63,476 nt of DNA from Hyphomicrobiales bacterium (GTDB taxonomy: Bacteria > Pseudomonadota > Alphaproteobacteria > Rhizobiales > Beijerinckiaceae). The DNA lies in contig JAPLOW010000168.1 in assembly GCA_026400555.1 (NCBI GenBank), positions 1 to 63,476 on the forward strand, written 5' to 3'. Positions 1 to 63,476 of this stretch are shown piece by piece (the first letter of the stretch is position 1; every line of letters starts with the position of its first letter). The notes beneath the pieces were generated by a model. The model did not search any database. It saw only the letters and a list, made by a program, of their open reading frames with translations, and was not told the DNA's origin. Made by a program: the position numbers and the translations under genes.

Positions 1-272
1 ATGTCCGACACCCGCGCGTCGCCAAGCTGGCTGTCGCGCAGCCGGCTGACCGCGTCATACTCGTAAAGTCCCTGCTGCGCCTTGGTGGTCGACTTCACAT
101 GCCACGTGATCAGCGGCGCGCCGAGCGCCTTGGCGATTTCCTCGGCCAGCACGGTCTTGCCGGTGCCGGGCTCGCCCTTGACCAGCAGCGGCCGCTCCAG
201 CGTGATCGCCGCATTCACCGCGATCTTGAGGTCGTCGGTGGCGATGTAGTCCTTGGTGCCGGAAAAGCGCAT
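1..272 (-). CDS. MoxR-type AAA+ ATPase (5' part only)
   Basis: The gene runs off the left edge; 90 codons are visible from an ATG whose complement is at 270-272. The N-terminus has a Walker A motif GEPGTGKT (residues about 33-40) followed by VLAEEIAKALGAP, the usual opening of MoxR/CoxD-type ATPases. These act as chaperone-like ATPases that work with a von Willebrand factor A partner to mature or activate metalloenzymes or envelope complexes. A CoxE-like VWA gene is at 4038-5213, but it is 3.8 kb away and on the other strand, so pairing is only an inference. Walker B and the sensor motifs lie outside the window. Confidence 0.85.
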   Translation of the reverse strand, partial: MRFSGTKDYIATDDLKIAVNAAITLERPLLVKGEPGTGKTVLAEEIAKALGAPLITWHVKSTTKAQQGLYEYDAVSRLRDSQLGDARVSD

Positions 273-596
273 GCGGTGACCTTCGTGAACTCCGCGATGT
301 CTAGGTTGGCCACGCGGAGATCGCAAGAACCTGCAAGATCGCCGGCGCCCACACAGCGACACGATCCGGCTGATCCGCCCACCATTCCCATCGTGAGCCC
401 GTCGAAGGATGAACTCCAGTGCCGCACGAACCGGAGCCCTCGTCCTTTGACGGGCTCAGGATGAGGGGATTGGGCGGCGCAAAGCCCTGGTCGCCTTGCT
501 GAGCCTGCTATTACACGCGCTGCGACAAGGCGCATTTGCGCGGCGACCAGTTGTGACAAATCGGCTGGGGTCTGATCCAAATGCGGAGACCTCACC
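273..596. other. Intergenic region between MoxR gene and metC-like gene
   Basis: Divergent intergenic stretch of 324 bases. It carries an imperfect palindromic repeat (386-466) and must hold the promoters of both flanking genes. A GGAG ribosome binding site sits just before the ATG at 597. Open frames here on both strands have no recognisable domain and look like high-GC background. Confidence 0.5.
386..466. repeat. Intergenic palindromic repeat, copy 1 (imperfect)
   Basis: Arms TGAGCCCGTCGAAGGA (395-410) and TCCTTTGACGGGCTCA (443-458) form an inverted repeat with one mismatch, separated by a roughly 30-base spacer. The element is related to the perfect copy at 1963-2042 but lies in the opposite orientation, since its spacer resembles the reverse complement of the other spacer. 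Repeats with this CCTGAGC-CGTCGAAGGA core are common between genes in alphaproteobacteria. A hairpin terminator or REP-like role is inferred. Confidence 0.75.
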
Positions 597-1898
597 ATGT
601 CCAAAGCCCGCTACTCCAGGGACCGCATCGGCAATCACCTGCTGCATCCCGAAACGATGATGCTCGGTTATGGTTACGACCCGCTGCTGTCGGAGGGCGC
701 CGTCAAGCCGCCGGTGTTCCTCACATCGACCTTCGTGTTCAAGTCCGCCGAGGATGGCGAGGAGTTCTTCCATGTCGTGGCGGGCCGCAAGTCCGCGCCC
801 GAGGGCGAGGCGGCGGGTCTGGTCTACTCGCGCTTCAACCACCCCAATTCCGAGATCGTCGAGGACCGGCTCGCGATCTACGAGCAGGCTGAATCCGCGC
901 TGCTGTTCGCCTCCGGCATGGCCGCGATCGCCACCACCATCATGGCCTTTGCCAGACCCAATGACGTCATCCTGCATTCCCAGCCGCTCTATGGCGGAAC
1001 CGAGACGCTGGTGACCAAGACGCTGATCAACTTCGGCATGGCCGGCGTGGGCTTCGCCGATGGCCTGTCGCCCAAGGCTGTGCGGGCAGCGGCGAGGGAA
1101 GCGCTCGCGCTGGCGAGGAAGCGCAAGGGCCGCGTCTCGGTCATCATGATCGAAACGCCGTCCAACCCCTTGAACACATTGGTGGATGCGTCCCTGATTC
1201 GCGCGGTTTCCGAAGAACTTGAATCAACACAGGAAGGCCTTCGACCTGTCATCATCTGCGACAACACACTGCTTGGCCCGGTCTTCCAGACGCCGCTGAA
1301 GCAGGGCGCCGACATTTCTGTCTACTCGTTGACCAAGTATGTCGGCGGCCATTCCGACCTGATCGCAGGCGCAGCGCTCGGGTCCGCCAAGATGATCAGG
1401 CCGGTCAGGGCGCTGCGCTCAGCCATTGGCACGCAGCTTGATCCGCACTCGTGCTGGATGCTCGGCCGCTCGCTCGAAACGCTCGGCCTGCGCATGAATC
1501 GCGCGGCGGAGAACGCCAGGATCATGGCCGACTTCCTGCGCGCCCACCCTGCCATCGACAAGGTCCATGATCTCACCGCCCTGCCCCCGCGCTCCGCCGC
1601 AGCGCGCGTCCACAAGGCGCAGGCGACCGGCCCGGGTTCGACCTTCTCGTTCGATGTGAAGGGTGGCAAGCCGGCAGCCTTCAAGGTGCTCAACAGCCTG
1701 AGCATCTTCAAGCTCGCCGTCAGCCTCGGCGGCACCGAATCGCTGGTGTGCCACCCGGCCACGACCACGCATTCGGGCGTACCGAAGCAGGTGCGCGACC
1801 GCATCGGCGTGTCGGACGCCACCATCCGCGTCTCGATCGGCATAGAGCGCATCGACGACCTCATCGCTGACATGACGCAGGCGCTGAAGGAGATGTGA
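597..1898 (+). CDS. Cystathionine gamma-synthase / methionine gamma-lyase family PLP enzyme
   Basis: 433 residues, the normal length for the Cys/Met metabolism PLP-dependent family. YSRFNHPN (about 77-84) holds the phosphate-binding Tyr and Arg from the neighbouring subunit. FASGMAA follows, and [11 protein letters not shown] carries the Schiff-base lysine at residue 247. The enzyme should cleave or form a C-S bond in transsulfuration or methionine turnover in the cytoplasm, but beta-lyase, gamma-synthase and gamma-lyase cannot be told apart by eye. An insertion near residues 60-73 ([14 protein letters not shown]) is typical of a subgroup annotated only as cystathionine gamma-synthase family. 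It stands alone, bracketed by two copies of an intergenic palindrome. Confidence 0.9.
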
Positions 1899-1962
1899 GG
1901 GCAGCGGCTTGCGCTGAGACGCATCTGTGTCGGGCTTGAACTCGTTATCCGATCTCCAATCC

Positions 1963-2042
1963 CCTCATCCTGAGCCCGTCGAAGGACCAGGGCTCCAGAT
2001 GGCACAAACTGGAACGTATCCTTCGACGGGCTCAGGATGAGG
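1963..2042. repeat. Intergenic palindromic repeat, copy 2 (perfect)
   Basis: The arms at 1963-1986 and 2019-2042 are perfect 24-base reverse complements with a 32-base spacer. The element lies 65 bases after the stop of the PLP enzyme gene and could act as a factor-independent barrier or terminator. It is the inverted counterpart of the copy at 386-466. Confidence 0.9.
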
Positions 2043-2078
2043 ATCCCGGGACAAGTGCAGCCTTCTCGTTTGTGCAAT

Positions 2079-2104
2079 GTCATTGCGAGCGCCGCGAAGC
2101 AATC
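2079..2104. repeat. Half of a second alphaproteobacterial repeat type (GTCATTGCGAGC family)
   Basis: The stretch starts GTCATTGCGAGCGCC and ends GAAGCAATC, with ATTGC/GCAAT at its two ends. It matches a well-known short interspersed repeat seen between genes in many alphaproteobacteria. It lies inside the upstream extension of the next open frame, which argues against a start earlier than 2152 for that gene. Confidence 0.6.
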
Positions 2105-2151
2105 AAGGCCGTAACCCTACCCAACTTGTCAGAATCGTCTACGCTTCCACG

Positions 2152-3966
2152 ATGGCCGCCGCAGTTGATCCCGCATCCTACAAGGAAGTCCTGCTCGTGC
2201 TCGGCACGGCAGCGATTGTCGTCCCGGCCTTCCACCGCCTGAAAATCAGCCCGATCTTCGGGTTCATGCTGATGGGGGCGCTGCTTGGCCCCGATGGACT
2301 GGCCCGCCTGAAGAACGAGCTGAGCTGGCTGGACTACATCACGGTCTCCGAACGCGAGCAGTTCGAGCATGTGGCGGAACTCGGCGTCGTGTTCCTTCTG
2401 TTCATGATCGGGCTGGAGCTGTCGTTCGAACGGCTGAAGACCATGCGCAGGCTGGTCTTCGGCATGGGCGCAGCAAAACTTGTGCTCGCCATCATCGCCA
2501 TCGGCGCGGGCCTTCTCGCCCTCGGGCGCACGCCGACCGAGGCGCTGGTTGTTGGGGCCTGTCTCGGCCTGTCCTCGACGGCGCTGGTGGTTCAGGTTCT
2601 GGCGGAGCAGAAGCGGCTGGGAACCATCACAGGCCGCTCATCCTTCGCGATCCTGCTGTTCGAGGACATCGCGGTCGTGCCGCTGCTGGTCTTCGTCAGC
2701 GTACTGGGCGCTGCGGCCGGCAGCAGCCTGATGGGCAGCCTATCGCTGGCCTCATTGAAGGCGCTGGCCGCCGTCGCGACCATCTTCCTCGCTGGGCGCT
2801 ATCTGCTGCGCCCTGTCTTCCGCCGCGTCGCAGCCACCCGCAGCCCCGAGCTGTTCATGGCCGCCTGCCTGCTGGTGATTTTCGGCACCAGCCTGATCAC
2901 GGCAGTCAGCGGGCTGTCCATGGCGCTCGGTGCCTTCCTCGCCGGCCTGATCCTCGCCGAAACCGAGTACCGCCGCGAGATCGAGGTCACCATAGAGCCG
3001 TTCAAGGGCTTGCTCCTTGGTGTGTTCTTCTTCGCCGTCGGCATGTCGCTCGATGTCGGCAAGATCATTGCCCAACCTCTGGCCATCACCGGCGCGGTGA
3101 TGGCGCTGCTGATCATCAAGGCGGCCGTCACCTATCCGGTGATGCGCCTGTTCCGCATCAGCCGTCCTGCCGCGCTCGAAGGGGCGGCGCTCCTGTCTCC
3201 GGCCGGCGAATTCGCCTTCGTGGTTCTCGGCCTTGCGGTCAGCCTTAAGGTTGTCGCAGCCGATCTCGGCGGCTTTGCGCTGACCGTCGCCTCGCTGTCG
3301 CTGGCCATCCTGCCGCTGGTGGGGATCGCCGGACGGCGCCTGGCGAAAAGCTTCACGCCGCAGGCCGTGCTTCCGGAGGAAGCGCTGGTGCAGCCAGACG
3401 GCCATGGCGGGGCCAAGGTCATCGTCGTGGGCTTCGGCCGCGTCGGCCAGCTTGTCGCCTCGATGCTGAATGAGAACAAGGTGCCCTACCTCGCCGTCGA
3501 CACCGATCCGGCTTCGGTGGCGACCGGGCGGCGCGCCGGCAGGCCGGTCTATTACGGCGACGCCTCGCGCCCCGAATTCCTCGAGCGCTGCGGCCTCGAC
3601 AAGGCGAGCGCAGTCGTCGTGACCATGGATAGTCGCTCCGCCGTGGAAAAGGTCTCGACCGTCATACGCGGAATGCGCACCGACCTCGTCATCGTCGCCC
3701 GCGCGAAGGACCGGGCCCATGCCCGCCTGCTCTATGAGCGCGGCGTCACCGAGGCGGTTCCCGAAGCCTTTGAGGCCAGCCTGCATCTGGCCGAGGCGAC
3801 GCTGATCAGCGCAGGCGTACCGCTAGGGCTCGCGATCGCCTCCGTGCACGAACGCCGCGACCAGTTCCGCGCCGAGTTCCAGACCATTGACCGCGGCGAA
3901 GCCCGCACCAGCGTCGCGCGGATCAGGGCCCGCCGCGGAACTGCCGCACAGCGCGATGGGGCATGA
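2152..3966 (+). CDS. Kef-type K+/H+ antiporter (CPA2) with RCK/TrkA-N domain
   Basis: 604 residues from the ATG at 2152; an in-frame start at 2077 is rejected because it would translate a repeat element. Residues about 1-395 form 12 or so hydrophobic helices of the CPA2 sodium/proton exchanger fold, including the FGFMLMGALLGPDGL segment. Residues about 420-545 form a Rossmann-like TrkA-N domain with GFGRVGQ near 427-433. The protein should be an inner-membrane potassium efflux antiporter gated by a cytosolic ligand, as in KefB/KefC. No KefF/KefG-type ancillary oxidoreductase gene is next to it. Confidence 0.92.
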   Translation: MAAAVDPASYKEVLLVLGTAAIVVPAFHRLKISPIFGFMLMGALLGPDGLARLKNELSWLDYITVSEREQFEHVAELGVVFLLFMIGLELSFERLKTMRRLVFGMGAAKLVLAIIAIGAGLLALGRTPTEALVVGACLGLSSTALVVQVLAEQKRLGTITGRSSFAILLFEDIAVVPLLVFVSVLGAAAGSSLMGSLSLASLKALAAVATIFLAGRYLLRPVFRRVAATRSPELFMAACLLVIFGTSLITAVSGLSMALGAFLAGLILAETEYRREIEVTIEPFKGLLLGVFFFAVGMSLDVGKIIAQPLAITGAVMALLIIKAAVTYPVMRLFRISRPAALEGAALLSPAGEFAFVVLGLAVSLKVVAADLGGFALTVASLSLAILPLVGIAGRRLAKSFTPQAVLPEEALVQPDGHGGAKVIVVGFGRVGQLVASMLNENKVPYLAVDTDPASVATGRRAGRPVYYGDASRPEFLERCGLDKASAVVVTMDSRSAVEKVSTVIRGMRTDLVIVARAKDRAHARLLYERGVTEAVPEAFEASLHLAEATLISAGVPLGLAIASVHERRDQFRAEFQTIDRGEARTSVARIRARRGTAAQRDGA

Positions 3967-4037
3967 CTCCGGGATTGCCACAATGCCCCGTCAACGCACA
4001 GCGTGACAGCTCCCCCATTCGATCGTAGTCTCAGCCA

Positions 4038-5213
4038 ATGTTCCTCACCCTCTTTACCGAGCTGCGCGCCGCAAAAGTCCCGGTTACGCTGCGTGAATTT
4101 CTCACGCTGCTGGATGGCGTCGAGGGCTATGTCGCCGAATATCGGGTAACCGATTTCTATCATCTCGCCCGCACCTGCCTCGTCAAGGACGAGCGCCACC
4201 TTGATCGCTTCGATCTTGTTTTCGCTCATGTCTTCAAGGGCATGGAGTTGTTATCGGACTCTCTTGAACAGGTTGAGCTGCCGGCCGAATGGCTGCGCAA
4301 GCTCGCTGAGAAGTATCTCACCGATGAAGAAAAGACCAAAATCGAAGCGCTCGGCTGGGACAAGCTGTTCGAAACCCTGAAGCAGCGCCTCGAAGAGCAG
4401 AAAGACCGCCATCAGGGCGGTTCGAAATGGATCGGCACCGCCGGCACTTCGCCCTACGGCGCCTATGGCTACAACCCCGAAGGCGTGCGGATCGGGCAGG
4501 ATGGCAACCGCAATTTTCGCGCTGTGAAGGTCTGGGACAAGCGCGAGTTCAAGGACTTCGACGATAGCCGCGAACTCGGCCTGCGCAATATGCGCCTCGC
4601 ACTTCGCAAGCTGCGCAAATTCGCCCGCACGGGCGCGGCTGACGAACTCGACCTTGACGACACCATCAAGTCGACCGCCGAGCATGGCTATCTCGACGTC
4701 AAGCTGCGCCCCGAGCGGCGCAACGCAGTGAAGGTTCTATTGTTCCTCGATGTCGGCGGCTCGATGGATTGGCACATCGAACAGGCCGAGGAACTGTTTT
4801 CGGCCGCCCGTGCCGAGTTCAAGCATTTCGAGCATTTCTATTTCCACAACTGCCCTTATGAGCACGTCTGGCGCGAGAACCGCCGCCGTCACGACCAGAT
4901 GTTGTCCACCTGGGACATCCTGCGCACATATCCCGCCGACTATCGCTGCGTCTTCGTCGGTGATGCGGCCATGAGCCCCTACGAGATCGTGCAGCCAGGA
5001 GGCTCGGTCGAACACTGGAACGAGGAAGCAGGCGAGGTTTGGATGAAGCGGCTCACCGAACGCTTCCCCAAATCGGTCTGGCTGAATCCGGTCCCGCAGC
5101 TTCGCTGGGGCTACAGCCATTCCACCGGCCTCATCGGCAAACTGATGGGCGGGCGCATCTATCCGCTGACGCTTGAAGGCCTTGAGCGCGCCATCAAGAC
5201 CCTGTCGCGCTGA
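4038..5213 (+). CDS. CoxE-like VWA domain protein
   Basis: 391 residues. The C-terminal half is a von Willebrand factor A fold: LFLDVGGSMDWH (about 235-246) sits where the MIDAS motif DxSxS is expected, but the first serine is glycine. The N-terminal half is a helical domain typical of VWA proteins that partner MoxR ATPases. It is presumably cytoplasmic and works as the substrate adaptor of such an ATPase; the MoxR gene at the left edge is the obvious candidate partner. Unlike the usual arrangement the two genes are neither adjacent nor co-directional. Confidence 0.85.
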   Translation: MFLTLFTELRAAKVPVTLREFLTLLDGVEGYVAEYRVTDFYHLARTCLVKDERHLDRFDLVFAHVFKGMELLSDSLEQVELPAEWLRKLAEKYLTDEEKTKIEALGWDKLFETLKQRLEEQKDRHQGGSKWIGTAGTSPYGAYGYNPEGVRIGQDGNRNFRAVKVWDKREFKDFDDSRELGLRNMRLALRKLRKFARTGAADELDLDDTIKSTAEHGYLDVKLRPERRNAVKVLLFLDVGGSMDWHIEQAEELFSAARAEFKHFEHFYFHNCPYEHVWRENRRRHDQMLSTWDILRTYPADYRCVFVGDAAMSPYEIVQPGGSVEHWNEEAGEVWMKRLTERFPKSVWLNPVPQLRWGYSHSTGLIGKLMGGRIYPLTLEGLERAIKTLSR

Positions 5214-5397
5214 CACGGCGTTGTCGCGACCCGATCTGTTCCCGTGCGGTGTCGCCGGTTTCAGGAGGGCTTGAAAAATCCACAAGGAAATTCCAGAAAA
5301 GGCTCGTTATGCCGTAACGTCAAGAGAATATGATGTCGACGTTGGGGGGCGTTAAACCACACCACCTTGTCATGGTGGGCTTCGAGGGGAGCCCTAT

Positions 5398-6814
5398 ATG
5401 CCTGTTAATCTGACAATAAATTTGAACTGGGAGACTGCCAGCGGCGATACGCTCAGGATGCTTGAAGATCTTCAGGGCAACATCCAGAAGGGGCATGGCG
5501 GAGAGCAAACCGCTCATCTGTTCCTGAACCTCGGGAGCACAATCCCGAAAGTCAAGGCGGTCCGCAGAAGTGTCGGACGCCAGGTCCAGAGCGCGCTTAA
5601 CCAGTTGCGTGACGCCAAGGTCTTCAGGACGACCAAGCTGTCCGGTTGCTGCTTTCTGTCGTTCCACATCACCGCCGCAGGCTACGGTGCGCTGGGCGTC
5701 CCGGCATCGAAGCAGCCGTCCGGCGCAGCTTTCAGGGCAGCCCTCAAGGCGAGAGCCGTCAATCTCACTGATCCGCCTTCATCAGCGTGGGAGAAGCATG
5801 TCCGGCAGAACAAGCCTGGCCGCGTTGTTCACGGCCTGCTGCTGATCGCCGACACGACGAAGGCCGAGGTCCTGGCCCAGGCGGATCGGTGGACTGCGCT
5901 GTTGTCTCTGGGTGGCATCACCGTGCTCGGGCGTGAGGTTGGCAAGGCCTAGAAGAACAAGGCCGGGCATGGCCTCGAGCATTTCGGCTAAGTCGATGGC
6001 CGCAGCCAGCCGCTCCTGTTGAAACAGGATGTCGACGCCGAAGCCGCCACGGCAGGGGACCACGAAATGGGACCCCGGCTTCCCGCTCAGGCAGGTTCTG
6101 GTGCAGGACAAGGGCGGCGCCAGCGCCGCTTCAAGCTTCGGCAGCGACGTCGTCTTCCGCAAGCTCGACCAGAATGTGAAGGGCTTCAAGGACAAGGAGC
6201 AGTCGCTGGCGACAGCCCTCGGCCTCACCGTGATCGCAAACGTGCCGGCGCCATGGCCGTTGGACGTTTCGAGGACGGGACCCCTTTCATCATGCAGCAG
6301 ACCGACGGGCTCGGCCCGGCCAACGACTTCAACGACAACTCAGACCCCAAAGGGGCGATGTGCCCGTTCCGCTCGCACATCCGCAAGACGAACCCGCGCG
6401 GGGAAAGCGCGGTCAAGCGGGCTCAGTTCGGCGTAACGGTCGCGTCCGAGCGCGGGCACATCATGGCCCGGCGCGGCATCACCCACGGCGAGCGCACCCA
6501 GGACGCGGACAAGCAGTTCCTTGACCTCGTGCCGACGAAGGATGTCGGCCTGCTGTTCATGGCCTACATGTCGAGCATCGAGAACCAGTTCGAATTCACG
6601 CAAGCCACTTGGGCCAACAACACCGGCTTTGTCGCGCCGAACAGCGGCCTTGACCCGGTGCTCGGCCAGGGAAAGCAAGGCGCCGGCTGATACGAAGTGG
6701 CCGGACGGCTCCGATCACCCGGACAGGGCCTCGTTCGAGTTCCACGGCTTTGTCACGATGAAGGGCGGCGAGTACTTCTTTGCGCCGTCAAAGAGCTTCC
6801 TGACCACGCTCTGA
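5398..6814 (+). pseudogene. DyP-type heme peroxidase, decayed
   Basis: A complete DyP-type peroxidase can be read only by joining fragments. The first 184 codons (5398-5952) have a good ribosome binding site (GAGGGGAG) and encode DLQGNIQKGHG. Reading on in the same frame crosses TAG at 5950-5952 and TAA at 5989-5991, the latter inside HFGY-VDG, the conserved DyP GxxDG region, where a tyrosine codon would be expected. Frame changes are then needed near 6050, 6240 and 6685. The heme-ligand motif HIRKTNPRG (about 6377-6403) and the natural C-terminus FFAPSKSFLTTL (ending 6814) are still recognisable. Five separate lesions make this a true pseudogene rather than one base-calling error. Confidence 0.9.
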
Positions 6815-7214
6815 CCCGTGCCGAGGTCCGCATGCCGGCGGGGCGTAAGGACTGCCCGGTCCAGCCGCCCGCGAACAGAGCCAGCCAGATCAGCACCGGC
6901 TGCAAAGCCAGCAGCGGGCCGTGATACCACCACCTCGTCGGCACAAAGCCGACCTCTAGTCCCTGCATCGCGTGATTGATGTTGGCGGGCCAAACGCACA
7001 GCGCCTACAAGGCCAGAAGCGGACCAGCTGCCGCCCTGAGCCGCGGCAGATGCAGTGCAATGGCGCCCAGCAACTCCACAAGGCCTGTCAGAAGCACAAT
7101 TGTTTCAGGCCAAGGCACGAAAGCCGGCGTGATCGTCACAAACGGCTCAGGAGCCAGCAGATGGGCAAGGCCGGCAACGCCGTAGAGCAGGCTGAGCGGC
7201 ACACGCGCGAGCAC
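6815..7214 (-). pseudogene. DoxX-like integral membrane protein, interrupted
   Basis: Reading leftward from a GTG at 7214, the frame encodes LSLLYGVAGLAHLLAP and further hydrophobic helices, a DoxX-like small membrane protein. An in-frame TAG (complement of 7005-7007) interrupts it, after which the same frame continues with ALCVWPANINHA and WWYHGPLLALQP, both typical of the family's second half. No natural stop is seen and the frame runs on to 6753 with non-hydrophobic residues, suggesting the C-terminus is also damaged. It lies between two other pseudogenes. Confidence 0.7.
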
Positions 7215-7230
7215 CGGCCATGGCCGGCGG

Positions 7231-8105
7231 TCATGGCGCCCTCGCCCCGAGGCGGGCCTTGAGGAACATGTCCATGTCATCCAGCGCCGTTCCCCGCTGG
7301 CGCAGCAGGCGGGACATGCCGGTCAGGATGTCGACATGGCCAAGTCCGGGATAAATCCGACTGCTGACCGGCGCTCCGACTGCCTTGAGGCGCGCGGCCA
7401 GCGCCATTGTGTTGGTGAGCCTGACGGTCGTGTCCTGATCGCCGGTCAGCATCGGCAACGCATCGCAACGGACGAGGTTGACCGGCTGCGTCGCCTTCGG
7501 ATCGGGCCAGGCGTCGAAGGCAGCCTGCGCCTCCGGCGAGTGCCACGGATGGAAATCATAAGGCCCGGAGATGCCGACCACAGCCTTGACAAGGTGCGGA
7601 TCAACGCCCGCCCCCTGAGATAGCGCGCCTCCAGCGCCAGCATCACGGCATTGCAGGCGCGGGCCGAATGTCCCGCGAGTCCGATCCGGGCCGGATCGCC
7701 ACCATGGCTTGCGATGTTGTCGCGCACCCACGCCAGGGCCAGCGCGCCATCATCCAGAAACGGGGGAAAGTGGAACTCTGGCACAAGGCGGTAGTCGACG
7801 ATCACCGTCACGAAGCCGCGCGCCGCCATCGCCGACCCGATAAAGCCGTAATCCAGCCGGCTACCCGAGTTCCATGAGCCACCATGGATAAACATCACCA
7901 CGTGCGCACCGTCGCCATCCAGCGCACCGGACGGACGATAGATGTCGAGTTGCTGGCGCGGATGCGGGCCATCGGCAATGCCGCCAGCGCTGCGCCGGGC
8001 GCCCGGATCGCCGCCCGCAACCGCGGCGAACGTGACCAGCGGCGAACACGATGCCTGCAGCAGTGGAAGGGCCAACATCGACAGGACAAGGCGGCGCGGC
8101 AGCAT
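7231..8105 (-). pseudogene. Alpha/beta hydrolase (carboxylesterase-like lipoprotein), frameshifted
   Basis: The start at 8105 opens with a signal-like segment and a possible lipobox cysteine (LLQASC). The protein has the oxyanion-hole motif HGGSWNSGS and the nucleophile elbow GHSA, followed by RACNAVML where family members usually have GAYNAVML; the two changes look like decay. Near 7610 one base has been lost or gained: upstream ALEARYL is in one frame while GVDPHLVKAVVG, SGPYDFHPW and the distal catalytic region GLGHVDIL (ending 7231) are in another. Both halves together give the usual length of about 290 residues. A broken secreted esterase is the best reading. Confidence 0.85.
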
Positions 8106-8246
8106 GGCTGACCCTTCGATCTGTTTGGACACGCCGCACGGACGTGACTGCTGCATGTACAGCCGAAGCGGTCAAACGGATGCGCCGGCCATTCAGTTGC
8201 ACACCGGCGCTTGCACAGGCCCGGCGCCATGGCTTACACCCCCTGA

Positions 8247-8861
8247 ATGTCCATTCTCCCGCCGCCGCTGGTCGATGACGAAGAGTTCGGCCTGCCCAGC
8301 TATCGGCAGAAGCCGCGCCCGATCGGATTTGATCTTTCCTACAAGATCGAAGGCGATGTGCTGGTGATTGATTCCACCCGCAAGATCGACCGGGTTCGCC
8401 TCGTCAGCGTCGAACAGGTGCGTTTCACCTTCAAGCCGGGCAACATCGCGTCCACCGGCTATGTCACGGAGCTTCGTCTCAGCGATGGCAAGACCATCAC
8501 CATCGGCGACATTTCATGGCGCTCGATGGTCGAGATCGAGCGCGGCGGGGCACGCTACATCCGCTTCATCCGCGAACTGTGCGCCATCATCGCACGGCTC
8601 AACCCAAGGGCCCGTTTCGTGGCCGGCAAACCGCCCGTCATCTGGGCCCTGTTCGCCGCAATCGCCACCATCTCGGTCCTGATGATGTCCTACTTCTCCT
8701 TCCGCGCCTGGCAACAGGGCGTTGTCGGCGCCGTTTGGATCGGCGTGGGTCTGGCCGCCATCGCGGCCTGGCAGATGTGGCCGATGGTCAGGCTCAACCG
8801 GCCCCGCGAACTGGCCTTGGGCGAAATCCCTGCCGACCTGATGCCTAAACAGGGGCCCTGA
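8247..8861 (+). CDS. Small membrane protein of unknown function
   Basis: 204 residues, no recognised family. Residues about 25-120 are beta-rich and resemble the PH-like domains found in bacterial membrane proteins (VLVIDSTRKIDRVRLV, then VTELRLSDGKTITIGD). Two hydrophobic helices follow (about 130-150 and 157-177), then a short polar tail. It overlaps nothing and converges with the universal stress protein gene, with only 3 bases between the stops. An inner-membrane location is inferred. Confidence 0.7.
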   Translation: MSILPPPLVDDEEFGLPSYRQKPRPIGFDLSYKIEGDVLVIDSTRKIDRVRLVSVEQVRFTFKPGNIASTGYVTELRLSDGKTITIGDISWRSMVEIERGGARYIRFIRELCAIIARLNPRARFVAGKPPVIWALFAAIATISVLMMSYFSFRAWQQGVVGAVWIGVGLAAIAAWQMWPMVRLNRPRELALGEIPADLMPKQGP

Positions 8862-8864
8862 GCT

Positions 8865-9287
8865 TCACCGGACCACCAGCACCGAGCAGACCGCGTGGCG
8901 TACGATCGTGGTCGCATTAGATCCGATCAGATAGGTCGCCATCGACGGCCTGTGCGAACCCACGACAATCAGGTCGGCGCCCCAGCTCTTCGCCTCCTCC
9001 AGCACCTCGCCGTAGATCGAGCCCAGACGGACCACATGGCTCACCTTGTCGCGCGGCAGGGCCAGTTCTCCGGTGACGGCCTTGAGCTCGACGTCAGCTT
9101 CGGCCTTCGATGAGACGTCGAAATCGGCCGGCATATACTCCATGTAGGTCACCGGCATCAGGGACCGGACGCTGACAAGCCGCAACTGCCCGCCCGAATG
9201 CGACGCCAGCGCCACGGCGCGGTCGAGGGCCGGCCGGGCCACGACGATGTCGCTGAGATCAATCGGGACGAGAATCATCTTGAACAT
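8865..9287 (-). CDS. Universal stress protein (UspA family)
   Basis: 140 residues, a single Usp domain. The ATP-binding pattern G-2x-G-9x-G(S/T) is approximated by VVGSHRP and then YLIGSNATTIVRHA near the C-terminus, and the N-terminus ILVPIDLSD is typical. The ATG at 9287 is preceded by a strong AGGAGG site. It is probably a cytoplasmic nucleotide-binding stress protein. It is transcribed away from the MFS gene that begins at 9478. Confidence 0.93.
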   Translation of the reverse strand: MFKMILVPIDLSDIVVARPALDRAVALASHSGGQLRLVSVRSLMPVTYMEYMPADFDVSSKAEADVELKAVTGELALPRDKVSHVVRLGSIYGEVLEEAKSWGADLIVVGSHRPSMATYLIGSNATTIVRHAVCSVLVVR

Positions 9288-9477
9288 GGGTCAGCCTCCT
9301 GTTGACGCAGCCAGTATGGCGCGCCGTTCATGGCAAATCCTTGATCCTGATCAGCGCCGCGCGCAACGCCCGCATGGGCGATGGGCCGGCGGCACAATTG
9401 ACGCCAAAGGGCGGCGTCAGTCATATGGGGCTGTTGCGCAGGGCCATCCGTCGGGCGCAGCTGCCGAGGCCAGCCCG

Positions 9478-10710
9478 ATGTCGCCCCCCTCTCCCAAGCT
9501 GTTCTCGCGCACCTCGCCCGTCACCTTCCTGATGACGCTGGCCTTCACCAACTGGATCGGGTTCGCCTGCTGGCAGGCCTTGGTCAACAATTTCGGCAAG
9601 GAAGCAGCGGGATTCACCGGCCTCGATATCGGCATGATGCAGTCGGTGCGCGAGATCCCCGGCTTCATGGCGTTCACCGCAATCGTGCTGTTCCTGTTCC
9701 TGCGCGAGCAGCTCCTGGCCTACCTCAGCCTGTTCTTGCTTGGGTTCGGCATTGCGTTGACAGGCTATTATCCGTCCCTCACCGGCATCCTGATCACCAC
9801 CTTCGTCATGTCGGTCGGATTCCACTATTTCGAGACCGCCCAGCAGGCGCTGTCGCTGCAGATCATTCCGAAGGACGAGGCCGCCCGGACGCTTGGCAAG
9901 GTCGCCAGCGCCGTCGCGGCGGCGCAGCTTCTCTCGTTTGGCGTGATTGCCTTGTCCTGGAAGCTCTTCCAGCCAAGCTGGCAGACGCTGTTCCTGTGCG
10001 CCGGCGGCGCGACCATTCTGCTGGCGGCGGGCGCGTGGGCCTTCTTTCCGCGCGTTCAGGGCTCCACGCCGCAGAACAAGGGTCTCGTGCTGCGCAAGCG
10101 CTATGGGCTCTATTATGCGCTCACCTTCATGTCCGGGGCGCGGCGGCAGATCTTCATGGCCTTCGGCGGCTTCCTGTTGGTTGAGCGCTTCGGCTATGAC
10201 CTTTCGGCCATCGCCGTCTTGATGCTCGCGACCTATGCCACCAACGTCGTCGTCGCGCCCACCATCGGCGGGCTGATCGGCAAGCTCGGCGAGCGGCTGA
10301 CTATCCAGATCGAGAACATCTCCCTGATCTGTGTCTTTTTCGGCTATGCGCTGGCCAGCCAGGGCGTCTTTGGTGACTGGGGCGCGTTCGTGGTCGGCAA
10401 GCTGTTCGTGCTGGACGGCATGTTCGTCACGCTGATCATCGCCCAGAAGACCTATTTCCAGAAGATCGCCGACCCAGCCGACATTGCTCCCACCGCGGCC
10501 GTCGCCTTTTCGATCAACCACATCGCCGCCGTCGGCCTGCCGGTGTCCTTTGGCGTGCTGTGGACCACGATCGACCCGTCGGTCGTATTCTACATCGGCA
10601 TGGCGATCGCCAGCGTCTCGCTGACCCTCGCCTTTCTGGTGCCGCGCCATCCCAGGCCTGGCCACGAGACGACGCTGCTGCGCAAGGCCGATATCGCGCC
10701 CGCCGAATGA
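9478..10710 (+). CDS. MFS transporter
   Basis: 410 residues from the ATG at 9478; the frame is open further upstream but that part is not hydrophobic. About 12 transmembrane helices with a cytoplasmic loop after helix 6 (FFPRVQGSTPQNKG). Sequence motifs do not identify the substrate. The 190-base gap before it holds the divergent promoters shared with the Usp gene. Confidence 0.85.
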   Translation: MSPPSPKLFSRTSPVTFLMTLAFTNWIGFACWQALVNNFGKEAAGFTGLDIGMMQSVREIPGFMAFTAIVLFLFLREQLLAYLSLFLLGFGIALTGYYPSLTGILITTFVMSVGFHYFETAQQALSLQIIPKDEAARTLGKVASAVAAAQLLSFGVIALSWKLFQPSWQTLFLCAGGATILLAAGAWAFFPRVQGSTPQNKGLVLRKRYGLYYALTFMSGARRQIFMAFGGFLLVERFGYDLSAIAVLMLATYATNVVVAPTIGGLIGKLGERLTIQIENISLICVFFGYALASQGVFGDWGAFVVGKLFVLDGMFVTLIIAQKTYFQKIADPADIAPTAAVAFSINHIAAVGLPVSFGVLWTTIDPSVVFYIGMAIASVSLTLAFLVPRHPRPGHETTLLRKADIAPAE

Positions 10711-10726
10711 GCGCGGCAAACGCCGC

Positions 10727-11632
10727 TTAAAGCCCCAGCCCCTCGTCCCAGTAGGGAACCGGCCCGTAAAGCCCTGCCAAGAAATCCAGAAACGTGCGCA
10801 CTTTCTGCTCCATGTGCCGGCGGCTGGGATAGACGCCGTGGATGGCGACGCGCTTGCCGCCTGAAAACTCGGGCAGCAGCCTCACGAGCCGCCCGTCCTT
10901 CAGTTCAGGCCCGACATCCCAGGTCGAGCGCAAGGCGATGCCGAGGCCGGCCAACAGCGTCTCACGCACCACCTCGCTGGAGTTGGTCCGCAATGGGCCA
11001 TTGACCCGCACCGTCGCGGCCCCCTTTGGCCCATCGAGCCGCCACTGGTCGGCATTGTGCGCGATCAGCGTGTGCTGCTGCAGATCATCCAGCGTTCCCG
11101 GCTGCCCTCTGGCTGCCACATAGGCCGGCGTGGCGCAGAGCACCCGGTGGTTGGGCGCGAGCCGCCGCGCCACCAAGCTGGAATCCTGCAGGTCGGCGAT
11201 GCGGACCGCGAGGTCAAAACTCTCGCCGACAATGTCGACGAAGCCGTCACTCAGCACCAGATCGACGGTCACGAGCGGGTTCTGGTCAAGGAACATCTTC
11301 AGGTGCGGTGCGATGTGCAGCCGCCCGAACGATGTCGGGGCCGAGACACGCAGGACGCCCCGAGCCGTTGCGGCGCCCGAAGCCACCCAGGCCTCGGCCT
11401 CTTCGACGCTCGACAGGATAGAGATCACCCGCTCATAGAACCCCTGCCCCGCTTCGGTCAGCGACAGCTGCCGCGTCGTGCGCTGCAGGAGGCGGACGCC
11501 AAGCCGCTCCTCAAGGCGGCGGATGCGCTTGGAGATCACGGCCGGCGACAGCTTCAGCTCGCGCCCCGCCGCTGACATCGAGCGCGCCGTGACGACGCGC
11601 GCGAACACATCAAGGTCGCCAAGCCGGTCCAT
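10727..11632 (-). CDS. LysR-family transcriptional regulator
   Basis: 301 residues from the ATG at 11632, preceded by a GGGGGCGGA site. The N-terminal winged HTH (residues 1-60, LDVFARVVTARSMSAAGREL and SPAVISKRIRRLEERLGVRL) is followed by a periplasmic-binding-like effector domain. It is divergent from glcDEF with 208 bases between the starts, the classic layout of a LysR activator and its target operon. A T-N11-A palindrome lies in that gap. Control of glycolate oxidation is inferred from position. Confidence 0.9.
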   Translation of the reverse strand: MDRLGDLDVFARVVTARSMSAAGRELKLSPAVISKRIRRLEERLGVRLLQRTTRQLSLTEAGQGFYERVISILSSVEEAEAWVASGAATARGVLRVSAPTSFGRLHIAPHLKMFLDQNPLVTVDLVLSDGFVDIVGESFDLAVRIADLQDSSLVARRLAPNHRVLCATPAYVAARGQPGTLDDLQQHTLIAHNADQWRLDGPKGAATVRVNGPLRTNSSEVVRETLLAGLGIALRSTWDVGPELKDGRLVRLLPEFSGGKRVAIHGVYPSRRHMEQKVRTFLDFLAGLYGPVPYWDEGLGL

Positions 11633-11720
11633 GTGTATCCGCCCCCGGCTGCGAACGAACTGCAATCCCCTCATCAGCCTGTCGAGACAGAGAGGGGCAC
11701 AGAGCCGCAGTCAACCATCT

Positions 11721-11735
11721 TTTCCAATTCGGAAA
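11721..11735. promoter_or_regulatory. Candidate LysR operator
   Basis: The perfect palindrome TTTCCAATTCGGAAA contains the LysR-type T-N11-A pattern (11722-11734). It sits in the divergent gap between the LysR gene (start 11632) and glcD (start 11841). Confidence 0.5.
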
Positions 11736-11840
11736 CAATGATCGGCTTTCTGTCCCATTTCAAGTGATCCGCGAATGCGCTAGCTAGACATCAAGGACGG
11801 GTGGGTTCAATCATCCGCGCGAGATCAGGGAGCTTCGCCG

Positions 11841-13277
11841 ATGTCAGCCATCGCCTTTCCAGCGCCGGATGCCGCGATCATCGCACGCCGGCCCGCCATC
11901 CTCGCAGGACTCGCCCGGCTGGTCGCGCCTGACGCGCTGATCACCCATGAGGACGAGCTGCGCCCTTATGAGAGCGACGCGCTGACCGCCTTCCGCAAGG
12001 TGCCTCTGGCCGTAGTGCTGCCGTCAACCACCGAGGAAGTGGCCGCCGTGTTGAGCTACTGCAGCACGGAAGGCGTACCGGTCATTCCGCGCGGCTCAGG
12101 CACCTCGCTCGTCGGCGGCGCGACGCCGCAGGAGGACGCTGTCGTCATCGGCGTGTCCAAGATGAACAGGATCATCGAAATCGACTATGCCAACCGCACG
12201 GCAAGGGTGCAGGCTGGCGTGACCAATCTTGCGATCACCGGGGCTGTGATGGCGGACGGGTTCTTTTATGCGCCCGACCCCTCGTCGCAGTTGGCCTGCT
12301 CCATCGGCGGTAACATCGCCATGAACTCTGGCGGCGCGCACTGCCTGAAGTATGGCGTCACCACCAACAACATCGTCGGTCTGAAGATGGTTCTGCTCAA
12401 CGGCGAGATCATCGAGATTGGCGGCGACCACCTTGACGCGCCCGGCTATGACCTGCTCGGCCTGATGATCGGCTCGGAAGGCCAACTCGGCATCGTCACC
12501 GAGGCCACAGTGCGAATCCTGCGCGCGGCGGAAGGCGCGCGGCCGGTGCTGTTCGGTTTTCCGAAGCCCGAGCTGGCCGGCGCGGCGGTAGCCGCCATCA
12601 TCGGGGCAGGCATTATCCCCGTGGCGATGGAATATATGGACAAGATGGCCATCGCGATCTGCGAGGATTTCGCCCATGCCGGCTATCCAATGGATGCCGA
12701 AGCGCTGCTGATCATCGAGGTCGAGGGCTCCGAGCAGTAGATGGACGACCAGCTCGTGCGCATCATCGAGATCGCGCGGAAGCATGGCGTCACCACCATC
12801 AAGGAAAGCAAATCCGCGATGGAGACCGCCGCGATCTGGAAGGGCCGAAAGTCTGCCTTCGGCGCGACCGGCAAGATCGCCGACTACATCTGCATGGACG
12901 GCACGATCCCGACAGGCCGCCTGCCCGAGGTGCTGACCCGGATCGATGAGCTGGTGAAGCACTATGGCCTACGTGTCGCCAATGTCTTCCACGCCGGCGA
13001 CGGCAACCTGCACCCCCTCGTGCTTTACAACATCAATGATCCGGTCGAGCGCCAGAAGGCCGAGGATTGCGGGCTCGACATCCTGCGCCTGTGCGTCGAG
13101 GTGGGCGGCTGCCTGACGGGCGAGCACGGCGTCGGCGTCGAGAAGCGCGACCTGATGCCGGTCCAGTTCGCCAGATGCGATCTCGACCAGCAGATGCGCG
13201 TGCGCGCCGTGTTCGATCCGAAATGGCTGCTCAACCCGGCCAAGGTCTTCCCGCTCGAAGGCAGGGTCGCGGCGTGA
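11841..13277 (+). pseudogene. glcD: Glycolate oxidase FAD subunit, split by one in-frame amber codon
   Basis: Reading through a TAG at 12738-12740 gives a 478-codon GlcD of normal length. The N-terminal part (299 codons) holds the FAD-binding domain with IPRGSGTSLVGG and GGNIAMNSGGAHCLKYG. The C-terminal part (178 codons from the ATG at 12741) holds the FAD-oxidase C domain with HAGDGNLHP and GCLTGEHGVGVEKR. The junction reads EGSEQ-stop-MDDQL; homologues have a charged residue there, so a one-base change from GAG, AAG or CAG explains it. The ATG starts at the base after the stop, so termination-reinitiation could still make both halves. glcE and glcF downstream are intact. Whether this is a null allele, a functional split protein or a base-call error cannot be decided here. 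Confidence 0.8.
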
Positions 13278-14461
13278 CCCTCTTCACCCCCAAATCCGAG
13301 GCAGACGCCGCGCAGATCGTCGCCGATCTGGCGCTCACGAACAAGCCCGTAACCATTAAGGGCGGCGCCACGCGCGCCGGCATCGGTCGCCCGAACCAGA
13401 CCGAGGTCACGATCTCCACCGTGCGCCTGAGCGGCGTCACGCTTTATGAACCCGCCGAACTGGTGATCTCCGCGCGCGGCGGGACCACCCTTGCCGAGAT
13501 CGAGGCGACGCTGGCTGCGAAGAACCAGATGTTGCCCTTCGAGCCGATGGATCACAGGACGCTGTTGGGCACCAGGGGCGAGCCCAGCATTGGCGGCGTG
13601 GTGGCGGGCAATCATTCCGGCCCGCGCCGCATCCAGGCCGGAGCCTGCCGCGACAGCCTGATCGGCGTGCGCATCGTCAACGGGCGCGGCGAGGCCATCA
13701 AGTCCGGTGGCCGTGTGATGAAGAACGTCACCGGGCTTGATCTGGCCAAGCTGGTCACCGGCTCCTGGGGCACGCTCGGCCTGCTCACCGAGGTCACCTT
13801 CAAGGTGTTGCCCCGGCCAGAACGCACGGTGACGATGCTGCTCAAGGACCTGTCGGACGAACGTGCCGTCGCCGCCCTGTCCGCGGCACTTGGCTCACCC
13901 TTTGAGCCCAGCGCAGCCGCTCACTTGCCGGCAGGTCTCGGCAGGCCGCTGGCGCGCACCATCCTGCGCCTCGAAGGCTTCAGTGTCTCGCTGGACTACC
14001 GCATCGGCGCGTTCCGCACGCTGCTCGCTGCCTATGGCGAGATCACGCTGTTGGAAGGCGAGGATTCGGCCCGCCTCTGGCGCGGCGTCCGCGATTGCGA
14101 ATTCCTCGCCGAGCCGATGGATGCCGCCATCTGGCGCATCTCGACCGCGCCGACCCGTGCCCCGGCCATGGTCGCCACCATCGCGGCCGCCGTGCCTGGC
14201 GCGCGCTGGCTCTACGACTGGGGCGGCGGCCTCGTCTGGCTCAGCGTTCCCGCCACCGGCGATGCGGCCAGCGCCACCGTGCGCGCCGCCGTCACCAGCG
14301 CGGGCGGCCACGCCACACTGATCCGCGCCCCGCGCGAACTGCGCGCCAGCCTCGACGTCTTCCAGCCGCTCGGTCCGCTTCAGACACTGACCGGCGGCAT
14401 CAAGCACAGTTTCGATCCAACCGGCATTTTCGAGCCGGGCCGGATGTATGCGGGGATGTGA
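13274..14461 (+). CDS. glcE: Glycolate oxidase subunit GlcE
   Basis: 395 residues from a GTG at 13274 that overlaps the glcD stop by four bases (GTGA), indicating translational coupling. It is a second, diverged FAD-binding-4 protein, matching GlcE: VTIKGGATRAGIGRP, then GEPSIGGVVAGNHSGPRR and VTGLDLAKLVTGSWGTLG. With GlcD and GlcF it forms the membrane-associated glycolate:quinone oxidoreductase that makes glyoxylate. An in-frame opening further upstream lies wholly inside glcD and was not used. Confidence 0.92.
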   Translation: MTLFTPKSEADAAQIVADLALTNKPVTIKGGATRAGIGRPNQTEVTISTVRLSGVTLYEPAELVISARGGTTLAEIEATLAAKNQMLPFEPMDHRTLLGTRGEPSIGGVVAGNHSGPRRIQAGACRDSLIGVRIVNGRGEAIKSGGRVMKNVTGLDLAKLVTGSWGTLGLLTEVTFKVLPRPERTVTMLLKDLSDERAVAALSAALGSPFEPSAAAHLPAGLGRPLARTILRLEGFSVSLDYRIGAFRTLLAAYGEITLLEGEDSARLWRGVRDCEFLAEPMDAAIWRISTAPTRAPAMVATIAAAVPGARWLYDWGGGLVWLSVPATGDAASATVRAAVTSAGGHATLIRAPRELRASLDVFQPLGPLQTLTGGIKHSFDPTGIFEPGRMYAGM

Positions 14462-14464
14462 GCG

Positions 14465-15850
14465 ATGCAAACCAACTTCACCCCCGAACAGCTCGCCTCA
14501 GATCCGCGCATGCCATCGTCGGAGAAGATCCTGCGCACCTGCGTGCATTGCGGCTTCTGCACCGCCACCTGCCCGACCTATCTGCTGCTCGGCGATGAGC
14601 TGGATTCACCGCGCGGGCGCATTTACCTGATCAAGGACATGCTCGAGAACGGCAAGCCGGCAACGCCGGAGGTGGTCAAGCACGTCGACCGCTGCCTGAG
14701 CTGCCTGGCCTGCATGACCACCTGCCCATCCGGCGTGCACTACATGCACCTCGTCGACCACGCCCGCGCCCATATCGAGGAAACCTACACGCGCAGCTGG
14801 CATGACCGGCTGATGCGCAAGGTGCTCAGCGCCATCCTGCCCTCCCCCAACCGCTTTCGCCTCGCCATTCTCGGCGCGATGATCGTCAGACCTTTCAAGG
14901 GCTTGCTGGGTATGATTCCAGCGTTGGGTCCGCGACTTGAATCAATGTTGCAGCTTGCCCCGGCGCAGGTGCCGCCACGCTCTGCCGCCGTTCCAGGACG
15001 CTCCTTCCCGGTCGCCACGCGGCGGAAGCGGGTCGCGATGCTCACCGGCTGCGCTCAGCCCGTGCTCAACCCGATGATCAACGATGCCGCCATCCGGCTG
15101 CTGAACCGGCATGATGTCGAGGTCGTCCTGCCCAGGGGCGAAGGCTGCTGCGGAGCGCTGGTCCACCACATGGGCCAGGAGCACGCCGGCCATGCCGCCG
15201 CGAAACGCAACATCGACGCGTGGATAGCGGAGATCGAGGGCGAGGGCCTCGACGCGATCATCATCACCGCCTCGGGTTGCGGCACGACGATCAAGGATTA
15301 CGGCTTCATGCTGCGCGATGACGCTACCTACGCGGAGAAAGCGGCGCGCGTCTCAGCCCTGGCGATGGACATCAGTGAATTCCTCGAAACCCTTGAACTG
15401 ACTCCGGTTCGGGCGATCGGCCTGACGGTCGCCTACCATTCCGCCTGCTCGATGCAGCACGGCCAGAAGCTCAAGGACGGACCGAAGAAGCTGCTGAGCG
15501 CCGCCGGTTTCAAGGTCACGGAGGTGCCGGAAGGCCACATCTGCTGCGGCTCGGCGGGTGTCTACAACATCCTCCAGCCCGAGATCGCCGGCCAGTTGCG
15601 CGAACGCAAGGTCGGTAACATCCTGAAGACGCGGCCCGACATCGTCGCCACCGGCAACATCGGCTGCATGACCCAGATCGGCAAGGGCTTTGTCGATGGC
15701 GGCCACGCCATCCCGGTCGTACATACGGCGGAGTTGATCGACTGGGCCACCGGCGGCCCGATGCCAAGCGTGCTGGAGGAGGCCGGCTTTGCCGACGTTC
15801 CGGTGACCGGCCCCGTCGTGCGGCGCAACGTCCTGCTCGCAGCCGAGTAG
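14465..15850 (+). CDS. glcF: Glycolate oxidase iron-sulfur subunit GlcF
   Basis: 461 residues, starting 3 bases after glcE. Two 4Fe-4S motifs are complete: CVHCGFCTATCP (Cys 26, 29, 32, 36) and CLSCLACMTTCP (Cys 77, 80, 83, 87). Two CCG-type domains follow, with GEGCCGAL and GHICCGSAG. It passes electrons from the flavin subunits towards quinone. It ends in TAG, showing that amber is a normal stop in this genome, which bears on the glcD amber. Confidence 0.95.
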   Translation: MQTNFTPEQLASDPRMPSSEKILRTCVHCGFCTATCPTYLLLGDELDSPRGRIYLIKDMLENGKPATPEVVKHVDRCLSCLACMTTCPSGVHYMHLVDHARAHIEETYTRSWHDRLMRKVLSAILPSPNRFRLAILGAMIVRPFKGLLGMIPALGPRLESMLQLAPAQVPPRSAAVPGRSFPVATRRKRVAMLTGCAQPVLNPMINDAAIRLLNRHDVEVVLPRGEGCCGALVHHMGQEHAGHAAAKRNIDAWIAEIEGEGLDAIIITASGCGTTIKDYGFMLRDDATYAEKAARVSALAMDISEFLETLELTPVRAIGLTVAYHSACSMQHGQKLKDGPKKLLSAAGFKVTEVPEGHICCGSAGVYNILQPEIAGQLRERKVGNILKTRPDIVATGNIGCMTQIGKGFVDGGHAIPVVHTAELIDWATGGPMPSVLEEAGFADVPVTGPVVRRNVLLAAE

Positions 15851-15881
15851 AAATCCGGTTCCGCCCGGCTAGATCAATGAC

Positions 15882-15935
15882 CTAGAGCATGCCTTCAGCG
15901 AAAAGCCGTTGCTACTTTTTCGCAGCATGCTCTAG
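15882..15935. terminator. Inverted repeat after glcF
   Basis: CTAGAGCATGC (15882-15892) and GCATGCTCTAG (15925-15935) are perfect 11-base arms with a 32-base spacer that contains a T-rich run (CTACTTTTTCGC). It lies 32 bases after the glcF stop and just before the next start. A terminator or an interspersed palindrome are both possible; CTAGAGCATG-type repeats are common in this bacterial group. Confidence 0.55.
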
Positions 15936-15938
15936 CGC

Positions 15939-16952
15939 ATGTTCGCCTTGCACGGCGGCGGCTTTCCTGCTGCGCTGTCTCGTGGTCTAAGACAGTTCCT
16001 TCACACTGGTCATGGTCCCTTGTCGCCACTCTACGGCATCTCGCTGAAGCTGATCTCCGGCCTTGCGTTCACCTGCATGTCGGCCCTGATCAAGGCGATG
16101 AGCGTGCGCTACCCGATCGGGCAACTGGTGTTCTTCCGTTCCTCCATGGCCCTGATCCCGCTGCTGATCTGGCTCGCCTATCTGCGCCATCTGTCGGACG
16201 CGATCACCACGAAGCGCCCGCTGAACCACCTCAAGCGTGGCATCATCGGCTCGACCGGCATGTTCTGCGGCTTTGCGGCCCTGAGCTATATCCCGCTGCC
16301 CGATGCGGTGGCGATCAGCTACGCCACGCCCCTGCTCGTGGTCGTGCTGGCGGCGCTGGTGCTTGGCGAGACGGTGCGGATCTACCGCTGGTCCGCCGTC
16401 GCCATCGGCATCGTCGGGGTGGCGCTGATGCTGTCGCCCCACCTGTCCCCGGCCCGGCTTGCCGAGATGACTCAGGGTGGGCCGGCGATCGGCGCCATGT
16501 TCGCGCTGTTCGGCGCCCTGTGCTCCGCTGCGGCGACGATCGAGGTCCGCAAGCTCACCGAAACCGAAACCACGGGCGCCATCGTGTTCTACTTCATGAT
16601 GCTGACGGCGCTGCTTGGCCTCACCACGATTGTGCTCGGCTGGGCCATGCCGCAGACGCTGCTGGATTGGGCGGCGATAATCGCGATCGGCATCCTCGGC
16701 GGCATCGGGCAAATCATGATGACCCAGAGCTACCGCTACGCCGACGCCTCGCTGATCGCGCCGTTCGAATACACGCAGATGATCTGGGCCGTGGCGCTCG
16801 GCTGGTTCGTGTTCGGTGATTTTCCCGCCCGCATCGTTCTTGTCGGCGCCGGCATCGTCATCGCAGCGGGCCTCTTCGTGCTGTTCCGCGAACAGCAGCT
16901 TGGCCTGCTGAAGGCCAAGGTTCGCGAAGCGGCGCCGACCCTGTCAAAATGA
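15939..16952 (+). CDS. DMT-family (EamA) transporter
   Basis: 337 residues with two EamA repeats making about ten helices; the first hydrophobic segment begins near residue 30 (LYGISLKLISGLAFTCMSAL). The annotated ATG may be early: an in-frame TTG at 16020 would remove a non-hydrophobic leader. It overlaps the next gene by four bases (ATGA), so the two transporters are probably co-transcribed. Substrate unknown; its place after glcDEF suggests organic acid or metabolite export. Confidence 0.85.
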   Translation: MFALHGGGFPAALSRGLRQFLHTGHGPLSPLYGISLKLISGLAFTCMSALIKAMSVRYPIGQLVFFRSSMALIPLLIWLAYLRHLSDAITTKRPLNHLKRGIIGSTGMFCGFAALSYIPLPDAVAISYATPLLVVVLAALVLGETVRIYRWSAVAIGIVGVALMLSPHLSPARLAEMTQGGPAIGAMFALFGALCSAAATIEVRKLTETETTGAIVFYFMMLTALLGLTTIVLGWAMPQTLLDWAAIIAIGILGGIGQIMMTQSYRYADASLIAPFEYTQMIWAVALGWFVFGDFPARIVLVGAGIVIAAGLFVLFREQQLGLLKAKVREAAPTLSK

Positions 16953-18178
16953 CGGCCCGGCTCTCTCTCAGGAATTGGCCAGCTGGCGCCACGCGCACGC
17001 TGGCCGTGCTGTCGGTGACGATGATCATTGCCTGGGGCACGCTGTTCTACGGCATCACGCTGATCGGCCCACGCATCATGGCCGAGACGGGCTGGAGCAA
17101 GACCCTGATCTTCGGGGCTTTCTCCCTCGCCATGCTGACCTCGGGGCTGATCGCTCCGCGCGTTGGTGGGCTGATTGACCGCTCCGGGGGCCGTCATGTG
17201 ATGGCCATCGGCTCGGTGGTCGGCGGCGTTGGCTATGCGGTGCTCGCCTATGCGGCCAACCCTCTCATGCTCTATCTCGCCTATGCCATCATCGGGCTCG
17301 GCATGGCTGGCAGCCTCTACGACCCGGCCTTTGCCTCGCTGGCCCGTATTGCCGGGCAAAAGGCGCGCAATGCCATCACCTTGCTCACCCTTGGCGGCGG
17401 GCTTGCCTCCACCGTATTCTGGCCGCTGGGCCTGTGGCTGCTGTCGTTCATGGACTGGCGCGGCCTGTGCCTGGTCTATGCCGCCCTGAACGGTGTCGTC
17501 TGCGCCGCGCTTCACCTGGGCGGCATCAGTGGCGAGAAGGCTGCTCCCGCCCCGTCAGGCGCGCCCGAGGCGCAAGCCGAGCGGCATGGCTCCTCCGATC
17601 CGGCCCTGCGCGGCAAGATCGTCGCGCTGCTGGCGCTCGTCTTCATGGCGCATGGGCTGGTCAGCAACGGCATGTCGGTCCACATCACGACCCTGCTTGC
17701 GGCGCTGGGGCTGAGCGAGGCGCAGGCCGTCAGCGTCGGCACGTTGATCGGCCCGTCGCAATCGGCAGGGCGGCTGATCGAACTGGCGCTGGGCGGGACC
17801 TATCCCGTAATGCGGCTTGGCTATGTCGCGACGGGCACCCTGCCCTTTGCCTTCGCGGCGCTGGCACTGGCACTGGCCGGTGCGACGCTGGCGGGCAGGG
17901 TCGCCTTTGCCGTGCTTTATGGCATTTCCAACGGGCTGGTGACCATTGCCCGCGGCGTGATCGTGCTTGGCCTGCTCGGTCGGGAGAACTACGGCCGCAC
18001 GCTCGGCGCGATCGCCATGCCGACCCTCGCGGCGAAATCCCTCGCACCGATGGCCTTCGCGGTGCTCATCGATCTGGCCGGGGCAGGTGTTGCGCTCGGG
18101 GTCATGGCAGCCTGCGGCCTTGTGGCGCTGGGCGGCATGATCGCGCTCGGCCTGCTGGTCGGCCGCCAGGGCGGCTGA
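16949..18178 (+). CDS. MFS transporter
   Basis: 409 residues, about 12 helices, with a polar central loop rich in Ala/Pro/Glu (AAPAPSGAPEAQAERHG). RVGGLIDRSGGRHV after helix 2 matches the MFS signature loop. The start overlaps the DMT gene stop. MFS proteins of this type often carry monocarboxylates, which would fit the neighbouring hydroxyacid oxidases, but no motif proves the substrate. Confidence 0.85.
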   Translation: MTARLSLRNWPAGATRTLAVLSVTMIIAWGTLFYGITLIGPRIMAETGWSKTLIFGAFSLAMLTSGLIAPRVGGLIDRSGGRHVMAIGSVVGGVGYAVLAYAANPLMLYLAYAIIGLGMAGSLYDPAFASLARIAGQKARNAITLLTLGGGLASTVFWPLGLWLLSFMDWRGLCLVYAALNGVVCAALHLGGISGEKAAPAPSGAPEAQAERHGSSDPALRGKIVALLALVFMAHGLVSNGMSVHITTLLAALGLSEAQAVSVGTLIGPSQSAGRLIELALGGTYPVMRLGYVATGTLPFAFAALALALAGATLAGRVAFAVLYGISNGLVTIARGVIVLGLLGRENYGRTLGAIAMPTLAAKSLAPMAFAVLIDLAGAGVALGVMAACGLVALGGMIALGLLVGRQGG

Positions 18179-18315
18179 TCCGAAATGCGGCGGCGCGCCC
18201 TTCTATGCGACAGCGCGCCCTTGCACCGCTGACCGAAGCCATGCATGGTCCAGTCCGGAATTACAAACAATTGTCCGCTTTGCCGGACAAGCCGGCAGGC
18301 ATCGGATTGGGCGAC

Positions 18316-18933
18316 ATGGGCATCGAGATCAAGGACAAGCCGCGGGAGCTGGAAAGCGGCGCGCAGATCATCTCGGGTAATCTGGGCAAGACCATCCAGC
18401 GCCTGCGCAAGGCCTACAATCTGTCGCTCTCAGAGCTCGCCGAACAATCCGGCGTGGCCAAGTCGATCATCAGCCAGATCGAACGCAACGAGACAAACCC
18501 GACGCTCGCCACGATCTGGCGGCTGTCGCAGGCGCTGGATGTCTCCATCGAGCGCGTGCTGTCGGACGCGGAGGAAGAGGCCTTCATCGAGAAATCGACC
18601 AAGGCCGACACGCCAATCCTGGTGTCGGAAGACGGCAAGATGCGCCTCGCCATCGTCGGCTGGATCAAGACGGTGGAATGGCTGCAATGGTATGCTGTCA
18701 CTTCCGAACCGGGCGGGCAGCTTGAATCCGAAGGCCACCAGCGCGGATCGGTCGAGTGCCTGTCGGTCTCCTCCGGCGAATTCGAGGTCGAGGTCTCGGG
18801 CGTAACGCAGCGTGCCAAGGCCGGCGAGACCCTGCGCTATCGCTGCGACCGCCCCCACACCGTGCGCTGCCTCGGCGACCAGCCAGGCGCAGCGAGCATG
18901 GTGTGCATTCTCAAGGCGGCGGTGATGGAATGA
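18316..18933 (+). CDS. XRE-family regulator with C-terminal cupin domain
   Basis: 205 residues from the ATG at 18316; an in-frame ATG at 18241 would add 25 residues and cannot be excluded. The HTH is at residues about 24-78 (LRKAYNLSLSELAEQSGVAK, SIISQIERNETNPTLATIWR), and a cupin beta-barrel follows from about 130 (SVECLSVSSGEFEVEV). Such proteins sense a small ligand through the cupin and control nearby transport or catabolic genes. It lies between the MFS transporter and the hydroxyacid oxidase, its likely targets. Confidence 0.88.
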   Translation: MGIEIKDKPRELESGAQIISGNLGKTIQRLRKAYNLSLSELAEQSGVAKSIISQIERNETNPTLATIWRLSQALDVSIERVLSDAEEEAFIEKSTKADTPILVSEDGKMRLAIVGWIKTVEWLQWYAVTSEPGGQLESEGHQRGSVECLSVSSGEFEVEVSGVTQRAKAGETLRYRCDRPHTVRCLGDQPGAASMVCILKAAVME

Positions 18934-19003
18934 GCCCAGCTTGAAACGACACAGACTGCATGTACTTCAGTGACCTGACGATCTCCCCGCACGGACCGTT
19001 CCC

Positions 19004-20152
19004 ATGCCGACCATCACCTGCATCGAAGACCTCCGCCTTCTCGCCAAGTCGCGCGTGCCGCGCATGTTCTATGACTATGCCGATTCAGGCTCGTGGACCG
19101 AGAGCACCTACCGCGCCAACACCACCGATTTTGAGAAGATCCGGCTGCGCCAGCGCGTCGCGATCAACATGGAAGGCCGCTCGACGGCCACGACCATGAT
19201 CGGCGAGACGGTCGCCATGCCGGTGGCCTGCGCGCCGACGGGCATGACCGGCATGCAGCACGCCGACGGCGAGATCCTGGCGGCCAGGGCCTGCGAAGCA
19301 TTCGGCGTACCGTTCACGCTCTCGACCATGAGCATCTGCTCGATCGAGGACGTGGCGGAGGCAACGAAGAAGCCATTCTGGTTCCAGCTTTATGTGATGC
19401 GCGACTGGGATTTCACGAAGAACCTGATCGAGCGGGCCAAGGCCGCCGGCTGCTCGGCGCTGGTGGTGACGGTCGACCTGCAGATCCTCGGTCAGCGCCA
19501 CAAGGACATCAAGAACGGGCTTTCGGCGCCACCGAAGCCCACCATTGCCAACATGATCAACCTCGCCACCAAGCCGCGCTGGTGCCTCGGCATGCTCGGA
19601 ACCCAGCGACGGACCTTCCGCAACATCGTCGGCCACGCCAAGGGCGTCTCGAACATGAGCTCGCTCTCGAGCTGGACGGCTGAGCAGTTCGATCCGCGCC
19701 TGTCCTGGACCGATATTGAGCGCATCAAGCGGATGTGGGGCGGCAAGCTCATCATCAAGGGCATCCTTGACCCCGAAGACGCCGAGATCGCCGTCAAGAT
19801 GGGATGCGACGCGATCATCGTCTCGAACCATGGAGGCAGGCAGCTCGATGGCGCGATGTCATCCATCGCAGCCCTTCAGCCAATTCTCGACAAGGTCGGC
19901 GACAAGGTCGAGGTGCATTTCGACGGCGGCATCGTCTCGGGGCAGGATGTGCTGAAGGCCGTCGCGCTCGGGGCCAAGGGCACCTATATCGGGCGCGCTT
20001 TTCTTTACGGCCTCGGCGCGATGGGCGGCGAGGGCGTCACCAAGGCGCTCCAGATCATCCACAAGGAGCTCGATTTGACCATGGCCTTCTGCGGCCGCAG
20101 GAACATCGCGGATGTGGGCCGCGATATCCTGATCTTGCCTGAGCGGATGTGA
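19004..20152 (+). CDS. FMN-dependent alpha-hydroxyacid oxidizing protein (LldD-like)
   Basis: 382 residues, full length for the family. FMN and substrate motifs are in place: the N-terminal FYDYADSGSWTE, APTGMTGMQ, FQLYVMRD, and the catalytic histidine in SNHGGRQLDG, then VHFDGGIVSGQDVLKA and GAKGTYIGRAFLYGLGA. It should oxidise an L-2-hydroxyacid such as lactate, glycolate or mandelate to the 2-oxoacid at the membrane or in the cytoplasm. The context (glcDEF, transporters, XRE-cupin regulator) supports hydroxyacid use. The exact substrate is not known. Confidence 0.93.
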   Translation: MPTITCIEDLRLLAKSRVPRMFYDYADSGSWTESTYRANTTDFEKIRLRQRVAINMEGRSTATTMIGETVAMPVACAPTGMTGMQHADGEILAARACEAFGVPFTLSTMSICSIEDVAEATKKPFWFQLYVMRDWDFTKNLIERAKAAGCSALVVTVDLQILGQRHKDIKNGLSAPPKPTIANMINLATKPRWCLGMLGTQRRTFRNIVGHAKGVSNMSSLSSWTAEQFDPRLSWTDIERIKRMWGGKLIIKGILDPEDAEIAVKMGCDAIIVSNHGGRQLDGAMSSIAALQPILDKVGDKVEVHFDGGIVSGQDVLKAVALGAKGTYIGRAFLYGLGAMGGEGVTKALQIIHKELDLTMAFCGRRNIADVGRDILILPERM

Positions 20153-20227
20153 CCAACCGGACAATCTGAAAAGCTGCGGACTGCGTAGGTATCCGGCAGG
20201 CTCAGGGCGCTTTCGCGGGGACGGGAA

Positions 20228-21532
20228 ATGACAGGTTCGGCGGCAGTACCCGTCTACGGCGACCACCCGGCGCGTGCCGCGTTGCTCGGCGAACTGCACG
20301 CTCGGCCCTTCGCGACGATGGAGACGCCGCGCCGCGTGCTGCACTTCGCCTACACGACCGACGCCGGCCAGGCCGCCTCGGCGGTGGACGCGCTCGCGGC
20401 CTTCTGTTCGCAGCGCAGCCTGCCAGCGCCGGCGGCGAATGCGCGCCATCACCGGGTGAATGTGCAGGGCGCGATCCTGCGCTTCGAGCGGCACAGCGAG
20501 TTCTGCACCTACAGTTGGGAGTTTGACGCAACCGCAGGGGCGGATGACCAGCCCTTCCGGCCTGCCGCCCGCGATTTCGCGCGGCTGATGAACCAGCTCC
20601 CCCAACCCGGCCCAACAATAGTACAGATCGACCTGCACCTGCTGAAAGCCGCCAAGGTGGCCGACAGCCTCGAGACGATCTTCGGGATCCCCAATCTGGC
20701 CGCCTCGCGGGTGGAGGACAACGCCGCGACACTGGCGACCGACTTCCGGGCCGATCCTGACGGCTACGTGAAGCTTCTGATCATAGATGAAGGGCTGACC
20801 ACAGCGAAGGCCGGCGCTCTGGTTCAGCGCGCGCTCGAAATCGAGACCTACCGCACCTTTGCCCTGCTGGGCCTGCCGGAGGCGCAGGCGCTGGCGCCCT
20901 CGATCCGCAAGATCGAACTGCAATTGCCCTGGCTGATGCAGCAGATGCAGGCGACCGAGGGCTTCGAGGCCAACCGCAAGCTCCTGTCGCGCCTGACCGA
21001 ACTGGCGGCCGAACTGGAAGGCGGCGCGGCGGCGTCCCTGTTCCGCTTCGGCGCGACGCGGGCCTATGACGAACTCGTCCGACTCCGGCTGGAGGCCATC
21101 GGGGAGCGGGCCGTCAGCGGGCAGACCACGCTGTCTGGCTTTCTGTCGCGCCGGCTGGCCCCGGCGATCCGCACCTGCGTCTCTACAGAGGAGCGGCAGG
21201 CAAACCTGTCGCGCAAGCTGGCGCGCGCCGCCCAGTTGCTGCGGACCCGTGTCGACATCGATCTTGAAAGCCAGAACCAGGAATTGCTGCGCGCCATGAA
21301 CGAGCGCGCGCAGGTGCAGCTTCGCCTGCAGCAGACGGTGGAAGGCCTTTCGGTGGCCGCCGTCAGTTACTACGTGCTCGGCCTGCTGGGCTACCTGTTC
21401 AAGGCGTGGAAGGACGCAGGCGGCGGGCCGGACCCGGTCATCTCGACCGCCCTTGCCCTCCCCTTGGTCGTCATCGGCGTCGCGCTGGCCGTCCGCAGGG
21501 TGCGGCGCGGCCACTCCGACAAGAAGAGCTGA
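20228..21532 (+). CDS. DUF3422 family membrane-anchored protein
   Basis: 434 residues. The N-terminus HPARAALLGELHARPF is the signature of DUF3422, a family of unknown function common in alpha- and betaproteobacteria. The middle is helical. The C-terminus has two hydrophobic helices (SVAAVSYYVLGLLGYLF and TALALPLVVIGVALAV) and ends in a basic tail, so it is probably anchored to the inner membrane. It converges with the SDR gene, with 3 bases between stops. Confidence 0.88.
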   Translation: MTGSAAVPVYGDHPARAALLGELHARPFATMETPRRVLHFAYTTDAGQAASAVDALAAFCSQRSLPAPAANARHHRVNVQGAILRFERHSEFCTYSWEFDATAGADDQPFRPAARDFARLMNQLPQPGPTIVQIDLHLLKAAKVADSLETIFGIPNLAASRVEDNAATLATDFRADPDGYVKLLIIDEGLTTAKAGALVQRALEIETYRTFALLGLPEAQALAPSIRKIELQLPWLMQQMQATEGFEANRKLLSRLTELAAELEGGAAASLFRFGATRAYDELVRLRLEAIGERAVSGQTTLSGFLSRRLAPAIRTCVSTEERQANLSRKLARAAQLLRTRVDIDLESQNQELLRAMNERAQVQLRLQQTVEGLSVAAVSYYVLGLLGYLFKAWKDAGGGPDPVISTALALPLVVIGVALAVRRVRRGHSDKKS

Positions 21533-21535
21533 CCC

Positions 21536-22315
21536 TCAAAACGCCGAGCGGAACCAGCCGCCGTCGATCAGGATGTTCTGCCCCGTGATGTAGCCGGCCT
21601 GCTGCGAGCACAGGAAGGCGCAGACCTCGCCAAACTCTTCCGGTGTGCCGAAGCGCCCGGCTGGCACGGTGGACATGCGGGTCTTGGCCATCTCCTCGAC
21701 GGTCTTGCCCTGCGCGTCAGCCTGCTTCTTGGTCGTGCCGCGCAGGCGATCGGTGTCAAACATGCCGGGCTGCACGCTATTGATGGTGACATTGGCGTGG
21801 GCCACTTCGCGGCAGACGCCGGCCAGGAACGAGGTCAGACCCGCGCGCGCACCGGATGACAGGTCGAGGCCCGTGATCGGCGTCATCACGCTCGCCGAGG
21901 TGATGTTGACGATACGCCCGAAGCGGCGGGCGATCATGCCGTCGACGAGGCGCTGGATCAGTTCGATCGGCGTCACCATGTTCTGGACGACGCCGTCCAG
22001 CATGGCGGCGCGATCGATTTCGCGGAAGCCCTTGGGCGGCGGCCCGCCATTGTTGTTGATCAGGATGTCGGCTTCCGGAGCCGCCGCGCTCAGCGCGTCC
22101 TGCCCCGCGCGCGTCCCGACATCGGCCACCACAGCGGTCACCTTGACGCCGGTCGCTGCCCGGATTTCACCGGCGGTCCTGTCGAGCACGGCAGCATCAC
22201 GCCCGTTCAGGACCAGCGTGCACCCCGCCCGCGCCAGCGAGAAGGCCGCTCCCCGACCAAGACCACGGCTCGATGCGCAGACAATGGCCGTTCGGCCCGA
22301 CAATCCAAGATCCAT
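21536..22315 (-). CDS. SDR-family oxidoreductase lacking the YxxxK motif
   Basis: 259 residues, Rossmann fold. The cofactor motif appears as CASSRGLGRGAAF (residues 13-25), with NNNGGPPP replacing the usual NNAG. After NITSASVMTP, the stretch where Tyr-x-x-x-Lys should be reads LDLSSGARAGL, so the catalytic tyrosine and lysine are absent. The C-terminal GYITGQNILIDGGW is normal. AAGGAG precedes the ATG. Members of this divergent subgroup are often annotated as 3-oxoacyl-ACP reductase homologues; the activity is uncertain. Confidence 0.88.
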   Translation of the reverse strand: MDLGLSGRTAIVCASSRGLGRGAAFSLARAGCTLVLNGRDAAVLDRTAGEIRAATGVKVTAVVADVGTRAGQDALSAAAPEADILINNNGGPPPKGFREIDRAAMLDGVVQNMVTPIELIQRLVDGMIARRFGRIVNITSASVMTPITGLDLSSGARAGLTSFLAGVCREVAHANVTINSVQPGMFDTDRLRGTTKKQADAQGKTVEEMAKTRMSTVPAGRFGTPEEFGEVCAFLCSQQAGYITGQNILIDGGWFRSAF

Positions 22316-22413
22316 GCGACAACTCCTTAGAGAGACGTTGTTTTATGCGGCGTGCATCACCGTCGCGCCAGCGCAAAATCGCACGGGGGATATGCGCGCC
22401 CGCGACAGGCTGT

Positions 22414-23535
22414 TCAGCCGTAGATCAACGCCTTCGCGGTCGTGGGCAGGGCATCGATCTGTGCCAGGGACATTGCAGCGCCGGAATCTGCCGTATGGGT
22501 GACCGTCGCCTTTGCCGGTGGAGCGTCCTCTTCGGCAGGCAGATCCGCTTCCGGCTCGAATTCTATTTCGAGATTCTCGGCGTCGTCGATGACCACCTGG
22601 ATGTCTTCGAACGCCATGATGTCTTCGGTAAAGGTCTCCGGAATGTCGGCAGCATGCGCTTCGAGGGCTACGACCGAATCGTATGCCGCATCTGGATCTT
22701 GCGCCGCTGGCGCAAAATCGATGTCGTCGTCCGCATGTGGTTCCTCGGCATCCCGGGCCGGCTTCGGCGTGGCGTGGAAGGCGGGTTCGGCGTATGCGAG
22801 CGCTCCGGCTGCTGCCTGCCTGCCTACGGCCTGCGGTTCGACGATTACAACGTCAATGTCATGCTGGTTGAGGTCGGCCGGCACGGCCGACGCGACCGAT
22901 CGGGAACCATCCGGCGACGCGGTGCCCATGGTCGCGCCGCTCCTTCCCTCTGGCCCTGCCCAAAGATCGACCAGCGCGTTGATCCGCTCTTCAAGAAAGC
23001 TGAGCGTCCTGACGACCTTCTGCGTCCGCTGGGCCGTCAGGTCCTGGAAGCCGCAGGCCGTGTAGATGTCGGTCGCGAGATGATCGATCTTGTCGCAGAC
23101 GGCCTCATCAATCTGCCGTTCGCGCAGATGCCAGGCGATCTCCTGGATGCTCTCGGCAGCCGCCAGAATGTCGGACGTGGCGTTCTCCGTTGTCTTCACG
23201 ATCGCATCAAGCGCGCTGGTGGCCTCACCAAGCCGCACCCGTTCATTGTTGGAGACGTTGGAGTTCTCGAGATCATGCAACAGGCCGGAGATGGACGTCG
23301 CCATCTCGACAAGGTCGGAGCGAACCCGATCGACCTGCCCGAACGCCTCTTCGCCGCTCACAGTGCGCTCCAGTCGGCTGATGGCCGAGAGCAACATTGT
23401 TGTGTCAGCATTGCGGTTGCGCGCAGCGAACTCGCGCAGGAACCAGCGCCCCCTGGCCGTTTCCATCACGGCCAGCTCGATCGCGTTGTAGTCAGCTTCC
23501 GATACCGCCGGGAGTGAACTTGGATCGTTGGTCAT
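22414..23535 (-). CDS. CheZ-like protein phosphatase
   Basis: 373 residues. Residues about 1-200 are helical, and CGFQDLTAQRTQKVV matches the CheZ active-site helix QDLTxQ, retaining the Asp and Gln that act on phospho-CheY. The C-terminal 170 residues are acidic, Pro/Ala-rich and low in complexity, possibly a disordered tail. CheZ proteins dephosphorylate CheY. No chemotaxis or flagellar gene is in the window, so its response regulator is elsewhere. Confidence 0.8.
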   Translation of the reverse strand: MTNDPSSLPAVSEADYNAIELAVMETARGRWFLREFAARNRNADTTMLLSAISRLERTVSGEEAFGQVDRVRSDLVEMATSISGLLHDLENSNVSNNERVRLGEATSALDAIVKTTENATSDILAAAESIQEIAWHLRERQIDEAVCDKIDHLATDIYTACGFQDLTAQRTQKVVRTLSFLEERINALVDLWAGPEGRSGATMGTASPDGSRSVASAVPADLNQHDIDVVIVEPQAVGRQAAAGALAYAEPAFHATPKPARDAEEPHADDDIDFAPAAQDPDAAYDSVVALEAHAADIPETFTEDIMAFEDIQVVIDDAENLEIEFEPEADLPAEEDAPPAKATVTHTADSGAAMSLAQIDALPTTAKALIYG

Positions 23536-23634
23536 CTGTCGCCATGCCTGGAGAACATGTTTGCCGAACCGAATCGCCGATGGCGCGCCTGTGGTCTGAA
23601 AGTTACTAACATGTTCAAGGTAAACAAAATCTCC

Positions 23635-24921
23635 ATGTCAGACGAACCTGCACCGCTCGCGGTAGCGCCCGCCGCCCCCCTCACGCAGCGCAGCGCCATG
23701 CTGCGCCTCAGCGCGTTGCAGGCCGCCAATTTCGCCGGCATCGGCATCTATCTGCCGTTCATGCCGGCCTGGCTGTCGTCGCAGGGTCTGAGCGAGAAGC
23801 AGATCGGCTTTACCCTGGCGACAGGCATGATTATCCGTATGCTCGCAACCCAGCCGATCGCGTCCCTGGGCGACCGGCCCTGGGGGGCGGCGCGCCTGCT
23901 GATGCTGCTCCAGGTACTGTGCGCGGGGGCATATCTCGGCCTGACAAGGCTGCCGTCGGTAGAGGCGGTGATGGCCGCGATGGCGTGCGTCGCGGTTCTG
24001 ACGGCCGGGGTGATTCCGCTTGGCGACCACCTGACAACAGCCGAAGTCAAACGGCAGCCGCGGCTGAGCTTTGCGCGCTTGCGTCTGTGGGGCTCTGTGT
24101 CGTTCCTGGTCATGAGCGTGCTGGCCGGCTTGATGGTGTCGCACCTTGGCATCGGCATGCTGCCATATGCGCTCTGCGCCTGCTGCCTCGTGGCGGCGGC
24201 CATCGCGCTGCTCGCACCCGAGGAGCGGATGGCCCGCGCCGCAGCATGGACGAAAGCGGCCGCGGATGCCATTGATCCGCGCCGCCGCACCTTGCTCTGG
24301 CTGGTGATCATCGCTTCGGCCCTGATCAACGCCAGCCATGCCATGCTCTACGGCTTTGCGACCCTGCACTGGCGCGGGCTCGGCATCGACGACAGCACCA
24401 TCGGCGCGCTCTGGGCCGTCAGCGTCGTCTCCGAAATCGGGATGCTGTGGTGGTTCGGGCGCAGCGCCTCGGCCAGCTTCCGCAACGCCGCGCTGTTCCT
24501 CGGCCTGTCCGGCATCGGAGCCGTGCTGCGCTTTGCCGCCATGCCATTTGCCGTCACCCTGCCGGCGATCGTTGCTGTGCAGGCTCTCCATGCGGTGAGT
24601 TTTGGGGCGCAATTGCTGGGCGTGATGGCCATTCTCGCCATGTTGTCGCCTGGCGGCCGCGGTGCATCGATCCAGGGACGTCTGTCGGCGGTCAACGCCA
24701 GCCTGATGGGCGCAGCCACACTGCTCTCGGGCGTGCTGTATGCGCGGTTCGGAGCCATGGGCTTCCTCGCAATGCTGCCGATCGCCATGGCGGGCCTCGT
24801 GACCCTTGCGGCGGCGGTGATCCACGCGCGGCGTGTTTCGCTCGACACGGACGCAGGAGGCGCGCTAGGTCTGGGGCCGGACGCGCGCCGGGCCAACGTC
24901 CGTCTTGAGCCGGAGCCATGA
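23635..24921 (+). CDS. MFS transporter (LacY/HcaT-like)
   Basis: 428 residues from the ATG at 23635; earlier in-frame starts at 23557 and 23611 add a polar stretch and overlap the divergent promoter region. Twelve helices begin with LRLSALQAANFAGIGIYLPF. The architecture resembles the MFS_1-like group that includes phenylpropionate transporters. It overlaps mlaE by four bases (ATGA), an unexpected operon partner for a lipid transport system. Confidence 0.82.
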   Translation: MSDEPAPLAVAPAAPLTQRSAMLRLSALQAANFAGIGIYLPFMPAWLSSQGLSEKQIGFTLATGMIIRMLATQPIASLGDRPWGAARLLMLLQVLCAGAYLGLTRLPSVEAVMAAMACVAVLTAGVIPLGDHLTTAEVKRQPRLSFARLRLWGSVSFLVMSVLAGLMVSHLGIGMLPYALCACCLVAAAIALLAPEERMARAAAWTKAAADAIDPRRRTLLWLVIIASALINASHAMLYGFATLHWRGLGIDDSTIGALWAVSVVSEIGMLWWFGRSASASFRNAALFLGLSGIGAVLRFAAMPFAVTLPAIVAVQALHAVSFGAQLLGVMAILAMLSPGGRGASIQGRLSAVNASLMGAATLLSGVLYARFGAMGFLAMLPIAMAGLVTLAAAVIHARRVSLDTDAGGALGLGPDARRANVRLEPEP

Positions 24922-26057
24922 CAACAACGCTGTCGAATCCTGCCTTCGAGATCACTTGCGCGCAGGATCAGGCGACGATCGTTCTGACCGGCGAGTGGAC
25001 TCTCGATCATGGCCGCCGCCTTGAAAGCATCATGCGGCAACTGCCGGTCAGTCTGGGCGAGGTCCGCAAGGCGTCGCTCGATCTCAAGCGGCTTGACCGG
25101 CTCGACACCCTTGGCGCACGGGTCATCGAGCAGATCAGCCATCGGCTGGGCAGCGACGGGGTCAGGGTCGAGATGCAGGACGCATCGGAAAGGCACCTGA
25201 CGTTGATCGGTGCCGTGCGGCACCGCAACGAGCCGGTGGTTCCGCCCCGGCGCTCGCGGCTGGTCGAACTGCTCGCCGATGTCGGGCAGACCGTGGTTCA
25301 AGCCGGACAGGATCTGGTGCGCGGCATCAGCTTCATCGGCGAAGTGGTGGTCGCGATCGGAAGGGTCATGCTGCGTCCGGCCTCGTTCCGCTGGGCCTCG
25401 CTGGTGACCCAGCTCGAGCTGATCGCCTTTCGCGGCGCGCCGATCATCATCCTGATCACCTTCCTGGTGGGCTGCATCGTCGCCCAGCAGGGAATCTTCC
25501 AGCTCCGGCGTTTCGGCGCGACTGCCTTCGTGGTGGACCTCGTCGGCATCATCACCTTGCGCGAGCTCGCGCTCCTGCTCTGCGCCATCATGGTGGCAGG
25601 CCGCTCAGGCTCGGCTTTCACGGCGGAAATCGGCTCGATGAAGATGCGGGAGGAGATCGATGCCCTGCGCGTGATGGGGCTCAATCCGGTCGACGTGCTG
25701 GTGGTGCCGCGCATCCTCGCGCTGATCATCGCCATGCCGATCCTGAGTTTCCTCGCCTCCATGGCCGGATTGTTCGGCGCGGGCCTCGTCTCTTGGATCT
25801 ATGGCGGGATTGCGCCCGAGACGTTTCTGTCGCGTCTTCAGAGCGTCATCAATTACCGGCATTTCTCCGTCGGACTGATCAAGGCGCCGTTCATGGCCGT
25901 CGTCATTGGCGCCATCGCCTGCATCGAGGGCCTGAACGTAAAGGGTTCGGCAGAGTCGCTGGGCCAACAGGTCACGGCGTCCGTGGTCAAGGCGATCTTC
26001 ATGGTTATTGTGCTCGATGGACTGTTCGCCATGTTCTTTGCCTCGATCCGGTTCTGA
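24918..26057 (+). CDS. MlaE-type ABC permease with N-terminal STAS domain
   Basis: 379 residues. Residues about 1-95 form a STAS-like domain (VLTGEWTLDHGRRLE, LKRLDRLDTLGARV), and residues about 140-375 the MlaE permease with EIGSMKMREEIDALRVMG, the conserved segment contacting the ATPase. It should be the inner-membrane channel of an MCE phospholipid transporter. The fused STAS form is frequent in alphaproteobacteria, whereas enterobacteria have a separate MlaB. Confidence 0.93.
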   Translation: MTTTLSNPAFEITCAQDQATIVLTGEWTLDHGRRLESIMRQLPVSLGEVRKASLDLKRLDRLDTLGARVIEQISHRLGSDGVRVEMQDASERHLTLIGAVRHRNEPVVPPRRSRLVELLADVGQTVVQAGQDLVRGISFIGEVVVAIGRVMLRPASFRWASLVTQLELIAFRGAPIIILITFLVGCIVAQQGIFQLRRFGATAFVVDLVGIITLRELALLLCAIMVAGRSGSAFTAEIGSMKMREEIDALRVMGLNPVDVLVVPRILALIIAMPILSFLASMAGLFGAGLVSWIYGGIAPETFLSRLQSVINYRHFSVGLIKAPFMAVVIGAIACIEGLNVKGSAESLGQQVTASVVKAIFMVIVLDGLFAMFFASIRF

Positions 26058-26062
26058 CAGCG

Positions 26063-26845
26063 ATGGATGCCGCGGCCCAAGCCGATCAGGACCTGATCAT
26101 CAAGGTGCGCGATCTGGTCGTGGCCTTTGGCGAGAAAACCATCCTCGACGGCCTCTCGCTGGATGTCCGGCGCGGCGAGATCCTTGGTTTTGTCGGCGGG
26201 TCGGGCACGGGCAAGTCCGTTCTGACGCGGGCAATCCTCGGGCTTGTCGAGAAGCAGGGCGGCACGATCTCGGTGTTTGGCTCTGACCTCGATTCGGTCT
26301 CCGAAGCCGGCAGGCGCGAGCTGGAGAAGCGTTGGGGCGTGATGTTCCAGCATGGCGCGCTGTTCTCGTCGCTCACGGTCGCGCAGAATATCCAGGTTCC
26401 GATGCGCGAGTATCTCGATCTGTCGCCGACAATGATGAACGACCTGGCCGCACTCAAGATCGAGATGGTCGGGCTCAGGCCCGACGCGGGCGACAAGTTT
26501 CCGTCCGAACTCTCCGGCGGCATGATCAAGCGGGCCGCCCTGGCGCGGGCGCTCGCGCTCGATCCGGAGGTCGTGTTCCTTGATGAGCCGACATCGGGGC
26601 TCGATCCCATCGGCGCAGCTGATTTTGACGACTTGATCCGGACCTTGCAGCAGACTTTGGGGTTGACGGTGTTCATGGTAACCCACGATCTCGACAGCCT
26701 CGCTTCCTCTTGTGACAGAATCGCCGCATTGGCGGATAAGAAGGTTGTGGCTGTCGGTGAACTGAAGGACATGAGGACGAGCACGCATCCTTGGGTGAAG
26801 TCCTATTTCCGCGGCAAACGTGCGCTCGCACGGATGAAAGGCTGA
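26063..26845 (+). CDS. MlaF-type ABC ATPase
   Basis: 260 residues from the ATG at 26063, 5 bases after mlaE. Walker A is GGSGTGKS (45-52), the signature is ELSGGMIKRAALARA and Walker B is VVFLDEPTSGLDP, followed by MVTHDLDSL. It is the cytoplasmic ATPase of the Mla/MCE system and energises lipid transfer between the membranes. Confidence 0.94.
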   Translation: MDAAAQADQDLIIKVRDLVVAFGEKTILDGLSLDVRRGEILGFVGGSGTGKSVLTRAILGLVEKQGGTISVFGSDLDSVSEAGRRELEKRWGVMFQHGALFSSLTVAQNIQVPMREYLDLSPTMMNDLAALKIEMVGLRPDAGDKFPSELSGGMIKRAALARALALDPEVVFLDEPTSGLDPIGAADFDDLIRTLQQTLGLTVFMVTHDLDSLASSCDRIAALADKKVVAVGELKDMRTSTHPWVKSYFRGKRALARMKG

Positions 26846-26855
26846 CCAGACTGAG

Positions 26856-28001
26856 ATGGAAACCCGCGCCAACTATGCGTTGATCGGACTGTTCACGCTC
26901 GCGGTGCTGGGTGCGGCGTTCGGTTTTGTATCCTGGTTTTCCGGGCTCGGCGGCGGTGCGGACCGGCGCGAGATCCGGATCGTGTTCTCCGGCTCCGTGA
27001 CCGGCCTGACGCGCGGCTCCAACGTGCTCTTCAACGGGTTTCGGGTCGGCGAAGTCAAGGACATCCAGCTTTTCCCCGATGACCCGCGCTCGATCTTTGC
27101 CGTTGCCGAAGTCGCCAACAACACGCCGATCCGCGAGGACACGCGGGCGCGCATCGAATCGCAGGGCCTCGCTGGGGTGGTTGCCATCCAGTTGCTCGGC
27201 GGCAAGGCTGACGCGCCTGCGCTGCAGGCGAAGGCGGGCCAGCCGCAGCCCACCATCATTGCCGAACGCTCCGAGGTTCAGGACCTGCTCGAGACCGTCC
27301 GCAATGTGGCGCGGCGCACCGATGACCTGTTCGAACGGCTCGGCAAACTGGTCGACGACAATGACAAGTCGATTGCGAACACGATCAGGAACGTCGAGAA
27401 ATTCTCCGCCGCGCTGGGCGACAACTCCGAGGGCATCAGCAAGATGCTGGCCAGCATTTCGGCGGCGGCCGAGCGGATTGGCCCTCTCGCCACGCAGCTT
27501 GAGGAGTTCAGCCGCGACCTCTCAAGCATCGCCAAGCAACTCGACATCGGCAAGGTCAACCGCAGTCTCGACAACATCGATACCTTCACCAGCGCGCTCG
27601 CAGGCGGCTCCGGGGATGTGACCAAGACGCTCCAGTCGGTAGCCGGCCTCACCGACAAGCTGAACCGGGCCGCCGATCAGGTCGAGGGCGTTCTCAAGGG
27701 CGCGCAGACCTTCCTCGGATCCGCCTCCGGCGGCGAGGGCCAGGGCGCACTCGCTGATGTCGGCGCGGCCGCCCGTTCGATCCGCTCCCTTGCCGACAAT
27801 CTCGACAAGCGCACCGCCGAGATCACGACGGGCATCAGCCGCTTCACCGGTCCGGGCCTGCGCGACATCGAGGCGCTGGCCAGCGACGGCCGCAGGACGC
27901 TGAACGATCTCAACCGAACCCTGCGCAGTTTCGAACGCAACCCGCAGCAACTCCTGTTCGGCAACAAGCCGGCCATCCCGGACTACAATGGCCGCCGCTG
28001 A
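26856..28001 (+). CDS. MlaD-family MCE protein
   Basis: 381 residues. One N-terminal transmembrane helix (about 8-30) is followed by an MCE domain (about 38-115: REIRIVFSGSVTGLTRGSNV, then RARIESQGLAGVVAIQLLGG) and a long helical C-terminal part rich in Asp/Asn/Ser (about 150-360). It is the periplasmic lipid-binding ring protein; the helical extension is longer than in E. coli MlaD and recalls tunnel-forming MCE proteins. Confidence 0.92.
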   Translation: METRANYALIGLFTLAVLGAAFGFVSWFSGLGGGADRREIRIVFSGSVTGLTRGSNVLFNGFRVGEVKDIQLFPDDPRSIFAVAEVANNTPIREDTRARIESQGLAGVVAIQLLGGKADAPALQAKAGQPQPTIIAERSEVQDLLETVRNVARRTDDLFERLGKLVDDNDKSIANTIRNVEKFSAALGDNSEGISKMLASISAAAERIGPLATQLEEFSRDLSSIAKQLDIGKVNRSLDNIDTFTSALAGGSGDVTKTLQSVAGLTDKLNRAADQVEGVLKGAQTFLGSASGGEGQGALADVGAAARSIRSLADNLDKRTAEITTGISRFTGPGLRDIEALASDGRRTLNDLNRTLRSFERNPQQLLFGNKPAIPDYNGRR

Positions 28002-28127
28002 GAAATGTCCGACCGTTCACAACCAGTGATTTCTTGTTGCCGGCCACAGGCCGGGGGTTGTGTCCACAGGTGGTTTGCGATTGGGTCGGTCATGGCCCTG
28101 TTTGCGGGACCGCTCTGATAATCATTC

Positions 28128-28733
28128 ATGATGCAACTTTGCACCTGCCTGGCACGTTGTCTGCCCCGATCCGCTCCCATGCTGGCGCTCGCGCTTGCGG
28201 GCGGGCTGGCGTCCTGCAGCGGAACACCGGAGCGGACGACCTTCGACCTGACCGCGCCTGCCAGTATCGGCCCGGTTTCGGGCCTTCGCGCGCAACTGGT
28301 GGTCAACGAACCGACCACGGTGCAGGCGCTTGACTCGGATCGTATCCTGGTGCGCGAGGGTGGAGCGCTCTCTTATCTCCGCGACGCCCAGTGGGCCGAC
28401 CGGCTGCCGAAGCTGTTCCAGGCCCGCCTGATCCAGACCTTCGAGAACGCGTCGCGGCTCGGTCGCGTCGGGCGGCCTGGCGACAGGATCGTGCCGGACC
28501 TCGCGCTCAACACGGACATCCGCAGCTTCGGGATCGAGACCGAAACCAGCCAGGCGGTGGTCGATGTCACCGTGCGCATCGTCGGCGACCGGTCCGGCAA
28601 GGTCACTGCCGCACGCAGCTTCGCGGCGCGGGTGCCCGTCACCAGCATCTCCGGCCCGGCCGCGGCGCAGGCGCTCGACGCCGCCATGTCGCAGGTACTG
28701 CGCGACATCGTGCGCTGGGGTGGGCGGGGCTGA
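28128..28733 (+). CDS. ABC-type transport auxiliary lipoprotein (PqiC/LptE-like domain)
   Basis: 201 residues. The N-terminal signal ends in a lipobox, ALAGGLASC, with the acylated cysteine near residue 30. The mature part matches the family of lipoproteins that accompany MCE operons: DRILVREGGALSYLRDAQWA, the Tyr-Leu-Arg-Ala-Trp core typical of PqiC-like proteins. It is predicted to sit in the outer membrane or periplasm and to dock the MCE ring. It is the last gene of the operon and is followed by a strong terminator. Confidence 0.88.
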   Translation: MMQLCTCLARCLPRSAPMLALALAGGLASCSGTPERTTFDLTAPASIGPVSGLRAQLVVNEPTTVQALDSDRILVREGGALSYLRDAQWADRLPKLFQARLIQTFENASRLGRVGRPGDRIVPDLALNTDIRSFGIETETSQAVVDVTVRIVGDRSGKVTAARSFAARVPVTSISGPAAAQALDAAMSQVLRDIVRWGGRG

Positions 28734-28751
28734 TCACGCTCCGCGGCATGA

Positions 28752-28776
28752 AAAGGCGCCCTGACCGGGCGCCTTT
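28752..28776. terminator. Bidirectional intrinsic terminator
   Basis: A perfect 10-base stem AAAGGCGCCC / GGGCGCCTTT with a 5-base loop, followed by TTTCTTGTT on the plus strand and preceded by an A run that supplies T residues on the minus strand. It separates the Mla operon from the convergent giant gene. Confidence 0.9.
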
Positions 28777-28813
28777 CTTGTTGACGGCGTCGGGCCTGTC
28801 AGGTCAAGGCGGC

Positions 28814-31800
28814 CTATTCGAACCGGCCGCTCGCATGGGCCAGCATGGTATAGACCTTGCCGGTTTCCGAAGTCAGGTAGCTGTTGGCGATCGCTTGGTC
28901 GCGGCCGCCATTGCTGCCCTCGTCGAGAAGCCGCTCGAACTCCTCGCTGTAGCGGTCGACCGTCTCCTTGAACTCATCGTCGCGACGATATTTGCGACGG
29001 ATTTCGTCGAAGGTCTGCTGGCCCTGCAAGGTGTACAGGCGGCGCGTGAACACGTTGCGCTCGCCACGCTTGTAGCGGTCCCACAATTCGACGGCGGCGT
29101 CATGGTCGATCATCCGGGCGATGTCGACCGAGAGCGAGTCGAGCTTTTCCAGCATCGGCACGCCAGGCTGCGCGGCCGGCTTCTCCTCGCGGCTGGCGCG
29201 GGTCAGAAGATCCGAAAGCCAGCCGCCGCGCGGCGCAGGGGCAGGTTCGGCCATCGGCGGCTCTTCGCGCCGCGCAGGCGCGGGCGCCGGACGCGGCGGC
29301 ACCCGTGGCGCGGCAACCTCGCGTGCGATTTCGGCGACGCGCGGCTGGGCCAGCGGCGGCGGCGCAACCCGCTCGGCAACCCGCGCGCGCGGTGCTTCCG
29401 GCGCCGCAACATCCAGCGTGCGGCCCGAACGCGTCACGATGTCAGAAAGCTCGTTCAGAGCCTTGATCTGGTCGCCGACGACCCGCCGCATGGCGGCCGT
29501 GGTTTCCTGCGTCTCGCGCGGCATGTCGAGCACGCCCTTGCGCAGTTCGGCACGGGTCGCTTCCAGCTCGCGCTGGATATCGGCGTTCATGGCGCGCAGT
29601 TCTGCAGCAGTCTGCTGGAACTGTTCGGTGACGCGCGTGAGGCCGCCGCCCAGGTCGCCGGCGACGCCTTCATAGGCCGCCCGGAGGGCAGCGGCAGTAC
29701 GCGCCCGCTCCTTGCCGGTGTTGGTGCGCACGGTCTCGAAATGGTCCGAGATGGCGTGGCTGGTGGCTTCGGCGCTATCGGCCAGCACGGTCCCGATCTG
29801 GCGGGCGCGCTGTTCGGCGGCCTTGAGGGAATCCTCAACCAGCGCGGTGAATGACCGTGTGATCGATTCGACGTCCTCCGTGCGGGTCGAGATCGCGTGG
29901 AGCATCTCCTCGAGTCCCTGCTTGCGGTCCTGCAGCACTGTGCCGACCCGGTTCTCGACGGCTTCGAGCTGGCGCGTGGCCTGCGAGAGCGCCGCGATGT
30001 GCTCCTTGGTCGTCTCGGCCAGCGTCCGCCCCTGGTCGCCGAGCTGGTCGACAAGGCTGGAGGCCTGCACGATGGCGCCCTGCGACACGCCCTTGAGCGC
30101 GTCGACCTGCTGGGCCACCTGCGAGCTGGCGCGGCTCGTTTCGTCCGACACGGCCGTGAGGATGGCCTGCAATTGGGTGACGCGCTCGCCGAGATTGTCG
30201 CCAATGCCGGCAAGGTTTGTGTTGGCGCTGGCGACGATCTGCTGCATCAGGCGGTTGGCCTCGCCGAGCCGCTCCAGCGTGCTGCCCAGCTCGGTCCTGA
30301 TCCGCTCGTTGGTGGCCACCAGCGTATTGACGGAGCTGGCCGTTCCGCTGTCGAGCGTCTGACGCAACTGCTCCTGCGAGCTGGCCAGCGCCGCGGCGAT
30401 GGCTCCCGTACGCTGGTCGAGCTCGGTCGTGAGATAGGTGCTGGAGCTCTGCAGTGCCGTGGTGATCTCACCCCCGCGCTCGCGCAGACCTTCCACGATG
30501 CTCGCGCCGCGGCTCTCGATCGTCGTCACCACGGCCTGACCGATGGCGGCGATATCGGCGGCGATCGTCTCGCCGCGCTGGCCGAGCGCCGTCACGACGC
30601 CCGCACCCTTATCGTCGAACAGCTGGCGCAGTTCCTCGGCCCGCGCGCCCAGCGTGGCGGATATGCCGTCCGACTTCGCCTGCAGCGTTTCCGCGATCAG
30701 GCGGCTGCGTTCGTCCAGCGTGCCGGAGACGGTATCGAGCCGGTTGACGACACGCTCCTCGAAGCGCGCGATGCGCTGGTCAAGCGTGTCGGCGATTTCG
30801 AGCGCACGGCCGCCAAGCGTGTTGTTGATCTCGTCGGCCTTTGTCGAAAGCGTCAGTGTCAGGGCCTCGCTCTTCGAGGTCACGACCGCACCGATCTCGT
30901 CAGCCTTGGCTGCGAGCGCCTGCGTCACGTCGCGACCGCCCTCGGCCAGGACGCGGGCGATGTCGACCGTACGCTCCACAAGCGCCTCGTTCAGAACCTG
31001 CGCGCGGTTGCCGAGATTGGTGTCGATACGCGCGATCAGGCTGTCGAGCGAATTGGCGATCTCGGCACTCTTGGCGCCGGAGCGGTCCTCGAAGGCCTTG
31101 ATCTGGGTTTCCATCGCCTCGGCCGCTTCGTTGGTGCGGGCCACAAGCGTCATCGCGGCGCTATCGGTGCGCTGGGTAAGGCGGTCGATAAGTTGCTCGC
31201 CTTCCTTGGTCAGCAGCGTTTCGATCTGCATCAGCCGCTGGCCCATTTCCTCGGTGAAACGCGCCGAGTCGGTCGAGAGTTTCTCGGTCAGTTGCCCGCC
31301 GCGATGGACAATGATGTCCTCCAGGGCGACAAGACGCCCGGCAAAGCTGGCTTCCAGCTCCTTGCCGCGCACTTCGACGGTCTGCATGATCGATGCGCCA
31401 TTCGCCGCGAGCGCCTCGTTGACCCGGGCGCCCTGCCCGGCCAGGGCCACCACGATTTCCTTGCCCGTGCTGGCAATCAGCCCGCGCGCCGTCTCACTCT
31501 CAGCGGCAAGGCGCTGCTGCAGGGTCTCGGTCGCGGTTGCGAACACACCCTTCGCCTCTGCCGTCCGCGTTTCGATCACCTCGCGCAGGTTTGCGGTCCG
31601 GGCCTCGATCTCGTCCGCGACAGCCTTGCCGTTGACGGTCAGCGTCTGGTGGATGGCCGCACCTGCGGCCGCGATCTGGCTTGTCAGGGCGCCGCCACTT
31701 TCGGCGATCGTCGCGGCGAGCAACTGGCCGCTGTTCTGGAAGGTCGACCTGACCTCGTTGCTGCGGTCCGACAGAACCTCGACCAGCTCGGAGCCAGTCG

Positions 31801-33466
31801 CGCCCAAGCGGCTGATAACGCTCTCACCATGGCTGGCGATGGTCTCCGCAAGTTTTTCGCCCGTCGACTGGAGCGTAGCACTGACCTCCTGGCCGCGGCT
31901 CGCCATCAAGTCGACCAGTGCGGCCCCATTGTTCTGGAAGCTGGCGGAGACCTCGTTGCTGCGGGTTGACAATAGCCCGATCAGCTCCGACCCAGTGGCG
32001 TTGAAGCGGTTCACGACCTCTTCGCCACAGCTGGCGATGTCGCTGCTGAGACGTGTGCCGGTCTGCGAGAGCGTATCGTTGACTTCGGACGCCCGCACAG
32101 CGATCGCCTCGGCGACGGAACGACCGGTTTCGGCAATGGAGCGGGTCACTTCGCGCGCGCCGCCGGTCAGCCCCTCGGTCAGCACCGAGCCCGTGCGCTC
32201 GAGCGACGCCGTGATCTCCTGTGACTTGGCGTCGAGTTGCGCTGTCACATGTTCTGTCGACGCGGCGAGGCGGGCCACCACGGCCTGCGAACGGCTGTCG
32301 AGTTCTCCTGCGACGGCCAGAGAGGTGCTTTCGAGGCGCTGCGCGATCTGGTTGGAGCGGTCGTCGAGCGAACCGGCAATGGTTTCGCTGGCCTTTGTCA
32401 GCCGCTCGCTGACTTCGCTGGAGGTGATCTGCAGGCGCTCGACCAGATCTGTGCCACGCAGGCCGATCTCGTCGACCATCTTGTCACCGGCACGGCTGAG
32501 TGCGCCGGTGATCTCCTCGCCCTTGCTACCAAGCGCGCCGGTGACGCGTTCGCCCGCCGAATTCACCGCGTCCGCGATCGAGCGGCTTGCTGTTTCAAGA
32601 TCACGTGACAGGTTCTCGTGTGCGCCGCTGATCGCGGTCTTGACGCGGTCGGAATTGCTGACGATCGCCTCGCGCTGGGTGACGAGTTCGTCGATCAGCG
32701 CGCGCAGCCGGACCTCATTGTCCGAGTACGCCCGTTCAAGCGTGGAAATTTCCGAGCGGACGATGGTTTCGAGCTCGCCGGCCCGCGCCACTGCCCGCTC
32801 GATGCCGTCGCCCATCGCCGCCACTTCGCGGCGGATGGCCTGCGAGAGCGACACCATGGCGTCGCTGGCGACTGTTTCGGGCGCCGACAGGCGCATGGCC
32901 ACATTGGTCATCGCGCGAGAGGACAAGCGCATCTCGCTGGTGCGGACATAAATGCCGGCGAGCGCGAACATCACGAAGATCGGCAGCAGCAGCACGCCGC
33001 CAAGGACCGCAAACTGGCCAGGGTTGAAGGCCATGACGGCACTCACAGCCGCATCAAGACCGCCATGCTGTTCGTGCAGCAGGAACCCGATGCCGGCTGT
33101 CCATAGCACCGATCCCAGCAGGGAGATCAGATAGGGACGGCGGGACGGTTTCGCGGAGAAGGACTGGATGAGATCGCTCATATTGCGGCCGTCATCATTG
33201 GCGACGCGGCTGGTGTCGGGCGCAACGACAGCAGGTGTGGCAGCCGGGGGCGGCACAGGCGGCAGCGACGCCGGCGCGACAGGCTTCGGCTCGATGGCGC
33301 CAAGCTCCTTGTCGCCCACTGATGGCAAGCGCGGCTCGGGCGGATCGACCACCCCCGCGCCCTGTGCGGCTGCGCTGGCAGACCGCGCCATTTCCTGGTT
33401 CAGGGCCTCCTCGATGGCCGAAAGCGCCGCTTCGGTGGGGTCAGTCTGCTTCTTGATCTTGGACAT
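28814..33466 (-). CDS. Giant hendecad-repeat membrane protein, growth-pole-ring (GPR)-like
   Basis: 1550 residues from the ATG at 33466 (an earlier non-ATG start is possible). Residues 1-105 are Pro/Ala-rich; two transmembrane helices follow at about 111-131 and 152-174. From residue about 303 to 1072 the sequence divides without a single gap into about 70 repeats of 11 residues, such as SRGQEVSATLQ and STGEKLAETIA, with small or Gly residues at position 3 and aliphatic ones at 6 and 10. Pairs of them give 22-residue units like those of apolipoproteins. A looser helical region, a Pro-rich linker (about 1360-1430) and a conserved C-terminal domain (RYKRGERNVFTRRLYTLQGQ) complete it. The layout fits GPR of Agrobacterium, a ring-forming protein at the growing pole; homology is inferred from architecture, not from a search. 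Confidence 0.82.
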   Translation of the reverse strand: MSKIKKQTDPTEAALSAIEEALNQEMARSASAAAQGAGVVDPPEPRLPSVGDKELGAIEPKPVAPASLPPVPPPAATPAVVAPDTSRVANDDGRNMSDLIQSFSAKPSRRPYLISLLGSVLWTAGIGFLLHEQHGGLDAAVSAVMAFNPGQFAVLGGVLLLPIFVMFALAGIYVRTSEMRLSSRAMTNVAMRLSAPETVASDAMVSLSQAIRREVAAMGDGIERAVARAGELETIVRSEISTLERAYSDNEVRLRALIDELVTQREAIVSNSDRVKTAISGAHENLSRDLETASRSIADAVNSAGERVTGALGSKGEEITGALSRAGDKMVDEIGLRGTDLVERLQITSSEVSERLTKASETIAGSLDDRSNQIAQRLESTSLAVAGELDSRSQAVVARLAASTEHVTAQLDAKSQEITASLERTGSVLTEGLTGGAREVTRSIAETGRSVAEAIAVRASEVNDTLSQTGTRLSSDIASCGEEVVNRFNATGSELIGLLSTRSNEVSASFQNNGAALVDLMASRGQEVSATLQSTGEKLAETIASHGESVISRLGATGSELVEVLSDRSNEVRSTFQNSGQLLAATIAESGGALTSQIAAAGAAIHQTLTVNGKAVADEIEARTANLREVIETRTAEAKGVFATATETLQQRLAAESETARGLIASTGKEIVVALAGQGARVNEALAANGASIMQTVEVRGKELEASFAGRLVALEDIIVHRGGQLTEKLSTDSARFTEEMGQRLMQIETLLTKEGEQLIDRLTQRTDSAAMTLVARTNEAAEAMETQIKAFEDRSGAKSAEIANSLDSLIARIDTNLGNRAQVLNEALVERTVDIARVLAEGGRDVTQALAAKADEIGAVVTSKSEALTLTLSTKADEINNTLGGRALEIADTLDQRIARFEERVVNRLDTVSGTLDERSRLIAETLQAKSDGISATLGARAEELRQLFDDKGAGVVTALGQRGETIAADIAAIGQAVVTTIESRGASIVEGLRERGGEITTALQSSSTYLTTELDQRTGAIAAALASSQEQLRQTLDSGTASSVNTLVATNERIRTELGSTLERLGEANRLMQQIVASANTNLAGIGDNLGERVTQLQAILTAVSDETSRASSQVAQQVDALKGVSQGAIVQASSLVDQLGDQGRTLAETTKEHIAALSQATRQLEAVENRVGTVLQDRKQGLEEMLHAISTRTEDVESITRSFTALVEDSLKAAEQRARQIGTVLADSAEATSHAISDHFETVRTNTGKERARTAAALRAAYEGVAGDLGGGLTRVTEQFQQTAAELRAMNADIQRELEATRAELRKGVLDMPRETQETTAAMRRVVGDQIKALNELSDIVTRSGRTLDVAAPEAPRARVAERVAPPPLAQPRVAEIAREVAAPRVPPRPAPAPARREEPPMAEPAPAPRGGWLSDLLTRASREEKPAAQPGVPMLEKLDSLSVDIARMIDHDAAVELWDRYKRGERNVFTRRLYTLQGQQTFDEIRRKYRRDDEFKETVDRYSEEFERLLDEGSNGGRDQAIANSYLTSETGKVYTMLAHASGRFE

Positions 33467-33671
33467 GAGAGCCGCCTTTTCACGCCACGCACCAGCGCAC
33501 GGACCTGACTGGCCCGCACGTTTACCACTTCTAAAGGTAAATGACCGCTGGCGGGAAAGAAACCGTCCGGGTTCAATCTTTATCAAACGTCGTTAACGTC
33601 TCGGTTACCATGCCGGTAGAAGCTGCTGCCACCGACAAAGGATGGAATCGGTCAGGGGAGATCGAACGGCC

Positions 33672-34461
<790 letters not shown>

Positions 34462-34698
34462 CAGCGTTTGCAGGTCTGGCAGCATTGCATGAACGTTTTT
34501 GCGCAGCCGCAAGATCAACTTAATGTGTCCGCTATGCTGGCTTGCATCGGTTTACACGCGGATGATGCGGGATATAGCGTCTGACACAGTGTCGCGCGTT
34601 CCTTTAATCAGATGAGACGCTGCGCAGATCTCGCGTGATGTCTGGCTGGCGTGAGCGAAGCAGGTACGACACTCAACAACGCAACAGGGATCCTGACC

Positions 34699-35178
34699 AT
34701 GCGCCGTCTCGTCATCTTCGCCGCAGCAACGCTTGTTGCCGCCACCGCAGCCTTTGCCCAGAACGCAGACGCCATCAAACAGCGCCGCGAAGCCATGCGG
34801 GCGATTGCCCAGGCCGGTGGCGATCCCTTCAAGATGATGCGGGGCGAATTGCCCTTCAACATGGCGCCGGTCCAGGCGGTTTTGAAGGCGATCCAGGACA
34901 ACGCAGGCAAGTTCAAGGCTGGTTTTCCGGATGATTCAAAGACCGGCGCCACCGAGGCAACGGCGAAAGTCTGGGAAGCGCGGGCTGAGTTTAACGCCAT
35001 CATCGACAAATGGGCCGCCGACGCGAAGCTGACGGCGGCCGCGATCACGGACGAAGCCACGTTCAAGGTCGAATATCCGAAACTTGCATCAACATGCGGA
35101 AGCTGCCACGGCGCCCGCGGCGGCTATGCACCAGGCGTTGGCGACTCGTTCAAGCGCATGCAGACTCCGCTGCAGTGA
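34699..35178 (+). CDS. Cytochrome c' (periplasmic)
   Basis: 159 residues from the ATG at 34699 with CAGGGA upstream. A signal peptide (about 1-20, cleavage after AFA) precedes a four-helix bundle ending in the heme motif CGSCHG (Cys 133, Cys 136, His 137) close to the C-terminus, the hallmark of class II cytochromes. Cytochrome c' binds NO and may protect against nitrosative stress. It lies just before a diheme cytochrome on the same strand. Confidence 0.93.
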   Translation: MRRLVIFAAATLVAATAAFAQNADAIKQRREAMRAIAQAGGDPFKMMRGELPFNMAPVQAVLKAIQDNAGKFKAGFPDDSKTGATEATAKVWEARAEFNAIIDKWAADAKLTAAAITDEATFKVEYPKLASTCGSCHGARGGYAPGVGDSFKRMQTPLQ

Positions 35179-35275
35179 CGCGAACTGATCGGATCGCAAT
35201 CATCGTGAAGCGCGCGTGCCCGCATGCGCGCTTTGTCGTTCACGGGTGTTAGCCGGTTGACGGAAGGAACGCGCA

Positions 35276-36205
35276 TTGAAGGTCCTCACCGTGCTGAAGC
35301 TGGCTGTCGCCGCCTTGGCTGTTGGCCTCGCGGGCGCCTTTGTCGTAACCTCCCCAAAGGTCATCGCCTCGTCGGCCTTACCGGCACGGACGGCTGATCT
35401 CACCAACGGCGAAACCCTGTTCAATGTCGGCGGCTGCGCCTCCTGTCATGCGGCGGATCCAAAGACCGCCCCGCTCTCACTGGGCGGTGGGTACGAGCTG
35501 AAGACAGGCTTCGGGACGTTTGTGGTGCCAAACATCTCGACCAGCGCCAAGGCAGGGATCGGCGGCTGGAGCGAGGCTGAGTTCGTCACCGCCATGGTCA
35601 AGGGCGTCGGACGCGGCGGAGAACATCTCTACCCGGCCTTCCCCTACACGTCCTACCAGCGGATGCGGATCGAGGACGTGCGCGATCTTTTCGCCTTTAT
35701 GAAGACGCTGCCCGCTGTCGAAACGGCCACCAAGCCCCATGCGATCGGCTTTCCCTTCAACATCCGCCGCACGCTCGGCTTCTGGAAGCTGCTCTTCCTC
35801 GATGGCAAGACATTCGAGCCTGATCCCACGCGTTCAGCCTTGCTCAACAGGGGGGCCTATCTCGTCGAAGGACCCGGCCATTGCGCCGAATGCCACTCGC
35901 GGCGTAACATCCTGGGCGGTATCACCTCGGACGGGCGCATGGCCGGAGGGCCCAACCCGGAAGGAAAGGGCTTCATCCCGAACATCAGCCAGCATCCGGC
36001 AGACGGACTCGCTGACTGGACGGTGCCGGATCTCGAGTACCTTCTGGCAAAAGGTGGCACGAAGTCGGGCGCTTTCGTCGCTGACGAGATGGAAGATGTC
36101 GTCGGCAACACCGCCAAGCTCAGCGCCGGGGACCGGCGCGCCATGGCGGAATATCTCAAGACACTGCCGCCACGGGCTGGGCGCCGGGCCGGACCAGCTT
36201 CCTGA
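35276..36205 (+). CDS. Diheme c-type cytochrome, TTG start
   Basis: 309 residues from a TTG at 35276, chosen because GGAAGGAA lies just upstream and a signal-anchor helix (KLAVAALAVGLAGAFVV) follows at once. Two heme motifs: CASCHAA (Cys 54, 57, His 58) and CAECHSR (Cys 203, 206, His 207). This two-domain form is typical of membrane-linked cytochromes that take electrons from periplasmic alcohol, aldehyde or molybdenum hydroxylase enzymes. The convergent gene at 36235 encodes such a molybdenum enzyme subunit, 29 bases away. Confidence 0.92.
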   Translation: MKVLTVLKLAVAALAVGLAGAFVVTSPKVIASSALPARTADLTNGETLFNVGGCASCHAADPKTAPLSLGGGYELKTGFGTFVVPNISTSAKAGIGGWSEAEFVTAMVKGVGRGGEHLYPAFPYTSYQRMRIEDVRDLFAFMKTLPAVETATKPHAIGFPFNIRRTLGFWKLLFLDGKTFEPDPTRSALLNRGAYLVEGPGHCAECHSRRNILGGITSDGRMAGGPNPEGKGFIPNISQHPADGLADWTVPDLEYLLAKGGTKSGAFVADEMEDVVGNTAKLSAGDRRAMAEYLKTLPPRAGRRAGPAS

Positions 36206-36234
36206 ATGCCCAGCCGGCGGCCGCAGCCCCGGCC

Positions 36235-38541
36235 TCAGGCCTTGGCTGCTCCGGCAATCAGCTTCCTGAGCTTGGCAGGCGTGGCCGGCATATCCACGGC
36301 AGTTGACTTGCCTGCGCGGCTCATCGCGTCGGCCACCGCGTTCATCACTGCCGGGCAGGCCCCGATGGCGCCAGCCTCGCCGGCGCCCTTGACGCCAAGG
36401 GCATTCGTCACGCAGCGCACATTGCGCGTCGAGAACGAGAAGCTTGGCGCGTCAGCAGCGCGCGGCATGGCATAGTCCATGTAGCTTGCCGTCAGCATCT
36501 GCCCGCTGGAGTCGAACTTGACCTCCTCCATCAGCGCCTGCCCGATACCCTGGACAGCACCGCCATGCACCTGCCCCGCCAGCATCAGCGGGTTGAGCGT
36601 ATCGCCAAAGTCGTCGACAACGACATAGTTCAGGACCGTCGTCGCGCCGGTGTCGGCGTCGATCTCGATCTCGGCGACATGGGTTCCGTTCGGATAGGTC
36701 GCTTCCGGCGGCTTCCAGGTGTCCTTGACGTTGAGCATGTCCGGCGTCGCGCCGGGCAGCTTGGCGATGTCGGCAAATGACAATCCCTTGTCGGTGCCCG
36801 CAATGCGCACGCCGCCGCCGCTGATCTCGAGATCGGCCACGGCCGTCTCGAGCTTGTCGGCCGCAAGCGCCTTGAGATTGTCGGCAACCTTGCGGCTGGC
36901 ATGGGCCAGCGCCGCCCCGCCCACCGGGATCGAGCGCGAACCGCCCGTTCCGGATCCATGCTCGATCAGGTCGGTATCGCCCTGCAGCACGCGAATCTTC
37001 TCGGGCGGCAGGTCAAGCTCCTGCGACACGAGCTGGATGTAGGCGGTTTCGTGCCCCTGGCCGTTCGACTGCGTGCCTATCTTGACGCTTGCAGAGCCAT
37101 CCGCCTCGATCGTCACCCAGGCGCTCTCAGGCCCGCCGCCGCCACAGGCCTCAATGTAGCAGGCCATCCCGATGCCGCGCAGCTTGCCCGCCCTGGCCGC
37201 GGTTTTCGCGCGGGCCGGGAACCCGGACCAGTTGGCCCGATCCATCGCCTCGCGCATGTGCCCATTAAACTCGCCGGAATCGTAGACAGGTCCGGTCTGG
37301 GTCTTGTAGGGCATCTGCCTCGGCTTGATGAAATTCTGTGTGCGCACGACTTCCGGCTTCCGCCCGGTCTGCCGCGCCACCTCATCTACAAGCCGCTCTA
37401 TCAAATAGGCCGCTTCGGGACGCCCAGCCCCCCGATAGGCATCCACCGGCGTCGTGTGGGTCAGGACACCGCGGAACTGAACGTGGACAGCGGGGATGTC
37501 GTAGCAGCCCTGGGTCATGGTCGTGCCGATCCAGGGGATGAACGGCGCATACTGCGACAGCGTCGCCCCCATGTCAGCGTCCATGGCGACGCGAAGGCCG
37601 ATGAACTTGCCCTTGGCGTCAAGCGCCATCGTCGCCGTCGCCAGATTGGCGCGCCCATGCGTGTCCGCGAGGAAATGCTCGGTGCGGTCCGAGACCCAGC
37701 TTACGGGACACTTCAGTTTTTCTGCCGCCAGCAGGACCAGCGGGTACTCGCTGTAAAGGAAGATCTTGGTGCCGAAGCCGCCGCCCACATCAGGCGTTAC
37801 CACTCGCATACGGGAGGGGTCGATCTTGAAGACATCCTTGCACAGGAGGTCGCGCACACCATGGCTGCCCTGGCTGCCGAGCGTGAGCGTGTAGCGCTTG
37901 CTCTTCGCATCATACTCCCCGATCGCGGCGCGCGTCTCCATGTAACTCGAGACAAGACGATTGTTGACGATGGTGAGCGACACGGTCTTTGCGGCCTTGG
38001 CGAAGGCGGCATCGGCGCGGGCCTTGTCGCCCTGCTCGGCTACGAAGGCGATGTTGCCGGGCCGGTCGGGCCAGACCAGCGGCGCGCCCGGCGCCGTCGC
38101 GTTCGCGATGCCGGTCACCGATGGCAGTACCGTGTAATCAACGCCGATCGCCTCGGCGGCGTCGCGCGCCTGGTTGAGCGTCTCGGCCACGATGAAGGCG
38201 ACCGCTTCGCCGACATGGCGCACTGTGTCCCTGGGCAGCACCGGACGCGGCGTCGGCTGGACCATGCTGCCGTCAACGGTCTTGATCACGCCCTTGCAGG
38301 GCAGGTCGCCGAGATGGGCGACATCGGCGTGCGTCAGAACGAGCTTCACGCCCTTCCTCGCGCGGGCCGCGTCGAGATCTGTGAATCGGAACGACGCATG
38401 CGCGTGCGGGCTGCGCAAGGCCAGGGACACCAGACCCTTCTCAGGCCGGATGTCTGATGTGTAGCGGCCAGCGCCCGTGATGAAGCGCTGGTCTTCGACC
38501 CGGCGCACAGGCTGGCCCATGCCGAATTTCATTGGACGCAT
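36235..38541 (-). CDS. Xanthine dehydrogenase-family molybdopterin-binding large subunit (orphan)
   Basis: 768 residues, full length for the CoxL/XdhB-type large subunit. GQPVRRVEDQRFITGAGRY is the family's N-terminal signature, AYRGAGRPEAAYL (about 367-379) binds the cofactor, and KGAGEAG (about 715-721) carries the catalytic glutamate. No gene for the 2Fe-2S small subunit or the FAD medium subunit is adjacent. The usual CoxL signature loop AYxCSFR is absent, so CO oxidation is unlikely. An aldehyde or N-heterocycle hydroxylase is more probable, with the nearby diheme cytochrome as a possible acceptor. Confidence 0.92.
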   Translation of the reverse strand: MRPMKFGMGQPVRRVEDQRFITGAGRYTSDIRPEKGLVSLALRSPHAHASFRFTDLDAARARKGVKLVLTHADVAHLGDLPCKGVIKTVDGSMVQPTPRPVLPRDTVRHVGEAVAFIVAETLNQARDAAEAIGVDYTVLPSVTGIANATAPGAPLVWPDRPGNIAFVAEQGDKARADAAFAKAAKTVSLTIVNNRLVSSYMETRAAIGEYDAKSKRYTLTLGSQGSHGVRDLLCKDVFKIDPSRMRVVTPDVGGGFGTKIFLYSEYPLVLLAAEKLKCPVSWVSDRTEHFLADTHGRANLATATMALDAKGKFIGLRVAMDADMGATLSQYAPFIPWIGTTMTQGCYDIPAVHVQFRGVLTHTTPVDAYRGAGRPEAAYLIERLVDEVARQTGRKPEVVRTQNFIKPRQMPYKTQTGPVYDSGEFNGHMREAMDRANWSGFPARAKTAARAGKLRGIGMACYIEACGGGGPESAWVTIEADGSASVKIGTQSNGQGHETAYIQLVSQELDLPPEKIRVLQGDTDLIEHGSGTGGSRSIPVGGAALAHASRKVADNLKALAADKLETAVADLEISGGGVRIAGTDKGLSFADIAKLPGATPDMLNVKDTWKPPEATYPNGTHVAEIEIDADTGATTVLNYVVVDDFGDTLNPLMLAGQVHGGAVQGIGQALMEEVKFDSSGQMLTASYMDYAMPRAADAPSFSFSTRNVRCVTNALGVKGAGEAGAIGACPAVMNAVADAMSRAGKSTAVDMPATPAKLRKLIAGAAKA

Positions 38542-38672
38542 CTCTCAGTGACCCCGAACAATCATGGCTACACGACAATCAGATAGGGAAGCAGTTCGGC
38601 CGTGACTGCAAGTCCGAATGGCCGCATGCGGCCATGTGTCTTCGGCAAATCACCGGTATGTGAGGAGCAGCC

Positions 38673-38987
38673 TCAGCCGCGCGCCACGGTCCCGCCGGAC
38701 ATCAGCCAGTCCTTGAAGCCGCCGAGATAATGCGAGTTAACGTCCATCCCCGCCGCCCGCGCCAGATCGAGCGCGCGCAGCGACCGCACGCCGGCGGCGC
38801 AGGAGAACACGATTCGCCGGCCATCCGGGACAGGCAGAGCAACCGGATCAAACTGCGACAACGGCATCGAGACCGATCCTGGAATATGGCCCATGGCGAA
38901 TTCATGCGCTTCACGCACATCGACCAGCAGGATTGAACCACCCTCCAGCCCCTCGGCCACCTCGTCCATCGACAGTTCATGCACCAT
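38673..38987 (-). CDS. Rhodanese-domain protein
   Basis: 104 residues from the ATG at 38987, preceded by a strong GGAGG; a longer frame would need a TTG start and lacks a ribosome site. LLVDVREAHEFAMGHIPGS is the rhodanese N-terminal signature and CAAGVRS the active-site loop with Cys63. A single-domain cytoplasmic sulfurtransferase, probably moving persulfide sulfur. It precedes the molybdenum enzyme gene on the same strand, which may matter since such enzymes need a sulfurated cofactor. Confidence 0.9.
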   Translation of the reverse strand: MVHELSMDEVAEGLEGGSILLVDVREAHEFAMGHIPGSVSMPLSQFDPVALPVPDGRRIVFSCAAGVRSLRALDLARAAGMDVNSHYLGGFKDWLMSGGTVARG

Positions 38988-39092
38988 GCCGGCCTCCAGC
39001 CTGCCCGCCGCGATTTCCAGGCCCAGGGAGCCCGTCAGGCAGCCGCGCAAGCACGCGGCGCTGACGCGACTTATGTCGCCCGATCCGCAACC

Positions 39093-39536
39093 TCAGCCGA
39101 GCGGCGGAATGCGCAGCACCCAGCCGGGCATGATCAAATCGGGGTTCTTCACCGGCGGCGAGTTGGCCGCGACGATCTCCGTATATTTCGGCCCCTTGCC
39201 CTTGCCGTAATGCAGTTCCGCGATCTTCCAGAGCGTGTCGCCCTTCTTCACGGTGTACATCGTCGAGGCCGGCGCCTCGCTGTTGACGATGAGGTTGCTT
39301 TCGACCTCTCCGACACCCACGGTGTTACCAAGCGCCAGAATGATGCGCTCGGCCTCCTCGGTGCTCATCGCCGAGCCGGAAACGCTCACCTTCTCGCCGG
39401 AGACAGAGACCTGCACACCCGCCGGCAGCCCGTGGCTCGCCAATTCCTTCTGCAGCGTCTCGGCGCTCGCCGCCTGGGCAGGGCTTGCGCCGAAAATCTT
39501 GGCGCCTGCATCCTTGATGAACTTGAACAACCCCAT
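39093..39536 (-). CDS. BON-LysM domain protein (Kbp/YgaU-like)
   Basis: 147 residues. The N-terminus MGLFKFIKDAGAKIFG, a BON domain (about 30-85, VQVSVSGEKVSVSGSA) and a C-terminal LysM domain (YTVKKGDTLWKIAELHYGKG) match E. coli Kbp (YgaU), a cytoplasmic potassium-binding protein. GGAGGA precedes the ATG. A role in sensing or buffering K+ is inferred from that family. Confidence 0.9.
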   Translation of the reverse strand: MGLFKFIKDAGAKIFGASPAQAASAETLQKELASHGLPAGVQVSVSGEKVSVSGSAMSTEEAERIILALGNTVGVGEVESNLIVNSEAPASTMYTVKKGDTLWKIAELHYGKGKGPKYTEIVAANSPPVKNPDLIMPGWVLRIPPLG

Positions 39537-39695
39537 GTGCTTCCTCCGACATTATCTTTGTTGCGTGGCAATCAAGCACAAGCGCAACCCTGTGGGCAAG
39601 CATCAGTTTCATGCGGCGCATTCAAAGCCGAAACCCGTTGCGCGCAGCCGCGGCCCGCACGTTCAATCGTTACGATAACACCCTCGTGAACCGGC

Positions 39696-39709
39696 GTGAT
39701 TTGAATCAC
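39696..39709. promoter_or_regulatory. Candidate CRP/FNR-family operator
   Basis: GTGATTTGAATCAC is a perfect palindrome apart from its central two bases and fits the GTGA-N6-TCAC core bound by CRP/FNR-type regulators. It lies 118 bases before the 45-residue frame at 39828 and 160 bases before the start of the divergent BON-LysM gene. Confidence 0.4.
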
Positions 39710-39827
39710 CCGCTCCGGAGCCGCATCTTCGCCCCAATCGGACATCCATGGTGCGTTGCGGTATCCTTGAACCAATCGTCTCGCCAACCCGACACAGACA
39801 CGTCGCAACCAGAGAGGAGGCGCCGAC

Positions 39828-39965
39828 ATGACAAACCTGCTTGAAGCAGTCCGTGAAACATTCACCGTCTACCTCGCAATGGGCATGCTGTTCTCCGCGG
39901 CCAGCATCTGGGCAGCCGTGATGGCGTTGCGGACCGAGCGTGCCGACAACCAGCGCCGCTCCTGA
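39828..39965 (+). CDS. 45-residue single-helix membrane peptide
   Basis: A short frame with one of the best ribosome binding sites in the window (GAGAGGAGG, 8 bases before the ATG). It encodes MTNLLEAVRETFTVYLAM, a hydrophobic helix (about 14-37) and a basic, polar tail ending RRS. It does not match a family I recognise. The Shine-Dalgarno, the clear membrane helix and the start in an otherwise gene-free gap support it being real. Small proteins of this kind often modify larger membrane complexes. Confidence 0.65.
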   Translation: MTNLLEAVRETFTVYLAMGMLFSAASIWAAVMALRTERADNQRRS

Positions 39966-40096
39966 CGGCGTTTTTCCACATTTGAAACGGTGGCTGCCTG
40001 CGAAGGCAGGTGACCGCAGGGGCATGGTCGCGCATAAGCGATGCGATCATGCGCGCGTCCGGACCGGGCAGCGCCGCTGACCCTGGAGACCAGACC

Positions 40097-40528
40097 ATGC
40101 CGCTTTCGCTCACCGACGCGCAGACCATTCTGACTGCAACCCTGTCCGAAGCCCGTTCAAAGGCAATGAACCCGCTGGCGATCGTCATCCTTGACGCGCG
40201 CGGCGCGGTGAAACTGTCGGCCTGCGAAGACGGCACCAGCCTCAAGCGCGGCGACATCGCGCGCGGCAAGGCCATGGGCGCGATCAGCCTCGGCGTCGGT
40301 TCGCGCGCCATCGCCCGCATGACCGCCGAGCGGCCCCATTTCATTTCAGCCGCAACACACGCCATCGGCGGCGCGCTGATCCCGGTTCCGGGCGGCGTGC
40401 TGATCAGGGACGCCGGCAACGCCGTGATCGGCTCCATCGGCGTCTCGGGCGACACCTCCGACAATGACGAGCTCGCCGCCATGGCCGGCATTGCGGCAGC
40501 TGGCCTGAAAGGTGATCCCGGTGCCTGA
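40097..40528 (+). CDS. GlcG/HbpS family heme-binding protein
   Basis: 143 residues from the ATG at 40097. LAIVILDARGAVKLSACEDG, then GKAMGAISLG and PVPGGVLIRD, with IGSIGVSGDTSDNDELA at the end, are the signature of the GlcG/HbpS family. The function of GlcG (part of the E. coli glc operon) is unknown; HbpS binds heme. Here it is 24 kb from glcDEF. No signal peptide is seen, so it is probably cytoplasmic. Confidence 0.9.
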   Translation: MPLSLTDAQTILTATLSEARSKAMNPLAIVILDARGAVKLSACEDGTSLKRGDIARGKAMGAISLGVGSRAIARMTAERPHFISAATHAIGGALIPVPGGVLIRDAGNAVIGSIGVSGDTSDNDELAAMAGIAAAGLKGDPGA

Positions 40529-40535
40529 CCGATCC

Positions 40536-42938
40536 TTACCGCACCATTGACAGGTTTATGAGCGAATTGGTCTCAGGCTCGGCTTCGGGCCCCAGGACCT
40601 TCTCGCGCAGTTCCGCAATGGCGCCGTCCAGCGGGCGGAAGCTGAATCTGATCGTGCTCTTGCCAGCCTCGATCTGAACGGCCCGAAACAGGACGTTCGC
40701 TTTTAGGATATCGGCCTGCTCGTCATTCACCGTGGCCCGCCACCAGGGGTGCCAGACGTCGTTGAGAACAACGTAGCCGGCGCTGGCGGCATCGACCTCG
40801 ACCACGACCTCCGTGTTGGCATAACTGACCAGCCGGACCTGCGCTTTCGCGGCGCGATCTCCGCCCGCAGGCGCCACAATGGCGTCCTCGCCCGGCTTCT
40901 CCAGCAGGACCACCTTGCGCGGGTCGAAATCAGCCGGCAGCCCTTCCTCCAGCAGGCTGGCGAAGCTGGCCTGCCTTGCCGCGGGAACGTACAGGACGCG
41001 GGGCAACGCCCGCGGATTCTCGTAGATGTAGCCGTCTCGGGTCCGCGCCAGCAGCGTCACATCGCCCGGCTTCAACGAGCGGTCGACACGCTCAACAGGA
41101 ATGGCGGAAACGATAAAGCGCACACCGAGCATGTCAGCGAAGGTCGACCGGAACGAGGGAAACATCGGCGTGAAGGTGCGATCAAGCGCGCCGCCCATGT
41201 GGTCCCTTGCGCCGGTGGCCTCGGTGAACTCCGCCATATGCAGCGGGTTGTAGCCAAAGGCGGTGTCGAAACCGTGGATCATGCCGAGATTGGGCCAGTG
41301 GAAATCCGAGCCCAGCAATTCCACGCGGTCCCGCCGCGCCGGTTCACGGTGGCCGCGCGCCAGTACGGCCTTCAGGTAGGCGATGGTGTCGTTGTCGGTG
41401 TTGGGCTCCATCACCGCATAGCGCTCCGGCGACGTGGCGGTCGATTCGTTCGGGCCGTTGTTGAGTCTGATGTCAACGGCCACATGCAGGCCGAGTCCGA
41501 CGACGAGCAGCGCAAGCATGGGCCCGGCGGCGACCCGCCTCCGATCAAGCCGTGTCAGCAACCCCAGCAGCACAAGGGCCGACGCAAGCCAGGCCGCGCC
41601 GACGGCGATGACGGGCCAGGCCACACCCAGACGGCCAAGCGTGAAGGCGATGCCCAGCGCGGCCGCACAGGCAGCGGCGGTGAGGATGGCGGTGATCGCC
41701 AATGGCCGCAACAATGCGCCGGTGTAACTCTCGGACAGGATCGCGTTCACCGCGAAACCGGTCAGAAGCGCCATCAGGGCGCCGATCATGAACGTGGCAT
41801 CCGCAGGCCGGCGGAACATGTCCGTACCGGGCAGCCAATGGAAGATCAACGGGAACAGCGGCGTGTAGGCCCCGACGGCATAGATGATCATCGCAAGCAG
41901 CGCGCCGAGCACGAAGCGGGCCTCGGCGCTGACCCGCCTGATGCCGCCGGAAAGCCAGAAGATCACCGCCAGAAGCGGCAGCGCCCCGACATAGACCTGG
42001 CCCATGTTCTGCGACAGGGTCAGGCTTCCAGGCGCCCAGGCCGCGCTGGACGGTCCCCAGAAATCCACTTTGGGATCGGCCGCTCCGAACAGATCGCCGA
42101 TGAAGGCGGTCAGCAGGAAGGCCGGGTGCAGCGACCCCCTCGCCGCTTCGCCATAGTCGATCTCGGCCCGATTTGACACTTCGGAGAACAGCACCGTCAT
42201 CAGCAGCGGCAGCGCAATGATGGCGAACCCGACAACACCGCCGGCCAGAAGGGTCGGCCAGACACGCCGCAGGGCGACCCATGGCTCGCGCCCCTTGAGC
42301 GCGAACCAGATTGTGTAGCCGACCAGCACATAAAGACCGAGAAGATCGATCTGGTCCGGCGTGACCACCATCACGCCGGCAGCGGCGCCGGCCGCGAGCC
42401 CACTGCGCCAGGAGGCCCGCTCAAGCGCCCGCGCCAGCAGCCAGAACGACACCGCGAAGCAGGAAAGGCTCTGAACCTGCCCCACGTGCTGCAACCGCCA
42501 GGAAGCCGACGCCCCGAACGCGAAGACGAGCGCCGCGGCCACCTGCGCCGCGGGGTGCCAGCCACGCTCGCGGCCGAACTGCGCGAAGGCCAGTCCGCCG
42601 GTCAGAAGCAGCACCAGCACATAGGTGTCCATCGACCGGAAGCTTGGCGCCTTGTCGAACAGCGCCAGCAGGATGGCCGGCGAGAAGATCAGCGATTGCG
42701 GATCGGCGATCTGCGGCGAGCCGCCAAAGATATTTGGGGTCCAGAACGGCGAATCACCGCGATGCAGGGCATTGGCCAAGAACTGGATCTGGGCCTGGAA
42801 ATGCGCCTTCGCGTCATAGGGGATCGTGACGTCGCCGCTCAGCCATGGCAGGGCCATCCAGGCCCAGAGCAGGGCGACGAAAGCGAAAACCAGGAGGCCG
42901 CGCACCCGCAGGCTGCGGCGTGAGACGAGTTCTGACAC
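40536..42938 (-). CDS. Large polytopic membrane protein (YfhO/GT-C-like)
   Basis: 800 residues from a GTG at 42938. About 12-13 transmembrane helices cover residues 10-480, with a long first external loop (GDVTIPYDAKAHFQAQIQFL and WTPNIFGGSPQIADPQSL) typical of GT-C glycosyltransferases and YfhO-like proteins. The C-terminal 300 residues are soluble and probably periplasmic (YVVLNDVWHPWWRATVN resembles the end of YfhO). It may transfer a sugar from a polyprenyl-phosphate donor to an envelope polymer. No catalytic residue is certain. Confidence 0.75.
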   Translation of the reverse strand: MSELVSRRSLRVRGLLVFAFVALLWAWMALPWLSGDVTIPYDAKAHFQAQIQFLANALHRGDSPFWTPNIFGGSPQIADPQSLIFSPAILLALFDKAPSFRSMDTYVLVLLLTGGLAFAQFGRERGWHPAAQVAAALVFAFGASASWRLQHVGQVQSLSCFAVSFWLLARALERASWRSGLAAGAAAGVMVVTPDQIDLLGLYVLVGYTIWFALKGREPWVALRRVWPTLLAGGVVGFAIIALPLLMTVLFSEVSNRAEIDYGEAARGSLHPAFLLTAFIGDLFGAADPKVDFWGPSSAAWAPGSLTLSQNMGQVYVGALPLLAVIFWLSGGIRRVSAEARFVLGALLAMIIYAVGAYTPLFPLIFHWLPGTDMFRRPADATFMIGALMALLTGFAVNAILSESYTGALLRPLAITAILTAAACAAALGIAFTLGRLGVAWPVIAVGAAWLASALVLLGLLTRLDRRRVAAGPMLALLVVGLGLHVAVDIRLNNGPNESTATSPERYAVMEPNTDNDTIAYLKAVLARGHREPARRDRVELLGSDFHWPNLGMIHGFDTAFGYNPLHMAEFTEATGARDHMGGALDRTFTPMFPSFRSTFADMLGVRFIVSAIPVERVDRSLKPGDVTLLARTRDGYIYENPRALPRVLYVPAARQASFASLLEEGLPADFDPRKVVLLEKPGEDAIVAPAGGDRAAKAQVRLVSYANTEVVVEVDAASAGYVVLNDVWHPWWRATVNDEQADILKANVLFRAVQIEAGKSTIRFSFRPLDGAIAELREKVLGPEAEPETNSLINLSMVR

Positions 42939-43104
42939 GGACGTTCAAGCCCCGAAGACCAGCAACGGCGACACAGGATCGCCCCGACGCGATTGGTAGC
43001 GCCGTCGTCATGAATGATGACTGAACCTGTCCGGCTCATGCCGGAACATCGTGAATCATGCCAAAAGGTAGCGCCGGAGAGCCAAGACGCCGGCACTCGG
43101 AGCG

Positions 43105-43452
43105 TCAGCTGACGCCCGCCGCGCACCGCCGCCAGATCTGGGCCGCGGACGGGCCGATCCTGACGCTCACCCGCTGTTCACCTTGCAACACCATGTCGAC
43201 TGCAGACCCAGCATCGGCCTCATTGCCCGGCATGGTGAAGGCAAAGCCGTGCCGGGAATAGTCGCCTTGCATCCGCACGCCCGCCGGCGTCGTCACGGCT
43301 GGCCCTTCGATGATGATGCGGCGGCCTGAGTCGGAGCACCAATGGCCGTCGATGGAGTCGGCACGTGCGACGCCGCCCCCCAACAGCCAGACCATCATTC
43401 CCAGCGACGCAAGGCGAGCGGGCGTCGCGGCCGGACATTGAACACTGCGCAT
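43105..43452 (-). CDS. Small secreted protein of unknown function
   Basis: 115 residues. A signal peptide (about 1-31, cleavage after ARA) precedes a short mature domain with two cysteines (HWCSDSGRRIIIEG and IWRRCAAG) that could form a disulfide. A GGGGAGG site precedes the ATG. No family recognised. It lies downstream of puuD on the same strand, 89 bases after that gene's stop. Confidence 0.65.
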   Translation of the reverse strand: MRSVQCPAATPARLASLGMMVWLLGGGVARADSIDGHWCSDSGRRIIIEGPAVTTPAGVRMQGDYSRHGFAFTMPGNEADAGSAVDMVLQGEQRVSVRIGPSAAQIWRRCAAGVS

Positions 43453-43541
43453 TCAGACCTCCCCGGAACGGACACCGCCCTGCTGGGCGGCGGATCGGCA
43501 TCGTTGACGCTCTTGGGGTCAATGGCAAGCGCCCGGGCACG

Positions 43542-44768
43542 TCACCGCCGCGCCCACTCCGCCACTGCCCGCCGCTCGGCCGGGGTCATCTCGCTGAGAT
43601 TGTTCGGCGGCATGGCGTGGGTCATCACCGCCTGGGTGCGGATCGCGTCCTTCTGCAGAGCGATGCGTTCTGGCGTGTGCAGCAGCACGCCCTTGGGCGC
43701 TATCTGGATTCCGGTCCAACCCGGCTCCGGCGCATGGCACATGGCGCATCGCCCGGTGATGATGTCGGTGACATGGGCAGGCGGCAGACTGAGGCCGGCA
43801 AGCTGGATGCGCTGCTCATCAAGCTGCTTCAGGCCAAGCCTGTCGCGGCCGCCGGGGCTGGACGCCATCGCCACCCAGAAGGCGAGCCAGATGGCGAGGG
43901 CCGCTACCGCCCAGGCCCACCATGGCGACTTTGCGTGGTCCAGGTGCCGCACATTGTAGAAATGGCGAATAATCGCCCCCGCCACGATCACCAGCGCGGT
44001 GATCACCGGGATCACGGCGTTGTTCGCATAGGTCACGGGATAGTGGTTCGCCAGCATCATAAACACCACCGGCAAGGTGATGTAATTGTTGTGGGTCGAA
44101 CGCTGCTTACCGATCTTGCCGTATTTGGCATCCGGCACGCGGCCCGCGATCAGGTCCGCCACCACCTTTCGCTGGTTCGGGATGATCACCATCAGCACAT
44201 TGCCAGCCATCATGGTCGCCATCAGCGCGCCGATATGGATCATCGCGCCACGGCCCGAAAAAACCTGCGCATACAACCAGGCCATCGCCACGACGAAGCC
44301 GAAGCCGAACAGCGCCAGCAGGTTCTCATTTTTCGCCAAGGGTGAGCGGCAGAGCGCGTCGTAGACGGCCCAGCCCAGCACCAAGGAGGCAACGCCGAAA
44401 GCACTGGCCTGCCAGGCTGGCAGCACCATCACCGCAGGATCGATGAGGTAGAGCGAGGACTGGGCGTAATAGATCCAGATCAGCAGGAAAAACCCGGAAA
44501 ACCAGGTCCAGTAGGCCTGCCATTTGTGCCAGGTCAGTTCGGTCGGCATGAAATCCGGTGCCACCGTGAATTTCTTCATTTCGTAGAAGCCGCCGCCATG
44601 CACCTGCCATGACGAGCCTGCCACGCCCTTTGCCGCGCCCGGCACGGGCCTCAGCGAGGCATCAAGGTGCATGAAGAAGAACGATGAGCCAATCCAAGCG
44701 ATGCCGGCAATGACATGCAGCCAGCGCAGCAGCAGCGAGCCCCATTCGAGTAGGTAGGCATCAAGCAT
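43542..44768 (-). CDS. puuD: Urate hydroxylase PuuD (membrane-bound urate oxidase)
   Basis: 408 residues. The N-terminal eight-helix urate hydroxylase domain (WLHVIAGIAWIGSSFFFMHL, WQVHGGGFYEMKKF) is followed from about residue 330 by a c-type cytochrome domain with CAMCHAPEPGW and a distal MPPNNLSEMTPAER. PuuD converts urate to 5-hydroxyisourate and passes electrons through its heme. It is divergent from uraH, whose product uses hydroxyisourate; 114 bases separate the starts. Confidence 0.95.
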   Translation of the reverse strand: MLDAYLLEWGSLLLRWLHVIAGIAWIGSSFFFMHLDASLRPVPGAAKGVAGSSWQVHGGGFYEMKKFTVAPDFMPTELTWHKWQAYWTWFSGFFLLIWIYYAQSSLYLIDPAVMVLPAWQASAFGVASLVLGWAVYDALCRSPLAKNENLLALFGFGFVVAMAWLYAQVFSGRGAMIHIGALMATMMAGNVLMVIIPNQRKVVADLIAGRVPDAKYGKIGKQRSTHNNYITLPVVFMMLANHYPVTYANNAVIPVITALVIVAGAIIRHFYNVRHLDHAKSPWWAWAVAALAIWLAFWVAMASSPGGRDRLGLKQLDEQRIQLAGLSLPPAHVTDIITGRCAMCHAPEPGWTGIQIAPKGVLLHTPERIALQKDAIRTQAVMTHAMPPNNLSEMTPAERRAVAEWARR

Positions 44769-44792
44769 CAGGCGGACTCTTCATTGGCATCG

Positions 44793-44828
44793 TTGCACCA
44801 ACCCCAATTGTACAACCCACTTGCACAA
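44793..44828. promoter_or_regulatory. Candidate operator cluster between puuD and uraH
   Basis: Three related octamers, TTGCACCA (44793), TTGTACAA (44808) and TTGCACAA (44821), start 15 and 13 bases apart. TTGTACAA is a perfect palindrome of the type bound by GntR-family regulators. The position would let one factor control both directions of the urate pathway. Confidence 0.4.
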
Positions 44829-44882
44829 CGCACGCCAAACGCGACATTGAACAAACAGATTCCCCTGCACCTTGAGGGCTTC

Positions 44883-45236
44883 ATGGGCCGTTTGTCTACG
44901 CATGTACTCGACACCGTCAATGGCGGTCCGGCAAAGGGGGTGCGCATCACGCTGCATCGGCTTGACGGGGATGCGCGCACGACGCTCACGGACCTGCTGA
45001 CCAACGGGGATGGCCGAACCGACGCACCGCTACTGATCGGGGATGCGTTCCGACCGGGTGCCTACGAGCTCAACTTCCATGTCGGCGCCTATTTCAGGGC
45101 GCGCGGCACGGCGCAGGCGAGCCCGCCCTTCCTTGATGTGGTGCCGATCCGCTTCACCATCGCCGAGGCTGGCGGGCACTATCATGTGCCGCTGCTGTGC
45201 TCGCCATGGGCTTATTCGACCTACAGGGGATCATGA
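44883..45236 (+). CDS. uraH: 5-hydroxyisourate hydrolase
   Basis: 117 residues from the ATG at 44883; a longer in-frame start at 44784 overlaps the operator region. LSTHVLDTVNGGPAKG is the N-terminal transthyretin-related signature and the protein ends in YRGS, the catalytic C-terminal tetrapeptide of HIU hydrolases. It converts hydroxyisourate to OHCU. Its stop overlaps the next start by four bases (ATGA). Confidence 0.95.
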   Translation: MGRLSTHVLDTVNGGPAKGVRITLHRLDGDARTTLTDLLTNGDGRTDAPLLIGDAFRPGAYELNFHVGAYFRARGTAQASPPFLDVVPIRFTIAEAGGHYHVPLLCSPWAYSTYRGS

Positions 45237-46663
45237 TGTTCAACCCGGCGACCGCCCCCTATCCGCGCGACCTGATCGGCTATGGCCGCAACCCGCCGCA
45301 TGCGAACTGGCCGAACGGCGCGCGCATCGCCGTCCAGTTTGTGATCAACTACGAGGAAGGCGGCGAGAACTGCATCCTCCACGGCGACGCGGCTTCCGAG
45401 GCCTTCCTGTCGGAGATTGTCGGCGCCGCGGCCTGGCCGGGCCAGCGCCACATGAACATGGAGTCGATCTACGAATACGGCTCGCGCGCCGGCTATTGGC
45501 GGCTCTGGCGTCTGTTCACCGAACGCAACATGCCGGTCACAGTCTACGGCGTCGCAACCGCGATGGAGAAAGCCCCCGATATCGTCGCCTCGATGAACGA
45601 GGCCGGCTGGGAGATCGCCACCCATGGACTTAAGTGGGTCGATTATCGCGACTATGCGCCGGAGGTCGAACGCGAGCATATCGACGAGGCCATCCGCATT
45701 CACCGTGAAGTGGCTGGCGCCCGCCCGCTGGGGTTCTACCAGGGCCGCTGCTCGGCCAACACCCTCGGGCTGGCGATGCAGGAAGGCGGCTTTCTCTACA
45801 CCGCTGACAGCTACTCCGACGAATTGCCCTACTGGATCATGGGACCGCGCGGCCCGCAATTGATCACGCCCTACACGCTCGACGCCAACGACATGCGCTT
45901 CGCCACGCCGCAGGGCTTCAACAGCGGCGACCAGTTCTTCAGCTATCTGAAGGACAGTTTCGACATGCTCTATGCCGAGGGGGAAACAGCGCAGAAGATG
46001 ATGTCGATCGGCCTGCATTGCCGCCTCGTCGGCAGGCCAGGCCGGGCGGCAGCGTTGGCCCGCTTCATGGATTATGTGCAGAGCCATGAGCAGGTCTGGG
46101 TCGCGACACGGCTCGACATTGCGAAGCATTGGGTCAGGCATCACCCGCCGGCCTGTGGCTACACGCCATCCGCCATCCCCTCTGCCCTGTTCATGGAGCG
46201 CTTCGGCGGCGTCTGGGAGCATTCGCCCTGGGTGGCGGAAGCGACGCTGGCCGCAGGCCTGACCAGCGCCGCGGACAGCGCCGCTGGCCTGCACGCGACC
46301 ATGACGAACGTCATGCGGGCCGGAACGCAAGAGCAGCAACGCGCGCTCATCCTCGCCCACCCCGACCTCGCCGGCAAGCTGGCGGCGGCGAGGCTGCTGA
46401 CGCCTGAATCAACGGCAGAGCAGGCCTCGGCCGGACTGGACCACCTGACCGCAGATGAGAAAGCCCGCTTCAGCTCCCTCAACGAAGCCTACAAGACGCG
46501 TTTCGGTTTCCCCTTCATCATCGCGGTGAAGGACAACACCAAGGCCAGCATCCTGGCGGCCTTCGAGGCGCGGCTGAAAAACAACACCGATCAGGAATTC
46601 AACACGGCGCTGGCCCAGATCGAGCGAATCGCGCGTCTCCGGCTTGATTCCTTGATGATGTGA
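45233..46663 (+). CDS. Fused PuuE allantoinase and OHCU decarboxylase (UraD)
   Basis: 476 residues from the ATG at 45233. Residues about 1-310 form a polysaccharide-deacetylase-like PuuE allantoinase (YPRDLIGYGRNPP, VQFVINYEEGGEN, GWEIATHGLKW, GFYQGRCSANT). From about 325 to the end is an OHCU decarboxylase with AHPDLAGKLA (catalytic His), STAEQASAGLD and FGFPFIIAVK. One chain therefore carries the decarboxylase that gives S-allantoin and the hydrolase that opens it to allantoate. Coupling with uraH by ATGA makes a compact two-gene unit for four urate steps with puuD. Confidence 0.92.
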   Translation: MMFNPATAPYPRDLIGYGRNPPHANWPNGARIAVQFVINYEEGGENCILHGDAASEAFLSEIVGAAAWPGQRHMNMESIYEYGSRAGYWRLWRLFTERNMPVTVYGVATAMEKAPDIVASMNEAGWEIATHGLKWVDYRDYAPEVEREHIDEAIRIHREVAGARPLGFYQGRCSANTLGLAMQEGGFLYTADSYSDELPYWIMGPRGPQLITPYTLDANDMRFATPQGFNSGDQFFSYLKDSFDMLYAEGETAQKMMSIGLHCRLVGRPGRAAALARFMDYVQSHEQVWVATRLDIAKHWVRHHPPACGYTPSAIPSALFMERFGGVWEHSPWVAEATLAAGLTSAADSAAGLHATMTNVMRAGTQEQQRALILAHPDLAGKLAAARLLTPESTAEQASAGLDHLTADEKARFSSLNEAYKTRFGFPFIIAVKDNTKASILAAFEARLKNNTDQEFNTALAQIERIARLRLDSLMM

Positions 46664-46743
46664 TCAGGCAGGTGGTTGCGGGTTTGGCGCGAATATGGTG
46701 CGACGCAACGGAACGAACTGACCGCTGTGACATTCCGATAGAC

Positions 46744-47463
46744 ATGACCAAGCCCATAAACGTCCCATTCACTGACCAACCCGTCGGCATTCCACGGCTT
46801 CAGCGCCGGCAGATGCTTGTGTTTGGCGCAGCCGCCTTGCTGGGCGCCTGCACGCCGCCCGAGCCTCCGGAGGCTCAGGCGCCGGTCATGCCGACGCGCA
46901 TGGCGGGCTCGCTCGACTTCGATCCGGACGTGATCTACGCCTCGATGCCCGATGAGCGGTTTCCGCTCGAAGGCGCTGACCTGCGTGAGGTCGATGAGCA
47001 GTTTCTGCGGACCATGGTGCCGGCGCCCTCCGGCTTCGCGCCCGGTACCATCGTGATCGACACCGCAGACAGGTTTCTGCATCTCATCCAGTCGGGCGGC
47101 CGGGCCATCCGCTATGGCGTTGGCGTTGGACGGCAAGGAGCGTCGTGGCGTGGCCGCGCCCGCGTTGGCCGCAAGGCCGAATGGCCGGGCTGGACGCCGA
47201 CCGCCACAATGATCCGCTATGACCCCGAGAAGAACGGCCCCTGGGTGCGTGGCATGCCGGGCGGTCTCGACAACCCGCTCGGCGCCCGGGCGCTTTATCT
47301 GTATGACGGCTCGCGCGATACGATGTACCGCATCCATGGCACCAACGAGCCGTGGAGCATCGGCCAGAATGTGTCGAGCGGCTGCATCCGCCTGATCAAC
47401 CACGACATCATCGATCTGCATGCCCGGGTCCCGGAAGGCACCCCGGTCGTGGTCAGGAACTGA
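46744..47463 (+). CDS. L,D-transpeptidase (YkuD) lipoprotein
   Basis: 239 residues from the ATG at 46744. LQRRQMLVFGAAALLGAC combines a twin-arginine-like start with a lipobox cysteine (Cys36). The YkuD catalytic motif is intact: HGTNEPWSIGQNVSSGCIRL, with the nucleophilic cysteine in SSGCIRL. It cross-links peptidoglycan stems or attaches lipoproteins at the cell wall. LD-transpeptidases are numerous in polar-growing hyphomicrobials. It converges with the deaminase gene, stop to stop. Confidence 0.93.
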   Translation: MTKPINVPFTDQPVGIPRLQRRQMLVFGAAALLGACTPPEPPEAQAPVMPTRMAGSLDFDPDVIYASMPDERFPLEGADLREVDEQFLRTMVPAPSGFAPGTIVIDTADRFLHLIQSGGRAIRYGVGVGRQGASWRGRARVGRKAEWPGWTPTATMIRYDPEKNGPWVRGMPGGLDNPLGARALYLYDGSRDTMYRIHGTNEPWSIGQNVSSGCIRLINHDIIDLHARVPEGTPVVVRN

Positions 47464-48771
47464 TCAAGCCAGCCCGGCCTTCACCATCAGCAGCCGCGAG
47501 GCGGCATTGTGGGCCTCGACCTGTCGCGGCAGGTCGATCGTCGCGAGCTGACCTTCGCGCACGATCACGCGGCCATTGATGACGCTGTAGCCAGCCTTGG
47601 GCGGGGTGCAGAACACCAAGGCCGCGACCGGATCGGCCTGCGCTCCAGCAAAGTCGAGGCCGCGCACATCAAAGGCGACCATATCCGCAGCGAAGCCAGG
47701 CGCAATCTGGCCGATGTCGTCGCGGTTGAGCACCTTTGCCCCACCACGCGTCGCCAGTTCCAGCGCCTCGCGCGCCGACATCGCTTGCGGGCCGAAGCCC
47801 ACGCGCGCCAACAGCATGGCCTGACGGGCCTCGCCCAGCATGTTGCCGGAGTCCGCCGAGGCGGAGCCATCGACGCCGAGGCCGACCGGCACCCCTTCGG
47901 CCCGCATCTGGCGGATCGGCGCAATGCCGGAGGCGAGCCGCATGTTCGAGCATGGGCAGTGGGCTACGCCCGTGCCGGTTCGGCCGAACAGCTGGATGGC
48001 GGTTTGATCCAGCTTCACGCAGTGCGCGTGCCAGACATCCGGCCCCACCCACTCAAGATCCTCGACATACTGCGCCGGGGTCTTGCCGTAGACCTCGAGG
48101 GAATAGCTGATGTCATTGTCATTCTCGGCGAGATGGGTATGCAGCGACACGCCATAGTGCCGCGCCAGCGTGGCGCTCTCCCGCATCAGGTCATCGCTCA
48201 CCGTGAAAGGAGAACAGGGCGCGAGCACCACGCGCAGCATGGCGAAGCGCGACGGGTCATGCCAGAGCTCGACCAGCCGCTGCATCTCCTTCAGGATCGC
48301 GGGCTCCTCCTCGACGATGGCGTCGGGCGGCAGCCCGCCCTTGCTGACCCCGACGCTCATGGCTCCGCGCGCAGCGTGGAAGCGGATGCCGACGCGCCGG
48401 GCCGCATGGATCGCCTCGTCCAGCGTGGCGCCATTCACATACAGATACTGGTGGTCCGACGAGGTGGTGCAACCGGTCAGCACCAGCTCCGACATCGCCG
48501 TCACCGCCGAGACGTGGAACATCTCCGGCGTGATGTGCGACCAGATCGGATAATGCGCCGTCAGCCAGCCGAACAGTTCCGCGTCCTGCCCAGCCGGCGT
48601 GGCGCGCGTCAGCGACTGGAACATGTGGTGATGGGTGTTGACCAGCCCCGGGATCAGCACATGTCCGGCGAGATCGATGACCTCGTTGGCCCCGTCGGCG
48701 ATCTCGCGGCGTGCGTCATCCATGGTGGCGAGCACCAGCGCGTTCTTCAGCAGCAATGTTCGGTCAGTCAT
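47464..48771 (-). CDS. 8-oxoguanine deaminase / TRZ-ATZ-family amidohydrolase
   Basis: 435 residues from the ATG at 48771; a TTG three codons earlier is less likely. Metal ligands of the amidohydrolase fold are visible: NTHHHMFQSL (HxH near residues 46-48), HTHLAEND, HAHCVKLD and GVDGSASADSGN with the catalytic Asp. This pattern fits 8-oxoguanine deaminase, which makes urate and ammonia, and the neighbouring urate pathway supports that choice. Other s-triazine or guanine deaminases of the family remain possible. Confidence 0.85.
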   Translation of the reverse strand: MTDRTLLLKNALVLATMDDARREIADGANEVIDLAGHVLIPGLVNTHHHMFQSLTRATPAGQDAELFGWLTAHYPIWSHITPEMFHVSAVTAMSELVLTGCTTSSDHQYLYVNGATLDEAIHAARRVGIRFHAARGAMSVGVSKGGLPPDAIVEEEPAILKEMQRLVELWHDPSRFAMLRVVLAPCSPFTVSDDLMRESATLARHYGVSLHTHLAENDNDISYSLEVYGKTPAQYVEDLEWVGPDVWHAHCVKLDQTAIQLFGRTGTGVAHCPCSNMRLASGIAPIRQMRAEGVPVGLGVDGSASADSGNMLGEARQAMLLARVGFGPQAMSAREALELATRGGAKVLNRDDIGQIAPGFAADMVAFDVRGLDFAGAQADPVAALVFCTPPKAGYSVINGRVIVREGQLATIDLPRQVEAHNAASRLLMVKAGLA

Positions 48772-48879
48772 CGTCGTCAAACCGCAGACAGGTCACGCGT
48801 CCTGTTTTCACCAGATGCAGGAGCGACGCAAGCCTTTGGCCGCCAGCCCGGAACTGGGCGTCGCGGGGCTCTTCGATAA

Positions 48880-48897
48880 ATACCGATAGATCAGTAT
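48880..48897. promoter_or_regulatory. Candidate operator before the 8-oxoguanine deaminase gene
   Basis: ATACCGATAGATCAGTAT has dyad symmetry ATAC-N-GAT-NN-ATC-N-GTAT, with 7 of 9 pairs complementary. It lies 109 bases upstream of the deaminase ATG in an AT-rich patch of a GC-rich gap, as expected of a regulated promoter. Confidence 0.4.
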
Positions 48898-48952
48898 CTT
48901 AAATCGAGAGCCTGATTCATTTTCTCAGCAACTGCTACGACCGCGCCAGCGG

Positions 48953-49624
48953 TCAGCCTTCATCGAGTTGCTTCAGGACCTCATGCACCACATCGGCCTT
49001 GTGGCGAAGGTGTTCGCGCATGATCAGGTTGAGCGCGGCGGCATCGCGCGCCCTGAGCGCTGCCATGATGCGCTCATGGTCATCGATCGCTTCTGCCCAG
49101 CGCTCCGGCGTCTTGCGTGCCATGAAGCGGATCGCATGCGTCCGGATCAGCAGGCTTTGGTACAGCGCAGCCAGCGCGCCGTTGCCGGCAATGCGGAATA
49201 TCTCCTCGTGGACCTGCCGGTTGAGCCGCCCATAGGGCGCCCACTCGCCGGCGCGCCAGTGCGCAACCATGCGCGTATGCAGCGCTTCGAGAAGCGCAAG
49301 GTCCGCGGTGCCCATCCGTCCGATGCACAATTCGCCGGCCAGCGCTTCAAGCATCCCCATGATCGGGAAGAGTTCCTCGACAGCCTCGGGGCTGATGCGC
49401 GCCACCCGCGCGCCGCGGTTGGGTGACAGATCGATCAGCCCCTCGGCGGCAAGGACCTTGAGCGCCTCGCGCAAGGGCGTGCGCGATACACCGAAGCGCT
49501 CGCACAGCTCCGGCTCGACGATCTTGTCGCCCGGCCTCAGTTGCCCCTCCTGGATCAGCCCACGCAACCGCTCGACCAGTTCAGTCGCCAGCGATCGCCG
49601 CTCGATCAGGGGGCTGTCAAGCAT
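48953..49624 (-). CDS. GntR-family regulator (FCD/FadR type)
   Basis: 223 residues. The winged HTH (residues about 9-75, DKIVEPELCERFGVSRTPLR) is followed by an all-helical FCD ligand-binding domain with HEEIFRIAGN and DDHERIMAAL. Such regulators respond to small carboxylates. It starts one base after the aminotransferase stop, so it is co-transcribed with that enzyme and probably controls it and the divergent dehydrogenase. Confidence 0.93.
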   Translation of the reverse strand: MLDSPLIERRSLATELVERLRGLIQEGQLRPGDKIVEPELCERFGVSRTPLREALKVLAAEGLIDLSPNRGARVARISPEAVEELFPIMGMLEALAGELCIGRMGTADLALLEALHTRMVAHWRAGEWAPYGRLNRQVHEEIFRIAGNGALAALYQSLLIRTHAIRFMARKTPERWAEAIDDHERIMAALRARDAAALNLIMREHLRHKADVVHEVLKQLDEG

Positions 49625-49625
49625 C

Positions 49626-50831
49626 TCAGGCGGCCTGCGCCATACGGGCGCGGCCAGCGTCGGTCAGGTAGGTCATCGCTGCCTGTACGCCGCCTGGCCT
49701 ATGCGGCACGCCAGCCAGCGCCAATCCCATCTCGACCCCCGAAAGGGCTCCCAGAATGGTCAGGTCATTGGTGTCGCCGAGATGGCCGATGCGGAACACC
49801 TTCTTCGCCACTTTCGACAACCCGGTTCCCAGCGACATGTCGAAGGCATCAAGTGTCACGGCACGGAACCTGTCCGCGTCATGGCCATCAGGCATCAGTA
49901 CGGCGGTCAGTGACGAGGAATAGTGCTTCGGTTCGCGGCACAGGATCTCCAGCCCCCAGCCGCGCACAGCGCGCCGCGTTGCCTCGGCATGGCGGTCATG
50001 ACGGGCAAAAACCGCGTCCAGCCCCTCCTCGTGAAGCATCTTCAGCGCTTCATCGAGGCCATAGAGCAGGTTGGTGGCCGGGGTATACGGGAAATAGCCC
50101 GTGGCGTTGGAAGCGATCATTTCGTCCCAGCCCCAGAAGCTCTTGGGAAGTGTCGCGCTCCGGGACGCGTGGAGAGCTTTCTGCGATACAGCGTTGAACG
50201 ACAGTCCCGGCGGCAGCATGAGCCCCTTCTGCGAGCCGGCGACCGTGACATCGACGCCCCATTCGTCATGGCAATAGTCGATCGAGGCCAGCGATGAAAT
50301 CGTGTCGACCAGCAGCAGCGCCGGATGCTTCGCCGCATCGATGGCGCGGCGCACGTCAGCGATCGGCGAGACGCAGCCGGTCGCAGTTTCGTTGTGGACG
50401 ACGCAGACCGCCTTGAAGGCATGGCCGGCATCCGCCCTGAGCGCTGCTTCGATGGCCGCGACATCAGCACCCGCACGCCAATCCGACGCGATGAAGGTCG
50501 GCTTCAGCCCGAGTTTCACGGCCATGGTCTTCCACAGCGTGGCGAAGTGTCCGGTCTCGACCATCAGCACCTGGTCGCCCGGCGACATCAGGTTTGCCAG
50601 CGCCGCTTCCCAGGCCCCGGTGCCGGAGGCCGGATAGATCACGACAGGGTCGTTGGTCTTGAAGACGTTCTTCAGCCCTTCCAGAACCCGCAATCCAAGA
50701 CGTCCAAAATCCGGGCCGCGGTGATCCATCGTCGGCTTCGCCATGGCGCTCAGGATGCGATCCGGCACGGGCGTAGGCCCCGGAATCTGCAGGAAATGAC
50801 GGCCGGCGGCGCGCGGGGCATTGGCGGACAT
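49626..50831 (-). CDS. Class V aminotransferase (alanine/serine/ureidoglycine-glyoxylate type)
   Basis: 401 residues from the ATG at 50831; upstream in-frame codons overlap the promoter. The N-terminal QIPGPTPVPDRILSAM and the PLP lysine in GSQKGLMLPPG (about residue 200) mark it as a glyoxylate aminotransferase of the AGT/SgaA/PucG group. It would make glycine from glyoxylate with alanine, serine or ureidoglycine as donor. The purine genes nearby make a ureidoglycine-glyoxylate role attractive but unproven. Confidence 0.88.
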   Translation of the reverse strand: MSANAPRAAGRHFLQIPGPTPVPDRILSAMAKPTMDHRGPDFGRLGLRVLEGLKNVFKTNDPVVIYPASGTGAWEAALANLMSPGDQVLMVETGHFATLWKTMAVKLGLKPTFIASDWRAGADVAAIEAALRADAGHAFKAVCVVHNETATGCVSPIADVRRAIDAAKHPALLLVDTISSLASIDYCHDEWGVDVTVAGSQKGLMLPPGLSFNAVSQKALHASRSATLPKSFWGWDEMIASNATGYFPYTPATNLLYGLDEALKMLHEEGLDAVFARHDRHAEATRRAVRGWGLEILCREPKHYSSSLTAVLMPDGHDADRFRAVTLDAFDMSLGTGLSKVAKKVFRIGHLGDTNDLTILGALSGVEMGLALAGVPHRPGGVQAAMTYLTDAGRARMAQAA

Positions 50832-50872
50832 GGGAAAGCTCCTTGGAGGCGCACAGAACGCGGCGACAGACT

Positions 50873-50905
50873 TGCAAAAATGAATAATGAATGCAAAATG
50901 CAAAG
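50873..50905. promoter_or_regulatory. Direct repeats in the aminotransferase/dehydrogenase divergent promoter
   Basis: TGCAAA occurs three times (50873, 50892, 50899) in a notably AT-rich patch between the divergent starts at 50831 and 50964. It is a candidate target of the co-encoded GntR regulator. Confidence 0.35.
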
Positions 50906-50963
50906 GCAAGGGCACACTGCCTGCCTGCCCGGCGCAGCCCTTTCCCGCGAGCACACGTCCGCC

Positions 50964-53900
50964 ATGGCATCGTCCGTTCCAGAAGCCCTTGAGCGCCGCC
51001 TGCGCAAGGCCGTGAAGGGCGAGATTGCATTCGACGCTTTTTCGCGCGGTCGCTACGCCACCGACGCCTCGATCTACCAGATCATGCCGGTCGGCGTGCT
51101 GGTTCCGGACACGGTCGATGACGCCATCGCCGCCGTCGCCCTGGCGCGCGAGGAAAAGGTCACTGTCTTGCCGCGCGGCGGCGGCACATCACAGTGCGGG
51201 CAGGCGGTCAACACCTCCCTGGTGGTCGATTGTTCGAAGAAGCTGACGGGCATTCTTGATCTCGACGTGGCCGGTCGGCAGGTGCGCGTCGAGCCCGGCA
51301 TCGTGCTCGACGATCTCAATCGGCAACTCAAGAAGCACGGCCTCTGGTTCCCGGTTGATGTCTCGACCGCCTCACGCGCCACGATCGGGGGCATGACCGC
51401 CAACAACTCGTGCGGAGGCCGTTCGCTGCGCTATGGCGCGATGCGCGACAACGTCATCGCCGTGGAAGCGGCGATGGCCAATGGCGAGCGTCGCTGGTTC
51501 GGCAGGACCGATCGCGCCGCCGCACTGCGCAGCAATGCCGATGCGCTGGTGCGCGATCTGCTCACCCTCGGCGAGCGTGAGGCCGGCGAGATCGAGGCCC
51601 GCTTCCCGAAGGTCCAGCGCCGGGTTGGCGGCTACAATATCGACGCGCTCGTCCCCTCCGGCGAGACGAACAACCTGGCCCATCTGCTGGTCGGCTCGGA
51701 AGGCACGCTCGCCTTCACCACGGCGGTCGATCTCAGGCTCTCGCCCCTGCTAGGTCCGAAAGCCTTCGGGGTCTGCCACTTCGGCTCGTTCCACGAGGCC
51801 ATGGATGCGGCCCAGCACCTGGTCACGCTCGGCCCGATAGCGGTCGAACTGGTCGACCGCACGATGATCGCCCTCGCCCGCGCCATTGCCACCTTCCAGC
51901 CCACGGTCGAAAAGGTCGTCCGCGGCGATCCGGACGCCCTGCTGGTGGTCGAGTTCGCCGAGGACACCGACGCGGCCAATGCGCGCAAGCTCCGTGACCT
52001 TGAGGCCATGATGGGTGATCTCGGCTTCTCCTGGAGCGGCGCGGGCGCGCGCTATGGCGGCGTCGTGCCGGTCACCGAAGCGCCCTGGCAGACCGCTGTC
52101 ACAGAGATGCGACAGGCCGGGCTCAACATCATGATGAGCATGAAGGAGGCCGGCAAGCCGGTGTCCTTCGTCGAGGACTGCGCCGTGCCGCTGCCGGATC
52201 TGGCGGCCTATACGGCCGGCCTGTCCGCCATCTTCGAGGCGCATGGCACGACCGGCACCTGGTATGCCCATGCCTCGGTGGGCTGCCTGCACGTGCGGCC
52301 CGTGCTGAATATGAAGCTCGATGTCGATGCCCGCCGCATGCGCTCCATGGCAGAGCAGGCGTTCGAACTGGTCCGCAAGTACAAGGGGTCGCATTCGGGC
52401 GAGCACGGCGATGGCATCGTCCGCTCCGAGTTCCATGAGGCGATGTTCGGCAGCCGTCTCGTCCGCGCCTTCGAGGAGGTGAAGGACCGCTTCGATCCGG
52501 AACAGGTCTTCAACCCCGGCAAGATCGTGCGCGCGCCGCGCATGGATGACCGCACCCTGTTCCGCTATCCGCCGGGTTATGAAGGGCAGGAGATCACGCC
52601 CGCGCTTGACTGGTCGGCCTATCCCGGCTCCTCGCATGGCTTTCTTGGCGCGATCGAGATGTGCAACAACAACGGCACCTGCCGGAAGCTCGATGGGGGC
52701 GTGATGTGCCCCAGTTACCGCGTCACCCGCGATGAGGCCGACGTCACCCGCGGCCGCGCCAATGTGCTGCGGCTTGCGCTGACAGGGCAACTCGGCGATG
52801 GAGCCCTGACTTCGCCGGAGATGGCCGACAGCCTCAAATTGTGCGTCTCCTGCAAGGCGTGCAAGCGCGAATGCCCGACCGGCGTCGACATGGCGCGGAT
52901 GAAGATCGAGGTCAGCGCCGCGCGCCATGCGCTCTACGGCGCAAGGCTGCACGAACGGCTGGTGGCCCATCTGCCGCACTATGCCCGCTTCGCCGCGAAG
53001 TTGCCGGGCCTGTTCAACCTGCGCGACCGCGTGCCTGTGCTGAAGAGGCTGTCGGAAGCGCTGGCGGGGTTCTCGGCCTCGCGCAGCCTCCCGGTCTGGC
53101 GCGCCGATGTCTTCGCGCCGCCGGTTCCGTCCGAAGGCCCTGCCGATGGCCGCGAGGTCGTGCTGTTTGCCGACACCTTCAACCGTGCCTTCGAGCGCGA
53201 AAACCTTGACGCGGCGGTCAGGGTGCTGGTTGCCGGCGGCTACCGGGTGCATCACGCGCTGCCTGCCGACGGCGCGCGGCGCGCGCTGTGCTGCGGCCGG
53301 ACCTACCTGTCGACCGGCATGATCGACGAGGCGAAGATCGAGGCCCGCCGCCTGATTGATGCGCTGACCCCCTTCGCAGCGCGCGGGATCCCGGTGATCG
53401 GGCTTGAGCCCTCCTGCCTGCTGACGCTCCGGGACGAAATCCCGGCCCTGTTTCCCGGCGATGAGGCCGTCGCCTCCGTCGAAGCCAAAGCAATGCTGTT
53501 TGAGGAGTTCCTGCATGCGGAGGCTAAGGCGGGCCGCCTGTCGCTGCCGCTGGCGCCCTTGCCGCGGCAGGTGCTGCTGCACGGCCATTGCCACCAGAAG
53601 GCCTTCGGGATCATGGGTCCGGTCGAAGGCGTGCTGCGGCTGGTTCCGGAGTTGAGGCTCAGCGTGATCGAAAGCTCCTGCTGCGGCATGGCCGGCGCGT
53701 TCGGCTACCACAAGGAGACGGTCGAGGCCTCAAGGGCCATGGCCGAACTGTCCCTGCTGCCGGCCGTCCGCGCCGCTTCGCCGGACGCCATCATCGTCGC
53801 CGACGGCACCTCGTGCCGTCACCAGATCGCCGACGGAGCAGCCCGCGAGGCGGTCCATGTGGCCCGGCTTCTCGCCATGAGCCTCGATGCCGGAAATGGG

Positions 53901-53970
53901 AGTGGACCAACGGCCACTTCCGACCTAGGTAAGCCGGATAAAACAAGAAGACCATCTGGTGAGGACATCC

Positions 53971-53984
<14 letters not shown>
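50964..53984 (+). CDS. Fused FAD and 4Fe-4S D-2-hydroxyacid dehydrogenase
   Basis: 1006 residues from the ATG at 50964 (earlier in-frame starts lie in the promoter). Residues about 1-520 equal a GlcD-like flavoprotein ([44 protein letters not shown]). From about 560 on comes an iron-sulfur module with CNNNGTCRK, then [14 protein letters not shown], and CCG motifs ([23 protein letters not shown]). It is a single-chain counterpart of GlcD plus GlcF, as in YdiJ-type D-lactate or 2-hydroxyglutarate dehydrogenases. Its last 14 bases overlap the start of the ABC ATPase gene, implying coupled expression. Confidence 0.9.
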
Positions 53985-56040
<2,056 letters not shown>

Positions 56041-56089
56041 ACCCAACACTACAAGCTGGAAACCCGTATCTGCCCAAGGAGGAATGCCC

Positions 56090-57667
56090 ATGATCCGTTC
56101 CGTTGCCATCGGCCTCGCCATCGTGCTTGGCGCAGGCATGGCGTCTGCCCAAACCACGACGCCGACGCGTGGCGGCACGCTTGACTTCGCGGTGGTCTCT
56201 GACCCGCCGAACTATGACTGCCACGCCCATGAGACCTATGTGGTGGTGCAGTCCGTCGGCCCGTTCTATTCGACGCTGCTCAAGTTCGACCACAGCCGCT
56301 ACCCGGAGGTGAAGGGTGACCTGGCACGGAGCTGGACCGTCTCCGCCGACGGGCTGACATACTCTTTCCAACTCAATCCGGACGTCAAATTCCATGACGG
56401 CTCGCCGCTGACCTCGGCGGATGTGAAGGCCACCTATGACCGGATGCGCAATCCGCCGCAGGGCGTGATCTCCCTGCGCCAGGCGACCTTTGCCGACATC
56501 GCCAGCATCGACACGCCGTCGCCGACGGACATTGTCTTCAAGCTCTCGTCGCCAAACCCCTCGATGCTGCAGAACTTCGCCAGCCCCTACAACTGCGTCT
56601 ATTCCGCAGCCAAGCTCAAGGATGATCCACGTTTCCCGCTCCAGAACATCATGGGCAGTGGAGCGTTCCGCTTCGTCGAGCATGTGCGTGGCTCCCACCT
56701 CGTCGGCCAGCGCTTCGACGGCTACTTCGTCAAAGACCGGCCCTATCTCGACGGCTTCCGCATCGCCTATATCCCGCAGCCATCAGCCATGCTGAACGCC
56801 ATGCAGGGCGGGCAGATCAAGGCCGAGTTCCGCACCATCGGCCCGGCTGACAAGGCGCGCCTTGAGCAGGCCATGGGCAACCGCATCAAGTTTCAGGAAG
56901 CCACCTGGTCGACCGGCCTGATCGTCGCCTTCAACACCGAGAAGGCTCCCTTCAACGACCCGCGCGTCCGCCGCGCGCTCTCGCTGGCGCTCGACCGCAA
57001 TGCAGCGAGCGCGGGCCTGCGCCGCACCTCGATCCTGCGCGAGGTCGGCGGGCTCGTGCGGCCAGGCGCACCCTTTGCCGCAAGCGCAACCGAGCTTGCG
57101 GCCCTCCCCGGCTTTGGCCGCGATATCAATGCTGCCCGTGCCGAAGCCCGGCGCCTGTTGGCTGAGGCTGGCGTCTCCAACCTGAAGTTCGCGCTGGTCA
57201 ACCGCGCCGTGGCGCAGCCCTACACACCAGCCGGCATCTTCCTCGTCGATCAGTGGCGCCAGATCGGCGTCGAGGTCGAACATCGCCAGCTTGAAACCTC
57301 GCCCTATGTGCAGGCCGTCCGCGCCGGCAATTTCGACGTCGCCCTCGACTTCCAGAACCAGGTTCTCGAGGACCCGACCTACACACTGCTGCGCTACATC
57401 TCGTCGGACAAGTCGCCCGAGAACCCGTCCAAGCTCGTCGACCGTGAACTGGACGGCCTCTACGAGAAGCTTGTGCGCGAAACCAACGTCGCCGCCCGCA
57501 CGGCGCTCATCCGCGCCTTCGAGGCACGGGTAATGGACAACGCCGCCCAGGTGCCCTTCCTGTGGTGGAACAGGCTGGTCGCCATGGACGCGCGCGTCAA
57601 CGGCTGGGCCATGTCGCCAAGCCACGTGCATGGCCAGGATCTCGTCGACGTCTGGCTCGCTCCGTGA
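56090..57667 (+). CDS. Family-5 ABC substrate-binding protein
   Basis: 525 residues from the ATG at 56090, preceded by AAGGAGG. A signal peptide (cleavage after MASA, about residue 21) leads to a DppA/OppA-type fold (GGTLDFAVVSDPPNYDCHAH, VKFHDGSPLTSADVKATYDR). It is periplasmic and defines the substrate of the transporter, which cannot be read from sequence; peptides, opines and nickel chelates are all carried by this family. Confidence 0.93.
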   Translation: MIRSVAIGLAIVLGAGMASAQTTTPTRGGTLDFAVVSDPPNYDCHAHETYVVVQSVGPFYSTLLKFDHSRYPEVKGDLARSWTVSADGLTYSFQLNPDVKFHDGSPLTSADVKATYDRMRNPPQGVISLRQATFADIASIDTPSPTDIVFKLSSPNPSMLQNFASPYNCVYSAAKLKDDPRFPLQNIMGSGAFRFVEHVRGSHLVGQRFDGYFVKDRPYLDGFRIAYIPQPSAMLNAMQGGQIKAEFRTIGPADKARLEQAMGNRIKFQEATWSTGLIVAFNTEKAPFNDPRVRRALSLALDRNAASAGLRRTSILREVGGLVRPGAPFAASATELAALPGFGRDINAARAEARRLLAEAGVSNLKFALVNRAVAQPYTPAGIFLVDQWRQIGVEVEHRQLETSPYVQAVRAGNFDVALDFQNQVLEDPTYTLLRYISSDKSPENPSKLVDRELDGLYEKLVRETNVAARTALIRAFEARVMDNAAQVPFLWWNRLVAMDARVNGWAMSPSHVHGQDLVDVWLAP

Positions 57668-57687
57668 GAAGCTGAAAGCATACCGCC

Positions 57688-58647
57688 ATGGGCGCCTATC
57701 TTGCCAAACGCATCCTGACGATGATCCCGACGCTGCTTGGCGTCGCGGTCCTCATCTTCCTGATGCTGCGTGTCGTGCCAGGCGACATCGTCGAGCTGAA
57801 AATGCGCGGTGATGGCGGCGCGCCCACCATTCAGCAGATCGAGGCCGAGCGCGCCCGCCTCGGGCTTGACCGGCCGCTGATTGCCCAGTTCGGGAGCTGG
57901 ATGACGGGCCTCGCCACGCTCGACCTCGGCACCTCGATGTGGACCGAAAAGCCCGTCACCGAGGAAATCGCCGGCCGCATCGGCCTGACCCTGCAGGTCG
58001 CGGTCATGGCCACGATCATCGCAATCCTGCTGGCCCTGCCGCTGGGAACACTGTCGGCGCTCTACAAGGACACCTGGGTCGACCAGGCGATCCGGATCTT
58101 CACCATCGGAGGCCTCGCCATTCCCTCCTTCTGGCTCGGAATGATCATCATTCTGGGCCTGCTCTACGCCTTCAACTGGATCCCGCCCATGCAGTATGTG
58201 CCGATCTGGAAGGACCCGCTGGCCAATCTCTCACAACTGATCTGGCCGGCGCTGGCGGTGGGCTACCGCTTCTCCGCCGTGCTGGCCCGCATGGTGCGCT
58301 CCTCCATCATCGAGGTGATGCGCGAGGACTACATCCGCACCGCGCGCGCCAAGGGTGTGCACGAGCGGCTTGTGATCGCGCGCCATGCGCTGCGCAACGC
58401 CATGCTGCCCGCCGTGACGGTGATCGGGCTGGAATTCGCCTTCCTGATCGGCGGCCTCGTGGTCACCGAACAGGTCTTCAATCTCAACGGGCTGGGACGC
58501 CTGTTCGTGCAGGCGGTGTCGCGCTCGGACTTCACCCTGGTGCAGGGGATCGTCATGGTCATCGCGCTGGTCTTCATCGTCAGTAACCTGCTCGTAGACC
58601 TCGCCTATGCCTGGCTTGATCCGCGCATCCGCTACGGGGGCAAATGA
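57688..58647 (+). CDS. ABC permease, DppB type
   Basis: 319 residues, six helices. The N-terminus AKRILTMIPTLLGVAVLIFL and the EAA-like loop (EVMREDYIRTARAKGVHERL) are characteristic. It pairs with the next gene to form the inner-membrane pore. Confidence 0.95.
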   Translation: MGAYLAKRILTMIPTLLGVAVLIFLMLRVVPGDIVELKMRGDGGAPTIQQIEAERARLGLDRPLIAQFGSWMTGLATLDLGTSMWTEKPVTEEIAGRIGLTLQVAVMATIIAILLALPLGTLSALYKDTWVDQAIRIFTIGGLAIPSFWLGMIIILGLLYAFNWIPPMQYVPIWKDPLANLSQLIWPALAVGYRFSAVLARMVRSSIIEVMREDYIRTARAKGVHERLVIARHALRNAMLPAVTVIGLEFAFLIGGLVVTEQVFNLNGLGRLFVQAVSRSDFTLVQGIVMVIALVFIVSNLLVDLAYAWLDPRIRYGGK

Positions 58648-58648
58648 G

Positions 58649-59533
58649 ATGACGCTCGCTGTTCCCGCCCCTGCCCGGGCCCGCCCGAACGCGCTGTGGT
58701 CCTTCATCTCAGCGCAGCCGCTCGGAGCCGTGTCGCTGCTGTTCATCCTCGGGATGGTCTTCGCCAGCCTGTTCGCTATCTGGATCGTGCCGCATGATCC
58801 GCTGAAGTTGGATTTCGCCGAGATCCTGGCGCCACCCTCCCGGAGCTACCCATTCGGTACGGACAATCTGGGCCGCTGCGTCTTCTCGCGCGTCGTCTTC
58901 GGCGCGCGCACCGCCCTGGTGATCGGCATCCTCGCCTCGCTGGTCGGCTCGACCATCGGAGGCCTGATCGGCGTGGTGCAGGGCTATTTCGGCGGCAGAC
59001 TCGATTTCTATGTAAGCCGCTTCATCGACATCCTGCTATCCTTCCCGATCATCGTGCTGGCGCTCGTCGTGGTCGCCATGCTCGGCAAGAAGATCGTGCT
59101 GGGCGTCGACATGAACCTCGTGGTCGCCATTGCGATCCCGATCATCCCGAAGGTCGCCCGCGTCGTCCGCTCCGCATCGCTGTCCGTGCGCGAGATGCCC
59201 TATGTCGACGCCGCCCGCGCCTCGGGCTTTTCGCACCAGCGCATCGTCCTGCGTCACATGGTGCCGAACGTGTTCGCACCCTTCATCATCATGTTCACGG
59301 CCTTTGTCGCGCAGGCGATCCTGCTCGAGGCCTCACTGTCTTTCCTGGGCCTCGGCGTGACCGAACCAACCCCGGCCTGGGGTCTGATGCTGGCGGGCAA
59401 TGCCGCGGACTTCTATCGCGAAGCGCCCTGGATGATCATCTTTCCGGGCCTCGCGATCTCGCTTTCGGTGTTTGCCTTCAATCTCTTCGGCGACGCCCTG
59501 CGCGACCACCTCGACCCGCGCTTCAAGGTGTGA
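58649..59533 (+). CDS. ABC permease, DppC type
   Basis: 294 residues from the ATG at 58649, one base after the stop of the first permease. It carries the DppC N-terminal segment and the HPFGTDNLG-like loop (SYPFGTDNLGRCVFSRVVFG), and the EAA-like loop REMPYVDAARASGFS. It closes the transporter operon. Confidence 0.95.
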   Translation: MTLAVPAPARARPNALWSFISAQPLGAVSLLFILGMVFASLFAIWIVPHDPLKLDFAEILAPPSRSYPFGTDNLGRCVFSRVVFGARTALVIGILASLVGSTIGGLIGVVQGYFGGRLDFYVSRFIDILLSFPIIVLALVVVAMLGKKIVLGVDMNLVVAIAIPIIPKVARVVRSASLSVREMPYVDAARASGFSHQRIVLRHMVPNVFAPFIIMFTAFVAQAILLEASLSFLGLGVTEPTPAWGLMLAGNAADFYREAPWMIIFPGLAISLSVFAFNLFGDALRDHLDPRFKV

Positions 59534-59550
59534 ACAGAGGCTTCTTGCCG

Positions 59551-59709
59551 ATGCTTGCCAAAGCCCCCTTCCGCCCATATTATCGTGACATGTCACCACA
59601 TGCCGCACGCTTGTCAGCCTGCTCTTGCGCCAGTGCCGCAAGCGTGACTGTCTGCGGCGCACCGCTGAATGGCCTTCTCCTCGGCAAGCTTCTGCTTACC
59701 AGCCCCTGA
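59551..59709 (+). CDS. leuL: Leucine-rich leader peptide of leuA
   Basis: A 52-codon frame (ATG 59551, TGA 59707-59709) ends in GLLLGKLLLTSP, giving six leucine codons in the last twelve (59674-59682 and 59689-59697), using CTT, CTC and CTG. An inner ATG at 59590 would give a 39-residue version. Leader peptides of this form control leucine synthesis genes by ribosome stalling when charged tRNA-Leu is scarce. The stop codon lies inside the 5' arm of the first hairpin. The upstream ribosome site is weak, so the exact start is open. Confidence 0.75.
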   Translation: MLAKAPFRPYYRDMSPHAARLSACSCASAASVTVCGAPLNGLLLGKLLLTSP

Positions 59710-59766
59710 GGGCCGTCCGGGCATTGGGCCTGGGCCTTCAGGGGGTCATGCACGAAAGCCCCTGAA
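59703..59766 (+). promoter_or_regulatory. leu attenuator: two mutually exclusive hairpins
   Basis: Arm 59703-59714 (CCCCTGAGGGCC) can pair with 59733-59744 (GGCCTTCAGGGG), 12 pairs with one G-U. The second half of that arm (59737-59744, TTCAGGGG) can instead pair with 59759-59766 (CCCCTGAA), 8 perfect pairs. Only one can form at a time. No U-run follows the second hairpin, so the mechanism may be Rho-dependent or act on leuA translation instead of classic intrinsic termination. Confidence 0.7.
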
Positions 59767-59834
59767 CAGCCCGCCGCAAATCAGCTAGAGAGCTGGAAAA
59801 GTGCGGAGCGGGCAACCGCAGAGAGGAAAATCCC

Positions 59835-61376
59835 ATGTCCAAATCCCAGGTCCTGATCTTCGACACCACCTTGCGCGACGGCGAGCAGTCGCCTGGCGCC
59901 ACCATGACCTTCGAAGAGAAGCTCGAAATCGCCGACATGCTCGACACCATGGGCGTCGACATTGTCGAAGCCGGCTTTCCGATCGCCTCGAATGGCGACT
60001 TCGAGGCCGTCCACGCCATCGCCAAGCGCCTGAAGCGCGCTACGGTGGCCGGCCTCGCCCGCGCCATCAACGCCGACATCGACCGGGCCGGCGAAGCCGT
60101 GCGCGTTGCACAGCGCGGCCGCATTCACACCTTTGTCTTCACCTCGCCGATCCATCTCGAACACCAGATGCGCAAGACGCAGGACGAGGTGCTCGCGATC
60201 ATCGTGGCCACCGTGGCGCGCGCCCGCAACCTTGTCGAGGATGTCGAATGGTCGGCGATGGACGCAACCCGCACGCCGATCGACTATCTCTGCCGCTGCG
60301 TCGAAGCCGCGATCAAGGCCGGCGCCACCACCATCAACCTGCCGGACACCGTGGGCTACGCCACGCCCGATGACCACCGCCGGATGTTCTCCGAGATCAT
60401 CGCCCGCGTGCCCAACAGCGACAAGGCGATCTTCTCGGCCCATTGCCACGACGATCTCGGCCTTGCCGTCGCCAACTCGCTGGCGGCTCTGGAAGGCGGG
60501 GCCCGCCAGATCGAATGCACCATCAACGGCATCGGCGAGCGGGCCGGCAACACTGCGCTCGAGGAGATCGTCATGGCGATCCGCACGCGCGGAGACGTAT
60601 TCCCCTACGAGACCGGCATCGAGAGCCGGATGCTGACCAAGGCTTCCAAGATGGTCTCGAACGCAACCTCCTTCCCGGTCCAGTACAACAAGGCCATCGT
60701 CGGCCGGAACGCCTTCGCCCATGAAAGCGGCATCCACCAGGACGGCATGCTGAAGAACCAGACCACCTACGAGATCATGACGCCGGAATCGGTCGGCGTA
60801 CAGAAGACCTCGCTGGTGATGGGCAAGCATTCGGGCCGCGCCGCCTTCAAGGACAAGCTGAAAGCGCTGGGCTACGAGCTGGGGGACAACCAGATCGAGG
60901 ACGCTTTCGTCCGCTTCAAGGCCCTCGCCGACCGCAAGAAGCACGTCTACGACGAGGACATCGAGGCGCTGGTTGATGACAACATCGCCACGGCGCATGA
61001 CCGCGCCAAGCTGGTCTCGCTCTCGGTGATTGCCGGCACACGCGGCCCGCAGCGCGCCACGATGAAGATCGAACTCGACGGCAGGATCATCACCGAGGAA
61101 GCCGAGGGCAACGGCCCTGTGGACGCCACCTTCAACTGCATCAAGGCGATCATGCCGCACGAGGTGGTGCTGGAACTCTATCAGGTCCATGCAGTGACCG
61201 AGGGCACCGACGCGCAGGCGGAGGTGTCGGTCCGGCTCAGCCGCGACGGCAATTCGGTGACGGGGCGCGGCGCCGATCCTGACACCCTCGTGTCATCGGC
61301 CCGCGCCTATCTGATGGCGCTCAACAAGCTCGAAGCACGCGGCGCCAGGGTGCATCCGCAGCGAGCGGCAGAATAG
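59835..61376 (+). CDS. leuA: 2-isopropylmalate synthase
   Basis: 513 residues, the normal length for LeuA with its regulatory domain. [16 protein letters not shown] (about 9-24) opens the catalytic barrel. [15 protein letters not shown] carries metal-binding histidines, and [13 protein letters not shown] and [15 protein letters not shown] are further signatures. From about residue 370 on is the LeuA dimer/allosteric domain that binds leucine. It commits 2-oxoisovalerate to leucine. AGAGGAAAA precedes the ATG. It is headed by a leucine-rich leader and ends in TAG. Confidence 0.95.
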
Positions 61377-61492
61377 GTCAACCAGGAACTGCGGGACTGA
61401 TGGCGCATCCCCTCTCCTGACGTCTCCCGCAAGGGCGGAGGTCAAGCGCGAGGGGTCGATCGGCTCCTTGATTGAACAGGAATATCCCGCCC

Positions 61493-62386
61493 ATGTCCGC
61501 GCCCCGCAAGTATCTCCTCGTCCTGTTCTGGATGCTTGGCTCGCTGACGGCTTTCAGCGGCGTGGCCCTTTCGATCCGCGGACTGCAGGGCGCGCTGACG
61601 GTTTTCGAGATGCTGGCCATCCGCAACATCGGCGGGCTGGTCATTCTCGCGGCCATGATGCTGCTTGCGCCGGGCCCCGACCAGACGATGCGCATGGCGC
61701 GCCCACAGATGCACGGCCTGCGCAACATCGCCCACTTCGCCGGCCAGGCGCTGTGGGTCTACGGCGTCACGGTGCTGCCGCTGGCCACTGTGTTCGCCAT
61801 TGAATTCACCACGCCCTGCTGGGTCGCGCTGTTTGCGGTGCTCTTCCTCAAGGAGCGCCTGACCCTCTTCCGCGCCCTTGCGATCGCGCTGGGTTTTGTC
61901 GGCGTGCTGATCATCCTCAGACCGGGCATGGAGAGCTTCCGCCCCGCGGCGCTTGCGGTGGTACTGGCCGCCGTGTTCTTCGGCATCCAGATCACCACAA
62001 CCAAGTTCCTCACGGGCTCCAATTCGACCTGGACCATCATGTTCTGGATGAACCTGATGCAGTTGCCGATGAACATGCTGGCCAACGGGTTGAACGGGCA
62101 TTCCCCGCTGATCATCGACAGGCTGGGCTGGGACATCTGGCTGCCCGCGCTGGGCATCGCCGTCACCGGGTTCCTCGCGCATTACTGCCTCACCAACGCT
62201 TTCCGCCATGGCGACGCGACGCTGGTCGTGCCGATCGACTTCCTGCGCGTGCCACTGATCGCGCTGATCGGCTGGCTGTTCTACAATGAAACCCCGGAGC
62301 TGGCGGTGCTGATCGGCGCGCTTGTCGTGATCGGCGGCGTGATCATCAACCTCGCAGCCGAGGCGCGGGCAAAACGTCAGGGCTGA
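61493..62386 (+). CDS. DMT-family (EamA) transporter
   Basis: 297 residues from the ATG at 61493; a TTG seven codons earlier is possible. Two EamA repeats, about ten helices, with LPLATVFAIEFTTPCWVALF in the first and VPIDFLRVPLIALIGWLFY in the second. Probably an exporter or importer of an amino acid or small metabolite. Its 3' end overlaps that of the convergent gene by 10 bases. An imperfect hairpin near 61419-61443 between leuA and this gene may end leuA transcription. Confidence 0.88.
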   Translation: MSAPRKYLLVLFWMLGSLTAFSGVALSIRGLQGALTVFEMLAIRNIGGLVILAAMMLLAPGPDQTMRMARPQMHGLRNIAHFAGQALWVYGVTVLPLATVFAIEFTTPCWVALFAVLFLKERLTLFRALAIALGFVGVLIILRPGMESFRPAALAVVLAAVFFGIQITTTKFLTGSNSTWTIMFWMNLMQLPMNMLANGLNGHSPLIIDRLGWDIWLPALGIAVTGFLAHYCLTNAFRHGDATLVVPIDFLRVPLIALIGWLFYNETPELAVLIGALVVIGGVIINLAAEARAKRQG

Positions 62387-63258
62387 ACGGTCTTTGCCGC
62401 ACGCTGCTCATCCCAGAATATCCAGAACCCGGACGCCACAATGATCAGCGCACCGACCACGGTCGAGGGCGGCGGGATGTCGCCAAAAACGGCATAGCCA
62501 AGCACCCCGACCCAGACGATGAGCGAATACTGGTACGGCACCACGGTGGACGCAGGTGCCAGCTTCAGCGAGCGGTTGGTCGCCATATGCCCGAACAGCG
62601 CCACGACGCCGAGCAGCGACAGCAGGGCCACGTCACGCCATGACGGCGTGACCCAGCCGAAGGGCGCGAGCAGCACGCCCATGCCCAGCGCGGCGCCCGA
62701 CTGCCAGGCCACGAGCGTCGTGTCTGACGTGCCCTTGAGCTTGCGGGTGACCACCATCATGCCGGCAAAGGCCAGCGCGCCGCTCATCGCGATCAACGAT
62801 GGCCAGCCGAAGTCCGCGCCCGGGTTGAGCGCGATGCCGACGCCGACGAAGCCGAACGCGATCGCGAACCAGCGGCTCAGGCTGATGTGTTCGCCGAGGA
62901 ACGGCCGGGCCAGCAGCGCAACGAAGATCGGCCCCGCCAGAAAAAAGGTCACGGCCTGCGCCAGCGGCAGATAGGTCACGGCCCAGTAGAAGAACGCGAC
63001 ATCGATGGTCGACAGCACCACGCGCAGCACGTGCAGCCTGCGGTTGGGCGGATTCGCGATGGCCTCGACCCCCTCGCGCGCAATCGCCGGCGCCAGTACA
63101 AGCATGGCCGCGCCGCTGCGGAACAGGAGCACCTGGCCGACCGTGTAGGTCGCGACGAGCCATTTGCCGAGCACGTCGTTCACCGAAAACAGGAACATGC
63201 CAAGCAGCATGAGCAGGATGCCGGCAAACACCGGGCGGGTCGTCATAAGATGGCGCAT
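62377..63258 (-). CDS. DMT-family (EamA) transporter
   Basis: 293 residues from the ATG at 63258; another ATG at 63246 and a TTG at 63294 are alternatives, none with a clear ribosome site. Two EamA repeats, about ten helices, with LPLAQAVTFFLAGPIFVALL and VVPYQYSLIVWVGVLGYAVF. It is related in fold, but not closely, to the convergent transporter at 61493. Confidence 0.87.
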   Translation of the reverse strand: MRHLMTTRPVFAGILLMLLGMFLFSVNDVLGKWLVATYTVGQVLLFRSGAAMLVLAPAIAREGVEAIANPPNRRLHVLRVVLSTIDVAFFYWAVTYLPLAQAVTFFLAGPIFVALLARPFLGEHISLSRWFAIAFGFVGVGIALNPGADFGWPSLIAMSGALAFAGMMVVTRKLKGTSDTTLVAWQSGAALGMGVLLAPFGWVTPSWRDVALLSLLGVVALFGHMATNRSLKLAPASTVVPYQYSLIVWVGVLGYAVFGDIPPPSTVVGALIIVASGFWIFWDEQRAAKTVQP

Positions 63259-63431
63259 GAAGGCTCGGCAGGAGAGCGGATGGCGTTCCGCCAAAAGCGC
63301 TTAGCGCTGCCGGGCCGCCCTGTCACCGCTGAATACGCGCCGTCGCATGCTCGCCACGCATCGGTTGTGAACCAAACCCGACAAAAGGGGCTGGACAGCA
63401 CCGCACCCCTTTGCTACTGCCCACCTCGTTG

Positions 63432-63453
63432 CGCGGAGGCATCGACCTCCGCG
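63432..63453. terminator. GC-rich hairpin near the right edge
   Basis: CGCGGAGG and CCTCCGCG form a perfect 8-base stem with a 6-base loop (63440-63445), followed by TCACTGTTTCGG. It may end a gene lying to the right of the window. The rest of 63259-63476 shows nothing recognisable besides the upstream region of the transporter. Confidence 0.4.
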
Positions 63454-63476
63454 TCACTGTTTCGGCGGGTGATTAG

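Follow-up and report, generated by a model that had tools for sequence, protein, structure and literature searches.

A conserved leucine-codon leader and hairpin upstream of leuA in Alphaproteobacteria, a candidate translational attenuator

The window analysed here is the whole stretch of 63,476 nucleotides from a Hyphomicrobiales bacterium (contig JAPLOW010000168.1), and carries leuA, encoding 2-isopropylmalate synthase, on its + strand at 59835..61376 (start ATG 59835), with the window LeuA passing the NCBIfam cut-off of TIGR00973 (688.6 bits against 598.7). Directly before leuA lies a leader frame with leucine codons and a stop, as the first-pass annotation of this DNA had described, spanning 59551..59709 on the + strand with possible starts at ATG 59551, ATG 59590, and GTG 59644. 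The tail of this frame, NGLLLGKLLLTSP, holds two trios of leucine codons on the + strand, CTT CTC CTC at 59674..59682 and CTT CTG CTT at 59689..59697 (last codon CTT at 59695-59697), and the frame ends in GLLLGKLLLTSP-UGA, the stop TGA occupying 59707-59709. The likely Shine-Dalgarno sequence of leuA, GAGAGGA, is found at 59821..59827 (+) and is the proposed target of the Leu tract, a complementarity tested at family level; in the MFE structure of the window the first trio lies partly, and weakly, opposite it. Several ORFs at 53959-59533, presumably a peptide ABC transporter operon by resemblance, lie 5' of the leader, and two convergent ORFs with overlapping 3' ends, at 61472-62386 (+) and 62377-63294 (-), are ones that we take to resemble DMT-type transporters.

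The hairpin begins 5 bases past the rare CTT codon and is designated A:B (59703..59744, + strand), with arms at 59703-59714 and 59733-59744, an inner stem at 59718-59722:59728-59732, and a folding energy of -31.9 kcal/mol. Given the position of these arms, the leader TGA falls inside the 5' arm, just where the first-pass annotation had placed it. An alternative partner for 59728-59744, instead of arm A, is arm C at 59756..59775 (+), with a B:C duplex energy of -22.1. No U-run follows either hairpin before leuA in the window, and no Rfam 15 covariance model matches the window at its gathering score, the best of three sub-threshold matches to 59530-59860 having an E of 3.1.

The upstream regions of leuA were sampled from the best 80 named loci among the matches listed, together with the best 30 loci from 130 matching genomes, the window's own among them, with L096 and L097 left out as their upstreams are identical to others, giving 108 distinct upstreams; L096, from genome G052 of the window's genus, shares an identical leuA upstream with Bosea lupini (L009), which marks the window's genome as Bosea-like. 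The Leu-rich tail with its Pro-stop ending and the first hairpin are present in 107 of the 108 distinct upstreams, counting the window and including M. rhodinum (L015), with the Pro-stop tail situated 93-192 bases from leuA in these 107 members of the order; the sole exception, L068, has a leuA upstream lacking the element. A hairpin model, R1, matched 34 of 385 genomes of the class (E<=0.01), with leuA downstream in all 30 of the R1 loci given, one of which is the window. A broader model, R2, matched 127 of the 385 (E<=0.05) under strict filters, a few of these by chance and with genomes lacking leuA kept in the total. Applied to a sample of the phylum, R2 matched 60 of 299 genomes, eight of them from outside the class with E of 0.007-0.044, and returned no match in the 13 genomes listed for that sample from family f174, which belongs to the window's order. 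Eighty R2 matches were retrieved, 78 from the class and two from outside it, and an isopropylmalate synthase gene lies downstream in 74 of the 78 class loci and in neither of the two others.

The hairpin is conserved and covaries across the aligned sequences. In alignment A1, comprising 97 distinct sequences out of the 107 order members, 96.7% of 1647 cells are paired. Two-sided change is observed at 9 of 17 pairs of A1, with 61 two-sided cells compared with 13.0 +/- 3.1 in shuffles, and on each of five measures all 500 shuffles fall short of the alignment; free structure prediction also returns the same hairpin. The first-pass annotation had suggested searching relatives for conserved Leu codons and a covarying stem, and for the first hairpin the search bore this out. 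In alignment A2, comprising 47 of 60 chosen diverse sequences, 96.5% of the outer-stem cells are paired, with an unexceptional count of pairs showing two-sided change (73/500 shuffles) and 0/500 for the remaining measures. All eight outer pairs form in 182 of 196 sequences, among which the leader stop is TGA in 183, TAG in 9, and TAA in 4 (a codon and stop tally from which 9 of 74 loci were excluded because the expected position held no stop codon). In 12 of the 13 sequences with a TAG or TAA stop the altered base keeps its pairing, and changes of CCC to CTC retain the stem pair in 6/6. As the rows had been collected or trimmed with knowledge of this stem, the share of paired cells is biased towards it, the compensating changes being less affected. 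In eight loci (L175, L176, L216, L230, L247, L249, L252, and L253) the place of the stop is taken by TGG, with the CTT, the 5-base spacer, and the stem all kept, as judged by eye.

Codon -4, counted back from the stop, is CTT in all 107 order leaders, the window included, and CTT in 82 and CTA in 7 of 89 distant leaders, while the leuA genes of these order loci use CTT for 2.3% of their 3644 Leu codons. At codons -5 and -6 variation is seen at the third base, the first two being almost invariant, a pattern that argues for translation of the leader. Codon -5 is Arg CGA in 47 of the 89 distant leaders, and a long Leu run is therefore unnecessary. The openness of the frame was rejected as proof of translation, because among the 107 order leaders the +1 frame is open over at least 16 codons in 100, compared with 107 for frame 0 and 57 for the +2 frame. 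An arrest signal formed by the Pro before the stop, for which TnaC provides the type of arrest peptide, was likewise rejected because this Pro is replaced by Leu in 6/89 distant leaders without loss of the stem pair; the loci bearing TGG in place of the stop also speak against it.

Complementarity between the Leu tract (positions -27 to -6 relative to the stop) and the 22 bases before the start codon was assessed as duplex energy with own and with swapped partners, the order set consisting of 88 representatives of the 107 members. The order representatives gave -10.50 with their own partners against -9.41 with swapped partners (z -4.8; other leader windows +0.1 to -0.6 and 0.6), and 22 distant loci gave -12.07 against -9.39 (z -4.9; controls -1.4, -1.7, and 0.2), with L143 (stop not found) and L123 and L135 (near copies) left out of the latter. 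A set of 63 further loci, from which 11 of 74 were excluded for a stop not at the expected place, a distance >=260, or a Shine-Dalgarno region meeting the hairpin, gave a z of -6.8 (controls -1.9, -0.7, and -0.2), and one locus per family (n=46 of the 63) a z of -5.3; these sets are not independent, as some families occur in two sets, f175-f179 of the third set fall within the window's order, and the element of L229 is that of L027. GC content was rejected as the cause, with GC-matched partner swaps retaining the signal (z -4.4, -3.3, and -5.0; other leader windows +0.8 to -1.7). Two windows intended as controls, -44..-22 and -38..-16, gave z of -4.5 and -5.6 at n=46, so that in this set the complementarity extends upstream of the Shine-Dalgarno sequence; across the order set it does not extend beyond about -24..0. 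A wider leader window gave a z of -1.3 over the order (295/3000), and thinning the order by LeuA identity gave z of -4.2 (n=77), -4.2 (n=60), -2.2 (n=37, control -1.4), and -2.7 (n=15, control -1.5). Single loci reach p<0.05 against shuffles in 16/88, 8/22, and 10/46 cases, and in the window the pairing is weak, its own Shine-Dalgarno region ranking 25th of 88 for its leader. At family level, then, the Leu tract shows sequence complementarity to the Shine-Dalgarno region of the gene that follows, beyond both swapped and GC-matched controls. Recurring as it does, this complementarity favours a translational decision step, one of the options raised by the first-pass annotation.

In two loci of family f24 (L167 and L188) a cupin-like gene, so labelled by reading alone and encoding 115 residues in L167, stands between the leader and leuA. 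Here the tract fits the Shine-Dalgarno sequence of the cupin-like gene with 8 pairs (-10.1 and -9.2 kcal/mol, against -4.5 and -5.9 for that of leuA), a comparison of two loci without a swap control. Among nine retrieved f24 loci without the cupin-like gene, pairing with the leuA Shine-Dalgarno sequence is strong in L238, L239, L240, and L245 (-10.1 to -16.8) and weak in the other five, L241-L244 and L246 (-4.0 to -7.8).

The effect of a stalled ribosome was modelled by masking, with masking of the Leu codons raising the mean predicted accessibility of the Shine-Dalgarno sequence from 0.33 to 0.50 (n=88), 0.31 to 0.46 (n=46), and 0.19 to 0.52 (n=22). Neither an upstream control mask nor a mask over the hairpin produced a rise, both giving 0.32, 0.33, and 0.20 for the same three sets. 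Gains of more than 0.15 upon Leu masking are predicted for 43/88, 19/46, and 16/22 loci, with decreases in 4, 3, and 0. Masking the stop codon also lifts the predicted accessibility (0.46, 0.45, and 0.37 respectively), and the model set out below therefore needs quick release of the ribosome. In the window, masking the Leu codons hardly alters the predicted accessibility (0.44 to 0.44-0.48), so that for this species the corresponding step of the model rests on homology; the second hairpin may matter more here.

We consider the element to be, with somewhat better than even probability, a leucine-sensing translational attenuator, in which the Leu codons double as an anti-Shine-Dalgarno sequence and a ribosome stalled upon them would free the next gene. 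The short leader ORF would end in Leu codons, the last being the rare CUU, followed by a 5-base spacer and a hairpin of high stability that in most cases includes the leader stop. When leucine is ample, the ribosome would read through and leave, allowing the Leu tract to pair with the downstream gene's Shine-Dalgarno region and so close that gene, with the hairpin folded between the two paired segments. When leucine is short, the ribosome would stall on the Leu codons, cover the tract, and so free the Shine-Dalgarno sequence, and the hairpin, lying at the entry site of this stalled ribosome, would perhaps aid stalling as a roadblock. Four parts of this model come from sequence: the tail of the leader, the hairpin with its covariation, the scarcity of terminator-like sites, and the tract:Shine-Dalgarno complementarity of whole families. 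We infer that the leader is translated, that ribosomes stall upon it, that the hairpin serves as a roadblock, and in which direction regulation runs.

A rival explanation is transcription attenuation without a U-run, in which a ribosome at the stop would block arm A and let B pair with C, with Rho or an imperfect terminator then stopping transcription, and in which a stall further upstream would allow A:B to form and transcription to continue. The window itself offers some encouragement, its B:C duplex being stronger than dinucleotide shuffles (z -2.7) and its closest relative, L087, retaining CCCCTGAAC from the arm C region. Over the order, B:C exceeds shuffles (p<0.05) in 20/88 representatives, Bradyrhizobium and Microvirga loci among them, with a mean z of -0.77, and no signal emerges from comparing own with swapped partners (579/1000 and 987/1000), a test of low power because arm B is nearly invariant. 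The two hairpins sharing arm 59733-59744 that the first-pass annotation had put forward are each possible in the window, but the second is not supported as a general switch and appears lineage-specific at best. The lack of a U-run after it, also pointed out in that annotation, has its counterpart in relatives, where a hairpin followed by T>=4 between the leader stop and the gene is rare (3/107, 3/24, and 2/63). As transcription attenuation of this kind also leaves both the tract:Shine-Dalgarno complementarity and the cupin loci unexplained, we regard it as unlikely.

It is less probable still that the hairpin is the site of an RNA-binding protein with the leader being secondary, as the authors of the actinobacterial LEU element proposed for that element. 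The stem's CCCC and GGGG do not vary in A1, so base identity may matter beyond pairing, but the inner hairpin varies freely in distant members, and a protein site would need neither the third-position variation of the Leu codons nor CTT or CTA at one fixed codon. The placement of that rare codon, together with the enrichment in Leu codons, likewise counts against a constitutive element for mRNA stability or coupling that senses no leucine, as does the recurrence of isopropylmalate synthase downstream (30/30 and 74/78 loci); a hairpin this stable, placed shortly before a gene, could protect an mRNA end, yet we hold this reading to be very improbable.

The proposed leucine-sensing translational attenuator has counterparts among known systems. 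The classical enteric leu attenuator comprises a leader peptide with rare Leu codons upstream of leuA and needs a U-run terminator and an antiterminator. The present element resembles it in having a leader frame rich in Leu codons, rare ones among them, upstream of leuA, and differs in that the window has no U-run and, at gathering score, matches no Rfam family. In Campylobacter and relatives the leader peptide LeuL, which precedes leuABCD, likewise has rare Leu codons near its C-terminus, but its leader RNAs are said to end shortly after the stop, which is read as transcription termination in the passages of PMC3847290, whereas terminator-like sites are rare here. According to the passages of Seliverstov et al. 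2005 (PMC1262725), the actinobacterial LEU element upstream of leuA has a Leu run that can pair with the leuA Shine-Dalgarno sequence and shows no classical attenuator, with those authors favouring a binding protein because published leader mutations disagreed with attenuation. The likeness lies in a run of Leu codons complementary to the Shine-Dalgarno sequence, here seen at family level, weak in the window, and as complementarity alone; the LEU element belongs to another phylum, and its enclosed part is described as a pseudoknot in place of the single covarying hairpin, usually with the leader stop, found here (PMC1262725). Mycobacterial polycysteine short ORFs (Canestrari et al. 2020, as cited in passages of PMC9031893 and PMC9094748) regulate translation of the next gene through ribosome speed, and share with the present proposal the use of amino-acid codons in a short upstream ORF for translational control; they differ in concerning cysteine, leaderless ORFs, and other genes, and in having been tested experimentally (PMC9031893, PMC9094748). 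The kind of regulation is thus already known from the LEU element and the polycysteine ORFs, and the form with a hairpin holding the stop was not found in the open-access literature searched. No alphaproteobacterial leuA leader element was found in that literature either, and an earlier prediction is possible (Vitreschak et al. 2004, attenuators in proteobacteria); the passages on S. meliloti (PMC10117765) and Caulobacter (PMC4117421) do not bring up leuA, those on the latter describing a terminator-type ilvBN attenuator.

Whether the element is a widespread alphaproteobacterial leucine switch seems to us evenly balanced. On this broader proposal, sensor codons serving as the anti-Shine-Dalgarno sequence would be phased by the rare CUU, placed 5 bases ahead of a hairpin that acts as a roadblock and in most cases holds the stop, and the switch would stay at the leucine locus even where it is followed by an isopropylmalate synthase of type 2 or by an inserted cupin-like gene. 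If true, one compact element without a terminator or regulator protein would control leucine synthesis in many Alphaproteobacteria, sharing with the actinobacterial LEU element a design in which regulatory codons double as an anti-Shine-Dalgarno sequence, and the old puzzle of the LEU element would become testable in convenient species, with the codon, spacing, and pairing rules defining clear mutants. As to the type-2 enzyme, the element precedes cut synthase ORFs in L213 (414-1100) and L222 (433-1101) that are closest to the type-2 (yeast-type) models PRK03739 and TIGR00970, with scores under the whole-protein cut-offs of both. The LeuA-like ORFs of L247-L251 show 25-27% identity to window LeuA and may also be type-2. 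Between the hairpin and leuA of L147, three units of ~25 bases ending in GGGCTAAATT can be seen by eye.
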